This document shows positions 1 to 35,106 of a stretch of DNA of 35,106 nucleotides, in pieces. The notes below the pieces were generated by a model that did no database searches, was not told the origin of the DNA, and was given only the letters and a program-made list of their open reading frames with translations. A program made the translations under genes and the position numbers. Position 1 is the stretch's first letter, and each line of letters starts with the position of its first letter. The stretch spans positions 1 to 35,106 of the IMG/VR virus record IMGVR_UViG_3300045971_000258. One strand, written 5' to 3'. Origin of the DNA: a virus.

Positions 1-161
1 TTTGTTTCCAAATCAGTGTTCTTACGTTGTTCATTTTCTTCCCTTTTCTTTGCCCATACTTTACGCAAGTCATAGCTCCTATAATTTGAGCTTTGGTTCA
101 CAGGCTTTTCACTTGTCTTGTGATACGGCCTTTTAGGAGTTTCTGACTTGCTATCGTTCAT
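1..161 (-). CDS. Unknown small basic phage protein, C-terminus cut by window edge
   Basis: Reading from the ATG at 161 gives 53 codons with no stop before the left edge, so the gene is partial. The visible N-terminus (MNDSKSETPKRPYHKTSEKP) is hydrophilic and rich in K, R, S, Q and N, ending in a charged KKREENEQRK stretch; no domain is recognised. The start is supported by an ATGA overlap with the stop codon of the upstream gene, the same coupling seen elsewhere in this block. It is the last visible member of the small-gene operon that starts near 1451. Function unknown. Confidence 0.6.
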   Translation of the reverse strand, partial: MNDSKSETPKRPYHKTSEKPVNQSSNYRSYDLRKVWAKKREENEQRKNTDLET

Positions 162-433
162 TTCTTTTTAGCTTTGTATTTGTTATTGTCTCTGTTCTTC
201 AACTGAGTCTCCTTCAACTCAACGTTGTTTACACGGAATGGCAATTCCTTGTCTATCCGCGCCATACACACGTTGCCTTTACCTCTGCCCCTGTTGTTGA
301 ACTGCTCTGTGCTAACCCACCAGTCGTGCCACTCAGCGTATGTAAACTCGATTTTGTAGCCAAAGCGTGAGCAACCACCACGCCAGTTATTGAAGTCTGT
401 GACTGTTGGTTCATTGTTTTTCATTTTCGTCAC
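158..433 (-). CDS. Unknown phage protein with WHDWW motif (91 aa)
   Basis: No named family is recognised with certainty. The protein is rich in aromatic and basic residues, with FTYAEWHDWWVST around residues 29-41 and a basic C-terminus (NNKYKAKKK). The pattern W-H-x-W-W followed by a basic loop and an ARIDK...PFRVNNV segment is familiar from small phage proteins found near HNH/AP2-type DNA-binding proteins, so a nucleic-acid role is possible, but that is inference. It has a strong ribosome binding site (AAGGAG, 8 bases before ATG). Its start overlaps the end of the preceding 143-aa gene by 23 bases and its stop overlaps the next ATG, so translation is probably coupled. Confidence 0.75.
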   Translation of the reverse strand: MTKMKNNEPTVTDFNNWRGGCSRFGYKIEFTYAEWHDWWVSTEQFNNRGRGKGNVCMARIDKELPFRVNNVELKETQLKNRDNNKYKAKKK

Positions 434-842
434 TCCTTACTTCACCACTACGTGGCCTGCCGCGTGGATATGACAATTTGTAGTTCAATGCGTGTTGCAG
501 CATCAAGTGCATTTGCTCCAAATCGTCTGGATCAATGATTGGCTTGCCATTGATTTTGATTTCACTAAGTTGTGCTTCAACCCAATCAGCTTGGGACTTG
601 ATTACTGTCTTGTATAGGTCGTAGATTGATGGGCGTTCCCCATCCTTCTTTGCCTTATACCGTGCTGCATACTCTTTCTTCTTTTCGTATGTAATGCTGC
701 CTTGCTCAATCCTTGCGCAGACAATGCAACGTCCAGACTTCTTGTAGCGGGTTGTTGGTGTGTGTCCTTTTTGGCACGGATTCTTTTCATCCAAGTATTT
801 GTTATCTGGATTGTTTCTTACTCGTGTGTTATCTGTTGTCAT
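411..842 (-). CDS. Unknown phage protein with zinc-knuckle-like CxxxH...CxxC motif (143 aa)
   Basis: Near the N-terminus (about residues 23-42) C-Q-K-G-H is followed 13 residues later by C-I-V-C, a CxxxH-CxxC arrangement like the small zinc-binding knuckles attached to phage HNH nucleases and DNA-binding proteins. No HNH core follows; the rest is charged (KKKEYAARYKAKKDGERP), then an alpha-helical region with a repeated L/M-rich segment near 108-120. The start has a clear AAGGAAAC ribosome binding site. It is the third gene of the operon below 1451, three bases after the 68-aa gene. A metal-binding nucleic-acid role is inferred only from the motif. Confidence 0.75.
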   Translation of the reverse strand: MTTDNTRVRNNPDNKYLDEKNPCQKGHTPTTRYKKSGRCIVCARIEQGSITYEKKKEYAARYKAKKDGERPSIYDLYKTVIKSQADWVEAQLSEIKINGKPIIDPDDLEQMHLMLQHALNYKLSYPRGRPRSGEVRSDENEKQ

Positions 843-845
843 TGC

Positions 846-1052
846 TTAGTTTCCTTTTTCTACCAAGTAAAACATTGATGATGCTTGTCTTACTCTTGAT
901 GTGATTAGTGAATCTATTTCTCGTTCCGTCATATTCAACGACTTTTCTCTTGCTGTAAACAATGTGAGAAGTGTTTGATCTGACAGAGTAGCTTTTGGGT
1001 ATTGCTTAGTGAATTCCGCTTTGATTTTGTCTAATGTGATTTCGTTGCTCAT
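846..1052 (-). CDS. Unknown 68-aa phage protein
   Basis: A small, mostly helical, charged protein (MSNEITLDKIKAEFTKQYP...) with no recognised domain, membrane segment or signal peptide. The ATG is preceded by GGGAG inside the end of the upstream 131-aa gene, with only three bases between that stop and this ATG, so it is part of the same operon and probably translationally coupled. Residues 40-60 (MTEREIDSLITSRVRQASSM) could form a helix. Function unknown. Confidence 0.65.
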   Translation of the reverse strand: MSNEITLDKIKAEFTKQYPKATLSDQTLLTLFTAREKSLNMTEREIDSLITSRVRQASSMFYLVEKGN

Positions 1053-1055
1053 CGC

Positions 1056-1451
1056 TCAATCTCCCAATGCCGCTGCTATGGACCTGAATATTTTTACGGA
1101 TTCTTCCATCTGCGCTAAGTGGTGCTTCAAGTAAATCTTCGTAAGCTCTACGTTGTCCATATTTGCAACGTCCTCTATGCCTTGTTTGGATAGAAAGCCT
1201 TTTAGCTTTTGGTGTGTGAGTTTGATACCTGTCATTTGTGCTTTCTTGATTTGCAAGCCTTCTTTCATACATTCAATTCCGAATTCGTACATCTCTGCGT
1301 AGTACGCTGTAATCTTGTCTGCGCCAAGTGTTGCTTGTGCTGCATACAGAATCTCGCGTGGGTAGAGTTCCGTCTTAATGTCTACGAGTTCATCGTCGTT
1401 TGTTGTACCAGTTGCCCAGCTTGACTTTAGTTTGCGTGTTATATCTTTCAT
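1056..1451 (-). CDS. Unknown 131-aa phage protein, first gene of the left operon
   Basis: No family recognised. The protein is predicted largely helical, with a central KLTHQKLKGFLSKQGIEDVANM stretch and a C-terminal helix (KIFRSIAAALGD). The start is preceded by AGGGATAAG. It is the first gene after the TAAATA-type promoter element at 1499-1504 and the terminator at 1563-1594, so it opens a transcription unit running 1451 to 1: 131 aa, 68 aa, 143 aa, 91 aa and the partial gene. A 61-codon reading frame overlapping its start and running through the terminator is not credible. Confidence 0.7.
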   Translation of the reverse strand: MKDITRKLKSSWATGTTNDDELVDIKTELYPREILYAAQATLGADKITAYYAEMYEFGIECMKEGLQIKKAQMTGIKLTHQKLKGFLSKQGIEDVANMDNVELTKIYLKHHLAQMEESVKIFRSIAAALGD

Positions 1452-1498
1452 AATTACTTATCCCTTTAGTTATGTGCTTTATTTTTATTGCACAAAAG

Positions 1499-1504
1499 TA
1501 TTTA
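1499..1504 (-). promoter_or_regulatory. TAAATA-type (late-like) promoter element
   Basis: On the minus strand this reads CATAAATACTTTTGTG, close to the consensus GCWTAAATACTTTG shared by about a dozen intergenic sites in the window. It lies 47 bases upstream of the ATG at 1451 and just after the terminator at 1563-1594, the terminator-promoter-gene order expected for a new transcription unit. No standard -35 box was recognised. Assigning it to a phage-specific sigma factor or late regulator is inference. Confidence 0.55.
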
Positions 1505-1562
1505 TGATATTTGGGGAAAATAGTGCTCAAATAGCTTGATTTCCTTGTCTTTTTCAGACAAG

Positions 1563-1594
1563 AAAAAACCCCCAAGTATTGCTACGAGGGGGTT
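1563..1594 (-). terminator. Rho-independent terminator
   Basis: On the minus strand the stem AACCCCC/GGGGGTT (1588-1594 with 1567-1573, 14-base loop) is followed by an uninterrupted T run (1563-1568 as A on the plus strand). It ends the helicase-like / 82-aa / 42-aa transcription unit. Confidence 0.85.
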
Positions 1595-1649
1595 AAGGGT
1601 CTTAGGGATTTTGAAAAGTAATTAAAAGAAACTGTAGGCTTATGACTTC

Positions 1650-1778
1650 CTACAAAGTATTTATGCCTTGCATCTGTTCTATGCCTAATTCTTCTCTCAT
1701 TTGTGATATATGTATGTGATAGTCTTTTTGCTCATCAAAGAAATCAAGATATTTGTTGACGATGCCAAGTGACTTCAT
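1650..1778 (-). CDS. Small unknown phage protein (42 aa)
   Basis: An open frame of 42 codons starts at the ATG at 1778, which overlaps the TGA of the upstream 82-aa gene as ATGA, the same coupling used by neighbouring genes. The product begins MKSLGIVNKYLDFFDEQKDY and is hydrophilic and probably helical. Codon use looks like its neighbours and the operon leaves no gap. The end of the gene overlaps a weak inverted repeat (TGTAGG at 1633-1638, CCTACA at 1649-1654), and a TAAATACTTTG sequence (1658-1663) lies inside the coding part. Function unknown; confidence rests on position and start overlap. Confidence 0.5.
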   Translation of the reverse strand: MKSLGIVNKYLDFFDEQKDYHIHISQMREELGIEQMQGINTL

Positions 1779-2023
1779 ATGACAACTGACAGCCTCTCCA
1801 ATTTGCAATACATCTTTTGCCATTCTTCAAAGTTTAAGTGTTGAACATATTCTGGATATTCGTATTCTTTTTCTAACTTGTAAATGTCATACACACTATA
1901 GACACCAAGTAAGTATCTCTGCTTTATTGTTCTTTGCACCTTTAGCAGTGCACCATTTACACCATAGTCTTTACCTGTAAGTTCAAACAGAACTTTGATT
2001 TGGTCAAATGTTAACTTAGACAT
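1775..2023 (-). CDS. Unknown phage protein (82 aa) downstream of helicase-like gene
   Basis: Two in-frame ATGs lie at 2029 and 2023. The ribosome binding site AAGGAG is only 2 bases from the first but 8 from the second, so 2023 (MSKLTFDQIK) is the likely start. The protein is rich in Y, K, L and E (YDIYKLEKEYEYPEY) and probably helical; no domain is recognised. It overlaps the end of the helicase-like gene by 8 bases and is followed by the 42-aa gene through an ATGA overlap. Function unknown, perhaps related to the helicase by operon membership (inference). Confidence 0.7.
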   Translation of the reverse strand: MSKLTFDQIKVLFELTGKDYGVNGALLKVQRTIKQRYLLGVYSVYDIYKLEKEYEYPEYVQHLNFEEWQKMYCKLERLSVVI

Positions 2024-3398
2024 TTGCATTCTCCTTTTGACGTGCTCTGTATAGCTTGCTTCTTTCAGTTGATGTAAGAGCAGGCTTCTTGCGTCCTTTG
2101 ATTTCCTTGTAACCTACGTCGATGAATAGTTTTGTATCATTGTCTTTATCCCTACAAACGTTCCATAAAAAGTAATCCATAAAGTTCTTAAATGCGTTGT
2201 TGTCCAATACAAATACTGTCACTGTATCTGCACAATCTTGCATTCTTAAAGATGTACGCATTAGCACTTGATAGAACAGGTATGTTGAGAATGCAGAGTT
2301 GATTTCATCTTCATTCATTTCAATTTCTTGGTATAGGAATAATGCAAATTCTTTGCTTGGGTTTAGTGCACTTTCTAAACTTACTGCTTTGTAATTCGTT
2401 AGTCCGTTCATTCCGTGTACGTTATGAGTAAGTATCTTTTCATTGCTTAAAGACTTTTTATTGATTGAATTGCGCAGACGTAAGATGCCTTCAATTTTGT
2501 TTTCTTTGCAGTAGTTTTCAACGTAAGCGTGGTACTTGTCCATCACTTCATCAAATCGTTTGTCCTTTTGCTTATACATACTCCAATTCATCGCTTCTGC
2601 GACACGTACTTCAATAGGTAGTGTTCGCTTGTTGAACTGATGTGTGTATTCATACTTTACTTCGTGATAGTCAAACCAGTAAGCCATAAAGGTTTTGCTA
2701 AATGCTGCCGCTGCAATATGCAATGACTTCCAATCTAAGACTGTTTCTATCTTTAGCATTTGCGGGAACTCAGCACTCTCTACAGTTTTGTCTTTAAGGC
2801 GTTTGTATTGATTTGCTCGTGTATAAGTGCTCCAGCTTTTGTGCTGTAGGCTATGTACTTCGTTGATTTGGCTGGTGAAGTTATCACTCTGTTCATAGTT
2901 AGCTTCAACCAATAGAAACGGAACATCATCATCTAAGTTTGTATTTGCTGGTAAGTTGATTAGTGAACTCCAGTCAATACTGCTGTTTTTTGCTTTGTAC
3001 TTGATTACACGAAATGGATTGATTACTTCGTCAATGATTAAGTGCCAGTGCTGTTTGATGTTTGCATCAATGCTCATTCGCAACCACGCTTCGTGTGTAA
3101 TGCAAATGACTGATCCCATATCGCATTGAAGTAACTGCTTAATCAGTTCTTTTGATACTTCAGTTCTGGAGTCATCTGCTTGCTTATTTGAGTTGATCTT
3201 AATGAATTTAGTGCTTCTGGGAAGTGTTTTTTGTAAGTCAGCTTCATATTGATCTTGTAGACGAGTACTTGGTACAACTAAGAGCACCAATTGCTTGTTC
3301 TCTACTAGTTGTTTGATCTTTGGGTATATACCAGAAGTGGTTTTGCCTTCACCTGCTCCGCGAGCATCAATGGTGATATGTGTTTGATGAGTTGTCAT
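2016..3398 (-). CDS. SF2-type (DEAD/DEAH-like) helicase or ATPase, phage replication/recombination (460 aa)
   Basis: The frame is open upstream to 3557, but the credible start is the ATG at 3398 (MTTHQTHITIDARGAGEGKT), with an AAAAGGA ribosome binding site and motif I directly after. Motifs seen: a P-loop-like RGAGEGKTT at residues 13-21, with R where most SF2 proteins have A; a motif Ia-like VVPSTRLQDQYEADL near 42-56; a motif II-like LIIDEV near 120; and a motif VI-like QVLMRTSLRM close to the C-terminus. This layout fits SF2 helicases acting on phage DNA or RNA. The C-terminal RSKLYRARQKENANV tail is basic. It heads a transcription unit with the 82-aa and 42-aa genes and has a 130-base leader with strong RNA structure. 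Substrate unknown. Confidence 0.7.
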   Translation of the reverse strand: MTTHQTHITIDARGAGEGKTTSGIYPKIKQLVENKQLVLLVVPSTRLQDQYEADLQKTLPRSTKFIKINSNKQADDSRTEVSKELIKQLLQCDMGSVICITHEAWLRMSIDANIKQHWHLIIDEVINPFRVIKYKAKNSSIDWSSLINLPANTNLDDDVPFLLVEANYEQSDNFTSQINEVHSLQHKSWSTYTRANQYKRLKDKTVESAEFPQMLKIETVLDWKSLHIAAAAFSKTFMAYWFDYHEVKYEYTHQFNKRTLPIEVRVAEAMNWSMYKQKDKRFDEVMDKYHAYVENYCKENKIEGILRLRNSINKKSLSNEKILTHNVHGMNGLTNYKAVSLESALNPSKEFALFLYQEIEMNEDEINSAFSTYLFYQVLMRTSLRMQDCADTVTVFVLDNNAFKNFMDYFLWNVCRDKDNDTKLFIDVGYKEIKGRKKPALTSTERSKLYRARQKENANV

Positions 3399-3438
3399 AT
3401 AAATCCTTTTTAGTTGGCTATTTGCGTCTAATTCCCCT

Positions 3439-3478
3439 CTGAGAATGGGTGTAAGTGATGTTCTCAGGCACCACTTAC
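3439..3478 (-). promoter_or_regulatory. Candidate H-type RNA pseudoknot in the 5' leader of the helicase-like gene
   Basis: In the minus-strand RNA, GUAAGUG (3478-3472), four bases, CUGAGAA (3467-3461), three bases, CACUUAC (3457-3451), five bases, UUCUCAG (3445-3439) are arranged A-B-A'-B' with two perfect 7-bp stems and loops of 4, 3 and 5 bases. That is a textbook H-type pseudoknot. It lies 40 bases upstream of the ATG at 3398, between the putative promoter and the ribosome binding site, and is followed by a purine run AGGGGAA. It matches no riboswitch class I can name. A role in translation or transcription control is inferred. Confidence 0.5.
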
Positions 3479-3503
3479 TTGAACTAAAACGGATAGCAAT
3501 TGC

Positions 3504-3535
3504 AGAACGGCTTTCGCCGTCTACAAATTTATTTA
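3504..3535 (-). promoter_or_regulatory. TAAATA promoter element with GAAA-tetraloop hairpin at the RNA 5' end
   Basis: The minus strand reads GCATAAATAAATTTGTAG at 3530-3535 and around it, matching the shared TAAATA element. About 10 bases downstream begins a hairpin ACGGC-GAAA-GCCGT (3520-3507, extendable with a bulge to 3504-3522), a GNRA tetraloop. If transcription starts 6-10 bases after TAAATA, the RNA would begin with this hairpin and continue into the pseudoknot, giving a leader of about 125 bases for the gene starting at 3398. Confidence 0.45.
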
Positions 3536-3680
3536 TGCAAACCCAAAACGAACCCAAATATTTCTACATAAAACGCAACGAATTCACGTATAAGCTTTAC
3601 GAAAAATCGTTGCATACAAAAACTGTCCTAAGAGCACGCCCAACACTATAAATTGATGTGAGTCAAGAAATGGCAATCGC
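3536..3680. other. AT-rich non-coding spacer with inverted repeat
   Basis: No credible gene on either strand; the plus-strand frame over this stretch crosses the structured leader and has no ribosome binding site. It contains an inverted repeat GCAACGA (3575-3581) / TCGTTGC (3607-3613) with an inner ACGA-AAAA-TCGT, which could be an operator. Otherwise nothing recognised. Confidence 0.4.
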
Positions 3681-3706
3681 AAAAAAGCCCCATTTAAGGG
3701 GCTTTT
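3681..3706 (-). terminator. Rho-independent terminator (symmetrical)
   Basis: AAAAGCCCC (3683-3691), six-base loop, GGGGCTTTT (3698-3706). On the minus strand the stem is followed by six T, so it ends the 143-aa gene at 3744-4175. The A/T flanks on both sides could also stop plus-strand transcription, but no plus-strand gene lies upstream. A second small stem AGCTAC-CAAT-GTAGCT (3741-3726) sits between the stop codon and this terminator. Confidence 0.85.
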
Positions 3707-3743
3707 GAGCGTTTTATTGACGCGAAGCTACATTGGTAGCTAC

Positions 3744-4175
3744 TTACTTTTTCTGTGCTGTTTTAGGGCTGTTTTGAGCAGTTTCTGGTGCACTTTCAGC
3801 CACTTCAGTTGCCTTTTTGCTCACTTTCGCAGCTCTTTTCGTAGCATTGAAGTAAACATCTAGTTCACCCGCTAATGCTGCCTTCTTAGCACTCTCAAAC
3901 AGTTTGATTGCGTCAGCAGCATTTGCTAGTTGGTAGCTTGGGTTTGCTTTGTTCAGTTGCGAAGGGCCATTCTTCAAAGTTACAACGAACACGTCCCCAA
4001 TCTTCTTAAAGCAGTAGCCCTTGTCCTTGCCATCCAAAAGCAACTTAACTTGCTCGTCTGCTACTTTGGCAAACTTCATCTGCGCTGCCTTAACTGGATC
4101 AGTCTTAGCTGTTTGCTTGAAGTAGGGAGTTGCGATCTTGTTGATTGATGTGAAAAAGTCAATTGCTGTAGCCAT
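3744..4175 (-). CDS. Small lysine/alanine-rich phage protein, probable paralogue of the 29292-29717 product (143 aa)
   Basis: No named family. A compact N-terminal part (GDVFVVTLKNGPSQL around 60-74) is followed by a helix with SAKKAALAGELD near 95-106 and a basic, low-complexity tail ending SPKTAQKK. The same plan, including SAIKAVLDGDFD and a K/A-rich tail, occurs in the 141-aa protein at 29292-29717, so the two look like diverged paralogues. The basic tail would suit nucleic-acid binding (inference). It is a single-gene unit: ribosome binding site AAGGAC, own terminator, and a roughly 130-base leader containing a -10-like TATAAA (minus, near 4281-4286) and imperfect inverted repeats around 4232-4281. 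Confidence 0.7.
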   Translation of the reverse strand: MATAIDFFTSINKIATPYFKQTAKTDPVKAAQMKFAKVADEQVKLLLDGKDKGYCFKKIGDVFVVTLKNGPSQLNKANPSYQLANAADAIKLFESAKKAALAGELDVYFNATKRAAKVSKKATEVAESAPETAQNSPKTAQKK

Positions 4176-4334
4176 TTTGAAAGTCCTTTAGTTGAACTGC
4201 GTTGTTGCAGTGTCTGTAGTCTGTTGTCAGACTCTCAAAGGATCAACCACTTTAGAATAGTGTGGCTCTTTAGTTGGTCTTTATAGTGTTTGATTCACTT
4301 GTTTTGACCACTTATTCCTATAAGTTGCTGTTTT

Positions 4335-4675
4335 TGCTACAGTTGTCGCAGTTATTGATTGTTCGCAAGTTAGCACCTCCTAACTGTAGCAGCCGCGCCA
4401 CATAACGCTGCAAAGACTGTAGCAAAATTAAAGCAGTGTTTTGAAATTTGGCACTGTAGCAGCGGAGAGCCGCATAAACAGTAGCTTTCTTGCTATGGTT
4501 TTTATTTACAGGAAAAGGGACTGTATTCCTGCATACGAAAAACACTGTATGCATTCACAACACAACCCCGCTACAACCCGCATAAACATTGACCCTGCGT
4601 AAAAACTAAGCACTAACCCCAATGCAAAACTGCTACAGTCAGTTGGGGTGAAAAACAATTTTTCCAACTGTAGCA
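4335..4675. repeat. ACTGTAGCA repeats, candidate integrase arm-type sites or iterons
   Basis: The exact 9-mer ACTGTAGCA occurs on the plus strand at 4383, 4416, 4453 and 4667 and on the minus strand at 4335-4343 and 4631-4639. Shortened TGTAGCA copies follow at 4744-4750 and 4755-4761. Context tends to AACTGTAGCA[AG]. Spacings of 33 and 37 bases separate the first three plus copies. By eye the only other exact copies in the window are the inverted pair at 30432-30462. Short repeats in both orientations beside an integrase fit arm-type binding sites; control or replication iterons are the alternative. Confidence 0.6.
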
Positions 4676-4682
4676 AAACCGC

Positions 4683-4711
4683 TTGTGCCATAACTATTGC
4701 GACATTAAAAT
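4683..4711 (+). promoter_or_regulatory. Possible sigma70 promoter for the integrase
   Basis: TTGTGC (4683-4688), 17 bases, TAAAAT (4706-4711). The -10 box is good (5/6) and the -35 weak (3/6). The predicted RNA would start at about 4718, at the hairpin 4719-4742 (ACACGA...TCGTGT) and the TGTAGCA copies, so a protein bound there could repress int. Inference from sequence only. Confidence 0.35.
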
Positions 4712-4785
4712 GTTTTTAACACGAAGCGCCAAATGCTCGTGTATGTAGCAAAATTGTAGCAATTTTCAACTTTTAGGAACCCAAA

Positions 4786-5883
4786 ATGGCAACCCAAACA
4801 CTACCTGACGGTCTTGTGCTGCGAGGCACAACGTATCACTTACGCTTTATGTTCAAAAGTGTACTCATTACGGAGAGTACAAAGACAAAGAATTTGCGTG
4901 AAGCAGAACGCTATTTGATAAAGAAGAAAGCAGAACTACAAGAAGATATGATGCTTGGCGGAATGAAGATTGGCAAGCTACACGCTGCAATGGACAAGTA
5001 CCTCAAAAGCTATATGACGGAAGAAGCAGCTAAACAGCCTTCCTATGCAATTACCAAGTTTAAGGGCATAGAAGATATGCCACTTAAGAAGGTTGAATCT
5101 GCGCATATAGAAGCAATCATTAAGAGTATGCAAGACACGCACTCAGAAGCAACCATACAAACACATATCAGCTATTGGAATGCCTTTTGCAACTGGTGCA
5201 CAAAGAACAAGTACCACACGCCCCCAAAGATGAGTCGCAAGGGTAATGTAGAAGGTCGTACAAGATGGCTAACAGCAGAAGAACAAGCCAAGTTGCTTGC
5301 TGCACTTGATCCAGCAAAGAACAAACCAAAGCGTAGAGACACTGGCAATCTATATGCACAAGAGAGACACGACTTCGTTGTTATTTTGATGGACACAGGA
5401 CTAAGATTTACAGAAGTTTCAAAGATGACTTGGACACAAGTTGATATAGATAAGAAGGTGTTGTATGTACAGCGCAAGAAGAAAGGTGCACCCGCTACAC
5501 TTGCAATGACAACTCGTGTAAATGAATTATTGGTTAGAAGGCGTGGTATTGATGAGCAGTACATTTTGCCTAAGATGGCTGGTGCTGCGATGAACGGTAC
5601 AAGGTGGATGAAGGATGCACTTGCAAGAGCAGGTATAAGTGAAGCTGATGGTAAGATAAGTCCCCATACGCTACGGCATTCATTCGCTGCCGCAATGATT
5701 CAGAATGGACTTGCGTTAAATGAAGTTCAACACTTGCTTGGACACGCCAACATTCAGCAAACTACACGTTACGCTAAGTTCCGCAAACAAGATGCAACGG
5801 ACAAGGCAGCAGCAATAATGAACAGTCTCGCAACTAAGGTTGAACCCAAGTCAGACAATGTTATCCAAATCAACGCTGCTTAA
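4786..5883 (+). CDS. int: Tyrosine-type site-specific integrase (365 aa)
   Basis: Catalyses phage integration, and excision with helper factors, by tyrosine recombination. The C-terminal catalytic domain (about 160-345) shows all active-site residues: R in TGLRFTEV (about 205), K in the beta-hairpin RKKKGAP (about 230), HTLRH (about 291-295), LLGHAN (about 315-320) and the nucleophile in TTRYAKF (about 328). The N-terminal 60 residues match the arm-binding region of lambda-like integrases, followed by a SAM-like core-binding domain (60-150). Full length for the family and intact. It is transcribed against the structural genes; its stop codon overlaps the stop of the convergent holin-like gene by 4 bases. 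The ribosome binding site is weak (TTTTAGGAACCCAAA before ATG). Confidence 0.95.
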   Translation: MATQTLPDGLVLRGTTYHLRFMFKSVLITESTKTKNLREAERYLIKKKAELQEDMMLGGMKIGKLHAAMDKYLKSYMTEEAAKQPSYAITKFKGIEDMPLKKVESAHIEAIIKSMQDTHSEATIQTHISYWNAFCNWCTKNKYHTPPKMSRKGNVEGRTRWLTAEEQAKLLAALDPAKNKPKRRDTGNLYAQERHDFVVILMDTGLRFTEVSKMTWTQVDIDKKVLYVQRKKKGAPATLAMTTRVNELLVRRRGIDEQYILPKMAGAAMNGTRWMKDALARAGISEADGKISPHTLRHSFAAAMIQNGLALNEVQHLLGHANIQQTTRYAKFRKQDATDKAAAIMNSLATKVEPKSDNVIQINAA

Positions 5884-6173
5884 AGACCAAAGTGAGATAG
5901 AACTTGATGTGATATGAATGTAACTACAGGAGTTCCTACACAAACAATAGCACTCCAAGTCCAGTAGATTTTGTCCACTTTTTTCTCTACTTCAGTAACT
6001 CGCTTATCAACTTCGTCTTTGTGCACAATGTGATTCTTATTTTGTAGGTCTAATGATAGCTTAATTTCAATTAGTGTCTGGTTGATGTGTTTCATTCCTT
6101 CTTCCAATCTAATTAGTCTATCTCTGCTATCGTCGCGTCGTTCTTCTTCACGTCTTGCTTGTGTTATTGTCAT
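5880..6173 (-). CDS. Holin-like coiled-coil protein with one C-terminal membrane segment (97 aa)
   Basis: Residues 1-70 are charged and heptad-like (RLIRLEEGMKHINQTLIEIK, then DEVDKRVTEVEKKVDKI), followed by one hydrophobic segment (YWTWSAIVCVGTPVVTFIS, about 70-88). This topology, cytoplasmic coiled coil plus a single C-terminal transmembrane helix, is that of XhlA-like/phage holin accessory proteins and some single-span holins. The position at the end of the tail block fits a lysis role. It is the last gene of the minus-strand structural unit and converges on int with overlapping stops and no obvious terminator. Assignment by topology and position only. Confidence 0.55.
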   Translation of the reverse strand: MTITQARREEERRDDSRDRLIRLEEGMKHINQTLIEIKLSLDLQNKNHIVHKDEVDKRVTEVEKKVDKIYWTWSAIVCVGTPVVTFISHQVLSHFGL

Positions 6174-6181
6174 AGTCTGCC

Positions 6182-6415
6182 TTACACAATATGTTTTGTG
6201 TTGTCTTTCATTTCAGTTACAACAGCGGTAATCGCAGCATCTAATGCAGTAAGCATCTGAGCTTTAGTCATCAGCAAAGCTGGACTTCCTATGTGAGCGT
6301 GAACAGCTAACTTAAAGTCATTCAAGCTCATCTTCGCGCCAACTTCTGTTTGATTTACAAACAGTTCAATCTCTGGTTCTTGCCATTTGCGGGAAACAAC
6401 GATTTTGGTTTTCAT
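6182..6415 (-). CDS. Unknown phage protein (77 aa) in the tail/lysis block
   Basis: The start is the ATG at 6415 (MKTKIVVSRKWQEPEIELFV), 2 bases after the stop of the upstream 260-aa gene and preceded by AGGAG; the frame is open 13 codons further up but overlaps that gene. The protein looks like a short beta region followed by two helices (SLNDFKLAVHAHIG; TKAQMLTALDAAITAVVTEM). No membrane helix and no recognised family. Co-transcribed with tail proteins and the holin-like gene. Confidence 0.65.
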   Translation of the reverse strand: MKTKIVVSRKWQEPEIELFVNQTEVGAKMSLNDFKLAVHAHIGSPALLMTKAQMLTALDAAITAVVTEMKDNTKHIV

Positions 6416-6417
6416 CT

Positions 6418-7200
6418 TTATGCTCCTACGTAGTAGGTAACATTCGCTCTCCACAGCACAGCAGCGCCAGCAGCAGGCATAACAATAGTTGTTGCTGTGT
6501 TGGCTACTGAGGACTTTAGTGGAGAGGATGGTTCAAATACCAAGTCTGGTTGTGTGCCACCCGCTACCATAGCATTTCCAACTGACCAAGCCAAAGAACC
6601 CGGCAAGTTAGTTGATGTGATAACGAGTGTCGCAGTACCAGCGAGTGCGGCAGTTGCATTACGATAAATCTGCAATGATGTGATGTAGTGATACAAACCA
6701 GCACCAGCAGCAGGTATTGTCAATGTAGCAGCGGCAGCAGCGGCACCAGTTACGGTAACTGCTAAAGTGCTTGGCATTGGTCTTGCATAAATCGCAAAGT
6801 CAGCAGTTGAAGCCCTTGCATACACCAGACAGTTACCTGATGTATATGCAGATACACGGCAACGCACTCTGCGATAACCAGAAACACCAACTGTATATGT
6901 ACCAGAGTTGATTGTCGTTATAACAACCGCTGCTGTCATAGATTCAGTTGCGTTAATGATTGCTGGTACGGTATAGTAGTTTGTGCCATCTAAAGTACCT
7001 TCAAAAACTAAAGTAGCATTCATTGCAGTTGCACGAATGTCGAATACAGCTACAGCCTTGCCATTAAGGTCCATAACGATTTCAGCATTTGCAGCGCCAA
7101 GCGTGGCAGATGATGTTCTTGCATCAGTGAATGTTTCACCACCGATTGTGTCTATTGATCCTGTATATGGATTTCCTCTTGCGTCAAGTATTTGTGACAT
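6418..7200 (-). CDS. Phage tail/virion surface protein, beta-rich (260 aa)
   Basis: A low-lysine protein rich in A, T, V and G with alternating hydrophobic residues, typical of beta-rich tail or head-decoration proteins. The N-terminus (MSQILDARGNPYTGS) resembles the start of other phage tail proteins. Residues 25-130 look like one beta domain (VFDIRATAMNATLVFEGTLD, then GYRRVRCRVSAYTSGNCLVY) and 140-260 a second. It follows the repeat-rich 354-aa protein and the 138-aa protein, and both 260-aa and 354-aa products end in a similar beta-sandwich-like segment. The ribosome binding site is AGGATAAA. Exact virion position unknown. Confidence 0.6.
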   Translation of the reverse strand: MSQILDARGNPYTGSIDTIGGETFTDARTSSATLGAANAEIVMDLNGKAVAVFDIRATAMNATLVFEGTLDGTNYYTVPAIINATESMTAAVVITTINSGTYTVGVSGYRRVRCRVSAYTSGNCLVYARASTADFAIYARPMPSTLAVTVTGAAAAAATLTIPAAGAGLYHYITSLQIYRNATAALAGTATLVITSTNLPGSLAWSVGNAMVAGGTQPDLVFEPSSPLKSSVANTATTIVMPAAGAAVLWRANVTYYVGA

Positions 7201-7205
7201 ATTGT

Positions 7206-7622
7206 TTATCCTATCGTATATCGTATGTTGTAAGTTCCGCCAAGTCTCCCTTGATCACGCACGGAAATCCTAACTGTCATTGATCCAGTAGCAGGTATTG
7301 CGTAGAAATCCACATCGTCCATATCTGGTGTGTTTTCATCTGCATCAGTAAAGCTTCCCCAATCAATACTTATCATCGAAGTTGAGCTTATAAGTGCATC
7401 AGTAACAATAACCTCTGCATATTGACTGTCATAAGGAATGCCAGTAAGTGAATAAGTAGTTGGCGCAGTACCGCCACCACCGCCAGTTGCATCTGTGGCA
7501 TTTACCCAGTTTGTTCCGTTGTATTTAAGAACTTGAGTATTTGTGGGCGAAGTAAGAACAACATCTGTTAAACCAGATAGTGCTGTAGAACCGCCAGTTG
7601 ATGCAGGTGGAAAATATGGCAT
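7206..7622 (-). CDS. Phage tail-associated protein (138 aa)
   Basis: The start is the ATG at 7622 (MPYFPPASTGGSTALSGLTD), sharing a base with the stop of the upstream gene (TAATG); the longer frame overlaps that gene. Residues about 16-42 carry LSGLTDVV...VLKYNGTNWVNA, a motif widely found in phage tail fibre and collar proteins. A poly-Gly linker (GGGGG, about 48-52) joins this to a C-terminal beta domain (MISIDWGSFTD...GTYNIRYTIG). It probably makes part of the distal tail or a fibre attachment. Part of the tail gene series with 1-6 base spacings. Confidence 0.65.
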   Translation of the reverse strand: MPYFPPASTGGSTALSGLTDVVLTSPTNTQVLKYNGTNWVNATDATGGGGGTAPTTYSLTGIPYDSQYAEVIVTDALISSTSMISIDWGSFTDADENTPDMDDVDFYAIPATGSMTVRISVRDQGRLGGTYNIRYTIG

Positions 7623-8686
7623 TAGGAAACCTCTGTCACTAACGCACTGCCTGTAGCAGATACCCAAATACCATCAACAACACCTGTATAGTTGTATGGA
7701 CATTCAAAGTAACTGTTAGCTGCCATCTTTACCGTGTAGCTTGCTGTAGATGCAGTAGCACCAAGTTTTAGGTAAAGCACAGATGCACTATCGTTGTTTA
7801 TTGCAAGTCCCTTGCGAGCACTATTTGCTGCTTTAAGGGTTACTGTTGTGATACTTGCGCTGACAGAGGCAACAGCACTTGTCGCATTGCCAGCGTCTGA
7901 CACGGATATAGTGCTTGCCACAGAGACAGGCTGTGTTGCTTGGTAAAAAGTTCCAGTAACTGGCGTGGTAGGCATCGTTGCGATGCTCACTGGTTGAGTC
8001 GTCTGCCAGAACGTACCCGTTACAGGAGTGCTGGGCATTGACGAGATTGAAACTGGTTGTGTCGCTTGGTAGAAGCTTCCAGTTACTGGGAAAACTGCGC
8101 CAGTACCAGGTTGAATTGGTAGGGCTGATGTTAGGGACGTGCCAACTAAATTGCCAGCATTGTTCCAGCCGCTATAGTCTGCACTCGTTGGGACGGCAGC
8201 GCCAGTCGCAGATGCCGCAGCGTTTCCCCCACCACCTCCACCACCTGACGCAGTGTAGAACGCAGAACCATCCGTTAAACGCACGGAAATAGGGGCTGCC
8301 GCTGTCGTATGCGTGTCAGTAGTGCTAACAGTGCTGGAAATGCTTACGGGCTGTGTCGCTTGGTAAAACGCACCTGTTACAGCTTGCGTAGATGGAAAGT
8401 TACTTACGGAGACTGAGCCAACTGATATAGCTGGCATTGAAGTAATGCTTACATTCCCAAGGAAGTTTGTACCTGCGGGTAATGCACTGGTGATCGTTGA
8501 GTTTGTGTTCCAAGTGCCATACTGTGAAACTGGCAGGTATGTGTTTGTGACATTGACAGCACCACCTGTGCCAGTAGATGCAGTCTGCGGAACCCACGCT
8601 AATGAGCCTGTGTCCCATAGGTAGGTAGCCACAGTCTGTTCGCCTGTAGTTTGAGTTCTAAAGCCACCTACGAATACATCACTCAT
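7622..8686 (-). CDS. Repeat-rich phage tail protein (354 aa)
   Basis: Contains four copies of a unit VTGxF[YW]QxTQPVS[IV] with degenerate flanks (SISSMPSTP, SIATMPTTP) spread over residues about 95-255, with a Gly-rich linker (GGGGGGG) near residue 150. The C-terminal 90 residues (SVSASITTVTLKAANSARKG onward) form a domain like those that cap phage surface proteins (ALAINNDSASVLYLKLGATA-type segment). Such repeat proteins occur in phage tails beside fibres. The start ATG at 8686 lies 3 bases after the stop of the 56-aa gene; the ribosome binding site is weak (GTAGAGTAA), suggesting translational coupling. Confidence 0.65.
   Translation of the reverse strand: MSDVFVGGFRTQTTGEQTVATYLWDTGSLAWVPQTASTGTGGAVNVTNTYLPVSQYGTWNTNSTITSALPAGTNFLGNVSITSMPAISVGSVSVSNFPSTQAVTGAFYQATQPVSISSTVSTTDTHTTAAAPISVRLTDGSAFYTASGGGGGGGNAAASATGAAVPTSADYSGWNNAGNLVGTSLTSALPIQPGTGAVFPVTGSFYQATQPVSISSMPSTPVTGTFWQTTQPVSIATMPTTPVTGTFYQATQPVSVASTISVSDAGNATSAVASVSASITTVTLKAANSARKGLAINNDSASVLYLKLGATASTASYTVKMAANSYFECPYNYTGVVDGIWVSATGSALVTEVS
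7920..8400 (-). repeat. Degenerate repeats coding the FYQATQPVS units
   Basis: Four DNA copies, near 7930-7965, 7990-8025, 8055-8090 and 8340-8390, encode the same VTGxFYQATQPVS unit. The DNA copies share about two thirds of their bases, so they are old duplications under protein-level constraint, not recent expansions. Confidence 0.6.
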
Positions 8687-8689
8687 AGA

Positions 8690-8860
8690 TTACTCTACTG
8701 TAGGAGTGGTTACTTCAACGATTTGAGATTCAGCTTGTGTTTTGATCTTGTGAAATAGATCAATAACTTGACCCATTGGCAGTTGTGAAATTCCGTTGAT
8801 TACAACGTTCACTTCTGGTAGTGTTAAAGTTAGTGTGATTGATTTGATTGTTTCGCTCAT
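8690..8860 (-). CDS. Small unknown phage protein (56 aa)
   Basis: An open frame of 56 codons from the ATG at 8860, with a good ribosome binding site (AAAGGAAAA) and a TAAATA-type element 19 bases upstream (8880-8885). The product starts MSETIKSITLTLTLPEVNVV and ends EVTTPTVE: a beta-like N-terminus (LTLTLPEVNVVINGI) and a helix (QVIDLFHKIKTQAE). It fills exactly the space between the 106-aa membrane protein and the 354-aa tail protein. No family recognised; a tail/lysis accessory role is inferred from position. Confidence 0.65.
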   Translation of the reverse strand: MSETIKSITLTLTLPEVNVVINGISQLPMGQVIDLFHKIKTQAESQIVEVTTPTVE

Positions 8861-8879
8861 ATATTTTCCTTTGTTATTG

Positions 8880-8885
8880 TATTTA
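8880..8885 (-). promoter_or_regulatory. TAAATA-type promoter element before the 56-aa gene
   Basis: The minus strand reads TGTAAATACAATAACAAAGG, 19 bases upstream of the ATG at 8860 and overlapping the stop codon of the 106-aa gene. Weaker match to the shared consensus than other copies. Confidence 0.4.
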
Positions 8886-9203
8886 CATAATTATCACGTT
8901 ATGTAGAGCAACACCACAAGTCACTGTATTGACTACTGTATTGCTTGTCTTATTTCCAAACTTGACCATTGCCCAATAAATGCCGATTGATACGAACACC
9001 AATGGTGCATATCCACTCTTCAATGACCAAGCAACAAATGCGTTATTCTCCACACCACCCTGCGACAATATGATTGCTGTAGTTGCAATATCTACTGTCT
9101 TGCATACTGCAAATGTTTCTGGCGATGCTGCAACCTCTTCGAGAGATGGAGAAGCAAGTGCAGTAGTTGCAGCAAATAGAAGCGAAAGAAGTAACCGCTT
9201 CAT
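8883..9203 (-). CDS. Membrane protein with signal peptide, possible lysis role (106 aa)
   Basis: Residues 1-18 (MKRLLLSLLFAATTALASP) form a typical Sec signal peptide with AxA-like cleavage. Two hydrophobic segments follow: YAPLVFVSIGIYWAMVKFG (about 65-83) and NTVVNTVTCGVALHNVIIM at the C-terminus. The middle carries DIATTAIILSQGG...NNAFVAWSLKSGYAPL, a pattern I associate with small phage inner-membrane proteins of unknown role. The start overlaps the stop of the S74 tail fibre gene (TAATG), so it is coupled to it. Holin or spanin-like function is possible but not shown; no lipobox or proline-rich stretch is visible. Confidence 0.55.
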   Translation of the reverse strand: MKRLLLSLLFAATTALASPSLEEVAASPETFAVCKTVDIATTAIILSQGGVENNAFVAWSLKSGYAPLVFVSIGIYWAMVKFGNKTSNTVVNTVTCGVALHNVIIM

Positions 9204-10879
9204 TACACAATACCTGCTGCGGTTAGGCGTGCTGTCAGGGAGGCGACTAGAGATTCCAGTTCAGCTACACGCTGTTCATGGTCATCCAGAATCAAGCCAT
9301 GCGGGACAACGAATCGCTCGTACTGAACCCATGCAGGATTACCATCTTGGTCAAAGGTTGCAAACCGTGCATCTTCTGGCGCAATTTCTTCAGCGGCGTA
9401 GCCAATCCAGCGCTTGTTCGGGTCATCGTTTTCAGACTTTGATTTGTACGAAAATGCGTGGCGGTTAAGAGCAATGTGCTTTGCCTCTTCCAGAGTCAAG
9501 TCCTGCAATTCTTCTTTATATGCAAGAGACGAAGTTGAACGTACCAAGCTGTTACTTGCGGCGTTGTCGATGTACGCATTCGCCGCAGATGCCGTAGTTC
9601 CAATGCCTGTAAAGTAAGCAGTGCTTTGCGCTTGGAAGATGCCAGCAACACCGAGGCCAGTTGCGTTAGTAAGTGAAGCCGATGCGCCACCTACAAGGAT
9701 ACGTCCTGCAACAGATAGCTGTCCACTAGCATCCAGCGTCATCGCCTGCGTGAAAGTTATCGCTGTGCCTGCTGTGCCGCTGGGGGCGGTGTTGAATACG
9801 AATGCGCCATCGAACATGTCCAGCTTTGTTACTCGATAAGCTGACGTACCTTTGTACCTAAACGTGGGCGTACCGTCATAGTAGGCATTGACTGTTAGTA
9901 CGGCACCATCATTGCTTCCGCCAATACCAAGACCGCGAGTATTTAGGTCTATGGCCCTATAACCAGACGACCAAGCCGAAGGCACAACCCCCAAGCCTAG
10001 GTTGCCATTAGCATCAATTTGCGCCTTTTGAGTATTTCCTGTTCTGAAAATAATTGGCGCAGATGTAACCTGCGAGATAATCATTTGGGTTTGATCTTCG
10101 TAGATGAAACCGCCCGTAGTAGTCGTATCTCCACTGAGTGCAAGCGTTCCACTCCCCCCTGACGTTCCCTGCGTTATCGTGCCCGTACTACTCAGTGCAC
10201 CTGTCACGGCTAGGCCGGTGGAGGATGCAGTAGAAATTGCTATCCCGTTAGAATAAATTGCAGTCGTGTGGCTTACATCATTTGCGTAGAAACCATCTCG
10301 CGTTCCGTTTGCGCCAGTGAATACACCTATGCCGTTTGCATCTGAGTACGCATACGCAGTTTTACCTGCGCCGCCAACCCAAGTTATTGCGTCACCTACC
10401 GATGCCTTGGCCGCACTCAGCGTGGTAAAGCTGCCAGTTGAACCGCTTATAGGGGTAGCAGATATTGAACCAGCAGTTAAAGCACCAGTAGCAGTCAATG
10501 CTCCAGTTATCTTCGTTGCGCCAGTGATTTGAACCTTATTGACCGTATCGTCTGTTGTAGAACCGATAAGCACTCTGCCTGAGCTATTTGCTCTAAGTGC
10601 TTCAACACCTGATACGGTTAGTGCAAGGTTTCCTGACGATGGTCTATAAAAGCCAGTAGCGCTTTCAGAGTTAAAGGATATACCGGGTGTTGATACAGTA
10701 CCATCTTGTATCTTCAACACACCACTCATTGGCGCTTGACCATCTCGTGGCAACGAATTGTTAAACGTATTGCCAATATCTGTTACAAGAGTGTTTGCCC
10801 AAGTACTCTGAATGATTGTTCCAGTTACAACTGGATTTCCACTTGGGGCAGTCCACGAGCCCGATCCATTAAAAGACAT
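9203..10879 (-). CDS. Tail fibre protein with C-terminal peptidase S74 chaperone domain (558 aa)
   Basis: The N-terminal 60 residues (SWTAPSGNPVVTGTIIQSTW...NTFNNSLPRDGQAPMSG) are the usual podophage fibre-attachment module. Residues about 70-440 are beta-helical fibre repeats with GSFTTLSAA and GVLTVN-type turns. Residues about 450-540 form an S74 intramolecular chaperone: SSLAYKEELQDLTLEEAKHI, then FSYKSK...WIGYAAEEIAPEDARF, ending in a coiled coil (HEQRVAELESLVASL). S74 domains trimerise fibres and usually self-cleave at the Ser near their start; here SSLAYKEEL holds the candidate Ser. Likely receptor-binding fibre. The ribosome binding site AAGGAGA and a TAAATA element lie directly upstream, so it opens a sub-operon with the 106-aa gene. 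Confidence 0.85.
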   Translation of the reverse strand: MSFNGSGSWTAPSGNPVVTGTIIQSTWANTLVTDIGNTFNNSLPRDGQAPMSGVLKIQDGTVSTPGISFNSESATGFYRPSSGNLALTVSGVEALRANSSGRVLIGSTTDDTVNKVQITGATKITGALTATGALTAGSISATPISGSTGSFTTLSAAKASVGDAITWVGGAGKTAYAYSDANGIGVFTGANGTRDGFYANDVSHTTAIYSNGIAISTASSTGLAVTGALSSTGTITQGTSGGSGTLALSGDTTTTGGFIYEDQTQMIISQVTSAPIIFRTGNTQKAQIDANGNLGLGVVPSAWSSGYRAIDLNTRGLGIGGSNDGAVLTVNAYYDGTPTFRYKGTSAYRVTKLDMFDGAFVFNTAPSGTAGTAITFTQAMTLDASGQLSVAGRILVGGASASLTNATGLGVAGIFQAQSTAYFTGIGTTASAANAYIDNAASNSLVRSTSSLAYKEELQDLTLEEAKHIALNRHAFSYKSKSENDDPNKRWIGYAAEEIAPEDARFATFDQDGNPAWVQYERFVVPHGLILDDHEQRVAELESLVASLTARLTAAGIV

Positions 10880-10901
10880 AGTGTCTCCTTCTTCTTATTC
10901 T

Positions 10902-10907
10902 TATTTA
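10902..10907 (-). promoter_or_regulatory. TAAATA-type promoter element before the tail fibre gene
   Basis: The minus strand reads AACGCTAAATAAGAATAAG, 22 bases upstream of the ATG at 10879 and in the 74-base gap after the 870-aa virion protein. A short inverted repeat ACCC/GGGT lies just upstream (10915-10932). Confidence 0.5.
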
Positions 10908-10953
10908 GCGTTAAACCCATTCTGAGGGGGTCTACGTCTACTTACTTCATTTT

Positions 10954-13566
10954 CTAACCGCCGTGCATTACCTTTGTAAGTTGATCTATCTGTCTCTGAA
11001 TACCTGCGCGAGCGCCTATTCCATTAGTTCTTGACAACATTCTTTCAAGTGCCATTATTTGACCTTGTGCAACCATTGTTGGATCTTTTTCAGATTGCGG
11101 CTTTGGACCTGTTTTCATATCTGCTTTAGTTAGCTCAGTACGAGGTGCGAATTCAAATGCTGTAGGTACTTCACCATTAGCAACTGCTGGCGTATTCTTT
11201 CTTGATCTAATCTGTGCCAATATATCTACACCATTTTGATTCAATGCATTTGCAGCCGCTACTGGACTTGCAGTTGCAGTCTGTTCAACGACTGGATTTG
11301 CTAACTTAGTTTTAAGTGCTGCTCTAATGAGTACATCATTGGGTATTGCAGCATCAACGCGGGCACTATGTAAGACAGGTATTTGCCTTGCACCTTCTCG
11401 TGCACCTGCTGCGGTCGTATCAACCACGCCACCTGCATTTGCGTATAGGGGCGCTGTAGCTGCTGGAACACTTGGGGTATATCCAAGCATTAGCGGCTTT
11501 GTTGCAACTGCTGTAGGGGTGTTTCCTGCTGCGACAGGGGCACTCTCGCCCATTGCCTTTGCTATCGCTGCTCTCATCGCACTTTGCGGACCCAAGTTAC
11601 TTGAGCCTGCAATCATTTCAGCAATGTTTGGCGCACCTCTTGCTCCAAGTGCATCCAGTAGCTTTGAGGCTGCATACTTTGCACCAAGCCCAATTGCGGC
11701 TGCTGGATGAACAAATGAGCCAACAGCCGCAGCACCATCTAAGCTGTGGTTGTGTAAGACATTAGCTAACGCTCCAAGCGTGGACTTAGGAATAGGACCA
11801 TAAGCCTTCAATGCTGCATCTGCTAAGTCTTGATAAGGTGCTGCTCCTTGCTGGAATGCATCTTTGTTTGTTTGCTTAACTGCTGTTGCGAACTTAGTTG
11901 CAGTTAGAGCACCTTCTTGTCCATTTGTTTTCTCAATAGCTTTTTCAAGCACCTGTAAGTGCTTCCATTGACTGTTAGCCGCTGCTAAAGTATCAGCCGC
12001 TTCAGGCGCAATATTGCTTAGGTGTCTATCAATAGCGGAAACGATTTTGTTTAATGCATCCTTTGTACCGCCTGCATAAGCTTGGTTATATGCGTCGTTT
12101 GCAATTTGTTTGCGAATATTTACAAGCTGTGAACCAGACATATTGCCTTTTTCGATCTTGCTCAATAAGTCGTCAATATGTGCAGCAACATTACTTGATA
12201 GATTTGGCTTAGGTGTATTCTGTACATAGTCAGTCAATACATTCTGCAAATCAGGTCGTAGTGCGGCAGTATCAGCAGGAACAATAGTGTTACCTAACTT
12301 GGCATCTGCTGCGTTGTAAATTGTGTTTCTTGCATTAGCAATTGCATCAGGCGTTATCAGATCACCAGTTTGACCAATACGAGCGAGTGCTTCGCGTTGT
12401 ATTGTTGTCATACCATCTGCCTGCATTGCTTCCAATGCTGGCTTGGACATAATCGCTCTTGGGTCTACATTTTTAAGAGCATCACTTGCAGCACTTGCAC
12501 CTTTACCTATAGCTGCACTTCCACCTCTAAATAGTCCGTCAGTAGCCGCACCAAATGCTGCGTTAGTTGCGATATTTGAGAGTATTTGTCCATCTGCTGT
12601 TGTTGGAGTTAGTGCACCAACTGCGGCACCTGCACCGCCTTGTGCAGCCATTGATATAGGAATAGATGCACCATCAGTTGCCAAAGCTGCGGCAACGAAT
12701 GGCAAAGCAGTTACAGCACCAGAGCCAATCTTTGAGCCAACTGTCTTTTGTTGTGCTTGGTAAGTTGGGTCAGCTTGCCTTGTGGCTTCTTGTGCTTGAG
12801 CATTCTTCAAATCATCAGCAGTACCAAAAGCACGTTGATATAATTGATTCTCGCCAGAGCCAATAGAGTAAAGTCCTTCAAGTGCACCCTTACCTAAATT
12901 CTCTACAAAGCCTTGGTTTCCTACTTTGTCCTGTGCCGCTTGTATAGTTTTAAGAGTATCACCACCAAAGCCAGATACAATATCCGCAGGCTCATAACCT
13001 TGCGCAAGAGCATCTTTAATCTTGTTGCCATAGCCAGCTTCCGTAAGCTTTTGAATGATGAACGCATCACCCATCTTTTGCGATGCGAGTTGTGCAACAT
13101 ATGATTCAACTTTTGATTGATCAGTATTTGCTGTGTCAGTTGGTGTTGCTATATCTGATGCGTTAACAGCAGAAGTAAGACGGTTATTCCATCCCTTTGC
13201 AAACTTAACTTGTGCTGGATCATTCTTTACAATATCCGTATATAACTGCTTACGCGACTCTACAATCTTGTTTACATCACCACCGCTATTTTCAATCATC
13301 TTCCTTGCGGTAGGAACTCCGTGTTGAACGGCTGCATCGAATGCGACTAACCGCATTTCTGGAGGCATATTGTCTGCCCCTATCTTGTCCCAATAATCAT
13401 TCTTGTAAATCTGTGCGGCGTCATCAAGTGTAAGTTTAGTTACATCAATATTTGGATGTGCCTTCTGTGATATACCAAAGTTAGTTGCACCGCCACGATC
13501 TGTAGGATCATTAGAGTAACCACCTTCTTTGCTCAATACGAACTGGAGTGCGTTGTTGAATTCCAT
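10954..13566 (-). CDS. Large virion protein with N-terminal GH108-type muramidase domain, DNA ejection (870 aa)
   Basis: Residues about 5-130 match the glycosyl hydrolase 108 lysozyme-like fold: the EGGY motif (FVLSKEGGYSNDPTDRGG) with catalytic Glu at about 14, then TNFGISQKA and FDAAVQHG, and a DYWDKI segment. This domain cuts peptidoglycan. The remaining 700 residues are alanine-rich and helical, with glycine/alanine hydrophobic stretches near 285-350 (TALPFVAAALATDGASIPIS; GGAGAAVGAL) that could insert into membrane. This is the architecture of ejection proteins such as T7 gp16, which open the wall for DNA entry. It follows two other large virion proteins (584 and 697 aa). No free endolysin is seen nearby. 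Ribosome binding site GGAGTCGCA. Confidence 0.8.
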   Translation of the reverse strand: MEFNNALQFVLSKEGGYSNDPTDRGGATNFGISQKAHPNIDVTKLTLDDAAQIYKNDYWDKIGADNMPPEMRLVAFDAAVQHGVPTARKMIENSGGDVNKIVESRKQLYTDIVKNDPAQVKFAKGWNNRLTSAVNASDIATPTDTANTDQSKVESYVAQLASQKMGDAFIIQKLTEAGYGNKIKDALAQGYEPADIVSGFGGDTLKTIQAAQDKVGNQGFVENLGKGALEGLYSIGSGENQLYQRAFGTADDLKNAQAQEATRQADPTYQAQQKTVGSKIGSGAVTALPFVAAALATDGASIPISMAAQGGAGAAVGALTPTTADGQILSNIATNAAFGAATDGLFRGGSAAIGKGASAASDALKNVDPRAIMSKPALEAMQADGMTTIQREALARIGQTGDLITPDAIANARNTIYNAADAKLGNTIVPADTAALRPDLQNVLTDYVQNTPKPNLSSNVAAHIDDLLSKIEKGNMSGSQLVNIRKQIANDAYNQAYAGGTKDALNKIVSAIDRHLSNIAPEAADTLAAANSQWKHLQVLEKAIEKTNGQEGALTATKFATAVKQTNKDAFQQGAAPYQDLADAALKAYGPIPKSTLGALANVLHNHSLDGAAAVGSFVHPAAAIGLGAKYAASKLLDALGARGAPNIAEMIAGSSNLGPQSAMRAAIAKAMGESAPVAAGNTPTAVATKPLMLGYTPSVPAATAPLYANAGGVVDTTAAGAREGARQIPVLHSARVDAAIPNDVLIRAALKTKLANPVVEQTATASPVAAANALNQNGVDILAQIRSRKNTPAVANGEVPTAFEFAPRTELTKADMKTGPKPQSEKDPTMVAQGQIMALERMLSRTNGIGARAGIQRQIDQLTKVMHGG

Positions 13567-13575
13567 TGCGACTCC

Positions 13576-15330
13576 TTAGTTCTTTTCCCAAGGGCGATAA
13601 GGTGCGTTTGGTTTTGTTGTTGGTTGTTGGATGCCAACTGGCGCATCGCCTCCGTACTTTTGTGCATATGAACTTTCCGCTAAAGGAATGTGCTTCTGCA
13701 ACATTGCAACAATAGTGTTCGCATAATCAATATTTGATTGCGTAGAACCTTTAGGATTGAACTGAGCACCAGCCAATAACTTACGTTCTGAATCAGATAC
13801 GCTACCTTGTCCCTTTAACCAATCAACTGCACCTTGAAGTTGTTGCTGATTGAATACATTATTCATCTTGTCATAATCATCACTATTTGAAAAATATGAC
13901 GAAACTTCATTCCAAGGAGTTTGTAATCTACCTGTACCAACACTCTTGATCAATGGGATAACTTGTGTCATTAAGCCGAGACGTGTTTTCATATCCCCAA
14001 TAGATGAATATGCCTGTGTCTTAGCTTCGATTTGTTTTTGTTGTGAATCTTGACCCGAAGCTGTAACTACTGGTGCACCAGTACCAGTAACCTTAGCCTC
14101 TCTCCAACCAGATGCAGTGCGTTCAAGAATTGTTCCGTTTGCACCTTCTTTAGTTTCAAGAACTCGTTCATTGCCAACAGGAGAGTAAGGATGTACACCA
14201 ACAACTTGACCAGTACGTGAGTCAGTAACAACTTGAATAAAGCCGCCATTTACTCTGTCAGACTGTATTTGCGTTGTGTAGCGTCCGTTCTTGCCAATCA
14301 TCTGTTGTTGGATAGCTTCACCAACTGGTCCGTTATTGGACAGGCTTGCCATATTCAACATTTGTTGAGTTGTGTCATTTGCGCGAGCTTGATTAGCTGC
14401 AACTTGTGCCTGTACTTGTGCTTGTGGAGCCAATACGCCTTGTGCATCAGGTACAACCATTGGAGCCATATTTGGATCATTTGGATATGCACCACGTACT
14501 TGGTCGCTCGTTGGTAGTTGTCCCTGCGCATTAGGACCAAACTGCGATGCAGCCGTTGAAGGCATAGGGGTTGTCGCTGGCGCTGTAGCTGCACCAATAG
14601 GACTAGGGCTAAAAGCTGTCACAGCTTGTGCAGCCGCACCCTTTGGATCAAGCGCAGCGATCTTCGCCAGTGCAGCCGCAGCCTTAGACTGGATGGGTTG
14701 ACCTGGACGATTGACTGGCGAACCCAACGGCACCATAGGATCTGCCTGCACAGGTTCAGGTGCAGCAGGTATATTTGACACGTCAGGCAACTGAGGCGCA
14801 TCAGGCACATTCAAATCAGGCTGTACTGCGCTTGGATCGCTCTTAAGACCAACAGCATTAGGACTAAAGCCTACCTGCGATGGAGATTGATCAAGTTGAA
14901 CAGCCTTATCCAGTACAGCTTGATTGCCTACTGTTTGTGGATCAGTACCATCAGCAGATAGCGCACCGCTTGCGATACCCATCTTTGTGCGGATAGAGTT
15001 TAAGTTGTCTTGACTTGCTTGCTGTGCTTGGTCGTTAGCTTGCTTGTTAAGATATGAACCGCCAAGACCTTGTAAGCCTTGAAGTAGTGCACTTGCAATA
15101 GTTGGACCACCAGCGTAGCCAATAAAGTCACCGTTCTTTATGAACTGACCTTGCTGTTGAGGGGTAACAGATTCTTTTGTAAGTAAGTCTGCAATCTTCC
15201 TATTTCTCTCAATCTTGCTTTGAGCAATACTGTAGTTATAGTCAGCTAACTGCTGTGGCGTTAACTGTGCAGCACCTTGTGTCTGTGTATTTGGAGTAAG
15301 CAAGTTACTCCAGTTGGAAAATAAACCCAT
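13576..15330 (-). CDS. Large internal/ejection virion protein, Q/A/P-rich (584 aa)
   Basis: No enzymatic domain recognised. The N-terminus (MGLFSNWSNLL) and the Q/A-rich region NKQANDQAQQASQDNLNSIR (about 95-114) look helical. Residues 150-330 are P/A/Q-rich and probably unstructured (PDAPQLPDVSNIPAAPEPVQ). The C-terminal 200 residues are helical with DYDKMNNVFNQQQLQGAVDW. Its place between the 697-aa and 870-aa proteins matches the internal-core/ejection protein triplet of podophages (T7 gp14-16-like position). Nine bases separate it from the 870-aa gene. Ribosome binding site AAGGATAAAAA. Confidence 0.6.
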   Translation of the reverse strand: MGLFSNWSNLLTPNTQTQGAAQLTPQQLADYNYSIAQSKIERNRKIADLLTKESVTPQQQGQFIKNGDFIGYAGGPTIASALLQGLQGLGGSYLNKQANDQAQQASQDNLNSIRTKMGIASGALSADGTDPQTVGNQAVLDKAVQLDQSPSQVGFSPNAVGLKSDPSAVQPDLNVPDAPQLPDVSNIPAAPEPVQADPMVPLGSPVNRPGQPIQSKAAAALAKIAALDPKGAAAQAVTAFSPSPIGAATAPATTPMPSTAASQFGPNAQGQLPTSDQVRGAYPNDPNMAPMVVPDAQGVLAPQAQVQAQVAANQARANDTTQQMLNMASLSNNGPVGEAIQQQMIGKNGRYTTQIQSDRVNGGFIQVVTDSRTGQVVGVHPYSPVGNERVLETKEGANGTILERTASGWREAKVTGTGAPVVTASGQDSQQKQIEAKTQAYSSIGDMKTRLGLMTQVIPLIKSVGTGRLQTPWNEVSSYFSNSDDYDKMNNVFNQQQLQGAVDWLKGQGSVSDSERKLLAGAQFNPKGSTQSNIDYANTIVAMLQKHIPLAESSYAQKYGGDAPVGIQQPTTKPNAPYRPWEKN

Positions 15331-15339
15331 TTTTTATCC

Positions 15340-17433
15340 TTATGCCAATAGTCCGTAATGGACCATCAAATAACCGTTTGCTGCTTCTGTGACAGCATTT
15401 GGAACCGTTTGAAGTATTTCTTGAGCAAGAACACCAGTTGATGAACCGCTACCATCTTTCCAATCCCACGAATACCAGTTATGTCCACCTTCAGTTACAT
15501 TGATCTTCTTAATGTTCTTCTTCAAGCGAATGTCAGAGAAAAGAGATGCAAGAGCAGTTTGACCAGCGGTTGTTGAACCCATAGTTCCAAGTGCGCCTAA
15601 ACCAGTTCCAAACAAACTGTTCATTGAAGATTGATTTGCGCCTTGCTGTGCAGCCACACCAGAATTCCATTGACCAAGCGCAGAAGCTGCACCAGATAGA
15701 TTTGAACCAGCAGTAACACCCGCTTGGTTGTAAGTTGGCATTGTTGGGTTTTGCACCTGCTGACCTGAAAGAACAGCATTCATAGAGTTCAATGGTTGCA
15801 AATAGTTCTGTAGCGCAGACGAATATGCTGTGTTGTAGTTATTCATACCTTGGCTGTATGCTTGGTTCTGTGCAGCGTTTGCGTTCTGTATTGCAGATTG
15901 ATTCGCACCATAACCCGCAAGAGACTGAGCATAGTTCTGTTGTTGTGCGGCATTATTCGATTGAATACCTTGCAAGTTGGCACCGTAACCAGCTAAAGCC
16001 TGTGTATAGTTTTGACCAATAGCAGCATTGTTCGACTGAATACCTTGCAAGTTGGCACCATAACCCGTTAGACCTTGGTTATAGTTCTGTTGCTGCGCTG
16101 CATTTGATGCTTGCAGACCTTGCAAGTTTGCATCATAGCCAGTCAACGCTTGGTTATAGTTTTGCAACTGTGCAGCATTATTCGCCTGCATACCTTGCAA
16201 GTTTGCATCGTAGCCAGCAAGAGCCTGTGTGTAGTTCTGTTGTTGTGCTGCGTTGTTTGTTTGTATACCCTGCAAGTTAGCACCATAACCCGCTAATGCT
16301 TGGTTGTAGTTTTGACCCATTGCAGAATTGCTATTTTGAAGTGCTGCCTGATTAGCATCAAATCCTGTTAAAGCTTGGTTATAGTTTTGTTGCTGTGCTG
16401 CATTTCCAGAGTTATAGCCAGCTAACTGCGATGCGTAGTTTGCATTCGCCATATTGTTGCCAGTTAGCACGGCTTGGTTCGCAGCCTGCGACAATACTTG
16501 TCCTTGTGTTCTACTTAGATTTTGTGCCGCTGTGTTATATGCCTCAGTTCCCGGCGTTAAACCTTGTAATCTCAGTTGATTGTCTAAATGAGTTGTATCT
16601 TGTTGCATTTGCGGTTGAAGCAAATCAGTTTGAGCTTTGTATGCAGCCTGTGCGCCAGCCTGTGCATTAGCGTCACTAAACTTTGGTGCATTTGGGTCAA
16701 CACTTCCAGCACCAGAGTTGAACTGCCCAAAGTTAGCATTCGCTTGATCCATAGATGAATTAAAGCCACCAGCATTACTGTTAGCTTGTCCATAAGCACC
16801 CGTGTTGAAGTTACCTGCGTTCGCATTTGCTTGTCCGTATGCACCCGAGTTGAAGTTGCCAGCGTTTGTATTTGCCTGTCCGTAGCCACCAGAGTTGAAG
16901 CCACCAGCATTTGCGTTAGCCTGTCCAATACCAGCACCATTAAAACTACCTGCATTAGTGTTTGCTTGCCCAAGACCATAGGAATTAAAGTTTGAAAAAC
17001 TTTGATTGACAGGGCTTACACCACCTAAATAGCTACTCATCCAAGGTGCGCTAAATCCACCTAACATAGTTTGGTTAACCTGCCCTTGAAGGTTTTGCGC
17101 CAAGTTAGACTGATTTTGTTGAATGGTCTGTTGGCTGGTTAATGCCTTTTGTTCTGCTGGTGTCAGCGAAGTAAGTTGCGACCATTGACCATTACTGTTC
17201 TGTGACCAAGTTTGATTGCCCCAAGGCGTGTATTGATTGACACGATTAGCTGCAGTTTGTGCATTTAGATTTGCTAAGTTACCTGCTGCGGTAGCATTTG
17301 CTGCGCCTGTGTAATCCGGTGCAGCAGCTACAGAAGGTGCTGGTGTACCACCAAAGATGCTGCCAACTGTGTTTGTTACGCCGTTAACTAAACCACCAAC
17401 TGCATTTGTAATTCCTGAAACTATTCCGCCCAT
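15340..17433 (-). CDS. Large repeat-rich virion protein with short C-terminal S74-like domain (697 aa)
   Basis: The N-terminus (GGIVSGITNAVGGLVNGVTN) is a Gly/Val amphipathic region typical of membrane-active ejection proteins. Two internal repeat series follow: about six copies of a 15-residue unit GQANxNAGxFNSGAY (about 149-245) and about eight copies of a 25-residue unit NAAQQQNYxQALAGYxANLQ (about 335-545). The C-terminal 65 residues (from about 633: SDIRLKKNIKKINV, then GVLAQEILQTVPNAV) are a compact peptidase S74-like domain, with Ser633 as possible autoprocessing residue. First of three ejection-type proteins. Opened by a TAAATA element and a GAGGTGG ribosome binding site. Confidence 0.7.
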   Translation of the reverse strand: MGGIVSGITNAVGGLVNGVTNTVGSIFGGTPAPSVAAAPDYTGAANATAAGNLANLNAQTAANRVNQYTPWGNQTWSQNSNGQWSQLTSLTPAEQKALTSQQTIQQNQSNLAQNLQGQVNQTMLGGFSAPWMSSYLGGVSPVNQSFSNFNSYGLGQANTNAGSFNGAGIGQANANAGGFNSGGYGQANTNAGNFNSGAYGQANANAGNFNTGAYGQANSNAGGFNSSMDQANANFGQFNSGAGSVDPNAPKFSDANAQAGAQAAYKAQTDLLQPQMQQDTTHLDNQLRLQGLTPGTEAYNTAAQNLSRTQGQVLSQAANQAVLTGNNMANANYASQLAGYNSGNAAQQQNYNQALTGFDANQAALQNSNSAMGQNYNQALAGYGANLQGIQTNNAAQQQNYTQALAGYDANLQGMQANNAAQLQNYNQALTGYDANLQGLQASNAAQQQNYNQGLTGYGANLQGIQSNNAAIGQNYTQALAGYGANLQGIQSNNAAQQQNYAQSLAGYGANQSAIQNANAAQNQAYSQGMNNYNTAYSSALQNYLQPLNSMNAVLSGQQVQNPTMPTYNQAGVTAGSNLSGAASALGQWNSGVAAQQGANQSSMNSLFGTGLGALGTMGSTTAGQTALASLFSDIRLKKNIKKINVTEGGHNWYSWDWKDGSGSSTGVLAQEILQTVPNAVTEAANGYLMVHYGLLA
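15810..16430 (-). repeat. Tandem 75-bp coding repeats in the 697-aa virion protein
   Basis: About eight head-to-tail units of 75 bases encode NAAQQQNYxQALAGYxANLQxxQxN. Units share long identical runs such as CCTTGCAAGTT and GCCTGTGTATAGTT-type stretches on the plus strand, so they could recombine with each other. Third-base changes with constant amino acids suggest selection on the protein. Confidence 0.75.
16700..16990 (-). repeat. Tandem 45-bp coding repeats in the 697-aa virion protein
   Basis: About six units of 45 bases encode GQANxNAGxFNSGxY. The repeat is rich in N, G and A, as in collagen-like or glycine-rich flexible virion segments. Adjacent but distinct in period from the 75-bp series at 15810-16430. 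Confidence 0.75.
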
Positions 17434-17457
17434 ATCACCACCTCACATTCGTTATTG

Positions 17458-17934
17458 TTATTTATTGCATTCATATTGTTCTTGCCTCTGTTTGGGCACA
17501 TACTTACCTGCCAAGTACTGTCTCTTCGTTATTCCATATATGTAACAATCTTTATCTACACCTTGATAGTCTTTCAAACAACCTTCATTGGTGTGACCAA
17601 GGCGAGTTAGCATTTCTATTGATTTGCTATTGTCTGTAAGGACCGTTGCAATGACCTTCTCCCTATTCATTTGAAAGAATGGATAGTCATATGCCGCTTG
17701 TATGTAGCCCTTCGTTGCCCATTGACTTGGTTCAGCAGCAATAGACATTTCAACGCTGTACTTCATCCAACTGTGATATGCGATAACTGCCAGTATCTTG
17801 TACGAGTTATCTTCTACATAAACGTGTGATATAAGTCTTGAGTTATCACACGAGAAGTTGTTTTGCAGTTTATGATTTATGAAATCAAAAAATACTGGCG
17901 CTTGGTCGAATACGATGACATTAGCCAACTTCAC
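17458..17934 (-). CDS. GNAT-family acetyltransferase in the tail gene block (158 aa)
   Basis: Fold pattern of the GNAT superfamily: beta strands with AVIAYHSWMKYSVEMSIAAE (about 50-69), a helix after WATKGYIQAAYDYPFF, where the region around Q72-G75 occupies the usual acetyl-CoA loop, then VIATVLTDNSKSIEMLTRLG (about 94-113), the classical N-x-x-S-x-x-x-L-x-x-x-G segment of RimJ/RimL-like enzymes. It probably transfers an acetyl group to a protein or small molecule. The frame starts with GTG at 17934 touching AGGAG; the in-frame TTG at 17928, 5 bases after AGGAGG, is an alternative. Either way the start overlaps the end of the tail nozzle gene by up to 14 bases. Confidence 0.75.
   Translation of the reverse strand: MKLANVIVFDQAPVFFDFINHKLQNNFSCDNSRLISHVYVEDNSYKILAVIAYHSWMKYSVEMSIAAEPSQWATKGYIQAAYDYPFFQMNREKVIATVLTDNSKSIEMLTRLGHTNEGCLKDYQGVDKDCYIYGITKRQYLAGKYVPKQRQEQYECNK
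17459..17464 (-). promoter_or_regulatory. TAAATA-type promoter element before the 697-aa virion protein
   Basis: The minus strand reads GCAATAAATAACAATAACG, 25 bases upstream of the ATG at 17433 and overlapping the last codons of the GNAT gene. Variant of the shared element (AATAAATAAC). Confidence 0.4.
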
Positions 17935-19582
17935 CTCCTGGTGAAATAATCCAACTTGTCGAACTCCATATAGTGTCAGCAGTTACAGATAAGGACATTG
18001 CAAATGCAAGATACTCGCCTGGATAACAGTTAGGTGTTGACCATTGGTTATATGTAGTCAATGAGCCTTGCCAAGTTGTTGCACCTGCATCCCAATTCAT
18101 ATTGTCCCAAACACCACCAACGACTGAATACACAGCATTAGTTCCAACAATGGGTGTTAAGTTAAAGTCTGTGTTCACACCAATAGCAATCATTGGATTA
18201 GCCATACCTGTAGTTAGGAATGGTTTGACTAGGCGAACAGTTTTCAATGTGCCAGGACGCATTTGATCTGTCATTGGGTCAAATGCAGTTAAGACAGTAC
18301 AAGAAATGTTATTGCCGCCATTACCGTTAATGTCTGCACCATCTGTATAACCAATAAAGGTTAAGGCGACGTGATCAGTTGAACCAAAAAACATTTGGTC
18401 ATTGAATATATTGAAGCAGGCTGCTGGCCAGCCAGTAAACTGACTCCATCCTTTTGTTATTGTGTGGAAGCAAAACTGGAAGTTAGCTGAAGTAGTTAAC
18501 TGAGGTATATTCAACATCATCACGTTTTCAGACGGAAATACACATAACTCAAATCCTGGCTGTGAAGCGAGACTTGAAGTTAAGGCTGAAATCGTTGGAG
18601 ATATTGTGTAAGTTAATGCCGCAGTAGAATCTAAACGTGCGGATTGCAAATACTTAGATAATGGATATAACCCATCTTGAGTCAAAATCATTAAGTCGCC
18701 TTGATATTGCGTAGTGCAACGGCGACCAACTGGAGAACCTACTTGGTACTGCCCAATAAGCGTCCAGCTTGTGGATGAGCTTGGATCGTTACCCGCAAAT
18801 ACAACGACGTCACCCTTACTGGAGATAGCGACTAAGAGGGCTTGTGTACCCTGTGTAGAGCCAATGTCCATCGTCCACGTGTCCAGCTTGTAGAGCGATC
18901 CACCGCGTGTAAACAATGGACCAAAGTCGAACGCTGCTAACTGCCCGCCAACGGCGGCTACTGGTGCGTAGTACGCCTTAGTGCTGTTGTTGGCTACGAA
19001 CCAAAGGCGTTGTTGGTGCTGGAGAATGTCAATGAAGTTTGAGATTGCAACGGCATTACCGTTGTTATCTAACTGATTGAATTGCCCTATGCCTGCTGGA
19101 CTCGCAGGCTGTGAGCAAGTTGTCCACGTCGTACCATCGTATAAACGAGGATAATCAACGCCATTAACCATCATCACGTAGTTAGAACCTGATGTTGAAT
19201 ATGTCTGCTTCGCTTGCTGCCAATATGTGCTCGTCGTACTTAAACCGCTGACAATAGCAGTACCAATAGCGCCGCCTGTCGTAATGTCATATATATTCCC
19301 ACCAGATACAGCAAATAGCTTGCTACCAGTTGAAGTCTTGGAGTTATATGTAATTAGGGAATTTACAGTTGATGTAAATCCAGTTGCCCATTTTCTATAG
19401 CCCTGACGTGGTGAACATCCTTGCGGGTTTGCAATGAAGTTTTGCAAACTCAGTGCATATGCCCTATCCATTGCAGCAAGTGAGTCAACAGTGTTCAGTC
19501 CCTTATAAGGTGCTGGACTCTGCTCTTTAACAGTAGTTGGAGGAACAGGTTTGTAAACGAACTGACTTTGTGCTCGTGCCAT
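17921..19582 (-). CDS. Tail nozzle-type stabilisation protein (553 aa)
   Basis: The N-terminal segment YKGLNTVDSLAAMDRAYALS followed by LQNFIANPQGCSPRQGYRKW (about 25-65) is the signature of podophage tail nozzle/needle-platform proteins (P22 gp10 / T7 gp12 type), whose body is a beta-propeller-like tube. The rest is beta-rich with W, Y and G at turns (TWTMDIGSTQGTQALLVAIS; GWSQFTGWPAACFNIFNDQM). It directly follows the adaptor gene with a 2-base gap, as expected for adaptor-nozzle pairs. Length agrees with this class. Ribosome binding site weak, so translational coupling to the adaptor gene is likely. Confidence 0.7.
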   Translation of the reverse strand: MARAQSQFVYKPVPPTTVKEQSPAPYKGLNTVDSLAAMDRAYALSLQNFIANPQGCSPRQGYRKWATGFTSTVNSLITYNSKTSTGSKLFAVSGGNIYDITTGGAIGTAIVSGLSTTSTYWQQAKQTYSTSGSNYVMMVNGVDYPRLYDGTTWTTCSQPASPAGIGQFNQLDNNGNAVAISNFIDILQHQQRLWFVANNSTKAYYAPVAAVGGQLAAFDFGPLFTRGGSLYKLDTWTMDIGSTQGTQALLVAISSKGDVVVFAGNDPSSSTSWTLIGQYQVGSPVGRRCTTQYQGDLMILTQDGLYPLSKYLQSARLDSTAALTYTISPTISALTSSLASQPGFELCVFPSENVMMLNIPQLTTSANFQFCFHTITKGWSQFTGWPAACFNIFNDQMFFGSTDHVALTFIGYTDGADINGNGGNNISCTVLTAFDPMTDQMRPGTLKTVRLVKPFLTTGMANPMIAIGVNTDFNLTPIVGTNAVYSVVGGVWDNMNWDAGATTWQGSLTTYNQWSTPNCYPGEYLAFAMSLSVTADTIWSSTSWIISPGGEVG

Positions 19583-19584
19583 AC

Positions 19585-20310
19585 TTAGGACCAGTTTCCA
19601 TCAGGTATATTGCGTGTTGATAGCAATGGTGTTGATAGCGATCCACCTGTTAGTGATAAACGAGGACTTGGTTGATCATTACCCTTTGTTAGCTCGTATG
19701 AACGTTTGTAATCAATCAATGCTGCTGTCGTATCTTGTCCAATACTTGCCAACCAACGATACTTAACACCGTAGACAACTGTTCGATAGTCAAACATACA
19801 AATATCGCTATCTTGCGTAAAGTCATCTTTAGTTAAGCCTGTGCTGCCATCAATGACATAGTTGCAACTTGAATACTCAAATGCGATAGTTAGTGCACTT
19901 GAACCCGGTGTTGGATATAACTCGATTTGATTGTTCCAAATGCGGTAACGCTCAAATGGACTTGAAGATAGATTGGTAGTCTTAAGTAACTCCCAACCAG
20001 CAGCGGTTAGTGGACCCTTCAACTCCCAACGATTTGTTGTGTCAAAGAATGTTCCTGATGTAAGTCTTGCTACATCACTTGGGAATGGGTATGCTGATTG
20101 CGCCGCTACAGTTGTGAATGTGTAGCGTGTTTGAAGCATTTGCCACTCATACTCTGCGAGTAAAACGTCACAAGTTGCTCTTGCAAATGCGAGTGCCTTC
20201 AATACGTTTTGATCACTTACCGACACAACGACTGATGGCATCGGAAGATTTAGTTCTGCGAATGTAGATCGCAGAATCTGTAGAATTGTTTTCTGATTGT
20301 TTAGTGCCAT
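19585..20310 (-). CDS. Tail adaptor (gatekeeper) protein, T7 gp11 / P22 gp4-like (241 aa)
   Basis: The start is the ATG at 20310 (MALNNQKTILQILRSTFAEL), preceded by GTGGAGG; the frame also opens with TTG at 20328 but that lies inside a hairpin without a ribosome binding site. The helical N-terminus with ALAFARATCDVLLAEYEWQM, then YPFPSDVARLTSGTFFD, a WELKGP... beta region and IELYPTPGSSALTIAFEYSS is the pattern of podophage tail tubular A/adaptor proteins that join portal and nozzle. It is followed at once by the nozzle gene. Its ribosome binding site is in the 3' arm of a perfect 12-bp inverted repeat whose loop contains the promoter element, suggesting promoter-dependent translation. Confidence 0.75.
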   Translation of the reverse strand: MALNNQKTILQILRSTFAELNLPMPSVVVSVSDQNVLKALAFARATCDVLLAEYEWQMLQTRYTFTTVAAQSAYPFPSDVARLTSGTFFDTTNRWELKGPLTAAGWELLKTTNLSSSPFERYRIWNNQIELYPTPGSSALTIAFEYSSCNYVIDGSTGLTKDDFTQDSDICMFDYRTVVYGVKYRWLASIGQDTTAALIDYKRSYELTKGNDQPSPRLSLTGGSLSTPLLSTRNIPDGNWS

Positions 20311-20315
20311 TCGGC

Positions 20316-20351
20316 CTCCACTGCTCAACTTATTTAGCGTGAGCAGTGGAG
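20316..20351 (-). promoter_or_regulatory. Hairpin containing a TAAATA promoter in its loop and the ribosome binding site in its arm
   Basis: Perfect inverted repeat: CTCCACTGCTCA (20316-20327) and TGAGCAGTGGAG (20340-20351), 12-base loop. On the minus strand the loop reads CGCTAAATAAGT, with the TAAATA element at 20336-20331, 21 bases before the ATG at 20310. The downstream arm ends in GTGGAG, part of the ribosome binding site GGAGG of the adaptor gene. RNA reading through from upstream would hide the site; RNA starting 6-10 bases after TAAATA would lack the first arm and leave it free. Confidence 0.7.
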
Positions 20352-20360
20352 AACGGGTAC

Positions 20361-21095
20361 TTAGACCTTAGTCTTTGATGCCTTAACTTCTGGTTCAGGT
20401 TTGTTATTTGCTGAAACCATCTCCATTAGTTGAAGCATCTTGGCGTTTAGTTCTGCCATTTCAGCTTTGTGTTTGCTTTCTTGGTCAGCGAGTTGCATAG
20501 TCATTAAGGATGTCTTCTCCGTATCCTTTGCAATCTCAAGGAAGTGTTTTGCCTTTTCCTTCATATTGTAGAAACTGCGTAAAATTCCTGATGTTGAATC
20601 AGATAAGTTAGCGACTTGTTCAATAGTCTTGATGCCGTGATACTCAAGCTCTTTAACTTGGCTTGCTGTAAGTTCCATCCAGCTTGATAGTGGTGTGCCT
20701 TGTACGACGTGACCCTTACCAGCTTTGAATGCCTCATACTCACGTGGGAAACGCCACTCATAAAAATCCGTTACAGGCCCGTGATAAGTTAAATCCTTGT
20801 TGCCTGGAATGATGATTGTTATGAAGTCCATATCTTGGTACTTAGGAGAACCTGCTTTGTATGACTCAAGTTTGTTAAGTACCGCTACAGTCGTGAAATT
20901 GACAACTAACTGGTCATCACCTCCATAGTCTGAGTGACGTAAGAAACGTCCTGTGCGCGGGTCGCGTTGTCCCCTGCGTTCTTCTTCTGCGAAGCGATCT
21001 TCAAAGTTAAGATTTTGAAGTGCGTTATTTAAGTCTAAGTCAGCGGCGATTGTTGCCGCAAGTTGAGCTTTAAGCTCTGATGCTGTGTTTGTCAT
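20361..21095 (-). CDS. Conserved podophage protein of unknown function with C-terminal coiled coil (244 aa)
   Basis: The start is the ATG at 21095 (MTNTASELKAQLAATIAADL) with AAGGAAAA before it; the frame is open to 21212, but that part covers the promoter/terminator region. Residues about 45-55 (RDPRTGRFLRH) are basic; 80-110 is a short beta region. Residues about 140-185 (GTPLSSWMELTASQVKELEY, then IKTIEQVANLSD) resemble a helix-hairpin-helix-like segment common in this position in podophage head/tail blocks. Residues 190-230 are a coiled coil (QESKHKAEMAELNAKMLQLM). It forms a unit of its own after the capsid terminator. Possibly virion-associated; function unknown. Confidence 0.6.
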   Translation of the reverse strand: MTNTASELKAQLAATIAADLDLNNALQNLNFEDRFAEEERRGQRDPRTGRFLRHSDYGGDDQLVVNFTTVAVLNKLESYKAGSPKYQDMDFITIIIPGNKDLTYHGPVTDFYEWRFPREYEAFKAGKGHVVQGTPLSSWMELTASQVKELEYHGIKTIEQVANLSDSTSGILRSFYNMKEKAKHFLEIAKDTEKTSLMTMQLADQESKHKAEMAELNAKMLQLMEMVSANNKPEPEVKASKTKV

Positions 21096-21171
21096 AATGT
21101 TTTCCTTAGTGGCCGTTCTCTTTGTTATGGGAGGGGTCCAAGTTGTTTTGCTTGCGGAATTGCTTGCAAAG

Positions 21172-21177
21172 TATTTA
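21172..21177 (-). promoter_or_regulatory. TAAATA-type promoter element after the capsid terminator
   Basis: The minus strand reads TTAGCTAAATACTTTGCAAG, one of the best matches to the shared consensus GCWTAAATACTTTG. It lies 76 bases upstream of the ATG at 21095 and 20 bases after the end of the capsid-unit terminator, so it must restart transcription for the downstream block. Confidence 0.6.
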
Positions 21178-21197
21178 GCTAAGAAACAAAAGACGTG

Positions 21198-21228
21198 AAA
21201 AAGCCCCAACAAATGAATGTTGAGGCTT
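21198..21228 (-). terminator. Rho-independent terminator of the capsid unit
   Basis: On the minus strand AAGCC-T-CAACA (21228-21218), six-base loop, TGTTG-G-GGCTT (21211-21201) form a stem with one internal mismatch, followed by TTTTT (21202-21198). It follows the decoration-type gene ending at 21258. Confidence 0.75.
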
Positions 21229-21257
21229 ACTCTTTTTGCCGAAGAGAAGATTAAATC

Positions 21258-21734
21258 TTATCCATTTGCCGACATAGAAGGACGAGCCAATTCAGCGATT
21301 GCTAAACCTGCGGAAGGTGTACCATCCGCAGTTTTCAAACGTGCTCCATCAATCTTGTCGCCAGCGACAACTGCATCATCTACTTGACCTGCTGTTGCAG
21401 TTGCGTAAACGTTACCACCAGCAAGGACAGTTCCTGCCTTGATTACAGCAGCACCGCCGATTTGATACCATCCGTATGTGTTTGCTACAGAAGCAGCCAA
21501 CGCTACAGCGACAGGACCACGCGAGCCAGCAACTGTTAAAACAGTTGTGTTTGCGTATGTGTCATAGATTACTGTAGAACCAACTACTGTGGAGGCAACG
21601 CCTTTTAGGTAGATGAATTCTCCAGCGCCCATAGTTACGTCGAAGCCTTGGGTGATAGTTCCAACAGATTGTGTTGGTGTTGTATCGACATTGCTTAAGT
21701 TAGCGCCGATTAGAGTTGTTGAGTTAAATGCCAT
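21258..21734 (-). CDS. Capsid decoration or head-stabilising protein (158 aa)
   Basis: A small, almost lysine-free, A/T/G/V-rich protein that begins MAFNSTTLIGANLSNVDTTP and runs as repeated short beta strands (TVVGSTVIYDTYANTTVLTV; GRGPVAVALAASVAN-like; IGGAAVIKAGTVLAGGNVYA). This composition and its place directly after the major capsid gene fit decoration/cement proteins of HK97-fold capsids. The ribosome binding site is CAGGAGAAA, and the gene lies 24 bases from the capsid gene in the same unit, ended by the terminator at 21198-21228, so it is expected to be made in amounts similar to capsid. Assignment by position and composition. Confidence 0.6.
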   Translation of the reverse strand: MAFNSTTLIGANLSNVDTTPTQSVGTITQGFDVTMGAGEFIYLKGVASTVVGSTVIYDTYANTTVLTVAGSRGPVAVALAASVANTYGWYQIGGAAVIKAGTVLAGGNVYATATAGQVDDAVVAGDKIDGARLKTADGTPSAGLAIAELARPSMSANG

Positions 21735-21758
21735 TTTATATTTCTCCTGTTATGTGGC

Positions 21759-22730
21759 TTAAGTGTTGCTGTACTTGCCTAAGAACTGTGTACCAGAACT
21801 TGTCAAGTTACCTGCCCACGCCAAAGTTTTAACAGTAGCGTCTTGGTTAACAGCTTGTTTGTCATCTAACGCAACCATATTGCGGGATGCGTGTGGACGC
21901 CATTTCAAATACTTGCTGTTTACAAAGTATGCGTCTGTCGTTGCAATACCACCAGCAGTTGTATCAAATACAACTGGAATGCCTTGGTAAGACAATGTAC
22001 GGAAACCAGCGGAAGCATCTTCTGCGCTGTAGATGTGTTGCATAGCTTGTAATGCTGCTTCAAATACAGCGAATACAGCAGGACCGCAAATGATTACGTC
22101 TGGACGATCAGAACCACGTGTTACGGAAGTAATGAATGTATTCCATTGCGAAAGGATAGTTGCGGATGTTGCTACACCAGCGCCATCAACAGATGCTTGG
22201 TATTTCTTGTTCTTCCAAAAGCTGTTTGCAGTTGCGGAACGGTCAATACCACCGTATGTGTTTGTTGGAGCTAAAGGCATCGCAGCAGCTAAACCAGTGA
22301 TGTTCTTACCGTTGTTACCTGTACCATCTAAGTAGATGTGACGGTTAAGTAAGTTGTTCATTGTATTTTCTGCAACTGTTACGCGAGCTTCGATCAAGTC
22401 GATAATCTGTGCTTTACCTGCATTGATCAATTGTTCACGACCAGAGAATGTAACTGGTACTGCATATTGAGCAACTTGGAATTGAGCGCCAGAAATAACG
22501 TCTTGTGCTGCTACTGGCAAGTAGTCGTAACCAGAGTAAGAACCACCGTTACCGTTTTCAGCGAAGCTAAATGCTTCATTGATAACAGTACCGCCGTTAA
22601 ACTCGACGATGTTGCCTGATTTGTTGATCCAGTTAAGGACCGCGTTGTGTGCTGTTACGTTGTCAGCGATAACCTTTTGGCGAGCTTCGATTGTGGAAGC
22701 TGCTAAGTCTGATAGATTTGGAAAACTCAT
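21759..22730 (-). CDS. Major capsid protein, HK97 fold (323 aa)
   Basis: Sequence pattern of the BPP-1-like/HK97-fold major capsid proteins: an N-terminal helix with TIEARQKVIADNVTAHNAVL (about 12-31), the VEFNGGTVINEAFSFAENGN extended loop region (about 42-61), YDYLPVAAQDVISGAQFQVA, the spine helix with QIIDLIEARVTVAENTMNNLLNRH, the PDVIICGPAVFAVFEAALQ A-domain segment and a terminal GIPVVFDTTAGGI...YFVNSKYLKWRPH strand region. Length is typical. The gene follows the scaffold protein and the 78-aa gene, with a TAAATA element 45 bases before its ATG and an AAGGAATAAA ribosome binding site. Codon-rich in GCT/GTT-type codons like a strongly expressed gene. Confidence 0.88.
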   Translation of the reverse strand: MSFPNLSDLAASTIEARQKVIADNVTAHNAVLNWINKSGNIVEFNGGTVINEAFSFAENGNGGSYSGYDYLPVAAQDVISGAQFQVAQYAVPVTFSGREQLINAGKAQIIDLIEARVTVAENTMNNLLNRHIYLDGTGNNGKNITGLAAAMPLAPTNTYGGIDRSATANSFWKNKKYQASVDGAGVATSATILSQWNTFITSVTRGSDRPDVIICGPAVFAVFEAALQAMQHIYSAEDASAGFRTLSYQGIPVVFDTTAGGIATTDAYFVNSKYLKWRPHASRNMVALDDKQAVNQDATVKTLAWAGNLTSSGTQFLGKYSNT

Positions 22731-22775
22731 TTTATTTTATTCCTTATATAAAAATGTTTGTCTATTCTTGCTTTA

Positions 22776-22781
22776 TATTTA
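22776..22781 (-). promoter_or_regulatory. TAAATA-type promoter element before the major capsid gene
   Basis: The minus strand reads CCCTTAAATATAAAGCAAG, 45 bases upstream of the capsid ATG at 22730 and overlapping the stop region of the 78-aa gene. Confidence 0.5.
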
Positions 22782-23015
22782 AGGGCTTATTGTTTTCGCT
22801 TTAGATGCCTTCTTCCGCTTTGAAGTGCTTACTGGTGTAACTGGCTCTATTGCGCTATTGAGTGTTACAGCAGTAGGTTCTTCGATAGCAGGAGTCGCTG
22901 GTCCTTCGCTTTCGACATTAGCTTGGACATAATCTATATGTGTTGCGATTCGATGATCTACAACTGGCACATATATATGACCACAGAGGGAGTGAGTAAA
23001 CATAGATATAGACAA
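22779..23015 (-). CDS. Small unknown protein between scaffold and capsid, TTG start (78 aa)
   Basis: The likely start is TTG at 23015: a perfect ribosome binding site AAGGAGG (23031-23025) lies 9 bases before it, whereas the first ATG (23003) would be 21 bases away. The N-terminus (SISMFTHSLCGHIYVPVVDH) looks folded; residues 35-78 are P/T/E/A-rich and end in a basic tail (TSKRKKASKAKTISP). This position in podophage head blocks often carries small head-assembly or decoration genes, but no family is recognised. It has its own TAAATA element at 23043-23048 and is followed by the capsid unit. Confidence 0.6.
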   Translation of the reverse strand: MSISMFTHSLCGHIYVPVVDHRIATHIDYVQANVESEGPATPAIEEPTAVTLNSAIEPVTPVSTSKRKKASKAKTISP

Positions 23016-23042
23016 AATGAGTACCCTCCTTCAGTACAAAGA

Positions 23043-23087
23043 TATTTAGCAAGAGAGATAGAAATCCAACTCTCTTGCTGATATTTA
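23043..23087 (-). promoter_or_regulatory. Perfect 10-bp hairpin flanked by two TAAATATC elements
   Basis: AGCAAGAGAG (23048-23057) and CTCTCTTGCT (23070-23079) form a perfect stem with a 12-base loop after the scaffold gene. On the minus strand TAAATATC occurs on both sides: at 23087-23080 before the stem and at 23048-23041 right after it (GCTAAATATCTTTG). The stem may act as a processing or pausing signal rather than a classical terminator, because no T run follows. The downstream copy lies about 25 bases before the TTG start at 23015 and is the better promoter candidate. Confidence 0.55.
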
Positions 23088-23088
23088 C

Positions 23089-24168
23089 TTACTTCTTAGC
23101 CATCATATTGTCGTAAGCCATCTCAGCAGCCTGTCTTGCTGTCATAGGCTTGACAGGAACTTTGCTGTGAGAACCGCCGTTTAGGCTTGGCTTAACACTT
23201 GGTACAGCTTTTGCCTTTTGAACGCTTGCAGAGGTGTTTCCTTGCGCGACAGAGGCATTCCCGCGACTGTCTAAGATGTTCTTAATGTCAGGCGTACGCT
23301 GGCAAGCTAACTCGTATGCATTCTTAAACATTTCGTCATATGTATTGCCAGTAACTAAACCTGCATCAATAATCTTTCCCATCAATCCTCGTACATCAGA
23401 GAAGAACTCATTTGCAGGATCATTCTTGAATGTTTCAAGCGAATTTTGTACTCTTGTTCCTTCTTCCGCTTCTGTTCTTGCTGCGATTACTTTGTTTACT
23501 TCGTCTTGAACATTTATGGGTTGTTGCACATTTGTTTGCTGAACTGGTTGACCCGCGAATAGCTGTTGTAATGACTGTGGATCAGGCTTAAAGTGATTGA
23601 TTAGGTTAAAGATAATCTGCGCTTTAGTTTGTGGTGTTCCGTTATTCAATGAGTATGACAAGTTAAACAACTCTTTAGCGTGTTGACCCGCTGTAACATT
23701 GAACTGACGTAACATACCCTCATATGGTGCAGCTATTTCCTTAAACTCAGACGCAAGCTTTCGCTCGTTATCTGTCTTACTTAGGGTTTGTTGAATGTCC
23801 TTTTCTCTATCAGTCCAGTATTGTTGGACTTGACGATCTAAAGTACCCCACTTTTCGCGTATACCTGCTGGCATACCTGCGGGTGCTTTGATAGGCTCAA
23901 GAGTCCGTCCAGAGATAGGATCAACTTCTTTAGTGGTATCTACTGCGGCAGTTTCAGCTACAGCGTTATCCTGCTTTGGAAGTGCAGTTTTCTTTTCAAC
24001 TGGTTTATCTGTATCAACTTGCTCTAACTTATCAAAAGATTCTGCGATTACTTCTCGCATTGACTTTGGTTCTAATTTTGTTTCAGTTGTTTGTGTTTCT
24101 ACGACTGGTGTTGTTTGTGTAACTTCTTCGTTCGTAGACGAGCTATTGCTTTCGATAATGTCTGTCAT
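23089..24168 (-). CDS. Scaffold (capsid assembly) protein (359 aa)
   Basis: An acidic, low-complexity N-terminus (MTDIIESNSSSTNEEVTQTT; residues 1-90 rich in E, T, D, S), a conserved PAGMPAGIREKWGTLDRQVQ segment (about 96-115), a helical core with YWTDREKDIQQTL and EFKEIAAPYEGMLRQF, then a Q-rich linker (QPVQQTNVQQPINVQDEVNK) and a K-rich C-terminus (MTARQAAEMAYDNMMAKK). This is the usual pattern of podophage scaffold proteins that guide capsid assembly and leave or are cut before packaging. It lies between the zinc-ribbon gene and the capsid genes. No protease gene is recognised in the window. Confidence 0.75.
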   Translation of the reverse strand: MTDIIESNSSSTNEEVTQTTPVVETQTTETKLEPKSMREVIAESFDKLEQVDTDKPVEKKTALPKQDNAVAETAAVDTTKEVDPISGRTLEPIKAPAGMPAGIREKWGTLDRQVQQYWTDREKDIQQTLSKTDNERKLASEFKEIAAPYEGMLRQFNVTAGQHAKELFNLSYSLNNGTPQTKAQIIFNLINHFKPDPQSLQQLFAGQPVQQTNVQQPINVQDEVNKVIAARTEAEEGTRVQNSLETFKNDPANEFFSDVRGLMGKIIDAGLVTGNTYDEMFKNAYELACQRTPDIKNILDSRGNASVAQGNTSASVQKAKAVPSVKPSLNGGSHSKVPVKPMTARQAAEMAYDNMMAKK

Positions 24169-24230
24169 TTGTTTTCCTTATAAGTCGCAAATGGAATAGA
24201 AACCTATCTATTTTTTGCGTGGCTCATTTA

Positions 24231-24254
24231 TGCTGGTATTTAACAGTACCAGCG
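24231..24254 (-). promoter_or_regulatory. Hairpin with a TAAATA element upstream of the scaffold gene
   Basis: On the minus strand the perfect inverted repeat GCTGGTA-CTGTTAAA-TACCAGC (24254-24233 region) contains TAAATA at 24242-24237 at the start of its second arm. It lies 68 bases upstream of the scaffold ATG at 24168. Again a TAAATA element is combined with a dyad. Confidence 0.5.
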
Positions 24255-24260
24255 GACTGT

Positions 24261-24359
24261 TTATATATTCATTGCTTTGTTGACTACAGTCTCAACGTCT
24301 GCTCTACGCTTTGTCTTTGCTTTTCTCAATTTTGCTTTGTGCTCTTCGGTTAATGGCTT
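24261..24359 (-). pseudogene. Coding-like 33-codon tail in the +1 frame after the zinc-ribbon gene
   Basis: Directly after the TAA of the zinc-ribbon gene, skipping one base (GGG-T-AAG) opens a frame that reads KPLTEEHKAKLRKAKTKRRA, continues DVETVVNKAMNI and ends at TAA 24263-24261. It has no ATG and an in-frame stop just upstream, so it cannot be an independent gene. It looks like real protein: PLTEEHKAKLRKAK resembles the basic NUMOD3-type motif of phage proteins, and VVNKAMNI echoes VVNKAIG at the end of the zinc-ribbon protein. Either a decayed extension, a +1 frameshift product, or a sequence error at 24358-24362. Confidence 0.4.
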
Positions 24360-24726
24360 ACCCTATAGCCTTATTCACTACCTCAACAACTGCCTGATGC
24401 CTTTCAGAAGCAACTTTTTTTTCTATTTGTTTCTTTTGATAGTTAACTTCAGAAATTCCTTCGTTGCCAACTATTTTGTTGTTGTCTTTAATCCATCTGT
24501 TGTATTGAGAACCTGATTCGATCCAAGTTCCTTTACCACCGTTTTCAGATGATGGGACCATAAAGCCTTGATGACCTGTCCACGCCATAGCAGATACCAT
24601 CGGCGTGTCTAAGGTCTTATTTGTTGGTGTATTGCAGCAAATAGGCGTGTCATTTCGATTTGCAATAGTGCGGATGTATTCGTGCTTTTCAAAACACACG
24701 TGACAGATACTTGAGTATGTAGGCAT
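24358..24726 (-). CDS. FmdB-like zinc-ribbon phage protein (122 aa)
   Basis: The N-terminus MPTYSSICHVCFEKHEYIRT with later CC (PICCNTP, about 30-31) gives the CxxC...CC zinc-ribbon of FmdB-like regulatory/structural small proteins (usual form MPxYxYxCxxCG...). After it comes a conserved region WIESGSQYNRWIKDNNKIVG and a basic helical tail (NYQKKQIEKKVASERHQAVV). Such proteins sit after the portal gene in several podophages; role unknown, possibly in head assembly. The start overlaps the portal stop (TAATG), so it is translationally coupled. The reading frame may originally have continued in the +1 frame (24261-24359). Confidence 0.65.
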   Translation of the reverse strand: MPTYSSICHVCFEKHEYIRTIANRNDTPICCNTPTNKTLDTPMVSAMAWTGHQGFMVPSSENGGKGTWIESGSQYNRWIKDNNKIVGNEGISEVNYQKKQIEKKVASERHQAVVEVVNKAIG

Positions 24727-26846
24727 TACATCCCCATCCCGCTATTGCGTGGCTCAGTTAGTCCAACTAAGTCCATCGCTTGAGTGTGAGCGTTGTCGTG
24801 TGCTTGGTGGTTTGCAGTTGTGTGGATTTGGAATGCTTTCAATGCCAAGTTAGCTTGATCTAACTGAGCTTGCATTTCCGCTTCGCGTTGTTTCCATTGC
24901 AACTTTTGCGCTTCAACTTGTGCATTCAACTGTGCGACGTTTTGCTTGCCTTGCTCTTGTATTTGAGCAATCTGCATCTGTCCGTTGATTTGTGCTTTCT
25001 GTGCCTGTGCCTGCGTTTCTGCTGGCGTTGGAGGCTTTGGCTGTCCTTGCGTCTGTGCAGCCATCTGCGCCAACTGATCCAGTCCAGCGTCTATGTAGCC
25101 CTCAATCTCTGAACTGCCCTTGTAGCCAGATACAGCGAACTTCAATAAGTGCATACCCAATGGCGCAATCGCAGGGTTTTGCTGCGTAGCCTGCATCAAC
25201 TGCCCAAGCATTTGCCCAACGGCTTGCACGAGCTGGGTGCGATCCCCACGCTCCAAATTCCAGTTTGCAAGCTGAATGCTGTCAACAGACACTTCCAAGC
25301 GGAAGCTACTCAGCAACTCTTGCCCCAATAACTGGATAGCACTTTGCACATACTGCTGATCCGCTTGCGGCATCATCCCTGCCCGTTGCGCGATGATTTC
25401 AGGCTTGTAGAACTTGCAGATCAAGTGTGCTTTAAGGCGAATCAATGCCTCTGCATACTTGGCAACTTCGCGTTGATAAGTGCTTAGACGACTTGTACCA
25501 AATGCTCCCTTTTGCTGTGTAGCTGCGGCAGAGTCATACGCTTGTGTTTCACCACGTATAAAGTCTGGTATCGCTTCGATTTCCCAAATCTGTTGCTTCA
25601 ACTTCTCTTGTGCAGCTAAACACTTTTGATATGTGTCTGCAATCTCTTCCAATGGTGCGAATTCAATAGCAGCCTTAAGACCACCTTTCTCGCCCATCTG
25701 TATTGCCCAATCCTTAACACCAATACCCTGTAGCTCAGGCGTAGTCGTGTATAGCTCTTTAAGTGCTGGATTGCCGCTGTCATAAACCCACTTCAATTGC
25801 AATGCTTGAATCAACATTGCAATGCGATTTTGTAAGTTGTCTAAATCTCTATATAAGTCCTGCACTAAGCTGTAATCACTGATAGCGATTGTTGAGCTTG
25901 TGGTAAAGCGACCAAGTGGGGGTAATGGAGTAGGGAAGAAGTTATCAAACTCGTTTGTGTCTGCTTTAACATCTAATGGAATGCTTGAACCTTCTGCAAT
26001 CCAGTAAATCAGGCGAGTTTCTTTGTCCCATATTTCAAATATATCAACAGTCTCTTTAACTGTATTCTTTGGCTTTAGTCTACTGGTGGCGCTTGGACCG
26101 CCTTTTGTAGAATCTTCCTTCTCGTAGGATAAGTCAGACAATACTTTCTTATCTACAGTATCGCTAAAGCGAGTTTCAATAGCTTCCTTACTCATTGGTA
26201 TGCGACGAGATACCCAACGGCAATCAGTCCATACTTGGCAAGGTGCGCTTAGAAAATCTTCCCAACTAACATAATCAATCTCTGCGTTTTGATCTTTAAT
26301 CTCAGAGCCAGGTACATCAGTGACGATAGGATTGCCATATATGTCATAAGTTAGGGTTTGCTCTGGTTCGCCTTCCTCTTGCTCCAAGCGCACCCAGCCA
26401 ATGCCAATACCTGGCACAAGGCGATCCCAAACCATATTCTTAAACTTAGAATCAAAATCACCTGTTTCAAGCTCATACGACAAATTGCGTTGAAGTAAGT
26501 TAGCGGCTACTCTCCCCACTTGATCGTCTGCATCGCTATAACGACGACGAATATCTGGCGCAGGAATGCGAGCATATAACGCAGCGGCTTTTGTATCTAT
26601 ATTGGCAAATAGCAAGTTATAGCGGGATGCATTTTGATTTTGATCGTCGCGTATATCTCCATATCGCTCAATAGTTTTAACTGCGCGAGTATCAAATTGT
26701 TTGCGCTCTTTACGTGCGGCAGATAATTCGTCACTCCAACGCTTTTGTTCTGCTTCAGTTTGATACTTGGTAAGGACTGGATCAGTTTCAAAACTATCTT
26801 CGCTTACTTCTGACTCAACGCCAGTTTCTAAATCTTGTTGTTCCAT
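24726..26846 (-). CDS. Portal protein (706 aa)
   Basis: Forms the dodecameric ring at one capsid vertex through which DNA is packaged. The position after the large terminase and the sequence pattern agree with BPP-1/P22-like portals: WSDELSAARKERKQFDTRAV with RYNLLFANIDTKAAALYARI (about 36-95), a wing/clip region (RLIYWIAEGSSIPLDVKADT), the stem region DLYRDLDNLQNRIAMLIQAL (about 330-349), then the IEAIPDFIRGETQAYDSAAA stretch and a long C-terminal barrel-like helix, Q/A-rich (QAQAQKAQINGQMQIAQIQE) from about 600 to 700. Length fits portals with a long barrel. Ribosome binding site AAGAAGAAT. Confidence 0.88.
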   Translation of the reverse strand: MEQQDLETGVESEVSEDSFETDPVLTKYQTEAEQKRWSDELSAARKERKQFDTRAVKTIERYGDIRDDQNQNASRYNLLFANIDTKAAALYARIPAPDIRRRYSDADDQVGRVAANLLQRNLSYELETGDFDSKFKNMVWDRLVPGIGIGWVRLEQEEGEPEQTLTYDIYGNPIVTDVPGSEIKDQNAEIDYVSWEDFLSAPCQVWTDCRWVSRRIPMSKEAIETRFSDTVDKKVLSDLSYEKEDSTKGGPSATSRLKPKNTVKETVDIFEIWDKETRLIYWIAEGSSIPLDVKADTNEFDNFFPTPLPPLGRFTTSSTIAISDYSLVQDLYRDLDNLQNRIAMLIQALQLKWVYDSGNPALKELYTTTPELQGIGVKDWAIQMGEKGGLKAAIEFAPLEEIADTYQKCLAAQEKLKQQIWEIEAIPDFIRGETQAYDSAAATQQKGAFGTSRLSTYQREVAKYAEALIRLKAHLICKFYKPEIIAQRAGMMPQADQQYVQSAIQLLGQELLSSFRLEVSVDSIQLANWNLERGDRTQLVQAVGQMLGQLMQATQQNPAIAPLGMHLLKFAVSGYKGSSEIEGYIDAGLDQLAQMAAQTQGQPKPPTPAETQAQAQKAQINGQMQIAQIQEQGKQNVAQLNAQVEAQKLQWKQREAEMQAQLDQANLALKAFQIHTTANHQAHDNAHTQAMDLVGLTEPRNSGMGM

Positions 26847-26858
26847 ATATTCTTCTTG

Positions 26859-28280
26859 TTAAATTCTTTTAGGGCCACTTAGCGCAATAGAACGGGCTTT
26901 TGCCTCGCGTTCCTTAAAGGCGTTGTCAATAGTCCAAGCTGATACAGCAGCAGTCGCTCCAATATTTATGCGATAAGGGTCTGTCGCCGCTGTTGTGATG
27001 CGTTGTGCTGCTCGTTCAATACTTCTGCCTAAGTCCTCTGGCTTGATTGATAAGCAGGCATAGCGAAAAGCATCTGCGCCGTGTGACCATTGATCGTGCG
27101 ATGGCGTGTCACTAAATATCTTCTTGTCCATATCCCACTTACGGGAATAGTTCTTCAATGCCTCTATTCCGCGTTTGCAGCGTACAGAGTCAAAAACTAA
27201 GGGGTAAGTACGCAGAGTCTTGCGAACGCTGTCTATCTGATCGTGTAAGTCCAACTTAGGGACTACACGGCAGGGAGCGTCATAGGCACGGAATGTGTCC
27301 AGTACGGATTTCTTCGTAGCGAATGTCCTATGTACTGCGTCGTGCGGAATAAACCACGTGTCATAGTTGTAGGGCTTGAGTTGCAGCATTTCGCAGACTT
27401 CCTCTGCGTCATAGCCTGTTTCTTCAAAATAGTCGAAGAAAACAACATCACCCTTAATGACTTGCCAAAACCATATTGCACAAGCATCCCTATGACCCAA
27501 GTCCATTGCTATATAGACTTTCTCCTTTGCGTCATAATCAACAGGAGTTCTTACCTTCCCCTGCTGCTCAATAGCTTGCATATGCTTGCCAAAGTAAGTA
27601 CCTATGTTTGCAGCCTCAAAAGAGCATTCATATTCCTGTTCAAATAAATCATCACCTAAATCTATTTGTGCCTCATCAAGTACATACTGAGGCAATAACT
27701 TTGTTTGACTTGCTTTAAGACAGAGGTAAAACCAATCATCTTTGTCATTCTCAGATGCTTGTTTATGTTTATCGTAGAAATCGTTCTTGCCCTTAGGAGT
27801 GCCCATATAGACAATCCATCCTTCTCTATCTGACAAAGCAGGCAAAATAACTTGAGCAACTAATGTTGCCTTCATATCTCCAAACTCGTCTAAGATAACT
27901 CCGTCAAAGTACATACCGCGCATACTGTCGGGGTTATCCGCGCCATATAAGCGAATACGTGCTTCATTGGGTAGCTTCACATATAATTCTGATTCACTTA
28001 TCTTGCAGCCAGGTATTTCGCGTACTGCTTCCTTCAGATATTCCCAAGCGACTAACTTTGCTTGTTTTAACTCAGGACATATGTATGCGTAGTTAGGACG
28101 TTTGAATGTTGGGTGTTTGAAGCGCAGTGCTTTACTTACAAGATCATTTACCGCTGCAACTGTTTTTCCGCAACGACGATGAGCGACTAAGACTGCCTTC
28201 CTATGTCTACGTGAGTGGAAGGACTTAAACCAACTACGAGGCTCATATTTGAGTTTGATCGTATTGACTGGCGTTGCCAT
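26859..28280 (-). CDS. terL: Terminase large subunit (473 aa)
   Basis: ATP-driven DNA packaging motor with nuclease. Walker A AHRRCGKT (residues 33-40), Walker B GVILDEFGDM (127-136, catalytic E132), coupling motif MGTPKGKNDF (159-168), then the RNase H-like nuclease: YIAMDLGHRDA with Asp260 and Asp265, a HDAVH segment and a final DQWSHGADAFRYA with the third acidic residue. Complete length for the family. The start touches the stop of the preceding gene (TAAATG), so the two are coupled. The N-terminal KYEPRSWFKSFHSRRHRKAV is the usual arginine-rich adenine-binding region. Intact motifs suggest a functional phage. Confidence 0.95.
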   Translation of the reverse strand: MATPVNTIKLKYEPRSWFKSFHSRRHRKAVLVAHRRCGKTVAAVNDLVSKALRFKHPTFKRPNYAYICPELKQAKLVAWEYLKEAVREIPGCKISESELYVKLPNEARIRLYGADNPDSMRGMYFDGVILDEFGDMKATLVAQVILPALSDREGWIVYMGTPKGKNDFYDKHKQASENDKDDWFYLCLKASQTKLLPQYVLDEAQIDLGDDLFEQEYECSFEAANIGTYFGKHMQAIEQQGKVRTPVDYDAKEKVYIAMDLGHRDACAIWFWQVIKGDVVFFDYFEETGYDAEEVCEMLQLKPYNYDTWFIPHDAVHRTFATKKSVLDTFRAYDAPCRVVPKLDLHDQIDSVRKTLRTYPLVFDSVRCKRGIEALKNYSRKWDMDKKIFSDTPSHDQWSHGADAFRYACLSIKPEDLGRSIERAAQRITTAATDPYRINIGATAAVSAWTIDNAFKEREAKARSIALSGPKRI

Positions 28281-28709
28281 TTACTTAACAACGCCGTCAA
28301 TAATGTGTCCACCACCTACAGGTGTATCAAGTGGTGAATCTGGCACGCCAGTAATGATCGTCAACGGACCAGTTGCACTTATCATTGGGTTTTGCTGTGG
28401 CAGCAAGCGAGCGTAAATCTTCATAAACTCGCCATAGTTTTGATCTGCCCACAACGCCATACGTGGTTGTCCACCAGTTAAAGCAAAGCAGAAATCAAAT
28501 GCATTCTTTACACGATCAGCATCAGCCATCCTGTAGTTAAATGATTTAGGTATTGCGGGTAATGAGTTACCAAGTAGGTCAACAAGTGCATTGGCACGAG
28601 TTTCCATATCATCACTGCGTAGTTCTTCCAGTGTCTTTTCTGGTACGACAGGAACGTTAGTTATTGGAGCGACAACTTTGTTGTCCTTTGATTTTGTTTG
28701 TTTTGACAT
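28281..28709 (-). CDS. Probable terminase small subunit (142 aa)
   Basis: It lies immediately before terL, where the small, DNA-recognising terminase subunit belongs, and has a suitable length. A charged N-terminus (SKQTKSKDNKVV), a helical middle (EELRSDDMETRANALVDLLG; RVKNAFDFCFALTGGQPRMA) and a C-terminal segment with FMKIYARLLPQQN are visible. A classical helix-turn-helix is not clear, so the call rests on position and size. First gene of the morphogenesis block: ribosome binding site AAGGAAAC and a TAAATA-type element 60 bases upstream, divergent from a second one serving the plus strand. Confidence 0.6.
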   Translation of the reverse strand: MSKQTKSKDNKVVAPITNVPVVPEKTLEELRSDDMETRANALVDLLGNSLPAIPKSFNYRMADADRVKNAFDFCFALTGGQPRMALWADQNYGEFMKIYARLLPQQNPMISATGPLTIITGVPDSPLDTPVGGGHIIDGVVK

Positions 28710-28754
28710 ATGTTTCCTTACGTCAGCAATGGCCTAAAAGGTTTGCTGTGGCGT

Positions 28755-28775
28755 TAAATACTTACGAGGTATTTA
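28755..28775. promoter_or_regulatory. Divergent TAAATA promoter pair (inverted TAAATAC repeat)
   Basis: TAAATAC (28755-28761, plus) and its inverted copy GTATTTA (28769-28775) are 7 bases apart in the 80-base gap between the two divergent genes. The plus copy lies 29 bases before the ATG at 28790; the minus copy lies 60 bases before the ATG at 28709. This is the only intergenic plus-strand TAAATA I found, and it precedes a plus-strand gene, which supports orientation-specific promoter function. Confidence 0.6.
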
Positions 28776-28789
28776 GTTAGGAACACAAA

Positions 28790-29221
28790 ATGACAGCGAG
28801 AGAACGAAACAAGAAGCTAAAGGCGATGGGCCTATCACCAGAGATATTCAACAAAGATGAATATGAGCGAGCTTTAGATGGATATTTAGAAATGCAGAAG
28901 CGAATTGATGCACTTGAAAATAGTCCTGAGTGGAAGGACAAGGACTTCCCTTGGAAAGCAGAGCGTGAGCAGTACAAGGCAGAACACAAAGTACCTGAAG
29001 TACCTGGAGTTGAGATAATGATGCATCCCGCACAGCCTTGGCGTGATCAAATAGATGACTGGATCAAGTTGTACCGCAACGGCTTCTATCAGTTCAAAAC
29101 GATCCTACGCAAGAGCAAGCATTACAAGAAGGCATTGCCCATCAGTCGCTTTCGTGATGAAGCGGCAGCGCAAGGCATCAACGTAGATGAGCTATACGAT
29201 AGGCAAAAGCCAAAAGATTGA
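28790..29221 (+). CDS. Unknown charged phage protein divergent from the terminase genes (143 aa)
   Basis: No family recognised. Very charged and W/Y-containing: MTARERNKKLKAMGLSPEIF, a helix with DEYERALDGYLEMQKRIDAL (about 23-42, coiled-coil-like), a PEVPGVEIM segment, then DDWIKLYRNGFYQFKTILRK (about 88-107) and a basic C-terminus. No membrane segment or signal. The ribosome binding site is AGGAACAC. The TAAATA element upstream suggests expression with the morphogenesis genes, so it may be a head or packaging accessory protein (inference). Confidence 0.65.
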   Translation: MTARERNKKLKAMGLSPEIFNKDEYERALDGYLEMQKRIDALENSPEWKDKDFPWKAEREQYKAEHKVPEVPGVEIMMHPAQPWRDQIDDWIKLYRNGFYQFKTILRKSKHYKKALPISRFRDEAAAQGINVDELYDRQKPKD

Positions 29222-29231
29222 TCTAAAACAG

Positions 29232-29261
29232 TTGACAGCCATATAGTTGCTGGTTTGTAAT
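29232..29261 (+). promoter_or_regulatory. Sigma70-type promoter for the 141-aa gene
   Basis: TTGACA (29232-29237, perfect -35), 18 bases, TGTAAT (29256-29261, 5/6 -10). The ATG follows 30 bases later at 29292. The same TGTAAT -10 with 18-base spacing occurs before the gene at 31173. Confidence 0.65.
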
Positions 29262-29291
29262 GCAAGCTTCTTTAACTTAAGGGAGTGAGCA

Positions 29292-29717
29292 ATGGACTTT
29301 TTCAGAGGACTACGCAAAAACAAATCAGTTGTATTTCTTAAGGAGCCAGTGCTTGCTGGTGCAACTAAGAAGAACAAAACCATTGCTGACGAGCGCAAGT
29401 TTGTCGCTGGCAAGTTACAAGACGGACTTGCTGTATTCCAAGGAACTTTCAAAGGCGAGAAAAAACCCGCCACAACGCTAAAGGATATGAAGGATGGAAC
29501 CTACATCTTCTGCGTTAAACACGGCGTACAAATCCTCCCAATCCTTGACGGAGAGAAGTATGTTCGTGTGCCAAAAGAGTTAGTTGTGGACTGCTACAAC
29601 AGCGCAATCAAAGCAGTGCTTGATGGTGATTTTGACAGCACTATCAGCGAAGCAGTTGAGGCAAACAAGATCGCTCGTGCAGCCGCAGTAGCAAAGACAA
29701 AAGCGAACAAGAAGTAA
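29292..29717 (+). CDS. Small lysine/alanine-rich phage protein, probable paralogue of the 3744-4175 product (141 aa)
   Basis: Begins MDFFRGLRKNKSVVFLKEPV, with a compact beta-like centre (DGTYIFCVKHGVQILPIL, about 73-90), then YNSAIKAVLDGDFDSTISEA (about 108-127) and a K/A-rich basic tail. The segment SAIKAVLDGDFD parallels SAKKAALAGELD in the protein at 3744-4175, and both end in basic low-complexity tails and stand alone with their own terminators. A DNA-binding or virion-DNA role is inferred only from charge. It has a strong host-type promoter (29232-29261), a GGGAGTGAGCA ribosome binding site and a terminator at 29736-29760, so it may be highly expressed and independent of the late system. 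Confidence 0.7.
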   Translation: MDFFRGLRKNKSVVFLKEPVLAGATKKNKTIADERKFVAGKLQDGLAVFQGTFKGEKKPATTLKDMKDGTYIFCVKHGVQILPILDGEKYVRVPKELVVDCYNSAIKAVLDGDFDSTISEAVEANKIARAAAVAKTKANKK

Positions 29718-29735
29718 GCAGTAAATGCTCATAAG

Positions 29736-29760
29736 AAAGCCCGTATTGCACGGGCTTTTT
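29736..29760 (+). terminator. Rho-independent terminator
   Basis: AAAGCCCGT (29736-29744), five-base loop, ACGGGCTTT (29750-29758), then T run to 29760. Ends the 141-aa gene. The A run on the left flank is short, so action for the convergent minus-strand gene ending at 29767 is possible but weaker. Confidence 0.85.
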
Positions 29761-29766
29761 CATTGC

Positions 29767-30024
29767 TCAGTACTCGTTCGCAAGAAGTACACAAGTAGAT
29801 GATCTGTCACTCTCAGTGATCACATAGAACTTATGTCCATCTATGTTGTAGGCAGATAAGATGCGATCCCCGTACTGTATTGCATCTACATTCGCTTGCT
29901 TATCGCTCTTGCCCAAATCACCCCAATCGCCTCTCGCGTGTCTCGCCAGTAGCGGGAGCAGGTTGATACCCGTTTCCAATGCACCTCTTGTGCTTACAGT
30001 TTGTCCCAATGCAAATAATCCCAT
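29767..30024 (-). CDS. Small plasmid/phage-borne protein of the GDWGDL...ITESDRS...EY family (85 aa)
   Basis: The order LLPLLARHARGDWGDL (about 22-37), DRILSAYNIDG (about 53-63) and VITESDRSSTCVLLANEY (68-85) matches a widespread family of short proteins of unknown function found mostly on plasmids and other mobile elements, whose members end in ITEADRSxTTxLLPEEY. Length is complete for the family. It stands alone, convergent with the 141-aa gene and facing away from the candidate origin region; ribosome binding site TTAGGAGCTACTGCT. Function not known; a link with plasmid maintenance or anti-restriction is only suggested by where relatives occur. Confidence 0.7.
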   Translation of the reverse strand: MGLFALGQTVSTRGALETGINLLPLLARHARGDWGDLGKSDKQANVDAIQYGDRILSAYNIDGHKFYVITESDRSSTCVLLANEY

Positions 30025-30307
30025 AGCAGTAGCTCCTAAGTTAAGCGCATAAGCCTAACTTCAGATTTTGCAGATTCCAAGCACTAAAGATGTTCGCTGT
30101 AGTGTTGTTCAATCTGTTGAGTTGTTGATCTACAGTGAGCAGGGTGGATATAGGTTGATCTTCTCCAGTGACGATTTAAGTTGAAGTAGATTGCTTTTAT
30201 ATATTGGGATATAACGAGTTGAATTTCTGACGAAAAAATTTGTCTGGCTGGGCTAAACCAAACAGGCTCCCCTGTTTTTAAGAGCACCCCTGCCCCACCC
30301 ACTGCAT

Positions 30308-30325
30308 ACTGTGAAAAATCACAGT
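30308..30325. promoter_or_regulatory. Perfect dyad ACTGTGA-AAAA-TCACAGT
   Basis: 7-bp arms with a 4-base A spacer. Half sites look like a CRP site, but CRP needs a 6-base spacer, so a phage repressor or other dimeric regulator is more likely. Eleven bases before the first DnaA box. Confidence 0.45.
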
Positions 30326-30335
30326 TCTACCCCAG

Positions 30336-30344
30336 TTATGCACA
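30336..30344 (+). other. DnaA box TTATGCACA
   Basis: Perfect match to the bacterial DnaA consensus TTATNCACA. First of three perfect boxes within 243 bases. Confidence 0.6.
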
Positions 30345-30357
30345 GGTTCTCCACTAT

Positions 30358-30372
30358 GTCAGATGGTCTGAC
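30358..30372. promoter_or_regulatory. Perfect dyad GTCAGA-TGG-TCTGAC
   Basis: 15-bp operator-like palindrome with 6-bp arms, 13 bases after a DnaA box. A different dyad with related half-site bases, AGTCTG-TTGT-CAGACT, lies at 4217-4232 upstream of the integrase region. Confidence 0.4.
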
Positions 30373-30431
30373 TTAAGAATGCTGCATATTCAGCGTGAGT
30401 TACTGTGTAAGCAGCGTCCCAACTGTCCATA

Positions 30432-30462
30432 ACTGTAGCAATATCTAAGCAGTTGCTACAGT
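30432..30462. repeat. Inverted pair of ACTGTAGCA repeats
   Basis: ACTGTAGCA at 30432-30440 (plus) and 30454-30462 (minus), the same 9-mer that is repeated upstream of int at 4335-4675. One protein probably binds both regions, 26 kb apart on this map. Confidence 0.55.
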
Positions 30463-30547
30463 AGGCACGCTTTCCTCAATGTAATCAATAGGTTACTGTC
30501 AGCGTGATATATCCAGTGTATTTCACTCCAAACAGTGAGTATTTCGC

Positions 30548-30578
30548 TGTGTATAACGTTGAGTATGGATGTGCATAA
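30548..30578 (-). other. Two DnaA boxes (TTATACACA and TTATGCACA)
   Basis: Minus-strand perfect matches to TTATNCACA at 30556-30548 and 30578-30570, 22 bases apart start to start, i.e. about two helical turns. The iterons begin 4 bases further on. Confidence 0.6.
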
Positions 30579-30581
30579 AGT

Positions 30582-30642
30582 GGCTCGATTTGGGTGTTTT
30601 CAGGCTGATTTTGGGTGATATTGGCTCGATATTGGTGAGTTA
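30582..30642 (+). repeat. Three iterons of 20-21 bp
   Basis: Units begin at 30582, 30603 and 30623: GGCTCGATTTGGGTG, GGCTGATTTTGGGTG and GGCTCGATATTGGTG. The 21- and 20-base spacing puts them on the same face of the helix, as in iteron-type origins or multi-site regulators, and they adjoin two DnaA boxes. Confidence 0.6.
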
Positions 30643-30760
30643 GACGAGGGAATACTTAAAATAGACGCGGGACATTCAGAGTGTGTAGTCTTGTATGTAT
30701 TTCGTCTGTAGATTGCTCATTTAATCGCGTTATTTTCATCCTGTAATGTTTCACTGTTAT

Positions 30761-30778
30761 TCAATAATCAGTTATTGA
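30761..30778. promoter_or_regulatory. Perfect dyad TCAATAA-TCAG-TTATTGA
   Basis: 7-bp arms, 4-base spacer, within the AT-rich part of the candidate origin. Operator-like; the protein that binds is unknown. Confidence 0.4.
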
Positions 30779-31075
30779 TACTCATCATATATTCACTGTC
30801 CAGACTGCTGTTAACGCAAAGCGACAGGAACTAAACAGTTATCCATATAAATCGCAAATAAGCTCCTTGCGCTGGATAATGCATTGCCACGTGTGTTTGC
30901 TTGTACTGCATCTGTCTATGCTGTTGTAGAGCTTTGTAGTGTGTTTGTGAGTACTTGAGATAAGTGCTTTTATTGTGTTGTCTACTTGCTGCTATGTAGT
31001 GCGCGAGTCTGTTGCTCTACTTGTGCGCAATCTACTCAATGTCAGACCCTTTTACCTGGGCTCTACAAGTTCTTC

Positions 31076-31129
31076 TTGATGATCTGCATTTCAGACTTGT
31101 GTAATGACTTTATGCACCGTTTTGGTGCA
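31076..31129 (+). promoter_or_regulatory. Sigma70-type promoter with dyad at the transcription start
   Basis: TTGATG (31076-31081), 18 bases, TGTAAT (31100-31105). The predicted start is near 31112, where a dyad TGCACC-GTTTT-GGTGCA (31113-31129) begins. The dyad could be an operator or a 5' RNA hairpin for the right-arm operon starting at 31173. Confidence 0.5.
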
Positions 31130-31172
31130 CACTTAAAGGGCAAACAAAGTGAGCCCGAAATAGGAGTTACTT

Positions 31173-31481
31173 ATGTCTACGTTTTCCGCTACTTTCACAG
31201 AGATCCTTAACGCTACTGTTAGCAAGCTAATGGAGGAACAATTTGCAGTGCTAACAGCGCGGATAGAGGTGCTGGAAGAGACTATTGGAGAGTTGGGTTT
31301 AGAGAATGAGAGCTTGCAACGGGACTTGGATATGCTTGATGTAAGCAGTGCAGTTGAGCGTTGTATTGTGGACTACGACTTCACAGATATTGTTGCTAAC
31401 AGTTTGCGGACGGATGTGCTGTTTGAGAGTGGTGATTTTGAGTGTGCAGTTAAAGAAGTAATTGTTAATTCACTGCGTTAA
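31173..31481 (+). CDS. Unknown phage protein with coiled coil (102 aa)
   Basis: Residues about 15-55 form a leucine-rich coiled coil (KLMEEQFAVLTARIEVLEET, then GELGLENESLQRDLDMLD). The rest is acidic (DYDFTDIVANSLRTDVLF; DFECAVKEVIVNSLR), a pattern of E/D-rich repeats seen in small phage early proteins. No known family. First of a three-gene operon with near-identical ribosome binding sites; this one is TAGGAGTTACTT. Early expression from the promoter at 31076-31105 is inferred. Confidence 0.65.
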   Translation: MSTFSATFTEILNATVSKLMEEQFAVLTARIEVLEETIGELGLENESLQRDLDMLDVSSAVERCIVDYDFTDIVANSLRTDVLFESGDFECAVKEVIVNSLR

Positions 31482-31493
31482 GGAGTTACTCAA

Positions 31494-31763
31494 ATGTCCA
31501 AATTAGATAAAGCAGTTATTGATAAGTTACAACGTGCTATGTATCGCACTTGGAGTGATATTGGCTATGACGTTGTTGCAAATATGCAGGAATGCGGAGA
31601 GCGTTTAACAAATTCAATGGCAGTTGAAATGTGTATCGATGCAGACAGACTCAAATATAACGGTGGGGATATTGAGGCAGATGTTTTGGTTATGCAGTTG
31701 TGTACGGAACATGGGTATACCAAAGTGCTGCGCTTTTTGTCTAAAAACTTTAAGTTAGTTTAA
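31494..31763 (+). CDS. Unknown phage protein (89 aa)
   Basis: Begins MSKLDKAVIDKLQRAMYRTW; mainly helical and acidic, with Cys at about 53, 62 and 85-region-free C-terminus (RFLSKNFKLV). No domain recognised. Its ribosome binding site AAGGAGTTACT starts in the stop codon of the preceding gene (TAAGGAG), tightly coupling the two. Same operon as the 102-aa and 61-aa genes. Confidence 0.65.
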   Translation: MSKLDKAVIDKLQRAMYRTWSDIGYDVVANMQECGERLTNSMAVEMCIDADRLKYNGGDIEADVLVMQLCTEHGYTKVLRFLSKNFKLV

Positions 31764-31775
31764 GGAGTAACTAAA

Positions 31776-31961
31776 ATGTATGATTTAGATATGTGCTTTG
31801 CTACTGCGTTTGATTCTCATATTGATGAGACCACTCCTGCTGTAGTTATGTTTGGAATAACATTTACTGCGTCTCAAATACTCAAGGAGTGCGACCCAGT
31901 TGCCTACCACATTATGTATCGCGATTATGTAAACTACTTCTGTTTAGATGAAGCTGAATAG
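31776..31961 (+). CDS. Unknown small phage protein (61 aa)
   Basis: Acidic, aromatic-rich (MYDLDMCFATAFDSHIDETT; CDPVAYHIMYRDYVNYFCLD). The C-terminal half, ILKECDPVAYHIMYRDYVNY, has the feel of the small L-x-x-x-D-P-x-A-Y motif common in phage early proteins, but no named family fits. Ribosome binding site AAGGAGTAACT overlaps the previous stop codon; a terminator follows, so it is the last gene of the operon. Confidence 0.65.
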   Translation: MYDLDMCFATAFDSHIDETTPAVVMFGITFTASQILKECDPVAYHIMYRDYVNYFCLDEAE

Positions 31962-31981
31962 TTAAATGTACAACACATAAC

Positions 31982-32007
31982 AAAGCGCTCTTAATGGGCG
32001 CTTTTTT
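31982..32007 (+). terminator. Rho-independent terminator
   Basis: AAAGCGCTC (31982-31990), five-base loop, GGGCGCTTT (31996-32004) with one T-G pair, followed by a T run to 32007. Ends the 102/89/61-aa operon. Confidence 0.85.
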
Positions 32008-32292
32008 ATTTGCTGTTTAGATAAGTGCAGTTATGCATTTGTCTCAGTGCGAGTTTGGGATATGCAGTGCTACGCACTGTGGCTCTTGCTGGAGTCAGCT
32101 TTGTTGGGGTCTGTCTTGCGTTTGTTTGGGTGCCAGCATAGTGTGTATGTATTTTGGAAATCGTGCGCAGGAAGAGCCCCTATAGCTTGTTTCTGACGCA
32201 TTCTGTAGGTGGGTTTGGTTCACTGGTTCACGCTTTGTCACTGCTTTGCTGGTTCTGCTACATATAGTGGGCGAGGTTTGGGGTGCGGGAAG

Positions 32293-32301
32293 TTATGCAC
32301 A
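32293..32301 (+). other. DnaA box TTATGCACA
   Basis: Perfect consensus match outside the main cluster. Alone it is weak evidence of a second origin; a near-match TGTGCACAA follows at 32334. Confidence 0.35.
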
Positions 32302-32458
32302 GCCAGGTTAAAAGTGGGCGGTTCATTGGACGATCTGTGCACAACATTCCTGCATTTAGTTGAGATAAGTCAAAACCAAAATGCAGCCTTGCATAGAGGC
32401 AGCGAAAAAAAATTTGCTGATTCTATTTTTTGGGGCAATTTTCAAAACTGCACAGTCG

Positions 32459-32487
32459 TTGATCTGCTGGTTTTCTGTGCCTATAAT
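32459..32487 (+). promoter_or_regulatory. Strong sigma70 promoter of the right-end operon
   Basis: TTGATC (32459-32464), 17 bases, TATAAT (32482-32487, perfect). Predicted start near 32494, leaving a 20-base leader with AACGGGAGGC ribosome binding site before the ATG at 32515. The best-looking host-type promoter in the window. Confidence 0.75.
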
Positions 32488-32514
32488 GTTTTCCAATATA
32501 AACGGGAGGCACTT

Positions 32515-33144
32515 ATGGCTTGGCATCAACCAGAGTTCGTTGATGGTTATGACGATTGCACATTATTCGTAGGCATTAGTGATGAGTTGAGCCTTTCCCG
32601 TAAACAATGTGAGTTGTTAATGGCAGAGCTTGAAGAAGATTACACGAAGAACGAAGCCAATAGACGCAAAAAGGCTTACAAGAAATTCTATCGTTGGTTT
32701 GATCACTTATCTTATATCTCATCTACTTACACTGGCTTTGAGTTGAACTTTTCTGTTCTAAGTGAAGATTTAGTTCCCAAGAGTAAGCGCAAGACTCAAG
32801 CAAGCATTGATGAGTATCTTGAATCACTGCGTGAGGAAATAAACGATAGCATTTACTGTTCTACCTTAGTCTCCAATCTCTGCACTATATCTGGCGAGAG
32901 TATGTGGGAGTGGATAAAGGAAGCTTCTGTAGACGACTATCCAGACATTATTGACACTTACATTTCATTGTGCACTGATTGCGGCTATGAGGCTTGCACA
33001 TCTGACATAATCTCTTTGTTTGATGATAAGTTGAGTGTTGATGATATTGAGATGCTACTTAACTTCAAAATTTTAAGTGGCGCAGTTGTTGTGGATCACG
33101 TTAAAGATAAACAAACTTGGGAGTTTCCAAATGGGTCAAGCTAA
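32515..33144 (+). CDS. Unknown phage protein (209 aa), first gene of the right-end operon
   Basis: The start is the ATG at 32515 (MAWHQPEFVDGYDDCTLFVG), right after the promoter at 32459-32487 and the ribosome binding site GGGAGG; the frame is open upstream to 32209 but covers non-coding DNA. Residues about 35-65 are charged and helical (KQCELLMAELEEDYTKNEAN), with a basic patch RRKKAYKKFYRWF (about 50-62). The C-terminal half is acidic with several Cys (CSTLVSNLC; SLCTDCGYEACTSD). No domain recognised. It overlaps the next gene by 14 bases. Probably an early, host-directed or regulatory protein by position (inference). Confidence 0.6.
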   Translation: MAWHQPEFVDGYDDCTLFVGISDELSLSRKQCELLMAELEEDYTKNEANRRKKAYKKFYRWFDHLSYISSTYTGFELNFSVLSEDLVPKSKRKTQASIDEYLESLREEINDSIYCSTLVSNLCTISGESMWEWIKEASVDDYPDIIDTYISLCTDCGYEACTSDIISLFDDKLSVDDIEMLLNFKILSGAVVVDHVKDKQTWEFPNGSS

Positions 33145-33793
33145 AGCACGTAAAGCGGAGATTGAAGTGTTAAAGAAGGGTGAAGCTACTTTGCCAACAC
33201 CAGATGTAGTGCATCACTACTTCAAAGGTGTTTCGCTCTACAGTATGTTTACTGATGGGTTCATTGCTACAGAGAGCAAACGCAGTATCAACAGGATGGT
33301 GCGAAAGAATACGGACTGTGTATGGTTCACTTCTAAAGACACATATCCTAAGACAGCACTACCGAGGATTTCAGGTATTCCTTACACTGATTTAGATAGC
33401 CAGCAGAGAGTTCCTATCTCAGTTGATCACGACGATTTAGCTGTTTACGTTGGTGGTGTGTTCCGCTTCTCACTTAAGCTTGATGAACACAAGGAAGTGA
33501 AGCTGTGGAAGGATAGCGCGGAGCGTGTTATCGCATTGCGAATTGCAGATTGGGCACGGATGGAGAGGATCGCTAACAAGGTAGGCGATAACATAAACTG
33601 CTACTGGTACTCAAGTACGGACATTCCACTTGAGAACGTCACATTGCAACAATACAAGGGTGGGTGGGTTGATGTGTTGCCCAATCTCTGTGTCTCATCA
33701 GTAACAGCGGAGCAGCAAGCCATTATTGATTCGTTGATGGCTGAGAGTGCAGAAGTGTGTAAGAAGAACGGCTTGAAGCTACATCACGTTTGA
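33131..33793 (+). CDS. Unknown MGQAK-type phage protein, possible ADP-ribosyltransferase-like fold (220 aa)
   Basis: The start is the ATG at 33131 (MGQAKARKAEIEVLKKGEAT), with GGGAG before it; the longer frame from 33077 overlaps the previous gene. The MGQAKxRK start is common to many small bacterial and phage proteins. Residues about 27-70 (VVHHYFKGVSLYSMFTDGFI, then VWFTSKDTYPKTALP) have the arrangement H-Y/F...L/M...I/F..DG.I....VWF seen at the N-terminus of ADP-ribosyltransferase-like proteins (DarT/DUF952 type). A complete catalytic set cannot be confirmed by eye. It lies in the putative early operon, where host-modifying enzymes are frequent. Low confidence on function, good confidence that it is a gene. 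Confidence 0.6.
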   Translation: MGQAKARKAEIEVLKKGEATLPTPDVVHHYFKGVSLYSMFTDGFIATESKRSINRMVRKNTDCVWFTSKDTYPKTALPRISGIPYTDLDSQQRVPISVDHDDLAVYVGGVFRFSLKLDEHKEVKLWKDSAERVIALRIADWARMERIANKVGDNINCYWYSSTDIPLENVTLQQYKGGWVDVLPNLCVSSVTAEQQAIIDSLMAESAEVCKKNGLKLHHV

Positions 33794-33875
33794 TATGTCA
33801 AAAACTAAATTCGCTGTATTTGAAGTACCAAAGGATGGTAAATAGCTAACTATTGCCGCACTAAGGAAAGCGTCA

Positions 33876-34382
33876 GTGAGTGATTGGGTTTATGAAGTAC
33901 ATGCAAGGTTCACTATGAAGAACAATAAGGATAACCCAACTACGCATGAGATTTATGAGTTAGCTCACTTGCGTACTCACGTTCAAAACTATGTTCGCTT
34001 AAGTTCGTTTCAGTTGTTCGCGTTTAGTCCAAATGCTGCGGGTGCTTGGATTGCATTGAAACTAACAGATAGGAACTTGCATTTCTTTGAGTTCGATTCT
34101 GTTGATTTGCCTAAACTTAAAGAAGCGATGTATCGCCATTCTGAGTGTAAAGGTGTTAGTGATGCCTTTGAATATCTTAAAAGACGAACTAACAACTATA
34201 TTGATGAGATTGCTACAAATAACAGTTGGGCTAACTGGACTGGTGTGTTCAATCAAACGCAAATTGACTATTTCAATACAATAGCTGCATCAGTTACACC
34301 TATACAAGATGAATTCAATTTGCACACTAAGCACGTTTATGATGAAGTTGCTTCATTTATTGACAATGGATGGACAGTATGA
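33876..34382 (+). CDS. Unknown phage protein, GTG start (168 aa)
   Basis: The GTG at 33876 follows AAGGAAA by 7 bases; no ATG with a ribosome binding site lies nearby (first ATG would remove 13 residues). Sequence: MSDWVYEVHARFTMKNNKDN, with aromatic segments (FQLFAFSPNAAGAWIALKLT) and a charged helix (DLPKLKEAMYRHSECKGVSD). No domain recognised. An 82-base gap with a 16-codon frame (33795-33845) separates it from the preceding gene. The next gene overlaps its stop by ATGA, so the two are coupled. Confidence 0.6.
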   Translation: MSDWVYEVHARFTMKNNKDNPTTHEIYELAHLRTHVQNYVRLSSFQLFAFSPNAAGAWIALKLTDRNLHFFEFDSVDLPKLKEAMYRHSECKGVSDAFEYLKRRTNNYIDEIATNNSWANWTGVFNQTQIDYFNTIAASVTPIQDEFNLHTKHVYDEVASFIDNGWTV

Positions 34383-35083
34383 ACTTTGATTACGCAAACA
34401 TTGTCACGTCGTCAATGGACATACACGGCTTTAGGGAGTTGATGACGGACAGAGCAGATAGAACTGATATAACAGATACATTTTGTGTTGAGGATTGGTG
34501 GACTACTTACACCTTTGTTGTATGGCCTTTTATGTCTCTGTCAGGTAGGCAAGCACAAATCTTAAAGGACGAGTTAGATGTAATTTATGAGACTTACAGA
34601 GAGTCACGATCCAACGAAGCAAAGCTCTTTAGACAATGGTATGACGAGAACAGTTTACCTCCAGGTGTATTGTGGTATCACGAAAAAGTATTTGTTGGAT
34701 TGAATGAAAAGGGAGATAGTCTGCAACTTGCTTGGCCAGGTAAGATAAGGGATGTATTTGATCCAACTACATTGCAGTACGATAAGCACTTACGGCAATG
34801 GGTTACTGTAGATAACTTGCACCTGATTGCCACTCAAATGCGAAACATAGTGCACGGCACAGCAATTTATAGATCATTGGACACAATCATTCGTATGAAG
34901 CAATTGCTGCCTATCTACGATGGCACAGTATCAGCAATACAGGACTACCACAACTGCCACAAAGTAAGTGAGATGAATTTGTCTGAATCTCACTTTAGAA
35001 AGACATTTGCAGATGAGCCTGATTTGTGTAATCAGTTCATCACTTTGTGGTTACTGCTTAGAGAAGTTCAAATCGAAGCTTAA
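34379..35083 (+). CDS. Unknown phage protein (234 aa), last gene before the right edge
   Basis: Two in-frame ATGs, 34370 and 34379; the second overlaps the previous stop as ATGA and has GGATGG 5 bases before it, so it is preferred (MNFDYANIVTSSMDIHGFRE). The protein is rich in D, W, Y and L: EDWWTTYTFVVWPFMSLSGR (about 38-57), KDELDVIYETYRESRSNEAK, WYHEKVFVGLNEKGD and HFRKTFADEPDLCNQFITLW near the end. Neither membrane helices nor a known domain are evident. Possibly a partner of the 168-aa protein encoded just before it. Confidence 0.6.
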   Translation: MNFDYANIVTSSMDIHGFRELMTDRADRTDITDTFCVEDWWTTYTFVVWPFMSLSGRQAQILKDELDVIYETYRESRSNEAKLFRQWYDENSLPPGVLWYHEKVFVGLNEKGDSLQLAWPGKIRDVFDPTTLQYDKHLRQWVTVDNLHLIATQMRNIVHGTAIYRSLDTIIRMKQLLPIYDGTVSAIQDYHNCHKVSEMNLSESHFRKTFADEPDLCNQFITLWLLLREVQIEA

Positions 35084-35106
35084 CAGCAGTCACAAAAAAG
35101 CCCACT
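35084..35106 (+). other. Start of a probable terminator, cut by the window edge
   Basis: After the stop codon the sequence AAAAAAGCCCACT looks like the left arm of an A-flanked GC hairpin like those at 3681-3706 and 29736-29760. The right arm is outside the window. Confidence 0.3.

Follow-up and report, generated by a model that had tools for sequence, protein, structure and literature searches.

A late-promoter element within a hairpin probably gates translation of the adaptor gene in an uncultured temperate short-tailed phage

The adaptor (head-tail connector) gene of an uncultured, temperate, short-tailed phage is preceded by a hairpin that carries a TAAATA late-promoter element in its loop and the ribosome binding site of the gene in its 3′ arm. 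We consider it likely that this arrangement is a promoter-coupled translation gate. RNA arriving from upstream has both arms and would fold, leaving the adaptor untranslated, while RNA begun at the TAAATA in the loop would start in or after the 3′ arm, would be devoid of the 5′ arm and would allow translation of the adaptor. The hairpin, its placement, the promoter motif, the same layout with unrelated arms in relatives and the energetics were computed here; the exact start site, taken over from T4, and repression by the hairpin in vivo are inferred.

Results

The window, i.e. the whole stretch of DNA analysed, is a 35.1-kb virus record with an integrase gene at 4786–5883 on the plus strand. 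Its late block lies on the minus strand in the order terminase, portal, scaffold-position gene, major capsid protein (21759–22730), two more genes, adaptor, nozzle-position protein and internal virion/tail genes. The adaptor gene (19585–20310, minus strand, 241 aa) is assigned to SU10_adaptor (PF24175) and PHROG 6013. The late gene upstream of it (20361–21095, minus strand; 244 aa from an SD-preceded ATG) has its stop codon 9 nt before the hairpin. Downstream, a 553-aa gene at the tail nozzle position (17921–19582, minus strand) starts 2 nt past the adaptor stop and is likely translationally coupled to the adaptor. Pfam reported no domain in this 553-aa gene, and its PHROG 5107 label of amidase looks doubtful, its place behind the adaptor fitting a tail nozzle protein. 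A 158-aa gene (17458–17934, minus strand) overlaps the 553-aa gene, is presumably coupled as well and forms the end of the block that the hairpin would gate. A host search of bacterial genomes found no close relative as a prophage. The nearest cultured relatives by capsid are Myxococcus phage Mx8 and Stenotrophomonas phage BUCT555 (47–50% identity), and their head-gene order around the adaptor resembles that of the window.

A perfect 12-bp inverted repeat with TAAATA in a 12-nt loop and GGAG in the 3′ arm had been described by the sequence-only reading, and its coordinates are exact. The plus strand across the hairpin reads CTCCACTGCTCA (20316–20327), ACTTATTTAGCG (20328–20339) and TGAGCAGTGGAG (20340–20351). 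Since late genes occupy the minus strand here, the RNA has its 5′ arm at 20351–20340, and the minus-strand order is CUCCACUGCUCA-CGCUAAAUAAGU-UGAGCAGUGGAG, followed at once by GCCGAAUG. The 5′ arm CUCCACUGCUCA (20340–20351) and the 12-nt loop CGCUAAAUAAGU (20328–20339; CGCTAAATAAGT in the RNA) thus precede the 3′ arm UGAGCAGUGGAG (20316–20327), which ends in GGAG. The TAAATA in the loop, a late-promoter element of the -10-only type which we call site E, occupies 20336–20331 (minus strand). The Shine-Dalgarno GGAGG of the adaptor gene (20315–20319, minus strand) has four of its five bases within the 3′ arm and stands rather close, 4 nt away, to the ATG at 20310. Transcription is predicted to start at 20325 (minus strand), 6 nt past TAAATA as in T4 late promoters (numbering PMC2988020).

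The hairpin is the longest perfect short inverted repeat of the whole window. When the whole window was shuffled with dinucleotides preserved, 5 of 60 shuffles also contained a 12-bp repeat with a loop of 3–30 nt, so that its length alone is only moderately unlikely (about 0.1 expected). As RNA, the hairpin region folds to −28.1 kcal/mol compared with −10.7 kcal/mol in shuffles (z = −6.6, 0/200), well outside the chance range, and in a comparison with shuffled flanks the start region is occluded at p = 0.001. Assignment to a known RNA family was rejected, as Rfam covariance models gave no match to the hairpin at E values up to 1. A sequence-specific DNA operator was rejected as well, as the arms of the four phages compared below are without common sequence.

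Folding calculations bore out the claim that upstream RNA folds and buries the ribosome site and that promoter-started RNA cannot do so. The promoter-started RNA was modelled as beginning 6 nt after TAAATA, and the measure was the computed energy for opening the start region. For the window adaptor this energy is 26.5 kcal/mol in the read-through RNA and 7.2 kcal/mol in the promoter-started RNA. The corresponding values are 16.1 and 1.5 kcal/mol for the adaptor of L002, 20.6 and 2.3 kcal/mol for that of G001 (the contig of L006/L014) and 18.3 and 3.0 kcal/mol for that of G014 (the contig of L091), where G numbers are genome handles. Each of the four gated adaptors is unlikely against shuffled flanks (p = 0.001–0.018). 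The same kind of calculation for T4 gene e gave 15.7 versus 3.4 kcal/mol, a computed gate strength similar to that of the window adaptor, so that the parallel drawn with this documented case (PMC3014915) is reproduced numerically. By position, TAAATA follows the main 5′ arm in all four phages and the promoter's own RNA would therefore be without this arm, which makes the conclusion independent of the exact start site.

The sequence-only reading had named base-pair conservation in homologues as its test. The layout was found again with wholly different arms in three relatives, and it is not universal. L002, G001 and G014 have a hairpin at the same adaptor position with TAAATA in the loop and arms of unrelated sequence (GUGUUUCC...GGGAAACAC in L002, CUGCGUCCUCUCG...CGAGGGGAUGCAG in G001 and GUCUCUCCCUAUCG...CGAUAGGGAUGAGAC in G014). 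When the 5′ parts were swapped among the four gated phages, occlusion was weaker in 12 of 12 mixes (self 16–27 kcal/mol, swapped 4–16 kcal/mol). Each 5′ part thus pairs best with its own partner despite the unrelated arms. Nine adaptor loci have TAAATA just upstream and four of them an enclosing gate; the gate is absent from G005, G011, G012 and G013, and G015 has a weak variant of it before the adaptor. G002, G003, G006, G008 and G009 are without TAAATA at the hairpin position. Apart from the pair of the window and L002, gated phages fall at separate places in the adaptor tree, which has several unresolved forks, so that either gain or loss of the gate may explain the pattern.

A census across the clade compared 69 non-redundant genes with TAAATA 13–45 nt before the start with 231 control starts without TAAATA from the same genomes. 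An energy difference of at least 12 kcal/mol in favour of the promoter-started RNA was reached by 10 of the 69 TAAATA-led genes and by none of the controls (Fisher p = 2.4e-7). A rank test over all sites was only weakly shifted (p = 0.02), the excess sitting in the strong tail. Strong gates are a minority of TAAATA promoters and not a trait of each; the idea that every TAAATA is gated was rejected, as most sites are open. The list of ten gated genes includes the adaptor, two GIY-YIG endonucleases (PF01541), a gene at the small-terminase position and a 754-aa late protein. The two gated GIY-YIG genes are located at 4053 in G002 and at 5575 in G008 (coordinates of G records are given in late-gene orientation).

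Judged by its distribution, TAAATA is a real late-strand signal with the behaviour of a late-promoter element. In six relatives it takes the top rank among 4096 late-strand hexamers, with 52 occurrences against 2.5 expected (p = 7e-49), and its reverse complement occurs 12 times in the same relatives. GC-rich relatives have TAAATA nearly confined to the late strand; one stretch of 62% GC contains seven copies (0.3 expected) and none on the other strand. The AT-rich window has 25 sites on both strands together (24.7 expected), 20 of which are on the late strand, a modest enrichment over the 9–14 expected there. The window alone is therefore a weak promoter case, because TAAATA is common in it by chance. 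Across genomes the sites recur at syntenic gene borders, also after intrinsic terminators. On the minus strand of the window, they include site B ahead of the portal gene, within the terminase 3′ end (26963–26968; same place in seven genomes), a site before the major capsid gene (22776–22781), site D behind the capsid genes (21172–21177; syntenic in relatives), site F past the gated block (17459–17464) and a site before a 558-aa tail-fibre-like gene (10902–10907). An intrinsic terminator (AGCCTCAACA..TGTTGGGGCTTTTT; 21198–21227, minus strand) stands just before site D. The enrichment is absent from Mx8 and BUCT555 and also from contigs whose portal identity falls below about 36%. Mx8 and BUCT555 have no TAAATA in the stretches read, and the Mx8 adaptor starts 3 nt past the upstream gene, which leaves no room for a gate.

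T4-type late promoters, as known from T4, KVP40, S-PM2 and Aeh1, consist of a single -10 element ending in TAAATA without a -35 element (PMC2988020). Alignment of 53 sites of the clade revealed only (A/C)TAAATA as conserved, with no -35 or other element beyond the A/C before TAAATA. The TAAATA core and the lack of a -35 element agree with the T4 type named earlier, but the promoter is not the full TATAAATA (-13 to -6 in T4), the TA of which at -13/-12 is not conserved in the clade. The nearest known form is the Aeh1 variant a/gC-TAAATA (PMC2988020). Searches by phmmer and through the genomes gave no match to T4 gp55, and no Sigma70_r2 domain scored over the cut-off, in a set in which many contigs are fragments and for factors that are short and divergent. 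NCBIfam and PHROG searches of small ORFs, and likewise a search among clade-shared genes outside the virion block, yielded no candidate for a TAAATA recogniser. The suggestion that the device was borrowed from T4 found no support, since these searches, which are weak tests, returned no homologue of the T4 late sigma factor. We suppose that the RNA polymerase binding TAAATA is phage-specific or phage-modified.

Discussion

Promoter-in-hairpin gates are textbook knowledge for T4, and our literature search turned up no description of them outside T4 and its relatives. The T4 gene e (lysozyme) leader, like those of soc and 49, has its late promoter within the sequence that specifies the 5′ strand of a hairpin; the gene e hairpin buries the ribosome site, late RNAs are without the 5′ strand, and experiments have established the gate (PMC3014915). 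T4, a lytic myovirus, possesses gp55/gp33/gp45 and the full TATAAATA, and its RNAs upstream of gene e are early, hence a timing device. In contrast, the window phage is temperate and short-tailed, uses (A/C)TAAATA before a structural gene, has a promoter of that late class also upstream and gave no match to gp55. A late promoter together with a hairpin sequestering the ribosome site also precedes homing endonuclease genes, namely I-TevI/II/III and segB of T4 and mobE of Aeh1, and for I-TevI this combination delays translation (PMC2988022). The gated GIY-YIG genes of G002 and G008 mirror I-TevI, whereas the gated gene of the window is a virion adaptor and not an endonuclease, and promoter type and phage group differ from the T4/Aeh1 leaders.

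The main rival to a promoter-coupled gate is translational coupling, in which ribosomes that have completed the upstream gene would open the stem and start again on the adaptor; the hairpin would then make adaptor output follow translation of the upstream gene, the TAAATA of the loop being incidental. In the window, L002, G001 and G014, approximately 3–11 nt separate the stop codon of the upstream gene from the 5′ arm, close enough for a terminating ribosome to make contact with the stem base, and at the 9 nt found in the window terminating ribosomes could disturb it. However, given the size of the ribosome footprint, a terminating ribosome in the window would barely reach the stem base. Moreover, strong gates occur at TAAATA-led starts and at none of the control starts of the same genomes; thus, we regard coupling as unlikely. 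Alternatively, the hairpin might be a terminator, a processing site or a 3′-end-stabilising element between capsid and tail genes, as Tφ of T7 is, with the occluded ribosome site as a side effect. Other hairpins do occur between the same genes in G002, G008, G003 and G006, which are without TAAATA here, but these leave the ribosome site open (opening energy 2–7 kcal/mol). An intrinsic terminator in particular was rejected, since the stem lacks a trailing U-run and was not picked up by the terminator scan, while the clear terminators of the clade are elsewhere, as at site D, and have U-runs. This second explanation appears improbable to us.

A promoter acting at the DNA level would be a third possibility, with cruciform extrusion exposing the TAAATA in a single-stranded loop to the polymerase, similar to the virion RNA polymerase of N4. 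In support, the window, L002, G001 and G014 each have an inverted repeat with TAAATA as part of its loop. Most TAAATA sites, some of them at the same syntenic positions, are nevertheless without an enclosing repeat, and the loops here are 12 nt or more, whereas the stems of N4 promoters are short and their loops tiny, which makes such a promoter very improbable. A chance inverted repeat beside an AT-rich hexamer is barely credible. Repeats of this length do arise somewhere in shuffled windows, as described above, but the repeat lies exactly over promoter element and ribosome site, it has three independent counterparts at the locus, and the census shows an excess; chance was rejected on the adaptor-locus comparison and the census.

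We therefore retain the promoter-coupled gate as the likely reading. As the next two genes are tightly packed behind the adaptor, the first after a 2-nt gap and the second by overlap, the gate would probably set the adaptor-nozzle block as one unit, up to the next promoter at 17464. This block would depend on its own promoter and not on read-through from capsid-side transcripts. The proposal of a timing device, in contrast, was not supported. The nearest upstream promoter, D (21177–21172), is also a TAAATA element of the same late class and is preceded by a terminator, so that the upstream RNA need not be early and may be equally late. Instead of timing, the gate may tie adaptor output to its own promoter. 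The adaptor of short-tailed phages is needed in about a dozen copies. A stoichiometric role, with the adaptor decoupled from abundant capsid-side RNA, would fit at least as well as timing, and suggests that the gate could keep the output of a low-copy virion part independent of high-copy capsid messages.

On a broader scale, we tentatively speculate that a short-tailed phage group, to which the window phage with its integrase belongs, expresses its late genes from a -10-only TAAATA through an as yet unrecognised factor and has repeatedly evolved gates that restrict translation of the adaptor block, a packaging gene and homing endonucleases to RNA from their own promoters, for stoichiometry and not for early/late timing. 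This wider picture is possible, and we would not call it probable. The same logic in a second, apparently unrelated phage group suggests convergent design. The analysis also reveals a strong late-promoter motif in an uncultured phage group and makes available independent, naturally occurring hairpins on which the logic of such gates can be tested.

Several further arrangements around TAAATA were observed. In L002, a NUMOD3/GIY-YIG-like endonuclease gene (L002:360–1112) is inserted at a TATAAATAAA promoter, which is uninterrupted in the close relative L007 (L007:5842–5857). The insert ends with its own ATAAATAAA, by which the capsid-side promoter is rebuilt behind it. A perfect 10-bp hairpin in the window (23048–23079), between TAAATA elements at 23087 and 23048 and ahead of a small pre-capsid gene, occludes no start site. 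Several genomes have a facing TAAATA..TATTTA pair where the packaging operon begins, namely the window (28755–28775), L007 (L007:170–190) and, upstream of the small-terminase-position gene, L097, L100 and L103. Where it overlaps the ribosome site, as in some of these genomes, the TATTTA arm of the facing pair gives rise to a promoter-in-hairpin gate of a second type. The window also encodes two non-virion proteins of about 140 aa (3744–4175 and 29292–29717) that to the eye resemble paralogues of each other, and the first of them is conserved at 33–42% outside the virion block in five genomes of the clade.
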